From Hyphomicrobiales bacterium (GTDB taxonomy: Bacteria > Pseudomonadota > Alphaproteobacteria > Rhizobiales > Beijerinckiaceae), in NCBI GenBank assembly GCA_027489275.1, contig JAIYAB010000089.1, positions 1 through 37,954 on the forward strand: a stretch of DNA of 37,954 bases, read 5' to 3'. Every line of letters starts with the position of its first letter. The first letter of the stretch is position 1. The notes beneath the pieces are model-generated. The model saw only the letters and a list, made by a program, of their open reading frames with translations, did not search any database and was not told the origin of the DNA. Position numbers and translations under genes: made by a program. Of this stretch, positions 1 to 37,954 are shown piece after piece.

Positions 1-1308
1 CGCCCGCGACCAGCCGAAGCGCTTCATGTAGATGCCGGCGACCCCGACGACGAGCAGCGCGACGATGTCGCCCCAGTCGCCCTTGGCCTGGTAGGCCGAC
101 ATGAAGATCATCACGATGATGAACGGCGCGATCAGCGTGAAGCGGATCGCGGTCAGCGACGCGATGGGGCGCGCCAGCGCCATGCTGAGGCCGGTCGCCA
201 GCACGTTGGCGAGCGCCAGCGACCAGATGATCAGGTAGATCAGATCCGTCTGGTTTGTGACGAGGTTGCGCCCCGGCGTGACGCCGATCACGACGAGCCC
301 GCCCATGAAGAGCGCCATCGTCCCCGAGCCGGGTATGCCGAAGAACAGCGTCGGTATCAGGTCAGCGCCGTCCTTGGCGTTGTTGGCCGATTCGGGGCCG
401 ATGACGCCCCGCACGTCGCCCTTGCCGAACTGCGAGCGGTCCTTCGAGGACTGCACCGTGTGGGCATAGGAGATCCAGCCGACCACGCCGCCGCCCAGCC
501 CCGGCAGGATGCCGGTGAGCGCGCCGAGGATCGAGCAGCGCACCACCAGGCCGAAATTGCGGATCACGTCGCGGATGCCCGCGATCCAGCCGTTGCCGAC
601 GAGATCCTTCTGCGCGATCGCGTAGTGCTGGCGCATCACCTCGATGATTTCCGGCAGGGCGAACGCGCCCAGCGCCACGATGACGAGCGGCACCCCGTCC
701 GACAGGTACAGCGTGTCGAAGGTGAAGCGATACTCGGCCGTTGCCTGGGACGAGCCGATGGTGCCGACCAGCAGGCCCAGCGCGCAGGAAGCGAGCCCCT
801 TCACGACGTTGCGGCCCGTAAGCATGCCCACCAGCGTGAGGGCGAGGATGACGAGCATCAGCTGCTCGCCGAAGCCCACCGCAAGCAGGATGGGCCGCGC
901 CGCCACGAAGGCGAAGGTCAGCACGAACGCGCCGATGAGGCCGCCGACGAGCGAGGCGGCGAAAGCGGCCGAGAGCGCACGCGCCCCCTCCCCGCGCTTG
1001 GTCATGGGGAAGCCGTCGAGCACGGTCGCCGCCGTGCCCGCCCCGCCCGGCACGCCGATCAGGACCGAGCTGAACGTGTCCGAGGTCGCCGTCACCGAGG
1101 TCAGGCCCACCATCATCGCGAGCGCCGGCCCCGGCTCCATCCCGAAGATGAAGGGCAGGATCATGGCCATGCCGGCAAGGCCGCCAATGCCGGGCAGGAT
1201 TCCGACGATCATGCCGATCCCGACCCCGATCAGGAGGAACAGGAGATGCGGGCCCGTCAGAAGCTGGACGAGCGCCGGGACGGCTTGGCTCAGGATCGAG
1301 AAATCCAT
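1..1308 (-). CDS. tctA: Tripartite tricarboxylate transporter large permease, TctA family (C-terminus cut by window edge)
   Basis: Open minus-strand frame from ATG at 1308, read as MDFSILSQAVPALVQLLTGPHLLFLLIGVGIGMIVGILPGIGGLAGMAMILPFIFGMEPGPALAMMVGLTSVTATSDTFSSVLIGVPGGAGTAATVLDGFPM; TctA-like glycine-rich motifs; YMKRFGW near the C-terminus. Confidence 0.93.
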   Translation of the reverse strand, partial: MDFSILSQAVPALVQLLTGPHLLFLLIGVGIGMIVGILPGIGGLAGMAMILPFIFGMEPGPALAMMVGLTSVTATSDTFSSVLIGVPGGAGTAATVLDGFPMTKRGEGARALSAAFAASLVGGLIGAFVLTFAFVAARPILLAVGFGEQLMLVILALTLVGMLTGRNVVKGLASCALGLLVGTIGSSQATAEYRFTFDTLYLSDGVPLVIVALGAFALPEIIEVMRQHYAIAQKDLVGNGWIAGIRDVIRNFGLVVRCSILGALTGILPGLGGGVVGWISYAHTVQSSKDRSQFGKGDVRGVIGPESANNAKDGADLIPTLFFGIPGSGTMALFMGGLVVIGVTPGRNLVTNQTDLIYLIIWSLALANVLATGLSMALARPIASLTAIRFTLIAPFIIVMIFMSAYQAKGDWGDIVALLVVGVAGIYMKRFGWSRA

Positions 1309-1405
1309 GGACGGTACCGGTAGATGCGGCCGCGCGGACGGTCGTATGCCTCGGGAGAAGGAAGGCAGGCGGCGACGGACCCGGCCGCGGGCCCGCCTGT
1401 GAGCG

Positions 1406-1437
1406 GGAACGGGCGTCCCCGCGGAAGCGCCCGTTCC
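1406..1437. repeat. Inverted repeat GGAACGGGCG-N12-CGCCCGTTCC between tctC and tctA
   Basis: Perfect 10 bp arms at 1406-1415 and 1428-1437 in the tctC-tctA gap. Confidence 0.6.
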
Positions 1438-1450
1438 GGGCTGGATGCGA

Positions 1451-2554
1451 TCAGTTCAGGTTGACCGACACGTTATGGCGCTCCTTGAGCCATTCGCGCA
1501 GCCAGGCGGTCTGCTCGGGCGTCATGCTGAGGCCGCCCTTGAAGATCTTCTCGGAGGCCGCGCCGACGCTCTGCGGATATTCGCCGAGCACGAGCTTGGC
1601 CTGCGGCGAGTTCAGGACATCCGACTTCAGTGCCGCCTCGGTCGCCTTCGTGTAGACGTCCACGATCTCCTTCGGCGTTCCCACCGGCAGCACGAGCATC
1701 TTCGAGCCCATGACGCGGACGTTGAACAGGGACTTCCACACGTCGTAGCCGATGCCGGTCAGGGGCTTGCCGTGCACCTTCTCGTAGACTTCGAGGAAGG
1801 TCGGCACGTCGGGCAGCATCGGGGCGCGCACGATCTTGCCCTCGGCATTCTCGAATCCGAAGGTGAACAGCACCGTCGCCTGGCCGGAGTCGACGAGGGG
1901 CTTCACTTCCTCCGCCCAGGAGGCGGCGTTGTCGTATTTCAGGTTGAACTCGCCGCGCTCGAAGCCAGCCCGCGACTCCGCGTTCGACAGGCCGTAGACG
2001 CCCTTCTGGCGGATGCCCAGCAGGTCGAATGCGACGAGCGCCGGCAGGTCCGACGACGTCGGGCCCGAGCCGCCGTAGACCGGCGGCTTGGCGATGAGCT
2101 TCTTCACGTTCTCGACGGGATCCTTGCCGAGCCCCAGATCGGTGCGCGCATAGGCGATGAGCCCGAAGGGCGAGGTCAGGAACGGCTTGAAATCCGGCAG
2201 CGGATACGCCACCGCCTTGTCCTTCAGGATGTACTGGAAGAACGTCCCGGTCGCGATGGCGCCGACCATCAGGCCGTCGGGCTTGGCGTCCTTGTGGAAC
2301 TGGTTGATGCCGCGCACCGAGCCGCCGCCGTCGATGTTGCGGATCACGATCGTCGGATTGCCGGGCAGGCTCTTCTCCAGCGCCATGGCGAAGAGACGCC
2401 CGTGGATCGTGGAGCCCGAACCCTCCTGGTAGGGAATGATCATGGTGATGCGCTTGCCCGCGAAGTCGACGGTCTGGGCCTGCGCGGCTCCCGCCGACAG
2501 GGCCAGCGCGGCGCCCAACGCCGTGGCGGTGCGTTTGAGAAGGCTAGCAATCAT
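1451..2554 (-). CDS. tctC: TctC/Bug-family periplasmic tricarboxylate-binding protein
   Basis: Signal peptide MIASLLKRTATALGAALALSAGAAQAQ, then ITMIIPYQEGSGSTIHGRLFA and related Bug-fold sequence; directly upstream of tctA. Confidence 0.88.
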   Translation of the reverse strand: MIASLLKRTATALGAALALSAGAAQAQTVDFAGKRITMIIPYQEGSGSTIHGRLFAMALEKSLPGNPTIVIRNIDGGGSVRGINQFHKDAKPDGLMVGAIATGTFFQYILKDKAVAYPLPDFKPFLTSPFGLIAYARTDLGLGKDPVENVKKLIAKPPVYGGSGPTSSDLPALVAFDLLGIRQKGVYGLSNAESRAGFERGEFNLKYDNAASWAEEVKPLVDSGQATVLFTFGFENAEGKIVRAPMLPDVPTFLEVYEKVHGKPLTGIGYDVWKSLFNVRVMGSKMLVLPVGTPKEIVDVYTKATEAALKSDVLNSPQAKLVLGEYPQSVGAASEKIFKGGLSMTPEQTAWLREWLKERHNVSVNLN

Positions 2555-2612
2555 GTCTCGTCCTCTTGGTTGTTCCAGACCCTGATCCCGACGCGCGGGG
2601 CATGAAATCGTG

Positions 2613-2630
2613 GCCCGGTTGTCTCCGGGC
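2613..2630. repeat. Short hairpin GCCCGG-TTGTCT-CCGGGC between tcuA-like and tctC genes
   Basis: Perfect 6 bp arms in the intra-operon gap 2555-2643. Confidence 0.4.
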
Positions 2631-2643
2631 GCACGTCGAACCG

Positions 2644-4173
2644 TCAGGCCGCCCGTTCGGTCGAACCCGTCGCAAAGCGCGCGGCATGGGCGCCGGCGAA
2701 GCGCCCGAAGGTCGCCCCCGACATCAACCCCGTGCCGCTTGCGTAGTTCTGGTAGAACAGGCCGCCGACCATCTCCCCGGCCGCATAGAGGCCGGGCACA
2801 GTGCCGCCGTAGCGGTCCACCACCTCGGCGTGCTCGGTGACCTTGAGGCCGCCGAAGGTGAAGGTGACGCCGGTGGTCACGTGATAGGCGTGGAAAGGCC
2901 CCGTATCGAGCGGCTGCGCCCAGTTCGACTTGTCGATGTCGAGCCCCGTCGTCCTCTTGCCGTCGCGCACGTTCGGGTTGAACGGGACGTCAGCCGGACA
3001 GGCGGCGTTGAATGCGCGCACGGTCCGCAGGAACCCTTCCGGATCGACGCCGGTCAGCTTCTGCGCCAGGTCCTCCAGCGTGTCCGCCACCGCCTTCGTC
3101 GTCCGGCGAATGCGGTACTCGCTGCGCAGGAGATGGGTGACCTTGTCGTCGAAGACCTGCCAGGCGAACATGCCCGGCTGCTTCATGATCTCGCCGCCGT
3201 ACTTGGCATAGGTGTGGCTGTGGAAGTTGGCGCCCTCGTCCACGAAGCGGTCGCCTCTGGCGTTGACGACGATGCCGTAAGGGTAGTTGTGCTTCTGGAA
3301 CTGGTCGCCGATGGTGAGGTCGCCATAGGCGGGCGCGTTGACGTCCCACGCGACCGAATGGCAGCCGGACCAGTTGCCGTGCGGCTGGGCGCCGAGCCTG
3401 AGCGCCATCATCAGGCCGTCGCCCATGTTGAAGCGCGTGCCGCGGACCTTGGCCGCGTCCCAGCCGGGGCCGAGATAGCGCGCGCGCATCTCCGGATTCG
3501 ACTCGAAGCCGCCGCAGGCCATGACCACCGCGCCGGCATGGAGCCGCACGTGCTTTCCGGCCGCGCGGGCGACGACGCCGACGACGCGGCCGTCCTCGTG
3601 GACGAGATCCAGCACCGGCGTGTCGTAGACCACCGGAACGCCGCGCTTCTCCGCCGTGGCGTAAAGCGCGCCCAGCAGTTCCGGCCCGCCGCCCCAGATA
3701 TGGAGGGCGAGACCACCGAAGAACTTGAACTTGCCGTCGATCTTGTAGGCCTGCCGGCCCAGGCCCGGCTCGAGCTTGACGCCCTGGCGCGAGATCCACC
3801 GCGCCGTCTCGAGGCTCGAACGCACCAGCAGCTCGCACAGTTCGGGATCGGTGCGGTACTCGGTCAGCTCGAACATGTCGTCGAGGAACTGCTCCTCGGA
3901 ATAGGACCCGAAATCGATGTTGGCGAGGTCCGCCTCCGCCACCGAGGGCGACACGGAAATGAGATCGTCCACCCCGCGATAGGCGAACCTGAAGGCGCCG
4001 CCCGTGAAATGGGAATTGCCGCCGCGCTCCTCGTAGGGAGCGGCTTCCAGCACCAGTACGCGCGCGCCGTTCTCCTGCGCCGAGAGCGCCGCGCACAGGG
4101 CGGCGTTGCCACCCCCCACGACGATCACGTCGTATGAACCCTGGAGTGGATTGCTGCCTGTCTGCGCCGTCAT
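2644..4173 (-). CDS. FAD-dependent dehydrogenase, TcuA (tricarballylate dehydrogenase)/fumarate reductase flavoprotein-like
   Basis: MTAQTGSNPLQGSYDVIVVGGGNAALCAALSAQENGARVLVLEAAPYEERGGNSHFTGGAFRFAY; FAD dinucleotide motif GGGNAA; C-terminal GLYAAGEMVGGLFYQNYASGTGLMSGATFGR. Start taken at 4173, overlapping the upstream stop (ATGA). Confidence 0.87.
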   Translation of the reverse strand: MTAQTGSNPLQGSYDVIVVGGGNAALCAALSAQENGARVLVLEAAPYEERGGNSHFTGGAFRFAYRGVDDLISVSPSVAEADLANIDFGSYSEEQFLDDMFELTEYRTDPELCELLVRSSLETARWISRQGVKLEPGLGRQAYKIDGKFKFFGGLALHIWGGGPELLGALYATAEKRGVPVVYDTPVLDLVHEDGRVVGVVARAAGKHVRLHAGAVVMACGGFESNPEMRARYLGPGWDAAKVRGTRFNMGDGLMMALRLGAQPHGNWSGCHSVAWDVNAPAYGDLTIGDQFQKHNYPYGIVVNARGDRFVDEGANFHSHTYAKYGGEIMKQPGMFAWQVFDDKVTHLLRSEYRIRRTTKAVADTLEDLAQKLTGVDPEGFLRTVRAFNAACPADVPFNPNVRDGKRTTGLDIDKSNWAQPLDTGPFHAYHVTTGVTFTFGGLKVTEHAEVVDRYGGTVPGLYAAGEMVGGLFYQNYASGTGLMSGATFGRFAGAHAARFATGSTERAA

Positions 4174-5585
4174 TCCGCTGCCGTCCTGTTGGGGGTGCCC
4201 GCGGCGCGCCCGGACGAGCCGGTCAGCCCTTCCCGCATCGTCGCGCCGATGGCCCGGATGTCGGGCACCGTTTCTATGCGGAGAAGGGCCTCCGCGATGG
4301 CATGCGCGGCGCCGTCGGAGACGACGGTCCGCGCACAATCGAAGAACTTGGTCTCCAGCGCGCCGGGCGGCAGCGGATGGGCGGCATCGCGGCCCAGCGG
4401 CATGTCCACATGCGCGTCGAACACCCGCCCGTCACGGGTCGTGACCCGGACGTCGGCGAAGAAATGCTGCGTCGTTTCCATCACCGCGTCGGGATGCGGC
4501 GCGGCCTCGATGCGGGCCATGAAGGCGCGTACGGCAGGGTCGCGCACGGCCTCGTCGCTGAAGTGGTCGGTGCGCACGGAGCCGTCGAGCGCGGCGCGCG
4601 CAAGCACGTACTGAACGCTGAACTTGCCATCGAGGCCCGAGCGCGGATCGGGCCGGTCGGTGTGGCGCAGCCGGCGGGGATGCGTCCACGAGCGGATATG
4701 GGCGATGTCGGTGGCTGTGACCGCCTCGCGCGCCATGATGTCCATGAGCGCGTCGAGCGCGGGATGCGTGCTGGCGCAGCAGGGATGGCGCTTGAAGGCG
4801 ACGCCAGGCTCGACGAGGTCGTAGGGGGCGGCGAACGTCTCGAACAGCGCCTCCGGCCTGAAATTCCCTGCCCCGTTGAAGACCATGAAGAAGCCCTGCG
4901 GATGCTCGAGCGCACCCGCGTTCGCGGTGAGCCCCGCCTGCGTCAGTAGCGCCGCGTGCAGCCCGCTGCGGGCGCACTGGCCCACGTGGAACGGCTTCGC
5001 CATCGTCCCGAAATTCGCCTTGATGCCGGCCGCCATCGATGCGGCGAGAGCCAGCACGTTGGCGACGCCGGCCGCGTCGAGCCCGATCAGCCGGGCGCAG
5101 GCGGCCGCGGCGCCGAAGGTGCCGAGCGTGGCGGTCGGATGCCAGCCCTTCTCGTAGTGGGTGAAGTTGACCGCCCGGCCGATCTTGGTCTCGACCTCGA
5201 AGCCCGTGACGTAGGCGGCCAGCACCTCGCGTCCCCCGGCTCCACGCGCCTCCCCCAGCGCCCAGAGCGCGGGCAAAATCGGCGCCGACGGATGCCCCCC
5301 CATCGTGTTGCTGCAGTCATCGAAATCGAGCGCGTGCGACGCCGTCCCGTTGACGAGCGCGGCGTCGAGAATCCCCGTCATGGCGCCCTGCCCGAACAGG
5401 CTGGCCGGCCCGAAAGCCGCAATGTCGCTGGCGGCGGCGACGGCGTTTACGCTGTCCTCGTGCGAGCCGGCGAGCGCCACGCCCACCGTGTCGAGCAGCG
5501 CCAGCCGCGCCGCGCGCAGGGCGTCCTGCGGAACGGCGGCGAGATCGATGGCGAGGGCCTTCTCGGCCAGCTGCAACAGGAGCAT
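4170..5585 (-). CDS. MmgE/PrpD family protein (2-methylcitrate dehydratase-like), copy 1
   Basis: LALLDTVGVALAGSHEDSV, GTASHALDFDDCSNTMGGHPSAPILPALWALGE, GWHPTATLGTFGAAAA are PrpD-family signatures. Confidence 0.9.
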   Translation of the reverse strand: MLLLQLAEKALAIDLAAVPQDALRAARLALLDTVGVALAGSHEDSVNAVAAASDIAAFGPASLFGQGAMTGILDAALVNGTASHALDFDDCSNTMGGHPSAPILPALWALGEARGAGGREVLAAYVTGFEVETKIGRAVNFTHYEKGWHPTATLGTFGAAAACARLIGLDAAGVANVLALAASMAAGIKANFGTMAKPFHVGQCARSGLHAALLTQAGLTANAGALEHPQGFFMVFNGAGNFRPEALFETFAAPYDLVEPGVAFKRHPCCASTHPALDALMDIMAREAVTATDIAHIRSWTHPRRLRHTDRPDPRSGLDGKFSVQYVLARAALDGSVRTDHFSDEAVRDPAVRAFMARIEAAPHPDAVMETTQHFFADVRVTTRDGRVFDAHVDMPLGRDAAHPLPPGALETKFFDCARTVVSDGAAHAIAEALLRIETVPDIRAIGATMREGLTGSSGRAAGTPNRTAAE

Positions 5586-5681
5586 GACGCCTAACCGCCT
5601 CCTCGGCTCGCCCGTCCGGCAGCCCGCCGCCGGGTCGCCACGCCCCCGCGCGGCTCGGACCGGCAGGGCGGGAGCGGTAAA

Positions 5682-5713
5682 GTGTAGACACCGGAATTCG
5701 GTATTGTCTACAC
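5682..5713. promoter_or_regulatory. Inverted repeat GTGTAGACA-N14-TGTCTACAC, candidate operator for the divergent GntR
   Basis: Perfect 9 bp arms at 5682-5690 and 5705-5713 in the divergent intergenic region between mmgE/prpD copy 1 and gntR. Confidence 0.65.
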
Positions 5714-5811
5714 GAAATTGCCGATCTATGATCCATTCACGATCTCTCGAACGACTATCGATGTAACGGTCTCTGCATGACGCTCTTTTTGCACCGTTTT
5801 TCGAATATCGG

Positions 5812-5842
5812 GTGTCAACACCATGTCTAAAAGTGTCAACAA
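5812..5842. promoter_or_regulatory. Direct repeat of GTGTCAACA (5812-5820 and 5833-5841), candidate GntR autoregulatory sites flanking the annotated ATG
   Basis: ggGTGTCAACAccatgtctaaaaGTGTCAACAatg; 21 bp spacing. Confidence 0.55.
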
Positions 5843-6581
5843 TGCTGCTTTGGAAAGTCTTTCTTCCAAGAACGGCATGCTTCTGGCAGACAAGGTGTTG
5901 TCATTCTTGCGATCGGAAATTTATGAGGGCCGGATTTCGCCGGGCGATCGCATCAACGAACTCGAGATTTCGCAGAAACTCGGCATCAGCCGCGGTCCCG
6001 TCCGCGAGGCGATCCGCCTCCTCTCCTCGTCGGGACTCGTCACCTACGAGGCGAATGTCGGGGCACGCGTCGTCTCCCCCGACGAAGACGGCGTCGCCCA
6101 GCTCTATGACGTGCGCGAGGCGCTGGAATCCACGGCGGCGAGGCTGGCCGCGATCCACATGACGCAGGCCGAGCGCGACACCCTGATCCGGACTCTGGAC
6201 GCCCACGACGCCCAGATGACGGAGGCCAGCTCCACGAGCTACCCGCGCGGCAACGCCGACTGGGATTTCCACCTGCTTATCCTGAAGGGCTCGCGCAACG
6301 ACGTCATCTGGCGCATCTGCGGCGACGAGCTGCGCGACATGTTCTCGCTGCTGCGCAGCCGGCACGGATCGAGCCCGGGACGCGGCCGGCGCGCGCTCCA
6401 GGAGCATCGCTGGATCGCCGAGGCCGTGGCCGCGGGCGACGCCGACCTCGCCGCGGCGCTGATGGCCCAGCACATCCGAGCGTCCCGCAACAATCTCCTG
6501 GCCGCGATGCGGGCGGGCGGCGACCGCGACCGGCGGCCGTCTCTCCGCGCTTCCGCCCCGCGGTCGATCTCCTCGAGGTAG
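5823..6581 (+). CDS. GntR family transcriptional regulator, FCD/FadR subfamily
   Basis: Winged-helix RINELEISQKLGISRGPVREAIRLLSSSGLV followed by an FCD-type C-terminal domain; start could instead be the internal ATG at 5877. Confidence 0.9.
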   Translation: MSKSVNNAALESLSSKNGMLLADKVLSFLRSEIYEGRISPGDRINELEISQKLGISRGPVREAIRLLSSSGLVTYEANVGARVVSPDEDGVAQLYDVREALESTAARLAAIHMTQAERDTLIRTLDAHDAQMTEASSTSYPRGNADWDFHLLILKGSRNDVIWRICGDELRDMFSLLRSRHGSSPGRGRRALQEHRWIAEAVAAGDADLAAALMAQHIRASRNNLLAAMRAGGDRDRRPSLRASAPRSISSR

Positions 6582-6584
6582 GAC

Positions 6585-7478
6585 ATGACAGCGAAATGGC
6601 TGAACGGCGCGACGCCCGCCGCGCATGACGTGATGCCCCTGTGCCGGCCTGGCAAGGCAACGGCGGTGGCCGGCGCATGGGACGGCATCTCTGCGGCGCT
6701 GGCGGCCCGCGCGGGCTTCGAGGCGCTCTACCTGTCGGGCGCCGCGCTGTCGGCGTCGATGGCGATGCCCGACCTCGGCCTGATCACACTGGACGACGTC
6801 TGGCGGGCGGCGCGGACGGTGGTGCGAGCCTCCAACCTGCCGCTGATCGTCGATTGCGACACGGGTTTCGGCGAGGCGCTCAACCTGATGCGCACGGTCC
6901 GGGAGCTCGAATCGGTCGGCGTCGCCTGCATCCAGATCGAGGACCAGCAGCTTCCCAAGAAGTGCGGGCACCTCAACGACAAGCGGCTGATCCCCGCCGA
7001 CGACATGTGCCGCAAGGTCGAGGCGGCCAAGCGCGCCGCAGGCTCAATGGCCATCTGCGCGCGCACGGACGCCGCGTCCGTCTCGCTGGACGAGGCGCTG
7101 GACCGGGCGAAGCGGTATGCCCGCGCCGGCGCCGACGTCATCTTCGTCGAGGCGTTGACGAACCACGACGACATTCGCCGCGTCCGCACCGAGATCGACG
7201 TCCCGCTGATCGCCAACATGACCGAGTTCGGCCGCACGCCGCAGATCGGTCTCGATGAATGGGCCGGCCTCGGCTACGAGCTCGTGATCTACCCGGTCTC
7301 GGCGCTGCGCGTCGCCGCCCGGGCGATCGAGGGCTTCTACGCCGGCCTCGCCCGCGACCGCACCGCCGAGCACCAGCTGCCGACGATGATGACGCGGTCC
7401 GAACTCTACGAGCGCATCGGCTATTTCGACTACGAGGCGCTGGACGCCCAGATCGCCCGCACCGTCCTGCCGGCCTGA
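6585..7478 (+). CDS. Isocitrate lyase/PEP mutase superfamily C-C lyase (2-methylisocitrate lyase/dimethylmalate lyase-like)
   Basis: ADVIFVEALTN and QIEDQQLPKKCGHL; the Cys-containing KKCGH motif is typical of lyase members. Confidence 0.88.
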   Translation: MTAKWLNGATPAAHDVMPLCRPGKATAVAGAWDGISAALAARAGFEALYLSGAALSASMAMPDLGLITLDDVWRAARTVVRASNLPLIVDCDTGFGEALNLMRTVRELESVGVACIQIEDQQLPKKCGHLNDKRLIPADDMCRKVEAAKRAAGSMAICARTDAASVSLDEALDRAKRYARAGADVIFVEALTNHDDIRRVRTEIDVPLIANMTEFGRTPQIGLDEWAGLGYELVIYPVSALRVAARAIEGFYAGLARDRTAEHQLPTMMTRSELYERIGYFDYEALDAQIARTVLPA

Positions 7479-7527
7479 GCCGCCCGCTTCGCCTGCCGCA
7501 TCGACACGATCACGGAGAGACAGCCCG

Positions 7528-8925
7528 ATGGGCAACCACGCCTCGGACAATCCGCACACGCGGGCCATCGCCGGCTTCGTCTCCGGCCTCGCCTATGACG
7601 CCATCCCGGGCGCCGTGCGCGATCGGATCAAGCTTCTGGTACTCGATTCGCTCGGCTGCGCGCTCTACGGCGCCGACCTTCCCTGGACGCGGATCCTGCA
7701 GACGACGCTCGCCCGGTACGACGCCACCCGCACGAGCCCGGTCTGGGGCACAGACCAGGCGCTCTCCGCGCCGCACGCGGCGCTGGTCAACGGTACGCAG
7801 GTGCAGGGCTTCGAGCTCGACGACGTGCACCGCCAGGGCGTGCTGCACGTGGGCGCGGTGACCCTGCCGGCGCTGCTGGCCGCCGTCGGACCCGACACGC
7901 CGCTCGACGGGCGGGAGCTCCTGGCCGCCATCGTCGCCGGCTACGAGATCGGCCCGCGGGTCGGCATGTGCATGGGGCAGGAGCATATCGGCCAGGGCTG
8001 GCATTCGGGCGCCACAGTGGGCGTCTTCTCGGCCGCCGCCGGCGCGGCCCGCGCCATGCGCCTGACGCCCGACCAGACGGTGCACGCGCTCGGCATCGCC
8101 GGGACGCAGTCGGCGGGCCTGATGGCCGCCCAGTACGGCGCCATGGTGAAGCGCATGCATGCCGGCCGCTCGGCCCAGAGCGGCCTGTACGGCGCGCTGC
8201 TGGCACGCGATGGCTTCACCGGCATCGTGGACGTGTTCGAGGCGCCCTACGGCGGCTTCTGCACCACCTTCTCGCGCTCGACCGACCGCTTCGATCTCGC
8301 GGAACTGTCGCGGGGCCTCGGCGACGGCTTCGAGACCATGCGCATCTCGCTCAAGTTCTACTCCTGCGTGGGCAGCAACCACACGACGCTCGACGCCATC
8401 CGCGCCATCCAGGCCCGGCGTCCCTTCGTCCACGGGGAGGTCGACCGCATCGTCGTGCACGGCTCGCAGGTCACCGTCGACCATGTCGGCTGGCCTTACG
8501 AGCCGCAGGGCCTGACCTCCGCGCAGCTCAACCTGCCCTTCTGCGTGGCCACCCTGCTGCTCGAGGGCGACGTCTTCGTCGACCAGTTCCCGGAGGACTG
8601 CGTCGGCAATCACGAGCGCATCGCCCTGTCGCGCAAGGTCGAGGTCGTGCACGACCCGGCGATCACCGCGCTCGGCTCGAAGTTCCGCCACAAGGTGCGC
8701 GTCGACGTGCACTTCAGGGACGGCGCCTGCCTCAGCGAGACGCGAGAGGCCCCACGCGGCAGCGAGACGTCCTTCGCCAGCGAAGCCGACATCGTCGACA
8801 AGTTCCGCAAGCTGGCCGCCAAGCGCCTCACCGACGCGCAGCAGGACGCCCTTGTCGAAGCCGTGCTGCGGATGGAGACGCTGTCGAGCGCCCACACCCT
8901 CGTCGAGAGGCTGCGCCGTCCGTGA
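7528..8925 (+). CDS. MmgE/PrpD family protein, copy 2
   Basis: LLVLDSLGCALYGADLPWTR, VNGTQVQGFELDDVHRQGVLHVGAVTLPALLA, GQGWHSGATVGVFSAAAGAAR. Confidence 0.9.
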   Translation: MGNHASDNPHTRAIAGFVSGLAYDAIPGAVRDRIKLLVLDSLGCALYGADLPWTRILQTTLARYDATRTSPVWGTDQALSAPHAALVNGTQVQGFELDDVHRQGVLHVGAVTLPALLAAVGPDTPLDGRELLAAIVAGYEIGPRVGMCMGQEHIGQGWHSGATVGVFSAAAGAARAMRLTPDQTVHALGIAGTQSAGLMAAQYGAMVKRMHAGRSAQSGLYGALLARDGFTGIVDVFEAPYGGFCTTFSRSTDRFDLAELSRGLGDGFETMRISLKFYSCVGSNHTTLDAIRAIQARRPFVHGEVDRIVVHGSQVTVDHVGWPYEPQGLTSAQLNLPFCVATLLLEGDVFVDQFPEDCVGNHERIALSRKVEVVHDPAITALGSKFRHKVRVDVHFRDGACLSETREAPRGSETSFASEADIVDKFRKLAAKRLTDAQQDALVEAVLRMETLSSAHTLVERLRRP

Positions 8926-10079
8926 CCTCGCCCGGCGGGCCGGCCTGGCGGAGGCTGCGCCGGTTGGGGGGCCGCCTCGCCGCGCGGCGCCCGTCCCCGC
9001 GCGAGGTCGCCGCGCTACTCGCAGCGCTGGCGGCGGGGGCCCTGTTCTACCGGCTCGCGGTGCCGCTCGCCTGGGTGCTCGGGCCGCTCGTGGCGACCGC
9101 CGCGCTGGCCATCGCTGGCTGGCCGGTCTTCGCCTCGGTCAACGCTCGGCGCTTCGGCCAGGTCACCATCGGGGCGAGCATCGGCCTGAACATCAGCGCC
9201 GCCGTGCTCGCCACCATCGTCATGTGGCTGCCCGTGATGGTGGCGACGGCGATCTTCGCCATCGTGCTGGGCGGAATCATCGCGGCGCCGCTGGCCCGCT
9301 GGGGCGGCATCGACGTCCGCACCGCCTACTATTCCATGATGCCCGGCGGCCTCACCGAGATGGCGAACATCGGGCTCGCGGCCGGCGCGCGGCCCGAGCC
9401 CATCGCGCTTGCGCAATCGCTGCGCGTGACGCTGCTGGTGGTCATCCTGCCGCCGCTTATCGTGGCCCTCGACATCCATGGCGACGCGGTGGACGGGCTT
9501 GCCGGCCAGCCGCTGCCCTGGCTCCACACGCTCCTCGCGCTCGCGCTCGGCGCGGGCGGGGTCTGGCTCGCGCGGCTCCTGCGGTTCAACAATCCCTGGA
9601 TGCTGGGGGCCCTGATCGGCACGGGAACGGCCGCGGCGCTTGGGCTGCTGGTCGGCAAGCTGCCCACCTGGCTGTTCTATGCCGGCCAGTTCATGATCGG
9701 CATCGCGGTCGGCGCGCGGTTCAGGCGCGAGAGCCTCATGCGCCTGCCGCGCTTCGCTGTGGCGGTCACAGGAACGATCATCATCGTGGCCGCTATCATG
9801 GGCGCCTATGCGGCGTTGCTCTCCCGCCTGAGCGGTCTCGATCTCGCCAGCGCGGCGCTCGGCGCATCGCCCGGAGGCTTCGCCGAAATGGCAATTACCG
9901 CGCAGACGCTGCATCTGTCCGTTGGCCTCGTCACGGCCTTCCACGTCGTGCGCGCGTTCCTCGTCAATGCGGCCGTCGAGCATATCCGGGTCTTGCTGGC
10001 CCGCATCGGCGTGTTCACGACGATGAGCCGCCTCGTCGGCTTACCGTGCGAGCCCGGTTCGACGCGGGAGCGGGAGTAG
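8922..10079 (+). CDS. AbrB-family polytopic membrane protein (PF05145-like)
   Basis: GTG start overlaps upstream stop (GTGA). AVPLAWVLGPLVATAALAI and FNNPWMLGALIGTGTAAALGLLVGKLPTWLFYAGQFMIGIAVGARF; duplicated hydrophobic halves. Confidence 0.78.
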   Translation: MTSPGGPAWRRLRRLGGRLAARRPSPREVAALLAALAAGALFYRLAVPLAWVLGPLVATAALAIAGWPVFASVNARRFGQVTIGASIGLNISAAVLATIVMWLPVMVATAIFAIVLGGIIAAPLARWGGIDVRTAYYSMMPGGLTEMANIGLAAGARPEPIALAQSLRVTLLVVILPPLIVALDIHGDAVDGLAGQPLPWLHTLLALALGAGGVWLARLLRFNNPWMLGALIGTGTAAALGLLVGKLPTWLFYAGQFMIGIAVGARFRRESLMRLPRFAVAVTGTIIIVAAIMGAYAALLSRLSGLDLASAALGASPGGFAEMAITAQTLHLSVGLVTAFHVVRAFLVNAAVEHIRVLLARIGVFTTMSRLVGLPCEPGSTRERE

Positions 10080-10136
10080 AACGTCGTCGCGTCCGCTGGC
10101 CGTCAGCGTTGACGTGACAACGCCCGGGATCGTTCT

Positions 10137-11069
10137 CTAGATTGATGTTCGGTTGGCGCCCTTCAGGTGAAGCATGGCGCGCGCTTCGTCCGGTGTTGCA
10201 ACATCGTAGCCCATGGCTTCGATGATTGTCCGCGCTGCCCGCACCTGTTCCGCATTCGAGCGCGCGAGGCGGCCGGCGCCTGACCACAGGCTATCCTCCA
10301 GTCCCACCCGGACGTTGCCGCCCATGGAGATCGAGGCTGTCGCGACCCGCATCTGGGCCGCGCCCGCGCCAAGGACGGACCAGACATACTGGTCGCCGAA
10401 CAGGCGGTCCGCCGTCCGCTTCATCATCGTGACATCCTCGAAATGAGTGCCGATCCCGCCGAGAATACCGAAGCAGGACTGGATGAACAGGGGCGGTTTC
10501 ACAAGCCCCTGGTCGAGGAAATACTTGAGATTATAAAGATGTCCAATGTCGTAACACTCGAACTCGAAGCGAGTATCGTTGCCGGCGCAGGTTTCCAGAA
10601 CGAACTCGATATCGGCGAACGAATTGCGGAAGACTGCGTCCTTCGACCGCTCCAGAGCCGGCTTCTCCCAGGCATGCTTGAAATCGGTGTAGCGCTCGAG
10701 CATCCGATGGAGGGCGAAGTTTATGGAGCCCATGTTCAGTGACGCGACTTCCGGCTTGAAGACGGCGGCCGGTCGAACGCGCTCTTCCTTGGTCATGCCC
10801 GGGCCACCACCCGTCGTCAGATTGATCACGGCGGACGTCGCCTGCTTGATCTGCGGCAGAAATCGACCGAAAGCTTCTGGAGACTGGTCGGGCTCCCCCG
10901 TGTCAGGCTTGCGGGCGTGAAGGTGGATGATCGAAGCGCCTGCTTCAGCCGCCCCGAGCGCACCATCGACGATCTCCTGAGGCGTGACAGGAAGATACGG
11001 TGACATCGACGGCGTGTGGATCGCACCGGTGACCGCACAGGTGATGATGACCTTCTTCGTCGCTGCCAT
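10137..11069 (-). CDS. BKACE (beta-keto acid cleavage enzyme, DUF849) family protein
   Basis: KVIITCAVTGAIHTPSMSPYLPVTPQEIVDGALGAAEAGASIIHLHARKPDTGEPDQSPEAF; HxH zinc motif; NLTTGGG. Confidence 0.92.
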   Translation of the reverse strand: MAATKKVIITCAVTGAIHTPSMSPYLPVTPQEIVDGALGAAEAGASIIHLHARKPDTGEPDQSPEAFGRFLPQIKQATSAVINLTTGGGPGMTKEERVRPAAVFKPEVASLNMGSINFALHRMLERYTDFKHAWEKPALERSKDAVFRNSFADIEFVLETCAGNDTRFEFECYDIGHLYNLKYFLDQGLVKPPLFIQSCFGILGGIGTHFEDVTMMKRTADRLFGDQYVWSVLGAGAAQMRVATASISMGGNVRVGLEDSLWSGAGRLARSNAEQVRAARTIIEAMGYDVATPDEARAMLHLKGANRTSI

Positions 11070-11115
11070 CGTGCAAATCCCCCTGGCGAGTTGTTGGCCA
11101 CGCCTACAGTCGATC

Positions 11116-11125
11116 TGTGATCACA
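11116..11125. promoter_or_regulatory. Palindrome TGTGATCACA upstream of the BKACE gene
   Basis: cgatcTGTGATCACAaaaag, 47 bp upstream of the BKACE start; recurs at 13962 and 22036. Confidence 0.6.
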
Positions 11126-11144
11126 AAAAGAGTCAACGCTTCCG

Positions 11145-13400
11145 TCAGCAGGTCGGATTGCGTGCCTGTTCCTGGGACGATGACATGCCGGACTGCCGAA
11201 GGACATGCCTGAGGCCATGCGCAATGTCCGCCGGACCGGCGCAGGCAGCAGCTTCGAGAACCTTGGAGATACTCGGGGAGGCTTCGCCGCCCAGAACGCG
11301 ATGGACCGGTTGGTCGAGCCAGTCAAAGAGACGGTCCTGCACTTCGGCGGCCAGGATACCGCCGTAGGACGTTCCGATCGGCCCCTGTTCGACCACAAGG
11401 ACTTTGTGGGTCTTGCGAACCGATGCTTCGATCGTGTGCCAGTCGATGCCGGCCCGGTCGAGGGATCGCAGGTCAATGATCTCGGCGTCGATCCCGAGTT
11501 CGTCCACAACCGCCCGAACCTTGGCGACCATCGAGAGATACGTGAGCACGGTCATCGCCGCGCCCTGTCGAACGACTTTCGCTTTGCCAAGTGGAATGAA
11601 GTAGTCGAGGTCTGCCTCGGGCGCCGAGCCTTGGGAATTGTAAAGTTCGACGTGTTCGATGACCAGCACCGGATCCTTGCAACGGATCGCACTGTTCATC
11701 AGGCCGACATAGTCGAACGGCGTGGACGGTGCGACGATCCGCCAGCCGGCTGACGTCGCGTACAGACCGGCCGGGTCCATCGAGTGTTGAGACCCGTAAC
11801 CGGTGCCCATGGCAACTTTCGTCCTGAGCACGAGCGGCATGTCGCCGTCTCCGCCGAACATATGGCGCGCCCTCGCGATCTGGTTGAAAATCTGATCGGC
11901 AGCGACCCAGGTGAAGTCGGCATACATGAATTCGACGATGGGGATGAAGCGACCGTCCATCGCGATTCCTCCGGCCATACCGGAGAAGGCGTTTTCGCAG
12001 ATCGGCGTTCCGAGGACCCGATCGGGAAAGGCCTGATGCAGGCCACGCGTCGCGCCGTTGGTGCCTCCCTTCAGGCGATGGACATCCTCGCCCAGGATGA
12101 TGATCCTGGGATCCTCCTCCATGCGCCGGTGCAAGACCCGGGCGATGACATCGACGAATGTGGCTGATGGTGTAACGGGACCTTTGAACGTCTCCGACTC
12201 TTCGGTACGAACGCCGTCGAATTCCGACAGGTCACCCCGGATCCCGAAGTCGCGAAACGACCTGTCTGGCCACAAGGCGGGGACGATCCTGCGCTTGCCG
12301 TCCACATGCTCGAGCATGCTGTCGGCAATATCGTCCATCATCGCGACGGCGCCTTCGCGGAGCGCGCGGATGCCCTCTTCGCCAAAGAGCTGACGCTCCA
12401 TCGCTTCGCGTGCCACACGATCCAACGGATCGCGCTGGCGCCATGCCGCCTCCTCTTCCTTCGTGCGATAGCCGAACGCGCTTCCCGGCAGCGGGCCGTT
12501 CTGGTGGAAGAAGCGGTAGACGTCAGCCTCGATCACGGTAGGACCGCCGCCGTCACGCATCAGGGCCACCGCTTCGTTCATGGCGAGATGAACGGCAAGG
12601 GGGTCCATGCCGTCGACCTTCCAGGATGGAATAGAGAAGGCCGTACCGCGCGACGAAAGCCTCGGCTCCGCCGTCGATTCCTCGACCGTCGTCGAGACAG
12701 CATAGCGATTGTTCTCGATGAAAAAGCACAGCGGGAGCCGCCATGCGGCCGCGAGATTCATGGTTTCGAGCACCGATCCGATGTTGATCGCGCCGTCACC
12801 GAAGTAGGTGACGACCACGCCAGCGCTCCCGGCCCTTTTGTGGGCCCAGGCCGCACCGGCGGCGAGCGGTACACCGCCGCCAACGATTGCATTGGTCCCG
12901 AGGTTGCCCGCATCCCGCCAGCGCAGGTGCATCGAGCCGCCGCGGCCCTTACAGAATCCCTCCGAGAGCCCCATGATCTCGGCCAGAGCCTTGCGCGACA
13001 GGTGGCGCACACCTTCGCTGAGGGCCCCGGCGCCGACGCAAAGTCCATCCGGTGCAACATGCTGGAGCGACTTGGCCAGAAACTGGTGATGGCCCCGGTG
13101 GGAGCCGTTGATCTCGTCGCCCGCGCGAAGGCTCATCACCGAGCCCACGGCACCCCCTTCCTGGCCGATCGCGGAATGAGCCGGGCCGTGCACCAGTCCC
13201 ATCCCTGCAAGCTCCAGAACCTTTTCCTCGAAGGCTCGAATGACGTGGAGGGAGGCGAGCATGGTGCCCAACCCGGCAGGCGAAAGCGACGCCCAGTCAG
13301 CGCTCGTCGAACGAAGTTCGCGCCACCGTTCCCTTGGCGCCAGGTCGTGGTATTCGGGCACGCTTTCTACCTCCGCGAGGGCAGGAACCCGCCGTGACAC
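11145..13400 (-). CDS. Fused E1 alpha-beta thiamine-diphosphate 2-oxoacid dehydrogenase-like protein
   Basis: Alpha half: TPP motif GDGAINIGSVLETMNLAAAWRLPLCFFIENN. Beta half: IILGEDVHRLKGGTNGATRGLHQAFPDRVLGTPICENAFSGMAGGIAMDGRFIPIVEFMYADF. Single 751-aa ORF. Confidence 0.9.
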   Translation of the reverse strand: MSRRVPALAEVESVPEYHDLAPRERWRELRSTSADWASLSPAGLGTMLASLHVIRAFEEKVLELAGMGLVHGPAHSAIGQEGGAVGSVMSLRAGDEINGSHRGHHQFLAKSLQHVAPDGLCVGAGALSEGVRHLSRKALAEIMGLSEGFCKGRGGSMHLRWRDAGNLGTNAIVGGGVPLAAGAAWAHKRAGSAGVVVTYFGDGAINIGSVLETMNLAAAWRLPLCFFIENNRYAVSTTVEESTAEPRLSSRGTAFSIPSWKVDGMDPLAVHLAMNEAVALMRDGGGPTVIEADVYRFFHQNGPLPGSAFGYRTKEEEAAWRQRDPLDRVAREAMERQLFGEEGIRALREGAVAMMDDIADSMLEHVDGKRRIVPALWPDRSFRDFGIRGDLSEFDGVRTEESETFKGPVTPSATFVDVIARVLHRRMEEDPRIIILGEDVHRLKGGTNGATRGLHQAFPDRVLGTPICENAFSGMAGGIAMDGRFIPIVEFMYADFTWVAADQIFNQIARARHMFGGDGDMPLVLRTKVAMGTGYGSQHSMDPAGLYATSAGWRIVAPSTPFDYVGLMNSAIRCKDPVLVIEHVELYNSQGSAPEADLDYFIPLGKAKVVRQGAAMTVLTYLSMVAKVRAVVDELGIDAEIIDLRSLDRAGIDWHTIEASVRKTHKVLVVEQGPIGTSYGGILAAEVQDRLFDWLDQPVHRVLGGEASPSISKVLEAAACAGPADIAHGLRHVLRQSGMSSSQEQARNPTC

Positions 13401-13479
13401 CCAAGCCCGTCAGTCTCCCGCGCCGGTCAAGCGGAGAGACTCGCGGCGCGTCGAAACACCACGCGTTTCAATCGATTGA

Positions 13480-13905
13480 TCAGGGATTGGGAGGCGACGT
13501 CGCCAGCAGGACGACGAGGACTTCGGTTCCGGTGTTGTGAATCCCGTGCACGCACCAGGACGGCAGATAGATGAACGTACCCGGCCCGACAGGCTCGCTG
13601 CCCCCCTCGTACAGGATCGTCCCGTGTCCCGAGATGACGCAATACGTCTCTTCGGTCTCATGTGAATGCAGATCCATGATGCCGTGAGGCGGCACGTAAA
13701 GCATGGCGATGCTGTGGTTCTTTGACCGGGCTTTTGGATTGGTCGGATGGACCACCCGAATTCCACAGGCCGGCGCTGTCTCCATGCCATAGATCACGGG
13801 AAGACCGTCCTGGACGGTAACGATCGATGGGCGAGGAAGAACGGCGGGCTTGGGGACGGTCGGCTCAGGAGCTCCATGCCCGGTCAAGACCTTGTAGGCG
13901 GCCAT
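13480..13905 (-). CDS. Small cupin-domain protein
   Basis: LYVPPHGIMDLHSHETEETYCVISGHGTILYEGGSEPVGPGTFIYLPSWCVHGIHNTGTEVL; start chosen at MAAYKVLTGHG. Confidence 0.85.
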   Translation of the reverse strand: MAAYKVLTGHGAPEPTVPKPAVLPRPSIVTVQDGLPVIYGMETAPACGIRVVHPTNPKARSKNHSIAMLYVPPHGIMDLHSHETEETYCVISGHGTILYEGGSEPVGPGTFIYLPSWCVHGIHNTGTEVLVVLLATSPPNP

Positions 13906-13961
13906 TGTCTCTCTCCCTGGAAGCATCGAAGGTTTGTCGGGCTTGCCTATCGATGGCAATA

Positions 13962-13971
13962 TGTGATCACA
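13962..13971. promoter_or_regulatory. Palindrome TGTGATCACA in the divergent cupin/SDR intergenic region
   Basis: ggcaataTGTGATCACAgttagaatg; identical 10-mer to 11116-11125. Confidence 0.65.
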
Positions 13972-14157
13972 GTTAGAATGGCGAATGCAGGATGCTCTGT
14001 CCAGCCTGCTCAGTGAGAGGTCTCTGCGGGGCCGGAACCCATGGGCATCGAACTCGCCCCCTGTCGATGAAGATCGTGGCAAAGACAATTCGAATGCCCG
14101 GGCATCTTCGCGCGATGAAAGCCCGAAGCCGTCGGTCGAGGTGAGCGGAGTAGAAGG

Positions 14158-14934
14158 ATGGACATGGGGTTGAGTGGCGCAAAAGTCCTTGTGACCGCGG
14201 GCGCCAGCGGCATCGGACGGGAGATTGCCCGGGCCTTCGTTCGCGAGGGCGCCCGGGTGCATGTCTGCGATGTGGACGCGAGCGCCTGTGCTGTTCTCGC
14301 CGAAACGGATCCCGCCATCGGCGGTACTGTTTGCGATGTCGCCGATCGCGATGCCGTGTCGGCGCTGTTCGAGCGGGCAACGCGCGATCTCGGGGGGCTG
14401 GACGTTCTCGTCAACAACGCCGGCATCGCCGGCCCGACGGGCCGCATCGACGATATCGCGGTGGAGGATTGGGACCGCTGCCTCGCCGTCTGCCTGACCG
14501 GTCAGTACAACTGCATCCGCCTTGCGCTGCCCTTTCTGAGACGCAGCGAGAACGCGTCGATCGTCAACCTGTCGTCGGCAGCCGGCAGGTTGGGATTTCC
14601 GTTGCGGGCCCCCTACGCGGCAGCGAAGTGGGGCGTCATTGGCCTGACCAAGACCCTGTCCATGGAACTAGGAGAAGACGGCATCCGCGTGAACGCCATC
14701 CTGCCAGGCATCGTCGCCGGCGATCGTCAGCGACGGGTCCTCGAATCGAAAGCCCAGCAGCGTGGGATCTCCTTCAAGGACATGGAGGCCAGGGCATTCT
14801 CGTTCACATCACTGAAGGAGTATGTGACGCCTCAGCAGATTGCAGATCAGATCCTGTTCATCGCCAGCCCTCGTGGACGGACGATCTCCGGCCAGGCCAT
14901 CTCGGTCTGTGGCGATACGCAAATGTTGAGTTAG
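14158..14934 (+). CDS. SDR family NAD(P)-dependent oxidoreductase
   Basis: VTAGASGIGREIARAF, VLVNNAGIAGP, YAAAK catalytic motif. Confidence 0.92.
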   Translation: MDMGLSGAKVLVTAGASGIGREIARAFVREGARVHVCDVDASACAVLAETDPAIGGTVCDVADRDAVSALFERATRDLGGLDVLVNNAGIAGPTGRIDDIAVEDWDRCLAVCLTGQYNCIRLALPFLRRSENASIVNLSSAAGRLGFPLRAPYAAAKWGVIGLTKTLSMELGEDGIRVNAILPGIVAGDRQRRVLESKAQQRGISFKDMEARAFSFTSLKEYVTPQQIADQILFIASPRGRTISGQAISVCGDTQMLS

Positions 14935-14982
14935 CCGCCCCGAGCCTGAATGAGTGCTGCTGCTGGGGGCGACGCTGCCAAT

Positions 14983-15705
14983 TCACTCCGGCAGGACTTG
15001 GCGCGCGATGATGAATTCGCTGGCATTGTGGATGTCTGCTGCGATGGCCGCGCGGGCGGCCTCGCCATCGCGGCGCGCGATGGCTCCCACGGCCGCCGCG
15101 TGAAGTCCGAGAGCATGGCTGGACGAAAGCCTCTCCGGACTGCTGCGCATGTCGAGGTTGAGGATCGGGCCAGCCTTCAACCAAAGCCCCGAGATGATCT
15201 CGACCAGCATGGGCGAGCGTGTTGCGCGATAGATGGCAAAGTGAAGCCGCTGGTTTGCGGCGACGACCTTGGCCAGATCCGGCTTTTTCTTGCGTCCCTC
15301 CTCCCGAAAAGCAGCTTCGAAGGCTTCCATTTCGGGAATGTCCGAATCATGCCGGAGACCCGCGGCGCGGAAGGCCGCCATGCCCTCGATGTCGATCCTC
15401 AACTGGGTCAGTTCGCGGAACTGAGAGACGGTCATTGTCGGGACGCGAACAGCGCGATTGGGGGTCACCTCTACCGCGCGGTCAGCGACCAGGCGGTTGA
15501 TCGCCTCGCGGACGGGCGTCATCGAGACCCCGAGCGTGTCCGCCAGCTTGCGCAACGAGAGCTTCGATCCAGGCGAATACTCACCGGCGATCAGACGCTC
15601 TGACAAAATCACGCGGACACGCTCTCCGAGCGTCGTGCCCCCTTCGTCATCGCGGGCAAGCCGTTCGTCGGCAGGAGCAGCCGCCCCGAGATTTCTCTTG
15701 CTCAT
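14983..15705 (-). CDS. GntR family transcriptional regulator, FCD subfamily
   Basis: SKLSLRKLADTLGVSMTPVREAINRLVADRAVEVTPNRAVRV; FCD-like C-terminal domain. Confidence 0.9.
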   Translation of the reverse strand: MSKRNLGAAAPADERLARDDEGGTTLGERVRVILSERLIAGEYSPGSKLSLRKLADTLGVSMTPVREAINRLVADRAVEVTPNRAVRVPTMTVSQFRELTQLRIDIEGMAAFRAAGLRHDSDIPEMEAFEAAFREEGRKKKPDLAKVVAANQRLHFAIYRATRSPMLVEIISGLWLKAGPILNLDMRSSPERLSSSHALGLHAAAVGAIARRDGEAARAAIAADIHNASEFIIARQVLPE

Positions 15706-15717
15706 TCGCTTCTTGGA

Positions 15718-15774
15718 CTGACGCCACGGAGTCTCGATCGCTGGTGGATCGTGGTACTCCGCAGTCTGCGTCAG
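15718..15774. repeat. Nested three-tier inverted repeat (possible hairpin/terminator) between SDR and gntR
   Basis: Outer CTGACGC (15718-15724)/GCGTCAG (15768-15774); middle CGGAGT (15727-15732)/ACTCCG (15756-15761); inner CGATC (15735-15739)/GATCG (15747-15751). Confidence 0.55.
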
Positions 15775-15804
15775 CGCAATTGCCGCCCGGCGGGCGCAGA
15801 CGCC

Positions 15805-16620
15805 CTAGCGAGGTGTGCCGCCGGCATTCAAGCTCAGGTTTCCGCCATCGACCGGCAACATGACGCCGGTAATCATCGACGAGGCGCCCGAAACGAGGAA
15901 GTGAATGGCCGCAGCGATCTCATCGGCTTCGGCAAGTCGTCCGAGGGGAATGCCGCGCAGCATTCGGGCCAGAAGTTCCCGCCCCTCCGGGGTCTCGACC
16001 CAGTCGACGAAGCTGGGCGTCTTGACCTGGCAGGGCTGGACGGCGTTGACGCGGATGCCGGCGCCTGCCCATTCGACCGCAAGTTCGCGGGTCATCTGGT
16101 TCACGCCGGCCTTGGCAACGCTGTAGCACATGTTTCCCCGCCCGAGCGCCGCGCTGGCGGCGATGGAGCTCACATTCACGATGCGCCCACCGCGGCGTGC
16201 CTTCATGAGACGCTGCGCCACGGCGCGCGACATCAGGAAGGTGCTGGTGAGGTTCACGTCGAGCACCCGTCTCCAGTCCGCGATCTCGAGCGTCTCCGGA
16301 AGGATATGGCAACCAACGCCCGCGTTGTTGACCAGGACATCGATCAGGCCGAGTTGCGCGGAGATCTGCTCGACGAGCATTTCGACTGTCGCCTCGTCCG
16401 ACACATCCCCTGCCCAGCCATGAACCGCGAGACCTTCGGCCTGAAGCAAGCCGACAGCCTCACGCATCTCCTTCTCGCGGATGTCGATGACAGCGACCGT
16501 GGCGCCGTGCCGTCCCAGCAGCCGCGCCGTCGCGAAACCGATGCCGGCCGCCGCACCGGTCACGACACAGACAGCTCCTGAGAGATCGTGGAGCATTGCC
16601 GATGATCGAGTATCTGCCAT
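15805..16620 (-). CDS. SDR family NAD(P)-dependent oxidoreductase
   Basis: VVTGAAAGIGFATARLLGRHGATVAVIDI, VLVNNAGVG, YSVAK motif; start chosen at MADTRSS. Confidence 0.92.
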   Translation of the reverse strand: MADTRSSAMLHDLSGAVCVVTGAAAGIGFATARLLGRHGATVAVIDIREKEMREAVGLLQAEGLAVHGWAGDVSDEATVEMLVEQISAQLGLIDVLVNNAGVGCHILPETLEIADWRRVLDVNLTSTFLMSRAVAQRLMKARRGGRIVNVSSIAASAALGRGNMCYSVAKAGVNQMTRELAVEWAGAGIRVNAVQPCQVKTPSFVDWVETPEGRELLARMLRGIPLGRLAEADEIAAAIHFLVSGASSMITGVMLPVDGGNLSLNAGGTPR

Positions 16621-16651
16621 GTCGTTCTCCAGTTGAGAGGGATCGTCGGGT

Positions 16652-17443
16652 TCAGCCGGCGCCATGTCTTTTCCGGCCGGGGATCGATGCGATCAGTGCC
16701 CTTGTGTACTCGTGACGCGGATTGGAGAAGACCTGCTCCGTCTCCCCTCCCTCGACGAACTCGCCTTCCCGCATGACGTAGGTTCGGCGCGCGATGTACC
16801 TGATCACGGCGAGGTCGTGGGAGATCAGGATGATCGACAATCCTTCCCCGAGGAGGCGATTGAACAGGTTCAGAAGTTGCGCCTGAGCGCTCTGATCGAT
16901 CGCAGACGTTGGCTCGTCGGCCACGAGGACTGACGGTTCGGCCGATAGCGACCTGGCAACGCTCACACGCTGGCGCTGCCCGCCGGAGAGCTGGCGCGGT
17001 TTCTTGAGCGCGTCGTGTCGCGCAACTCCCATGCTCTCGAGAACGCGGAAGGCTTCTTCCCGCGCATCCGCCATCGAACAGCGATGATGAACACGCCATG
17101 CCTCTGCGACCGTACCCAACGCGCTCAGGCGGGGATTCAAGCTCGTATAGGGATCCTGAAAGACCATTTGCACCTGGCGGCGCAAATCGCCTGGATAAGG
17201 CTGGGAGCCATCGAACACCGACCGCCCCTTGAACGTCACGGAGCCTGTATCGGGCTTCTGCAAACCGACGAGAACGCGGGCCAGCGTGGACTTTCCGCTG
17301 CCGGACTCCCCCACGATGCCGATCGCCTCGCCCTGACCGAGAAACAGCGAGACCCCCTTGACCGCGGCAAACCGGTTCCGGCCCGACCCGAATGAAACTC
17401 CCAGCCCGTCGGCGACCATCAGATGGTCTTCGGCATTGCTCAT
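16652..17443 (-). CDS. Oligopeptide/dipeptide-type ABC transporter ATP-binding protein (DppF/OppF-like)
   Basis: Walker A GESGSGKST; signature LSGGQRQRVSVAR; Walker B VLVADEPTSAID; start MSNAEDH overlaps upstream stop. Confidence 0.92.
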   Translation of the reverse strand: MSNAEDHLMVADGLGVSFGSGRNRFAAVKGVSLFLGQGEAIGIVGESGSGKSTLARVLVGLQKPDTGSVTFKGRSVFDGSQPYPGDLRRQVQMVFQDPYTSLNPRLSALGTVAEAWRVHHRCSMADAREEAFRVLESMGVARHDALKKPRQLSGGQRQRVSVARSLSAEPSVLVADEPTSAIDQSAQAQLLNLFNRLLGEGLSIILISHDLAVIRYIARRTYVMREGEFVEGGETEQVFSNPRHEYTRALIASIPGRKRHGAG

Positions 17444-18444
17444 GGAAGTCGGTCCCAGTGCAGGCAGGCTGACGAGCGGCCCTGGCCGATGGGCCGGAGC
17501 GGAGGATGATCTCCTTGTCGACAGTCGCTGCGGGCCATGTCGCATCGGTCCGCAAACCGGCAGCCCGCCTGCCAGGATCCGACGGCGGGCGGTCGACCGA
17601 CAATCGTGACGAGTTCCTGGCCCGGTGCAGCCAGTTCGATCCGGGAGCGCTGGAGGGCTGCCGTATAGGGGTGCTTCGGCTTCGCGAGCTGCTCCACACC
17701 GGCCGTTTCGATGCATGCGCCCGCGTGCATGACAACGACCTTCTCGCAAACATCGTCGATCAACGCCAGATCGTGAGAAACGAGAAGAATGGACAATCCC
17801 ATGTCCGCCTGGATCGTCCTCAGGAGCTTCATGATCTCGGCCTGCACGGTCACGTCGAGGCCAGTCGTCGGCTCGTCGGCGACGAGCAATTGCGGTCGTG
17901 GTGCGATTGCGGAGGCAATGATGACTCGCTGACGCATTCCGCCCGACAGCTGGTGGGGAAACTGCCTGAGCACGACTTCCGGCCGCCGAATACGGACGAC
18001 GTCCAGCAGGCCCTTCGCCCTTGCGGCGCTCGATTCGGCATTCGCCGAAAGATCCTGGTCGATCGCCTCGCGCAATTGCGCTTCGATCGTCATGACCGGA
18101 TTCAATCCGGCCAGGGCGCTCTGGGTGATGTAACCTATTTTCTTTCCGCGGATATCGCGCCAGGCTCTCTCGTCGATCGACGCCAGATCGTGGCCGGCAA
18201 ACTCGATCCTGCCCGACATGATGAAGGCGCCGCGACGAGGAAGAGTGCCGATCAGGCTGCGGCAGACCATCGACTTTCCGGATCCCGATTCGCCGACCAG
18301 TCCCACGATTTCGCCGCGACCGATCTGGAAGTCGGCCCTGTCGACGACACGCAACGGCTCGCGGCTTCCCTGCCGGATACCGATCCGCAGGCCGCTGACA
18401 TCGACGAGCGCGGGCGCCGGAACTGGTAGAGGAGCGCCGGACAT
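17440..18444 (-). CDS. Oligopeptide/dipeptide-type ABC transporter ATP-binding protein (DppD/OppD-like)
   Basis: Walker A GESGSGKSM; LSGGMRQRVIIASAIA; LLVADEPTTGLDVT; C-terminal CRFADRCDMARSDCR. Confidence 0.92.
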   Translation of the reverse strand: MSGAPLPVPAPALVDVSGLRIGIRQGSREPLRVVDRADFQIGRGEIVGLVGESGSGKSMVCRSLIGTLPRRGAFIMSGRIEFAGHDLASIDERAWRDIRGKKIGYITQSALAGLNPVMTIEAQLREAIDQDLSANAESSAARAKGLLDVVRIRRPEVVLRQFPHQLSGGMRQRVIIASAIAPRPQLLVADEPTTGLDVTVQAEIMKLLRTIQADMGLSILLVSHDLALIDDVCEKVVVMHAGACIETAGVEQLAKPKHPYTAALQRSRIELAAPGQELVTIVGRPPAVGSWQAGCRFADRCDMARSDCRQGDHPPLRPIGQGRSSACLHWDRLP

Positions 18445-19307
18445 CAGGAGATTCCTTGCTCGCGACGATGCAGGCCCTCGGCAAGAAACGACAGGGCGAC
18501 CCCTGCCCAGCACAAGGCGAGACCCGGGAAGATCGTCATCCACCAGGCGTCGCGAACGAAGGGGCGCCCTTCGCTCATCATGACGCCCCACTCGGCTGTC
18601 GGAGGAGCGGCCCCCAGCGACAGGAATGACAGTCCCGACACGAGCATGATCACGAGGATGAAGTCGCTCAGCCCGTAGGCGATCGTCTCCGAGGAGACGT
18701 TCGGCAGGAAGTGACGGAGGTAGATCCGGGTGCGCGAATAGCCGAGCAACCGAACGGCCTCCATGAAGCCCTGCTGCTTCACCACGGCGGCGCGCGTTTG
18801 GGCAATCCGGGCATAGCGGGCCCAGTTTGTCAGGGCCAGGATGATGACGATGCTCGTCAATCCGGGTCCCAGGATCGCAATCAGGGCGATGGCGAGGACC
18901 AGAAGCGGCAGCGCATTGATCGCCTCGATCAAGGTATTGATGGCGTTGACGACGAACCCGTTCCGCAAAGTACTCAGCACGATCCCCACCAGCGTGCCGA
19001 CCACGAGAGGGATCACGACGCCGAGGAAGGCGACGCCGAGATCCCTGTAGACGGCCGCGAAGACCCTTACGAAGACGTCGCGACCGAGTTGATCCGTTCC
19101 GAAATAGTGAGTTGCGGACGGAGGCAGGAGAGGCCGCGCGACGAGTTCGTTGGGGTGGAACTCGCTCAATGCAGGAACCAGCGCGCCCGCGACAAGCATC
19201 GCCAGCAGCATAAGGGAGCCGACCCATATGCCGATGCGCCCCTCGCGGTAAAGTCCGGGCCCGTCGCTGTCCGGGTCGGCAGCCGTCTCGCTCGCCACGG
19301 CCGTCAT
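18444..19307 (-). CDS. ABC transporter permease (DppC-like)
   Basis: HYFGTDQLGRDVFVRVFAAVYRDLGVAFLGVVIPLVVGTLVGI. Confidence 0.92.
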   Translation of the reverse strand: MTAVASETAADPDSDGPGLYREGRIGIWVGSLMLLAMLVAGALVPALSEFHPNELVARPLLPPSATHYFGTDQLGRDVFVRVFAAVYRDLGVAFLGVVIPLVVGTLVGIVLSTLRNGFVVNAINTLIEAINALPLLVLAIALIAILGPGLTSIVIILALTNWARYARIAQTRAAVVKQQGFMEAVRLLGYSRTRIYLRHFLPNVSSETIAYGLSDFILVIMLVSGLSFLSLGAAPPTAEWGVMMSEGRPFVRDAWWMTIFPGLALCWAGVALSFLAEGLHRREQGIS

Positions 19308-20284
19308 CTCAGTTCCAGCCTCGGATCGAGCCAGCTCGCGAGCACGTCACCCACGAGGTTGATGGCGACGACCGCGAGTCCGAAGAGCAAGACGCAGCCC
19401 TGGACCACCGGATAGTCGCGACCGATGACGGCCCCGACAAGCGCTCGGCCAATTCCGGGAAGCGAGAAGATGGTCTCGATGATGACCGTGGCGCCGACCA
19501 TCACACCGACCATGTAGCTCAGCAGCACGATGGAAGGCGCCAGGGACGGGCGTAACAGATAGTACCAGTAGAACCTCAGCCTGCCGACGCCTCGGACCAC
19601 GCCCGTCTCGACGAACTCCTCCGCCATGGTCTCCTTGATGGAGCTGTAGAGAACCCGCGACAGCACGGGAACGAGATGCGTGCAGATGACCAGGGCGGGC
19701 AGCCAGACGTAATAGAGGTTCTCAGGAAAGTCGGGCTTGTAGCCGATGATCGGCGCGACGCCGTAGTGGACGCCAAGAACGATCAGGGCGATGAGAGCGG
19801 TGAAGAAGGCGGGGATCGCCAGGAAGACGGATGTCACTGCGCGAAAGATGTACGGCACCGACGAATGCCGGGCCGTTGCGACCCAGGCAGCCAGAGGGAC
19901 CGCCATGCAGAGGCCGAGGACGACCGTGACGGCGATGACCCAGAGTGTCACGGGTAGCGAGGTTGCGATGATGTCGCTGACGCGCCTTCCATTCTCGATC
20001 GAAACTCCCAGGTCGCCTTTCAAAAGAGCGAGGAAGTACTCGACGAACTGCGTGACAGGATCGACATCCAGTCTCAGCTGGCGTCGAAGCCGCTCGATTG
20101 CGGCCGGCTCCGCCTCGGCGCCGAGCCGCGCGAGCACGGGGTCTCCCGGCGCGAGCCTGATCAGGCCGAATGCGATCACCATCACCCAGAAGGAGACGGC
20201 GGCGGCGCGCAGCGTGCGGTAGCCGAGACTGCCCAGAACGCGACGTCCTGCGGAACGAGAGTGGTCGGTCGCGTCCATATGCAA
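19304..20284 (-). CDS. ABC transporter permease (DppB-like)
   Basis: FGLIRLAPGDPVLARLGAEAEPAAIERLRRQLRLD; VIIETIFSLPGIGRALVGAVIGRDYPVVQG; ATGA overlap with the dppC-like gene. Confidence 0.92.
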   Translation of the reverse strand: MHMDATDHSRSAGRRVLGSLGYRTLRAAAVSFWVMVIAFGLIRLAPGDPVLARLGAEAEPAAIERLRRQLRLDVDPVTQFVEYFLALLKGDLGVSIENGRRVSDIIATSLPVTLWVIAVTVVLGLCMAVPLAAWVATARHSSVPYIFRAVTSVFLAIPAFFTALIALIVLGVHYGVAPIIGYKPDFPENLYYVWLPALVICTHLVPVLSRVLYSSIKETMAEEFVETGVVRGVGRLRFYWYYLLRPSLAPSIVLLSYMVGVMVGATVIIETIFSLPGIGRALVGAVIGRDYPVVQGCVLLFGLAVVAINLVGDVLASWLDPRLELR

Positions 20285-20385
20285 CGTCGATCACCTGCGC
20301 CGATACACGCCAGACTGATGGATACCCCGGCAAGCGCCCGGCGCGTCACCGCGCCGGGTACCAGGGGAAGCGGCTGCCCGCCGGA

Positions 20386-21966
20386 TCAATTGGCCGGCAA
20401 TGCAGGTGTCGTCTTGACGAACAGATACTCGCCCGGCCTGACCGCCTCCACGACGCCGCGCGCATGGCGAATGCCGCTCAGGGAGAACTGCGACGTCAGC
20501 GGGATGTAGGAGGAGTCGTCCACCGCCAGTAGCTCCAGCTTGCGCAGCAAGTCCTTGATTTTCGCCGGATCGCTCGAGGATCCGGCCTCGGTCAGGAGCG
20601 CGGCAGCCGTCGGGTTCTCGAAGCCGGAATTCACGACCCAGGCTCCCCCGGGGAAGAACCAGTTGCGCAACTGCAGGATCGGAGTCTGGACTGCATTGCG
20701 GAAGAAGACCAGTTCGTAGTTACGGGCGCGTATCCGCGTGGTGATATCTGCGTCCGGCAAAGGCTTCACGTTCGCGGTGATGCCGATCTTCGCGAGATCC
20801 GCCGCGACGACCTGTGCGGCTTCCGCCCATTGCGGCCGTGCCGGGACGATCATCTCGAAGGAGAAGCCGGTGGGCCATGCCGTCTCCGCCAGCCGTGCCT
20901 TGGCTGCGGCGACGTCCGGGCGCCCGTCATTGGGAAGCGAGCACTGGAAGTATGGGTTGCCGGGCTTGAACGCATAGGCACAGGCCGGCTCGGGAATCCC
21001 GAAAAAGCCGATGTCCGCCACCCGCTTTCGATCGATGACCAGCGACATGGCCTGTCGGACCTTCTTGTCCTTCAGCGCGGCGTTCGGCTGTCCCTGGTAA
21101 TTGTTGACGGCCAGCATGAAGGTGCCGGGTTCGGCATGATTGATGATCGTGACCTTGGAATCGTCATTTCGCGACGCTGCATTCAGCGGAAGCGTATAGA
21201 CGTAGTCGACTGAACCCTGCTGCAGCGCAAGAAGGCGCGAGGTAGGATCCGGAATGACGACGATGCGCAGTTCCTGCACATGGGGCTTCGCCCAGTAGTG
21301 CGGGTTGGCCTTCAGAACCATCTGATCGGTCCCGGGGGTCCACTCCGAAAGCATGAGCGGGCCGGCGCTCACGGGCTTCTTGAAATACTCCGCAGGCGTC
21401 TTCTCCTGGATCTGCTTCTTCGGATGGATGCCGAGGAAGTGCGACGCGATGGCATGCTTGAAGTCGGGATACGGGGAAGACAGGCTCCACACGATGGTTC
21501 CATCGCCCTGCGCCGTCACGGACTTGATCGGAGCGATGAAGGCGCTGGAGATTCCCGCGGCTCTCCACCGCTCGAAGGCGAAAACGACGTCTTCCGCGAG
21601 AACGGGAGTTCCATCGGAATACTTGGCGCCCTTCCTGATCGTCTGGGTGATGGTGAGGCCGTCGGGCGACACGCTCTCAGCCTCGATCAGATCCATGCGA
21701 GGCACGAGATTGATGTCGTACCGGTAGAGCAAACCCTGTTGCGGATACATCGGCTGGTAGTCGGTGCTCGGACCACCCGCGGATGGATCGAGGCTTGTCG
21801 TACGCGCGCCGATTGCCATCGTCACTGTCGCGCATTCAGCCTTGTCCGTCGGCGTGGCCAATGTGCAGTTCGGACCCGGATTGGCCAACGCCGGCACTGA
21901 CGCGGCCAGCGCAAGGCCGAGCACTGCTGCCGGCCGCAGGACCAGTCGAAGGGACATCGTCGTCAT
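20386..21966 (-). CDS. ABC transporter substrate-binding protein, SBP family 5
   Basis: Signal peptide; GLTITQTIRKGAKYSDGTPVLAEDVVFAFERW family 5 signature; start chosen at MTTMSLRLVLR. Confidence 0.9.
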   Translation of the reverse strand: MTTMSLRLVLRPAAVLGLALAASVPALANPGPNCTLATPTDKAECATVTMAIGARTTSLDPSAGGPSTDYQPMYPQQGLLYRYDINLVPRMDLIEAESVSPDGLTITQTIRKGAKYSDGTPVLAEDVVFAFERWRAAGISSAFIAPIKSVTAQGDGTIVWSLSSPYPDFKHAIASHFLGIHPKKQIQEKTPAEYFKKPVSAGPLMLSEWTPGTDQMVLKANPHYWAKPHVQELRIVVIPDPTSRLLALQQGSVDYVYTLPLNAASRNDDSKVTIINHAEPGTFMLAVNNYQGQPNAALKDKKVRQAMSLVIDRKRVADIGFFGIPEPACAYAFKPGNPYFQCSLPNDGRPDVAAAKARLAETAWPTGFSFEMIVPARPQWAEAAQVVAADLAKIGITANVKPLPDADITTRIRARNYELVFFRNAVQTPILQLRNWFFPGGAWVVNSGFENPTAAALLTEAGSSSDPAKIKDLLRKLELLAVDDSSYIPLTSQFSLSGIRHARGVVEAVRPGEYLFVKTTPALPAN

Positions 21967-22035
21967 GAATTCCTCCCGTGGAGCAGCCGCGGTTTCGCTG
22001 CTGATTGTTTGTTTGGAGTTCGATACGCGATAATC

Positions 22036-22045
22036 TGTGATCACG
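22036..22045. promoter_or_regulatory. Near-palindrome TGTGATCACG between divergent SBP and Rieske genes
   Basis: taatcTGTGATCACGgttatg; 9 of 10 bases identical to the sites at 11116 and 13962. Confidence 0.6.
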
Positions 22046-22355
22046 GTTATGATGCGATGCAGCCGCGGCCGTGTCCAGTGCCTTGTGCCGGGTATTCCGT
22101 TCAGAGACGCCGCGTGGTGCCTACGGGGAGCAGAGCTCGGAGCGGCTCGCGCGAGTCCTGCGCGCGCCCGAAGTCAGGCCCCCGCCCCTCCTTGCGCATG
22201 CTGAACACCCGGGCTAACGTCCAGAAAACTTACAAGCGTTAGAAAATTCGGAAACGTATCCCGAGGACCGTTCGCCTGGAGGCCGGCCCGGCCGCTTCTC
22301 TGGAAGCCGCGCCCGCTGCCGTGGCAGCGCTCCGTACCCGCAGGAGCACATAGGC

Positions 22356-23453
22356 ATGTTCATCAAGGATACGTGGTACGTGGCGGCCTGGCACCACGAG
22401 GTGACCCGCACGATCTTGGCCCGCACCATCCTGAACGTTCCGCTGGTTTTCTTTCGCCGGCAGGACGGATCCGTCGCAGCGCTCGAGGACTCCTGCCCGC
22501 ACAAGTTCATGCCTCTGTCGGGCGGCTATGTTCAGGGCGATACGGTGGTATGCGGCTACCACGGCATGACGTTCGACGGCTCGGGTCGTTGCGTGCGCAT
22601 CCCCGGGCAGGAGACCATTCCGCGCAACGCCCGCACGCGCAGTTTCCCCGTGGTCGAGCGGTACGGCTGGATTTGGATCTGGATGGGCGATGCCGAACAG
22701 GCCGACCCCGCCCTCATCATCGACATTCCCCAGATGAGCGACGGCCAGTGGGCTCCCTCCCGCGGCGAGCGGATGCATTACAAGGGCGGGTACCAGCTGA
22801 TGACGGACAACCTCATCGATCCGTCCCACGTGACCTACGTCCATGCCAAGACCCTCAGCAACTCGACCGAGGCGGAGCTTCCTATCGAGACCTCCGTTCA
22901 TGAGGATCATGTCGCCGTGACCCGCATCGTGCGTGACAGTCCGCCCGCTCCGTTCTTCCAAAGCCTTGGCAACTACAAGGGCAATGTCCACCGCTGGCAG
23001 GTCTATCGCGTCGCCCCGCCATCACTGTGCATCATCGACACAGGCACCGCGCCGGCCGACAGCATCTCGCCAGAAGATCTCGATCTGGCAGCCGACTCGC
23101 TCACCCGTTCGGTCAGCCTCCGCGGCGGCGATAGCAGCCGACTCCTTTGTATTCGCGGCATCGACTTCCTGACGCCCGAGACCGACAAGACCACGCACTA
23201 TTTCTGGTTCCTGCTGAGAAACTTCGCCCTCGACGACCGTACCTGCGAGCGCAACGTCACCGAGCAGGCGACAAAGGCGTTCAACGAAGATCTCGTCGTC
23301 GTGGAGGCGGTGCAGCGCCGTATCGACCTCGGTCAATTGCCGCCGCAGGTTATCCTCAAGGCCGATGCCGGATCGGTCCAGGTGCAACGCCTCTTTGCCC
23401 GCAAGCTGGCCGCGGAACAGAAGCGTTACGCCGATCGGGCGGCGACCGCATAG
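22356..23453 (+). CDS. Rieske [2Fe-2S] non-heme iron oxygenase alpha subunit, VanA-like
   Basis: Rieske motif CPHKFMPLSGGYVQGDTVVCGYHG; mononuclear-iron motif region DNLIDPSHVTYVH. Confidence 0.93.
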   Translation: MFIKDTWYVAAWHHEVTRTILARTILNVPLVFFRRQDGSVAALEDSCPHKFMPLSGGYVQGDTVVCGYHGMTFDGSGRCVRIPGQETIPRNARTRSFPVVERYGWIWIWMGDAEQADPALIIDIPQMSDGQWAPSRGERMHYKGGYQLMTDNLIDPSHVTYVHAKTLSNSTEAELPIETSVHEDHVAVTRIVRDSPPAPFFQSLGNYKGNVHRWQVYRVAPPSLCIIDTGTAPADSISPEDLDLAADSLTRSVSLRGGDSSRLLCIRGIDFLTPETDKTTHYFWFLLRNFALDDRTCERNVTEQATKAFNEDLVVVEAVQRRIDLGQLPPQVILKADAGSVQVQRLFARKLAAEQKRYADRAATA

Positions 23454-23464
23454 CTGGGGCCTCC

Positions 23465-23782
23465 ATGTCGTCGTCCGATGACGAGGCGCCTGGCGAGGCC
23501 GGGGCGCTCGCGGAAGGGGAATTCGAAGTCGTGCTCGCGCGAGCGGGCCGACGCTTTGTCATCCGACCTCACGAGGGGATCCTCGAGACGCTGCTGGACG
23601 CCGGCCTGGACGTGCCGTTCTCCTGCCAGGAGGGCGTGTGCGGACAGTGCCTGACCCGTGTAATCACGGGCACTCCCGATCATCGCGACAGTTTTCTGTC
23701 GCCAGCTGAACAAGCCTCGAACACCGTGATGACGATCTGTGTGTCCCGCTGCCGCGGGACACGTCTGCTGCTGGACGTGTGA
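23465..23782 (+). CDS. Stand-alone plant-type [2Fe-2S] ferredoxin resembling the C-terminal domain of VanB-type reductases
   Basis: LLDAGLDVPFSCQEGVCGQCLTRVITGTPDHRDSFLSPAEQASNTVMTICVSRCRGTRLLLDV; 105 aa, ATG 11 bp after the Rieske stop; no FMN/NAD domain. Confidence 0.85.
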   Translation: MSSSDDEAPGEAGALAEGEFEVVLARAGRRFVIRPHEGILETLLDAGLDVPFSCQEGVCGQCLTRVITGTPDHRDSFLSPAEQASNTVMTICVSRCRGTRLLLDV

Positions 23783-23975
23783 TGAACTGGGGGGGGCACT
23801 GTCAACTCAACCAGCCCGCGCGCATGGTTCGAGTTGTCGATCCTCGCCGTCACGCCGCGACGGTCGGATTCGGCCAATCTCGTCGAGATGCCAACGGTCG
23901 TTTGGCCGCTGTCGCCCGGCACGCAGGTTTCGAGCGAGTCTTCCACATCGGAGCGATCGCCTTCGGCGGGAATTC

Positions 23976-23995
23976 CATGCCGATCTCTCGGCATG
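23976..23995. repeat. Perfect hairpin CATGCCGA-TCTC-TCGGCATG in a convergent intergenic region
   Basis: 8 bp arms, 4 nt loop, between ferredoxin stop (23782) and amidase stop (24017); no T-tract. Confidence 0.5.
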
Positions 23996-24016
23996 AGCGT
24001 GGGACACGTGATGCTC

Positions 24017-25432
24017 TCACGCACCTTGCGGACGGCAGTCGACAGGCGTCGACACCGGCCGTCCAAGGGCGTGCTCCGCCGCCCGCATGGCTGCGACGAG
24101 AACGGGCTCCTGCAGCATCTGTGTAATGAACTGTAGGCCGACAGGCAGCCCGTTCCGGCCGAACCCACAGGGGAGCGAGCCCGCCGGTTGGTGGCCGAGG
24201 TTGAATGGATAGGTAAAGTAGGACCACACCGCCGCCGTCTCGTGGCCGGGCGGAAGACCGCGCTCGATGTCCCACGCCACGCAGGGCGTCGTCGGCGTCA
24301 GCAGCAGGTCATGGCGCTCGAAGAACCGGCGCAGCGTCTCCCGGTGTTCGAGGCGCCGGCGCATGATGCGCGCGAAGCGGTCGGAGCCCATCGCACGAAA
24401 GTCCCGGATGGCTGCGAGCAGTGGAGGGTCGATGAGGTCGGGGGTCGCGTCGATGGCGTCACCTAAGCGTGCGCTGCAGCCGCCGATGAACTCGGCTCCC
24501 AGGATCTCGGCCGGATCGGGGCAGACGGTGTCGACCAGTTCGATATCGGGCCAGATGGTGCGGAGCCTTTGCACCGCCGCCTCGACCGCGCGGGCAACGT
24601 CCGGGTCAGGCCGCCCGTAACCGAGCGTCGGGCTGAAAGCCACCCGCAGCCGGCGGACGGCGCGTTCGTCGGGCTCGCCCGCCATCGCCGGATAGAGCGA
24701 AAAGGCGTCGCGCAGGTCGGGGCCGGCGATGGCTCGCAGGAGGATCGACGCGTCCTCGACCGTGCGGGCGATGGGGCCGACGTGAGCCAGCGTGGGCGTG
24801 GCGCTCGCCGGCCAGACCGGAACGCGCCCGAAGGTCGGCTTGATGCCGACGAGCCCGGTCAGGGCGCAGGGCGACCGGATGGAGCCGCCGCCGTCGGTTC
24901 CCAGCGCGATCGAGGTCACGCCGGCCGCCACCGAGGCGACGGCGCCGCCGGACGAGCCGCCGGGCGTCCGCCCGAGATTCCAGGGATTGGCCGTGTTGCC
25001 GTGCACGAGGCTCTTCGTGTAGCCGCGATAGCCGAACTCCGAGGTGGTGGTCTTGCCGATGATCACCGCACCTGCGTGCCGCACGCGTGCGACGGAGGGG
25101 GCGTCCTCGTGCGGGACGTAGTCCTTCATCGTCAGCGAGCCGAAGGTGCACGGCAGGCCCGCGACATCGATCAGGTCCTTGACTGACACGGGCACGCCGA
25201 GCAGGGGCCTGTCGGTAGATTCCACCGGCTGGCGAAGAAGCTCCGCCTCCGCGGCGCGCGCCTGCACCATGGCGCCGTCCCGATCGACGGTGACGAAGGC
25301 GTTCAGCGCGCTCTCGGTCTCCTCCAGTCGCTCCAGCGACCGCGCCGTCACCTCGACAGGGGAAAGTTCGCGGCGGCGCATCGCTGCCGAGAGCGAGACA
25401 GCATCCATGCGGTCGATGTCGTTCAGGGGCAT
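24017..25432 (-). CDS. Amidase signature-family amidohydrolase
   Basis: GVPVSVKDLIDVAGLPCTFGS; GRTPGGSSGGAVASVAAGVTSIALGTDGGGSIRSPCALTGLVGIKPT. Confidence 0.93.
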   Translation of the reverse strand: MPLNDIDRMDAVSLSAAMRRRELSPVEVTARSLERLEETESALNAFVTVDRDGAMVQARAAEAELLRQPVESTDRPLLGVPVSVKDLIDVAGLPCTFGSLTMKDYVPHEDAPSVARVRHAGAVIIGKTTTSEFGYRGYTKSLVHGNTANPWNLGRTPGGSSGGAVASVAAGVTSIALGTDGGGSIRSPCALTGLVGIKPTFGRVPVWPASATPTLAHVGPIARTVEDASILLRAIAGPDLRDAFSLYPAMAGEPDERAVRRLRVAFSPTLGYGRPDPDVARAVEAAVQRLRTIWPDIELVDTVCPDPAEILGAEFIGGCSARLGDAIDATPDLIDPPLLAAIRDFRAMGSDRFARIMRRRLEHRETLRRFFERHDLLLTPTTPCVAWDIERGLPPGHETAAVWSYFTYPFNLGHQPAGSLPCGFGRNGLPVGLQFITQMLQEPVLVAAMRAAEHALGRPVSTPVDCRPQGA

Positions 25433-25437
25433 GGCGG

Positions 25438-26133
25438 TCAATCCAGGAACGCGAGCGCCCGGACAGGAGAGCCGGACCCTTTCTTGAACTTCAGCGGAAA
25501 GGCCTGGAACTGGAACACGCCGACGCCGACGAGCTCCTCGAGATTGCACAGCCACTCGACATGCGTCATGCCGCGGTCGCGCGACACGCGGTGGCTGGGG
25601 AATTCCGCCCAGTTCGGACGATCCGTCGAGGGGCCCTCGACGCCGTGCAGGCGCGAGCCCCGGTCGGCGAGCCAGTGCGTCGCCGCCGCAGTCAGCCCGG
25701 GATTGGAGAACATGACGCTGTCGTTCGGGTAGTGGCGGCGGTGCAGCCCGGTGTTGAGCAGCACGATGTGGCCCTCCACCCGCACGCCCGCCTTGCGCTC
25801 GGCGGCCTCCATGTCGGCCACGTCGATGTCGCCGAGGTCGGGGATGTGTGTCAGGTCGAAGCAGACGGCGGGGCCCATGAAGAGATCGAGCGGCATCTCG
25901 TCGATCGGCGCGCCCGTGGGGCTCAGGTGGAAGAACGCATCGACGTGCGTGCCGACGTGATTGAGCATGCCGACGAACTCGATCGGTGTCGTGAACGGAT
26001 CACCCGGAACGCCCTGGTTGTAGGCGAGACAACTCTCATGGGTCATCCACGGAAGGAACACCGGCCGGGGCATGTTCTTGTGCGCCGGCATGTTGTTTTC
26101 GATGGTGACGCTCAGATCGATGATCCGCGGCAT
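25438..26133 (-). CDS. Cyclase family protein (kynurenine formamidase-like metal hydrolase)
   Basis: MPRIIDLSVTIENNMPAH; metal-binding HVGTHVDAFFH; HIVLLNTGLHRRHY. Confidence 0.9.
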   Translation of the reverse strand: MPRIIDLSVTIENNMPAHKNMPRPVFLPWMTHESCLAYNQGVPGDPFTTPIEFVGMLNHVGTHVDAFFHLSPTGAPIDEMPLDLFMGPAVCFDLTHIPDLGDIDVADMEAAERKAGVRVEGHIVLLNTGLHRRHYPNDSVMFSNPGLTAAATHWLADRGSRLHGVEGPSTDRPNWAEFPSHRVSRDRGMTHVEWLCNLEELVGVGVFQFQAFPLKFKKGSGSPVRALAFLD

Positions 26134-26155
26134 GGGAAGGCCTCCGGTCTGCGTT

Positions 26156-27427
26156 TCAGCGCATGAAGAAGTTCGGGAGCGCCAGCGGTATCGCCGGCAC
26201 GAAGGTGATCAGGATCAGCACCGCAAAGATCGGCACGAGGAACGGCAGGCAGGCGCGGAACGTGGCGTAGAAGTCCAGCCCCGAGATCCGCGCCATGACA
26301 AAGAGCAGCAGGCCGACCGGCGGGGTCATCAGGCCGATCATCAGGTTGAGGACCATGACGATCCCGAAGTGCACCGGATCAATGCCGAACTGCGTCAGGA
26401 CCGGCATGAAGATCGGCACTGCGATGAGGATGATCGCGATGGTCTCCAGGAACATCCCGGCGACGAGCAGGATCAGGTTGAGGATGAGGAGGGCCTGCCA
26501 GGGCTCCTGGATCGCCCCGAGCATCATCCGCGTGAATTCCTGCGCCGCATTCTCGCGGACGAGGATCCAGCCGAACAGCGACGACGCCCCCACCATCAGC
26601 ATGACGACCGACGTCGTCTCGACCGTCTCCACGAGGGAACCCAGCACCGACTTGAGGCCGAAACTGCGGTAGACGAAGACGCCGATGAGCAGCGCGTAGG
26701 CGGCGGCCACGGCGGCGGCCTCCGTCGGTGTCGCGACGCCGAGCACGATCCCGCCCATGATGATGATCGGCATAAGCAGCGCCGGCGCACTCGTCCTGAG
26801 GGCTGCCAGGCGCTCGCCCCATGTCGCCCTGGGCTCGACCGGATAGTTGCGGCGGCGCGCGTACCACGCGACCTGCACGTGCATGGCGGCGGCCATCAGG
26901 ATGCCCGGGACGATGCCGGCCAGGAAGAGTTGCCCCACCGACGCGCCCGCCGCAAAGCCGTAGACGACGAGCGGCAGGCTAGGAGGAATGACCGGCCCCA
27001 TCGTGGCCGAGGCCGCCGAGATGCCGACGGCGAAGGGCATGTCGTAGCCACGGTTGCGCATGGCGCGGACCTCCATCGCGCCGAGGCCGCCCGCATCGGC
27101 GATCGCCGTGCCGCTCATGCCCGAGAAGATCATGCTGTTGAGAATGTTGACCTGGCCGAGTCCGCCGCGCCAGTGCCCCACCATCCTGTGCGCGAATTCG
27201 AACAGGCGGTCGGTGATCGCGCCGGCGTTCATCAGGCTGCCGGCAAGCACGAAGAACGGCACGCACAGCAGTGGGAAGCTGTCGACGCCGGAGACCATCT
27301 TCTGGATGGCGATGAGCGGCGGGATCCCGTTGGCCACGATGTAGACGATCGAGGCTCCGGCGATGGCGACGAAGACCGGCGCACCGATCAGCAGCAAGAC
27401 CGCCAGCGCCGAGAAAAGAAGGATCAT
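26156..27427 (-). CDS. dctM: TRAP transporter large permease, DctM family
   Basis: VLAGSLMNAGAITDRLFEFAHRMVGHWRGGLGQVNILNSMIFSGMSGTAIADAGGLG. Confidence 0.94.
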   Translation of the reverse strand: MILLFSALAVLLLIGAPVFVAIAGASIVYIVANGIPPLIAIQKMVSGVDSFPLLCVPFFVLAGSLMNAGAITDRLFEFAHRMVGHWRGGLGQVNILNSMIFSGMSGTAIADAGGLGAMEVRAMRNRGYDMPFAVGISAASATMGPVIPPSLPLVVYGFAAGASVGQLFLAGIVPGILMAAAMHVQVAWYARRRNYPVEPRATWGERLAALRTSAPALLMPIIIMGGIVLGVATPTEAAAVAAAYALLIGVFVYRSFGLKSVLGSLVETVETTSVVMLMVGASSLFGWILVRENAAQEFTRMMLGAIQEPWQALLILNLILLVAGMFLETIAIILIAVPIFMPVLTQFGIDPVHFGIVMVLNLMIGLMTPPVGLLLFVMARISGLDFYATFRACLPFLVPIFAVLILITFVPAIPLALPNFFMR

Positions 27428-27885
27428 CGAACGGCTACCGGGCGAACGAGCGACACGATCTCGACGACGATCCGGACGACGCCGCCCGCCAGTCCCGCCG
27501 CCACGACGGCGTAGAGCCAGCTCATCGGCATCTCCATGGCGGCGCTGCGCGAGTTGGCGAGGATGGGCATGATCCGGACCGCCTGGAGGGCGAGGAAGGC
27601 CACAACAGCAAGGCTGACGAGCAGCACGAACAGCCGAACCGTCCGCGCGACTGGCGAGGGCAGCCGGTCGACGAGGTCGACCCGGATATGGCTGTCCTTG
27701 CGGAAGCCGAGCCCGGTCCCGACGAAGGTGATGATCACAAGCCCGAAACGGGCAAACTCCTCGGCCCAGACGAGGCTGTCGTTGAGGACGTACCGGAAGA
27801 ACACCGACACGACGACGACGATGAAGATCGAAACGAGTACGAGGACGGCGATCGCGTCCTCGTACTCGCGGATCATGCCTCGCAT
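27424..27885 (-). CDS. dctQ: TRAP transporter small permease, DctQ family
   Basis: VFFRYVLNDSLVWAEEFARFGLVIITFVGTGLGFRKDSHIRVDLV; ATGA overlap with dctM. Confidence 0.93.
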   Translation of the reverse strand: MRGMIREYEDAIAVLVLVSIFIVVVVSVFFRYVLNDSLVWAEEFARFGLVIITFVGTGLGFRKDSHIRVDLVDRLPSPVARTVRLFVLLVSLAVVAFLALQAVRIMPILANSRSAAMEMPMSWLYAVVAAGLAGGVVRIVVEIVSLVRPVAVR

Positions 27886-27910
27886 GGCGGACCTCGCCCG
27901 GTGCGTTGCG

Positions 27911-28903
27911 TCAGATCCCCTTCACACGCGCGACGAGTTCGGCCGACGCGCCGAGATCCTTGGCGAGTTGCTCGACGGCCGGCGCCAGGGCGGCCTGGAA
28001 CGCCGCAATGTCGGGCTTGGTGAAGGTGATCAGCTTGTCGGCTTCCATCTTCGCGCGCAGGCCATCCTCCTGCTCGGCGATCAACTGCGTCGACCGCTCC
28101 GCATAGAGGCCGGCGGCCTTCTGCATGCAGTCCTTGTCGGCCGGCGAGAGCTTCGACATCACGTGGTCGCCGACGATCCAGAACACGAATTCCATGAGGT
28201 GCGCCGTCGGGTTTACGTACTTCTGCACCTCGTAGAACTTGAACGCGAAGGTGATCGGAAGCGGGTTGGCCGAGGCAGTCACTACGCCCTGCTGGAGCGC
28301 GAGGTATACTTCCGCGAGCGCCACGGGGGTCGGGTTGGCGCCGACCGCGCGCGGGAAGGCGAGCCAGATCGGCGCATCGGGAACGCGGATCTTCATGCCC
28401 TTCATGTCCGCCGGCTTCTCGACCGGCGTGTTAGACGTCACGTTGAAGGCGCCGAAGTATCCGGCCGACAGGATGTGCTGGCCGGTGGCCTTGTTCCAGC
28501 CGGCCCACAGCTCCTTGAAGACGGCGCTGTCGCGATATCGCAGCGCCTGCTGCCTGTCCTTGAAGATGAAGGGCGCGGCGCCGATAGCCAGCGGCTTGAA
28601 GGCCGACGAGGCGAAGATCTGCCCCGTGAAAATGATGTCGACGCCGCCGAAGCGGACCTGCTCGTTGAGCGCGTTCTCGTTGCCGAGCTGCGATGTCGGA
28701 TAGACGCCGATGGTGTGGCGGCCCTGCGTGCACGCCTTGAACTGCTCGGCGGCCGCGACGGCGGCAACGTGCATCGGATGGGAGACCTCGTAGACATGAC
28801 CGAGCTTGAACTCGGTGGCGTGGCCCGTGGTCGCGCCGAGCGCCGACAAGGCGACGACCGCGAGACCGAGCGTCGAACTGCGAATGCGGGAAGGCATGGA
28901 CAT
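27911..28903 (-). CDS. dctP: TRAP transporter substrate-binding protein, DctP family
   Basis: Signal peptide; FKLGHVYEVSHPMHVAAVAAAEQFK; TSNTPVEKPADMKGMKIRVPDAP. Confidence 0.92.
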   Translation of the reverse strand: MSMPSRIRSSTLGLAVVALSALGATTGHATEFKLGHVYEVSHPMHVAAVAAAEQFKACTQGRHTIGVYPTSQLGNENALNEQVRFGGVDIIFTGQIFASSAFKPLAIGAAPFIFKDRQQALRYRDSAVFKELWAGWNKATGQHILSAGYFGAFNVTSNTPVEKPADMKGMKIRVPDAPIWLAFPRAVGANPTPVALAEVYLALQQGVVTASANPLPITFAFKFYEVQKYVNPTAHLMEFVFWIVGDHVMSKLSPADKDCMQKAAGLYAERSTQLIAEQEDGLRAKMEADKLITFTKPDIAAFQAALAPAVEQLAKDLGASAELVARVKGI

Positions 28904-28916
28904 CGGGAGCCCCTTT

Positions 28917-28958
28917 GTTCTAGTAATAGAACGACATTCCACCAGTAGAACTAGGTTC
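28917..28958. promoter_or_regulatory. Candidate IclR operator region: GTTCTA-GTAA-TAGAAC (28917-28932) and GAAC-TAG-GTTC (28948-28958)
   Basis: Two inverted repeats with GAAC/GTTC arms in the short divergent dctP/iclR intergenic region. Confidence 0.65.
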
Positions 28959-28965
28959 CGATTGA

Positions 28966-29766
28966 ATGAGGGATATTGTCAAGCAGGCCGCGCGTAGCGA
29001 GCCGGCCCGCGTACCGGCCCTGAGCAAGGCAATCGCCATCCTGCGATTCCTGAATGCGAGCCCTCGCCTGTCGGCCGGGGTGTCGGAGATCGCTGTGTCG
29101 CTTGGCATCGCCAAGAGCCACTGCTTCAACATCCTGCGGACGCTCGAGGCGGAGGGGTGGGTGCGCTTCGACGCGGAGCGCCGCCGCTACGATCTTTCGG
29201 CGAGACTGCTGACGGACGTCTCGCGGCTGCTGGCGGGTGGAGCCCAGGCCGCGTCGGTGCATGCCGAACTGGTGCGGCTCTCGGAAGCCGCGCGGCTCCC
29301 CTGCGTTCTGACGCGGATCGAGGCGGACGGAACGTTCACCGCCATCGACAAGGCGGAGGATGCGGCGGAACTGCTGGTATCGGTTCCCATCGGCCACCGC
29401 TTCCCGATGGACGCCCCGGCTCAGATGCGGGTTCGGCTGGCGTGGGCGCCGGCCGCCGAGCGAAAGCGCATCCTCGCGCGGTGGAAGCCTGTCGCCTACA
29501 CGCCGACAACAATCGTCGACAAGGCGGACCTGATGCGCGAACTCGACGCCACCCAGGCACGAGGCTTCGCGATCAGCCGGGCGGAGTTCACAACGGGCGT
29601 AACCACCCTCGCCGCTCCGGTCTTCGATGCCGACGGAGCCGTGCGCTACGTTCTCCAGTGCCCGGGTCTCGAAGCGGACGTCCCGTCCCGCAAGCACGAC
29701 GTCGCAGCGCCGCTGCTTCAGGCGGCGGAGCGCATCGGGATTATGCTGCGCAATGCAGCCGCCTGA
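28966..29766 (+). CDS. IclR family transcriptional regulator
   Basis: LSKAIAILRFLNASPRLSAGVSEIAVSLGIAKSHCFNILRTLEAEGWVRFD; RGFAISRAEFTTGVTTLAAPVFDADG. Confidence 0.93.
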   Translation: MRDIVKQAARSEPARVPALSKAIAILRFLNASPRLSAGVSEIAVSLGIAKSHCFNILRTLEAEGWVRFDAERRRYDLSARLLTDVSRLLAGGAQAASVHAELVRLSEAARLPCVLTRIEADGTFTAIDKAEDAAELLVSVPIGHRFPMDAPAQMRVRLAWAPAAERKRILARWKPVAYTPTTIVDKADLMRELDATQARGFAISRAEFTTGVTTLAAPVFDADGAVRYVLQCPGLEADVPSRKHDVAAPLLQAAERIGIMLRNAAA

Positions 29767-30177
29767 ATTGCAAAGGGCCTCGGCGGGGATGATGTGCTCC
29801 GACGGATGGTGCCGAAGAGGATGGGGATCTTCTATTGCAGACCGCCGCCGCTCTGCGTGAACGCAACCTTCCCGCGTCATCAACAGCGTCTATACTATGC
29901 AGGACTTTGTCGGCCATGGCCCATCCGACGACCGACGTTACCGCTATACCGCGGCCGTCGCAGCCGATGGCACCATCGAACCCTCGCCCGGGCGGTAGAT
30001 GGCGGCCGGAAATCGCGTGTGACGAAAGCGGTCACGCGCCAGACGAACTCCACGTCCGGCGCGGAAGGCAGGCCCAGTCGCGACGCACTTCGCCTTCCAG
30101 GGCGTTGATCTGCGCCTGCGCACGCTGCACCGTCTGCGCCGCGACACCCTTGCCCTGATCCCGTCGCGATCCGCCAG

Positions 30178-31263
30178 TCATCCGCCGAAGATCACCACGT
30201 CCGGGATCTCGAAGCGCTCGTCGCCGATCGTGAGCATGTTGAGGTCAGCGTTCCGCTTGACGTCCAGTCGGGCGCCGGCGCCGGTTTCGGATTGGTCGAA
30301 GCGCACAGGGGTCCCCTTTTCGAACGTGATCGTCCGGCTGCCTGCATCTGGCCAGAAGATGGTCACGTCCCCGTTGCCACCCCCCCGGCGAACGACGCCG
30401 AACTTGCAGGACTCCATGGGTTGTCCGGCACGGCGGGCGCAAGGAATCTCGCCGGTGGCGTGAAACCTTGTCCCGGCCACCAGAGCGTCTCCCTTGATCG
30501 ATGCCGCGGGGGTCGGGCCAGGAGGCGTAGCACTTGCGCCGGCATAGCTTCCCTCGCGCAGGAACCTGCCCGCCACCCATCCCGCCACCGAAGGATCCTC
30601 GGGTCTCTCGACAGCGCACCAGCGCTGTCCATCGGCCATCCGGCAGCCCGTGTTGCGCAAGACGTCGCCGTTCTTGAAGCGCGTGACGACGGGTTCTTTG
30701 GTCGACGGTCCGCGCCGCATGTTGAGCGCATCGCCGGCCTGGACACCGCTGACCTCCCAGAAATCCGGCCCCCCTTGAAGGCCGTCGGCGAAATCGGCTT
30801 TCACCGGCGGACGTGAGGCCGCATTGCCGAGCGCCGAGATCGAGACGTCGAGACGGTAGGTCGACCGCTCGTTCCGTCTCGCGGCAGCGCGGATCATGTA
30901 GACGGATATCGTGTATGTGCCGGATGTGGGCAGTTTCCCCCGGAACCGGTTCAGATCCGGGACCATGGGACCCGTCATCTCGCTGACGGCCAGCGCTTCG
31001 TCGCCCGGTCCACGCCCGGGTTCGTAAATGTTGAAGTACGTGAACAGATTAGACGGCTTCAACGTGACGTTCATCGTCTGGCCGGCCTCCGCCCCGACCG
31101 TATAGGATACCGACCCGCGGCCGACGATGCTCCCGCGGATCACCGTACCCGTCTTTCCGGCCGGAATGCGGACTGCCTCGGTTCTGATGACGTCCTGCGC
31201 CCATGCCGGGGAATGGCCGGCCAACAAAGCGGCCAAGAGCAGGCAGTTGGCGATGCGTCTCAT
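30178..31263 (-). CDS. Secreted SH3-domain-containing protein of unknown function
   Basis: Signal peptide MRRIANCLLLAALLAGHSPAWAQ; bacterial SH3-like ALNMRRGPSTKEPVVTRFKNGDVLRNTGCRMADGQRWCAVERP. Confidence 0.72.
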   Translation of the reverse strand: MRRIANCLLLAALLAGHSPAWAQDVIRTEAVRIPAGKTGTVIRGSIVGRGSVSYTVGAEAGQTMNVTLKPSNLFTYFNIYEPGRGPGDEALAVSEMTGPMVPDLNRFRGKLPTSGTYTISVYMIRAAARRNERSTYRLDVSISALGNAASRPPVKADFADGLQGGPDFWEVSGVQAGDALNMRRGPSTKEPVVTRFKNGDVLRNTGCRMADGQRWCAVERPEDPSVAGWVAGRFLREGSYAGASATPPGPTPAASIKGDALVAGTRFHATGEIPCARRAGQPMESCKFGVVRRGGGNGDVTIFWPDAGSRTITFEKGTPVRFDQSETGAGARLDVKRNADLNMLTIGDERFEIPDVVIFGG

Positions 31264-31416
31264 GGACTTGTCCTTCAGATGGGCACGGACCCACGCCCGC
31301 GACAACGGTCGAAGCAAGGTCCCCTTACGTTCCCTTTCAGCCGGGAACACTTGGACCGATTGGCACGGGGCACTAGAATGCCGCAGGCTTGACCTTGTAC
31401 TCCGCAGAGAAGCTAA

Positions 31417-32139
31417 CTATTTCCCTTCTACTTGTACAAGGTACTCGGGGTGATGAACGGCCAGCCCCTCGACGACCGCTTCGTTTGATGCGATGTGGCG
31501 CTGCATCGCCTCTCGCGCGCCATCCGGGTTCCCTTTGGCGATCGCCTTGGCGATCTCACGGTGGAACTCCACCGCGAGCGGACCGCGATTGAGGTGGAGC
31601 GAGAGGTAGTGCACGCGGTCCATGTTGGCGCGTGCGACACGCACCATGCCCCACATCGTCGGGAGATGGGCGGCCTCGAAGATCATTCTGTGGAACTCCG
31701 CGTCGAGGTCATAGACCTTTTCCGCCTCGTTCCGGCCGAATGCCGCGGCCTGGTTTTCGACGACTTGAAGAAGGGCCTGACCCGTCAACGCGCACTCCGG
31801 CGAGGAGGCGGCCGTTGCTGCGGCTTCACCTTCCAGAAGCGCGCGGATGCGTATGGCCTCGTGCAACCGCGCTAAGTCGAGCGGCGTGACGAAGGTGCCA
31901 AGTCCCGGAAAGATCTCGACCAGCCCTTCGTCTCGGAGCCGTTGAAGCGCTTCGCGGACTGGCGTGCGACTGATGCCGGCCTCTTCGGCGATGACGGTCT
32001 CATAGAGCGGTTCGCGCGGCCTGAAGACGAGCCGGACAATCCTTTCGCGCAGTTGCGAGTAAACCTGCTCGGCTGCCGGCTTTCGACGATCGACCCTCAA
32101 CCGCGCCCACTTGGCCGCCGGGACAGTACCCGCTTCCAT
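31417..32139 (-). CDS. GntR family transcriptional regulator, FCD subfamily
   Basis: EQVYSQLRERIVRLVFRPREPLYETVIAEEAGISRTPVREALQRLRDEGLVEIFPGLGTFV; FCD ligand-domain residues DAEFHRMIFEAAH. Confidence 0.92.
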   Translation of the reverse strand: MEAGTVPAAKWARLRVDRRKPAAEQVYSQLRERIVRLVFRPREPLYETVIAEEAGISRTPVREALQRLRDEGLVEIFPGLGTFVTPLDLARLHEAIRIRALLEGEAAATAASSPECALTGQALLQVVENQAAAFGRNEAEKVYDLDAEFHRMIFEAAHLPTMWGMVRVARANMDRVHYLSLHLNRGPLAVEFHREIAKAIAKGNPDGAREAMQRHIASNEAVVEGLAVHHPEYLVQVEGK

Positions 32140-32192
32140 TGCCGTCTCCCGGTAGATTCGTTCGCCATGTGGTTGCTGCTGCTTCCATATGC

Positions 32193-32202
32193 CTGTATAC
32201 AG
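32193..32202. promoter_or_regulatory. Palindrome CTGTATACAG, candidate GntR/FCD operator
   Basis: Perfect 10 bp palindrome in the divergent intergenic region (32140-32218); core matches the TGTATACA core of E. coli UxuR/ExuR sites. Confidence 0.6.
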
Positions 32203-32218
32203 CAGGGAGAACAAGGTG

Positions 32219-33673
32219 ATGAGCCTTCTTCCGTCAAGCAAGAGAGGCCACGTGACGCAACGCAGCGTGGGTGTAACGGTCCTCCCGGAGTTCTTCCAGG
32301 TCGAAGGCGTCGAGTCGGTACTCGACAATCTCACCAGTCGGGCCGGCATCACCGCCATCGCGACGTCTCCCTACGTGATGCGGCCCGCGCCGGACGGAGA
32401 GGGCAGCCGGGAGCCTCCTATCGATGGGGGCGCGGGGTCGGTCCGCCTGCTCGATCGCCCGCTCTGGGGCCGACGCGAGTTGTGGGTGCGCACGGCGCCG
32501 AGCTTCGAGCCGCGCCGGAGCCTCTATGACGGTTTGCGGTACCGGCCGGCCGAACCAGACGACCTCACCCGGAAGGAGGGCGACGTCGTCGAACAGGCAA
32601 TCCGTTCCGCCAAGGTACGCGGCCTGGAGGTTCACCTGCAGGTGCAGGCGGCGATCCCGCCGGGCTACCGCGTCCAGTTCGGCGGCCCGGTGGAGGAGGA
32701 TCGCCCCGCCCTGCCGGACCGCTCCTCGCCCAGGGTCCGCGTGGACAACAACGGCTCCCTCGCGAGCCCGCACATCCTCGCCTATACGCAGGCCCTGATC
32801 CGCGACGTGATCGGCGCCTATCCGGACATCGACGTGCTGCGGATCGACTGGCCGGAATACCCGCCCTACTCGCTCGACGCGCTGTTCTTCGACTTCTCCC
32901 CCCACGCCATGCGCCTGATGGAGGAGCTCGGGTACGACGCCGAGCGGATCCGCTCCGACGCTGCCGGCCTCTATAGCGCCCTCTCCGGCCTCGCCCCGGG
33001 CGATGCGGGTCGGGCTCTTGCCGCGGGCCCTTACGGGCTCGGTCGCCTGTTGATGACGCGCCCGGGCCTGCTGGCATGGCTGCAGGCCAAGGCGGCTATC
33101 GTCACCCGTTTCATTGCGTCCTGCGCGGCTACGACCAGAGAGGCCTCGGGGGGACGGGTGCGGCTGATGCCGCAGGCGTTCCCTCCGCCATGGACGCTGC
33201 TGTCGGGCTTCGACTACGCGGCTGTTGCCGGCACAGGCGTTTCTGCGATCGGGGTCAAGCTCTATACGATGCACTGGCCGATGATCCTGCGTAGCATCTG
33301 TGACGCGCTCGTTGCCCACGCGCCGCCGCTGGCGAGGGATGACGGCCTCGCCGATGACGTCGCCGGCCTGCTCGGGTTGGTGGATGGAGGCCAGCGCCTC
33401 GGCCCGCGAACGGCAGTGCGCTACCCCGAGCCAGACGAGCCGCATCCTGTCGGCGCAGCGGCGCAGGCGAGCAAGATCCGCATGGCGCAAAGGGAGGCCG
33501 GAGGCGTACCGGTTCACGCCTTCGCCCATGGCTACGGTCCGGTGGCGGACGTTGCCGAGCGGATCCGTGTGGCTTTCGAGGCGTCGGACGGTCGGCTCTG
33601 GGTCAACCGTTACGGCTATCTCGCCGACGCAAAGCTCGACGCGATCGGTCGCATCACGGGAGCACGACCTTGA
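32219..33673 (+). CDS. Uncharacterised protein, possibly a glycoside-hydrolase-like TIM barrel
   Basis: 484-aa ORF with GC-codon coherence and divergent promoter; YPDIDVLRIDWPEYPPYSLDALFFDFSPHAMRLMEELGYD resembles a barrel strand plus acidic catalytic-region pattern. Function is a guess. Confidence 0.6.
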   Translation: MSLLPSSKRGHVTQRSVGVTVLPEFFQVEGVESVLDNLTSRAGITAIATSPYVMRPAPDGEGSREPPIDGGAGSVRLLDRPLWGRRELWVRTAPSFEPRRSLYDGLRYRPAEPDDLTRKEGDVVEQAIRSAKVRGLEVHLQVQAAIPPGYRVQFGGPVEEDRPALPDRSSPRVRVDNNGSLASPHILAYTQALIRDVIGAYPDIDVLRIDWPEYPPYSLDALFFDFSPHAMRLMEELGYDAERIRSDAAGLYSALSGLAPGDAGRALAAGPYGLGRLLMTRPGLLAWLQAKAAIVTRFIASCAATTREASGGRVRLMPQAFPPPWTLLSGFDYAAVAGTGVSAIGVKLYTMHWPMILRSICDALVAHAPPLARDDGLADDVAGLLGLVDGGQRLGPRTAVRYPEPDEPHPVGAAAQASKIRMAQREAGGVPVHAFAHGYGPVADVAERIRVAFEASDGRLWVNRYGYLADAKLDAIGRITGARP

Positions 33674-33840
33674 AGTTCACGGACATCCGTGCGCGCCTCT
33701 ACCAGCGCACCTCGACGGCACCTTCCGCGAACCCCGCTTCCGTTGGCCAGGCAACGGACTCTTCTTGTCCTGTTCAATGGACGCGGAACGGCCTGGGCCT
33801 GCGACAGCTGTACAAACAGCGTTCCCGCCTCATCCAGTAA
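33670..33840 (+). pseudogene. Probable N-terminal remnant of a mandelate racemase/enolase-superfamily gene, frameshifted and truncated
   Basis: TTG-started frame MKFTDIRARLYQRTS..., continued in another frame as DGTFREPRFRWPGNGLFL; no enolase body follows. Confidence 0.4.
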
Positions 33841-33888
33841 AGAGCCGGATGCTGGATCATCTGGAAAAACCAAGGGAGAGAGACGCAA

Positions 33889-35169
33889 GTGTCAAAGCTT
33901 ACGCGACGCAGCTTCAACACAATCCTGGCCGCGGGTACGGCCTCGCTCATGGCCAAATCGGCATCGGCGCAAGCTGACAGCATGAGCTTCATGAGTTTCA
34001 CTTTTGCCGAGGAGCCGAACAAGCCGCACGTCCAGAAGCTCCTTGATGGGTTCAGGACGGCAAGCGGGACCAGCATAGAACCTATCGGCTCAGCTTGGGG
34101 CGATATGCAAAAGAACATCCTGCTCAGGCAGCGCTCCAAGACGTTGCCGACAACTGCGCAGGTTCAAGAGCGGTGGTTGCCCGCGCTCTCCACGCTTCCT
34201 GAGATGGTCAACCTCGACGAAGCGATCGGCCGGGCCAAGCTAGAGGCAGCCATCGACCCCAAGGTTCTCGCTATGGGGCAGGCGGGCGGCAAGACTTTCG
34301 GCCTGCCGCTGATCACCGGTTCGATCGGTATGGTTGCCAACAAGGAAGTGCTTGAGAAGGCCGGTGTCGGCGTGCCCCAGACGCTCGCAGAGTTTCGCGC
34401 TGCCCTGGTCGCAATTCGCGACAAGGTCCCGAACTCGGTTCCTTTTGCGGCGGCCACGAAGAACGTCAACTCGATTCCGCTCGATTTCATGATCATGGTC
34501 TGGGCGCACGGCGGTCGCATCATCGATGAAAGCGGCAAGGTTCTGGTCAATTCCGATCAGGCCAAGGCGGCCTTGGGCTTCATGACGGATCTCATGAAGA
34601 ACCGTCTGATTGCGCCGGAAATCGACCGCCCCGACTCGCGCAGGCTCTTCGGTCAGGGCGCGTGCGGATTCTATTTCGATCCGCCGCAAGCGCGCGGTTT
34701 CGCCCGCAGCTTCTCCGGCCGGGGTGAAGCCGCGGATCAATTCGTCATGCCGATCAAGACACCCGTCCTCAAGGCGGGCGATACGCCGCGTTCAATCCAG
34801 TGGGGGCACCTTGTCTGCGCCTTCAAGGGTCCGAACATGGCCAATGCGGATGCTCCGGGCATCAAGTGGCTCAACTACCTTATCTCGGACGCAGCGCAGG
34901 GCACATTTCCGCCTTCACTCTCCGCACTACCCGTCACCAAAAGCGCCCAAGCCATGCCCGTGGTACAGAATGATCCCTTCTTCAAGGCATGGAACGAGGC
35001 GACGGGCGTTCCTCTGATCAATGAAATCGGCATCTGGTCAAATGCACCGGAGCTCTCGACCATCCTTTCGGAAGAGGTTCAGGCGGCACTTCTCGGCCAG
35101 AAGTCACCGGATGCCGCCATCGTCTCTATGGCGACCCGCATGGAAGCCTCGATGGCCAAGCGCGGCTGA
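33889..35169 (+). CDS. Carbohydrate ABC transporter substrate-binding protein (SBP family 1), probable Tat signal
   Basis: GTG start; twin-arginine LTRRSFNTILAAGTASLMAKSASAQA; EVLEKAGVGVPQTLAEFRAALVAIRDK. Confidence 0.87.
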   Translation: MSKLTRRSFNTILAAGTASLMAKSASAQADSMSFMSFTFAEEPNKPHVQKLLDGFRTASGTSIEPIGSAWGDMQKNILLRQRSKTLPTTAQVQERWLPALSTLPEMVNLDEAIGRAKLEAAIDPKVLAMGQAGGKTFGLPLITGSIGMVANKEVLEKAGVGVPQTLAEFRAALVAIRDKVPNSVPFAAATKNVNSIPLDFMIMVWAHGGRIIDESGKVLVNSDQAKAALGFMTDLMKNRLIAPEIDRPDSRRLFGQGACGFYFDPPQARGFARSFSGRGEAADQFVMPIKTPVLKAGDTPRSIQWGHLVCAFKGPNMANADAPGIKWLNYLISDAAQGTFPPSLSALPVTKSAQAMPVVQNDPFFKAWNEATGVPLINEIGIWSNAPELSTILSEEVQAALLGQKSPDAAIVSMATRMEASMAKRG

Positions 35170-35683
35170 CGGAGCTGCAATCATCATGAGCGTGGACGTC
35201 GCGGCGCCGCCGTTGCGCGTGTAGGCCCATGCCCGCAGGGGCGGGCCGATGGCGCATGAGCGGCGCGCGCGCGTCTGCCGCGACATGGACCTCGTACTGG
35301 TCGGGCTCGGCTTCTGGTTCGGGCCGTTGATCGAAGATGCGGTCCAGATGGGGTTCGGCGCCTTGAGCGTCGCGCTGCTCACGGTGTTCATCGCGGGCGC
35401 AATCGTTCTTTGGCGACGGCGTCGGGTGCTGGTGTTGCCGCGCGTCGACAGCCCCAACCGTGTGCCCGGGCCGATCAACGTTTCAGTGTCACCGCAAGGC
35501 TTCGTCGGCCGATTGCGTGTCGCCCGTGTTGCCGGTGCCTGCCGTGGCCCGGCCCACGTCGGAGGCTATCCGGCGTCAGCCGCCGGGACCGCCACCGCCA
35601 TGTCCGTTCCAGTTTCTGCGGTGTTCGGTCTGATGTCCGGCACTCCCGCTCGGTCCTGCGACGCCCAGCACCATGCGAACGTG

Positions 35684-36667
35684 TCAGTGGGCGCCAGCTC
35701 GCGCCATCAGACCCTTCATGAAACCGACGGTGAAGATCATCCCGTTGGCCTCGTAGCCGACGTTGATGCCCGCCACCGCGCCGTCGTGGCGCGGGTCGCC
35801 GTCCATGGCGGGGGCGTGGTCGGGGCGGATGGGTCCGTCGAAGCCGATGTCGCGGTAGGCGCGGAACACCGCGGCCATGTCGGTCTGACCCTCGTCAGGA
35901 AATGTCTCGGCGAAGGATGCGGCGTCACCCCGCACATCGCGGACGTGGATGAAGACGATGTGCCGGGCAAAGCGGTGGACGAGCGCCGGCACGTCCTCGC
36001 CCATGGTCGCGAAGCTGCCCTGGCAGAAGGTCAGCCCGACAGCGGGACTGTCCGCGATGGCGATCGCTTTCGCCATCGCTTCGGCACTGGTGAGGACGCG
36101 GCCGATGCCGCGCAGCGCGGGCACCGGAGGATCATCCGGATGCAGTCCGAGCTTGACCCCGGCTTTCTCGGCCGCAGGCGCGACAGCGCGGATGAAGTAC
36201 GTGAAGTTGTCCCAGATCCGTTCGTGCGGCACGACCCCGATGTCGGTAGGCCCGAGCGCCTCGGCATCCTCGGCCGAAAACTCCGTGACGAGCGCGCCGC
36301 CGCGCACGGGTACCGCCGTCCGTGTCCGGAACCAGCCGATGCCGGCCATGAAGTTGAGGCAGAGGAGAGAAATGCCGCAGGCGCCCATGTTCCCGAGCAT
36401 GGCCCTGTAGCGCTCGATGTCCTCGTCGCGGCCCGGCAGACCGAGCTTGATCCGGCTCATGTCGAACTGGTCGCCCTCCAGTCCGACGATCTCGAAGCCG
36501 CCGGCGCGGTAGTCGGCCACGGCGGCTTCGACACTGGCCCTGTCCCACGGCGGAGCTCGGCCGGTCAGTTCGGGGGCGAGCTTGGCGATGGCGTGGCGCA
36601 CGCCCATCTGGCGCGCGACGACCCAACGGCGGTCTTCCTGCGGGGGCAGCATCATGCACAGCTTCAC
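35684..36667 (-). CDS. uxuA: Mannonate dehydratase, UxuA-like
   Basis: GLHPDDPPVPALRGIGRVL; FCQGSFATMGEDV; IVFIHVRDVRGDAASFAETFPDEGQTDM; GPIRPDHAPAMDGD; GTG start overlaps upstream SDR stop. Confidence 0.85.
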   Translation of the reverse strand: MKLCMMLPPQEDRRWVVARQMGVRHAIAKLAPELTGRAPPWDRASVEAAVADYRAGGFEIVGLEGDQFDMSRIKLGLPGRDEDIERYRAMLGNMGACGISLLCLNFMAGIGWFRTRTAVPVRGGALVTEFSAEDAEALGPTDIGVVPHERIWDNFTYFIRAVAPAAEKAGVKLGLHPDDPPVPALRGIGRVLTSAEAMAKAIAIADSPAVGLTFCQGSFATMGEDVPALVHRFARHIVFIHVRDVRGDAASFAETFPDEGQTDMAAVFRAYRDIGFDGPIRPDHAPAMDGDPRHDGAVAGINVGYEANGMIFTVGFMKGLMARAGAH

Positions 36668-37446
36668 AGGTGCATTCCCCCATCCACATAGAGGCTCGAA
36701 CCGGTGATGTAGCGGCCGGCGTCCGAGCACAGCAGGAGGGCCGCGCCGGCGCAATCCTGCGCCGTGCCGAACGTCTTCGCCGGAATGCGGTCGAGGACGG
36801 CGGCGGCATAGCCGGGGTCGGCGAGCGCGGCAGTGTTGCGATCGGTGACGATGACGCCGGGCGCGAGGTTGTTGACCGTGACGCCGTCGGCGGCGAACTG
36901 GCGTGCGAGGTTGACGACGACGCTCGTCTGGGCCGCCTTGGACGCGGCATAGGCGACCATCTGCGGATGCGGCTTGGCTTCCTGGATGGAGCCGACGGTG
37001 ACGATCCGACCCCACTTCCGCTCCAGCATCCCCGGCGCGAAGCGGCCGACGAGCTGCAGCATCGCCTTCAGGTTGACCTGAAGCTGGTCGTCGATGTCCG
37101 CCGCGTTCATCGCGTCCCAGGCTGCCCGGACCTGGATCGCGGCGTTGCTGACGAGGATATCGACCGCGCCGAGGCGCAGGATGGCCTCTTCCGCAAAGGC
37201 GTCCACGGCCGCCGCGTCCTTGAAGTCCGCGACGAGCGCCGTACAACTCGCGCCGGTGGCTTGGACGTCGGCCACGGTCTGCGACAGGTCCAGCCCCTCG
37301 GCCGTTCCGTGGACGACGAGCGAGGCGCCGGCGGCGCCGAGCATCGTTGCTATGGCTCTGCCGATCCCGCGGCTGGACGCAGTCACCACCGCGCGGCGGC
37401 CGACAAGCGAGAACCCCGGGAGAGCCGTTGCAAGGGAAGCCGTCAT
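36664..37446 (-). CDS. SDR family oxidoreductase
   Basis: VVTASSRGIGRAIATMLGAAGASLVVHG; DILVSNAAIQ; YAASK motif; start chosen at MTASLATALPG. Confidence 0.92.
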   Translation of the reverse strand: MTASLATALPGFSLVGRRAVVTASSRGIGRAIATMLGAAGASLVVHGTAEGLDLSQTVADVQATGASCTALVADFKDAAAVDAFAEEAILRLGAVDILVSNAAIQVRAAWDAMNAADIDDQLQVNLKAMLQLVGRFAPGMLERKWGRIVTVGSIQEAKPHPQMVAYAASKAAQTSVVVNLARQFAADGVTVNNLAPGVIVTDRNTAALADPGYAAAVLDRIPAKTFGTAQDCAGAALLLCSDAGRYITGSSLYVDGGMHL

Positions 37447-37456
37447 GGCGAGCCTC

Positions 37457-37954
37457 CTAGAAGTATCCGCCCTTTTCGGTGATCTGCTCGATGCTTTCGC
37501 CATCGGCGACCCATCCGAAGATCTTCTTCTCGTTGCGGAGGATCTCCTCCGCGCGCTCCAGAACCTCGACCGCGATACGGCGGGGGACGACGATGACGCC
37601 GTCGAGATCACCGAGCACCACGTCGCCCGGTCGCACCAGGGTCGAGCCGATCTTGATCGGCGTCTGGTAGTGCGAGATCAGGCAGCGGCCGAGGGAGCCG
37701 TTCGGGCTGCGGTACTTGTAGAAAACCGGGAAGTCCTTTTCGAGAATCTGCTTCGTGTCGCGGATGCCGCCGTCGATGATGGCGGCGCGGATGCCCCGAC
37801 CGACCGCGGTTGCCGTCATCACGCCGCCCCAGGCGGTCGACTCCATGTCGCCGGAAGTGTCCCAGACGACGAAGGATCCGGCGCCCATTTCCTCCAGCAT
37901 CTGCGTGCGGAAAGTTAGCTCGCCGGTGATCTTCGTGTTGGGCGCGCTCTTCAC
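37457..37954 (-). CDS. RraA/dimethylmenaquinone methyltransferase-like family protein (N-terminus cut by window edge)
   Basis: AAIIDGGIRDTKQI; VRPGDVVLGDLDGVIVVPRRIAVEVLERAEEI. Confidence 0.88.
   Translation of the reverse strand: MKSAPNTKITGELTFRTQMLEEMGAGSFVVWDTSGDMESTAWGGVMTATAVGRGIRAAIIDGGIRDTKQILEKDFPVFYKYRSPNGSLGRCLISHYQTPIKIGSTLVRPGDVVLGDLDGVIVVPRRIAVEVLERAEEILRNEKKIFGWVADGESIEQITEKGGYF

Follow-up and report, generated by a model that had tools for sequence, protein, structure and literature searches.

The window analysed here, meaning the whole stretch of 37,954 nt that makes up one complete contig (C426) of a genome (G000) 84% complete in 496 contigs, is predicted to carry a mobile two-gene cassette, in which a Rieske oxygenase is encoded together with a detached VanB-type ferredoxin that would be re-reduced by an unlinked reductase in a working three-component system. 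On the sequence evidence, we put the probability of this reading at about 60%. It draws on the gene order, on a complete ferredoxin domain with its ligands, on the signature of selection, on the occurrence of the pair in two surroundings, and on the lack of a linked reductase together with the presence of candidate reductases elsewhere. The features discussed are collected in Table 1.

Table 1. Location of the oxygenase-ferredoxin pair, its parts and its neighbours in the window.
Feature	Position	Strand	Basis
Rieske non-heme iron oxygenase, VanA_C family, 365 aa	22356..23453	+	ORF, Pfam, motifs, 99% orthologue in G001
Intergenic stretch of 11 nt, ctggggcctcc, with one difference in G001	23454..23464	+	
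Stand-alone plant-type [2Fe-2S] ferredoxin, VanB/PDR C-terminal type, 105 aa	23465..23782 (including stop)	+	Pfam, structure matches, 95% orthologue in G001
Acidic N-terminal extension of the ferredoxin, MSSSDDEAPGEAGALAEG	23465..23518	+	Alignments
Unit common to the window and G001:C67:13110-14736, 1627 bp, 95.1% DNA identity, gapless, flanks unrelated	22166..23792		
Opp/Dpp-type ABC transporter genes	16655-22044	-	
Amidase	24020-25555	-	
Arylformamidase-like cyclase	25441-26133	-	
TRAP transporter	26159-28942	-	

In the product of the upstream gene, Pfam identified a Rieske domain (2.7e-20) and a VanA_C domain (8.5e-43). The Rieske motif CPH-X17-CGYH, starting at residue 47, and the mononuclear iron motif NLIDPSHVTYVH, starting at residue 152, are both intact and align at the same positions as in DdmC and other relatives, DdmC being the top relative of solved structure (6.9e-52). 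With the pattern C-X-H...C-X2-H and the mononuclear-iron motif in place, the protein has the ligands predicted for a functional Rieske oxygenase.

The downstream gene is presumed to lie on the same transcript as the oxygenase gene; a scan for a promoter and a terminator of the pair returned nothing convincing. The first-pass annotation had given the coordinates, the 11-nt gap and the 105-aa length exactly, and its description of a ferredoxin-only carrier, similar to the VanB C-terminus and preceded by a short acidic extension, is borne out by several observations. Fer2 was the sole Pfam domain detected in the protein (3.6e-13, residues 27-96), and the first 18 residues have a net charge of -5. 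The closest solved relatives are all ferredoxin domains of reductases, namely 7ylr_A (residues 243-330), 6icm_D and 2pia_A, the last being phthalate dioxygenase reductase (PDR). The isolated NdmD domain 6icm_D aligns over residues 1-87 of 87 (2.1e-18), and this full-length alignment to a solved domain answers the question of the fold. The best matches on public plasmids, at 51-57%, are mostly PDR/VanB reductases, and in the ferredoxin tree the protein lies nearest to two full VanB proteins, one from a Rhodococcus plasmid (98/85) and one from the genome G178 (85/81). The protein thus groups with VanB C-terminal domains, and it keeps the four cluster cysteines (C54, C59, C62 and C92) that are invariant across the aligned stand-alone and VanB domains. 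In the alignments, the acidic extension occupies the place of the linker that joins the NAD domain to the ferredoxin domain in full VanB. Taken together, the structure matches, the plasmid matches and the position of the extension indicate that the small protein is no domain fragment but a whole ferredoxin domain of the VanB type, to which a short linker-like tail is attached.

The same pair was found in G001, another genome from the genus of the window (record NZ_CAMFHB010000067, uncultured Alsobacter sp.), which is metagenome-assembled according to its record and, like the window genome, fragmented. Both orthologues have the same ends as in the window and the same 11-nt spacing. The first-pass annotation had named a full VanB at this position in orthologues, combined with truncation and lost activity of the window copy, as the finding that would tell against it; the one true orthologous locus, with the 99% identical oxygenase, has a ferredoxin-only gene there instead, and the comparison of the two copies revealed purifying selection on the ferredoxin (dN/dS 0.19, Fisher p = 0.003), the value for the oxygenase being 0.045. 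Since the pair is kept in a second genome and both genes are under purifying selection, their association goes beyond chance. Other orthologous stretches of G000 and G001 show 67-87% identity, and the 95.1% identity of the shared unit therefore suggests that the two genes were probably transferred horizontally, as a unit, in recent time. Target-site repeats common to the two genomes were not found at the ends of the unit. A perfect 9-bp inverted repeat, GTGTCCCGC-TGCC-GCGGGACAC, occupies 23741-23762 in the 3'-terminal part of the ferredoxin gene, 30 bp short of where the shared unit ends; it is not followed by a T-run, and G001 keeps 8 of its 9 pairs.

The pair sits between the ABC transporter genes and the amidase gene, on the opposite strand to them, in minus-strand catabolic surroundings that extend from 15808 to 33529 and include GntR/FCD regulators. 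When the 6.8 kb from 19304 to 26133 were compared with G001, weak, short and partial matches (66-91%) were all that appeared outside the 1.6-kb pair. The window contig may be accessory DNA or misbinned, which would leave the pair itself unaffected.

The first-pass annotation had started from the premise that VanA-type oxygenases normally pair with VanB, which is not supported in the case of the window enzyme. In a tree of 66 oxygenases including it, with neighbours scored mostly within 1.5-kb flanks (so that 'none' means none close by), VanB lay within about 1.5 kb of 19, a KshB/PaaE-like FNR-Fer2 reductase lay directly downstream of eight, and 36 had no detectable electron-transfer gene within about 1.5 kb; two were of the window type, and the last one, from G080, was followed by an 83-aa KshB-type ferredoxin only. 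The VanB-paired oxygenases form a clade of their own, separated from the window enzyme by a branch with 99/95 support, and the enzyme also falls outside that clade in a smaller tree containing DdmC. The oxygenases most similar to it in identity (46-49%) are unpaired, and for four of these the check extended over 14-15 kb; this suggests that the oxygenase lineage was already reliant on unlinked partners. No full VanB was found at the orthologous position; among the relatives, the partner gene is that of a KshB-like reductase, a VanB (in another clade) or missing. From the position in the tree and from these neighbours we infer, as the simplest history, that an oxygenase lineage lacking a linked reductase acquired a detached VanB-type ferredoxin, and not that a VanAB operon lost domains. 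The earlier label of a 'split VanB' stands in so far as the ferredoxin is of the detached VanB C-terminal type; a loss of the FMN and NAD domains in place from a VanAB operon is not the preferred reading, given that the enzyme lies outside the VanB-paired clade and that 36 of 66 oxygenases have no nearby partner.

That the flavin reductase must come from elsewhere, which had been offered as one of two options, agrees with the tblastn searches of the 38-kb window, in which full VanB, KshB-like, Fpr and GR-type queries retrieved no reductase. Neither upstream of the ferredoxin nor elsewhere in the window was homology to FMN or NAD domains detected, and the G001 contig with the pair is likewise devoid of a reductase. 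Candidates are encoded outside these contigs. On contig C205 of the window genome (locus L155, 3795-5259, plus strand), an ISC/adrenodoxin-type ferredoxin adjoins a thioredoxin-reductase-like Pyr_redox_2 protein, possibly a general ferredoxin-reduction pair. G001 encodes an Fpr-like protein of 257 aa (L153) and a HcaD/AndAa-like GR-type ferredoxin reductase, FdR (L151); a GR-type Reductase_C protein was not found in the 84%-complete window genome.

For the cassette reading, docking, electron flow and the use of an unlinked reductase are what we infer beyond these observations. The ferredoxin would be the dedicated one-electron carrier of the oxygenase, docking on it in the manner of the ferredoxin domain of a VanB/NdmD-type reductase; electrons would pass from the ferredoxin to the mononuclear iron by way of the Rieske cluster, and a host-encoded NAD(P)H:ferredoxin reductase (a GR-type FdR, Fpr or a thioredoxin-reductase-like FNR) would re-reduce the carrier. 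Docking without flavin domains appears feasible, since a crystal structure shows the ferredoxin domain of NdmD bound, as a separate piece, to the Rieske oxygenase NdmA (PMC12445004). This caffeine N-demethylase structure (6icm) resembles the proposed arrangement in that a VanB-like C-terminal ferredoxin domain, free in the crystal, is bound to a Rieske oxygenase; in nature, however, the NdmD domain is part of a multidomain reductase, whereas in the window it has its own gene.

Three other explanations have to be weighed against an unlinked general reductase. A full VanB could act in trans, its FMN/NAD half reducing the ferredoxin, or it could serve the oxygenase directly, with the ferredoxin assisting or redundant. 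A full VanB is indeed present in both genomes, on contig C190 of the window genome (324 aa) and on contig C6 of G001, where it adjoins another VanA-type oxygenase, and in two-component systems one reductase can often stand in for another (PMC12445004). Yet the purifying selection on the ferredoxin gene and its co-transfer argue for a role of its own, and the ferredoxin domain of the paralogous VanB in the window genome is only 35% identical to the small ferredoxin, so that we regard this explanation as having a minor, though not negligible, chance of being right. It is improbable, to a further degree, that the ferredoxin serves another enzyme, such as a P450 or a different oxygenase, and adjoins this one by chance: stand-alone VanB-type ferredoxins do occur away from Rieske genes (L194, L199), but here both genes moved as a 1.6-kb unit, 11 nt apart, with nothing else carried.

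The least probable explanation, to which we assign hardly any weight, is that a VanB gene was stripped of its FMN and NAD domains in place, leaving the ferredoxin gene as a decaying remnant. The resemblance to the C-terminal third of VanB only, with the N-terminus in the linker region, is what such a loss would leave; against it stand the G001 orthologue with the same ends and gap, the dN/dS of the ferredoxin, the four retained cysteines, the oxygenase lying outside the VanB-paired clade and the upstream DNA without FMN/NAD-domain homology. A decayed truncation is ruled out by the orthologue together with the dN/dS, and this idea can be considered largely refuted.

The search for ferredoxins of this type also covered 398 genomes from the order and 385 from the class, where full-length reductases hold most of the matches. 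In G456 (L147) a 105-aa VanB-type ferredoxin directly follows a LigXa_C-family Rieske oxygenase, and in G271 (L148) one of 95 aa directly precedes an alpha/beta ring-hydroxylating oxygenase; no reductase ORF was seen among the neighbours of either. Stand-alone VanB-type ferredoxins are also encoded by G747 and by two genomes belonging to a single family, one of which has the genes in tandem. The tandem genes, about 90 aa each, are located at L194 (3028-4185, plus strand) and also at L195, with no Rieske gene near the array in the short contigs covered, and a relative of the array genome has additional copies (L196, L197). Two apparent cases were discarded: in G452 one VanB had been read as two overlapping frames, and in G316 the end of a contig cuts through a VanB. 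A single ancient family of stand-alone ferredoxins, with the eight rows as one clade, was rejected (p-AU 0.024). Well-supported branches force at least four changes of the stand-alone state, a rough figure from 86 alignment columns only, which points to at least four origins, roughly counted, of detached VanB-type ferredoxins; the neighbour is an unrelated Rieske oxygenase in two cases.

Rieske systems are usually classified so that those with FNR-C reductases (type I) stand apart from those with separate ferredoxins (types III-V) (Kweon et al. 2008, PMC2358900). With the VanAB or phthalate-dioxygenase-type systems of type I, the window pair shares an oxygenase of the VanA_C family, with Rieske and VanA_C domains, and a carrier homologous to the C-terminal [2Fe-2S] domain of VanB/PDR, but it has no linked FMN/NAD/[2Fe-2S] reductase, the FMN and NAD domains being absent, and its oxygenase is outside the VanB-paired clade. 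As in type IV, the [2Fe-2S] ferredoxin is separate; a GR-type FdR, as a candidate to serve it, was found in G001 and not in the incomplete window genome. In the dicamba O-demethylase system DdmABC, to which DdmC belongs, the ferredoxin and the reductase are separate proteins, and the ferredoxin DdmB is of the adrenodoxin type, not of the VanB type; the tree places DdmC itself on a long branch well away from the window enzyme, a position that is weakly supported. The pyrazon oxygenase of Phenylobacterium immobile and the carbazole dioxygenase of Sphingomonas KA1 use a stand-alone PF00111 ferredoxin and a separately encoded GR-type reductase from scattered genes (PMC7907043); unlike in the window, their oxygenases are of other subfamilies and the ferredoxin gene is not directly linked to the oxygenase gene. 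The G080 locus (L086, 7846-8097, minus strand) comes close in layout, with an oxygenase 40% identical to that of the window followed only by the 83-aa ferredoxin, although this one is of the KshB/PaaE type and other members of the clade mostly have full KshB-like reductases. As the clade usually carries full reductases, G080 may be the cleaner case of in-place domain loss.

Separate ferredoxins with separate reductases are thus established for Rieske systems; the window pair differs in having a free ferredoxin of VanB (FNR-C) type that moves together with its oxygenase, the two genes forming a cassette. It has been suggested that three-component systems may in some cases derive directly from those of type I and type II (Kweon et al. 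2008, PMC2358900), and pairs of an oxygenase with a VanB-type ferredoxin are natural candidates for that step. Tentatively, and with odds that we place below even, fission of VanB-type ferredoxins could be a recurrent route by which Rieske oxygenases pass from a dedicated reductase to the general ferredoxin reductases of the host, the pairs spreading as minimal mobile cassettes that would be functional wherever the host supplies a suitable reductase. The window pair also cautions against taking the lack of an adjacent VanB as a sign that a Rieske gene must be broken, and such ferredoxins could be compact modules for running orphan Rieske oxygenases in other hosts.
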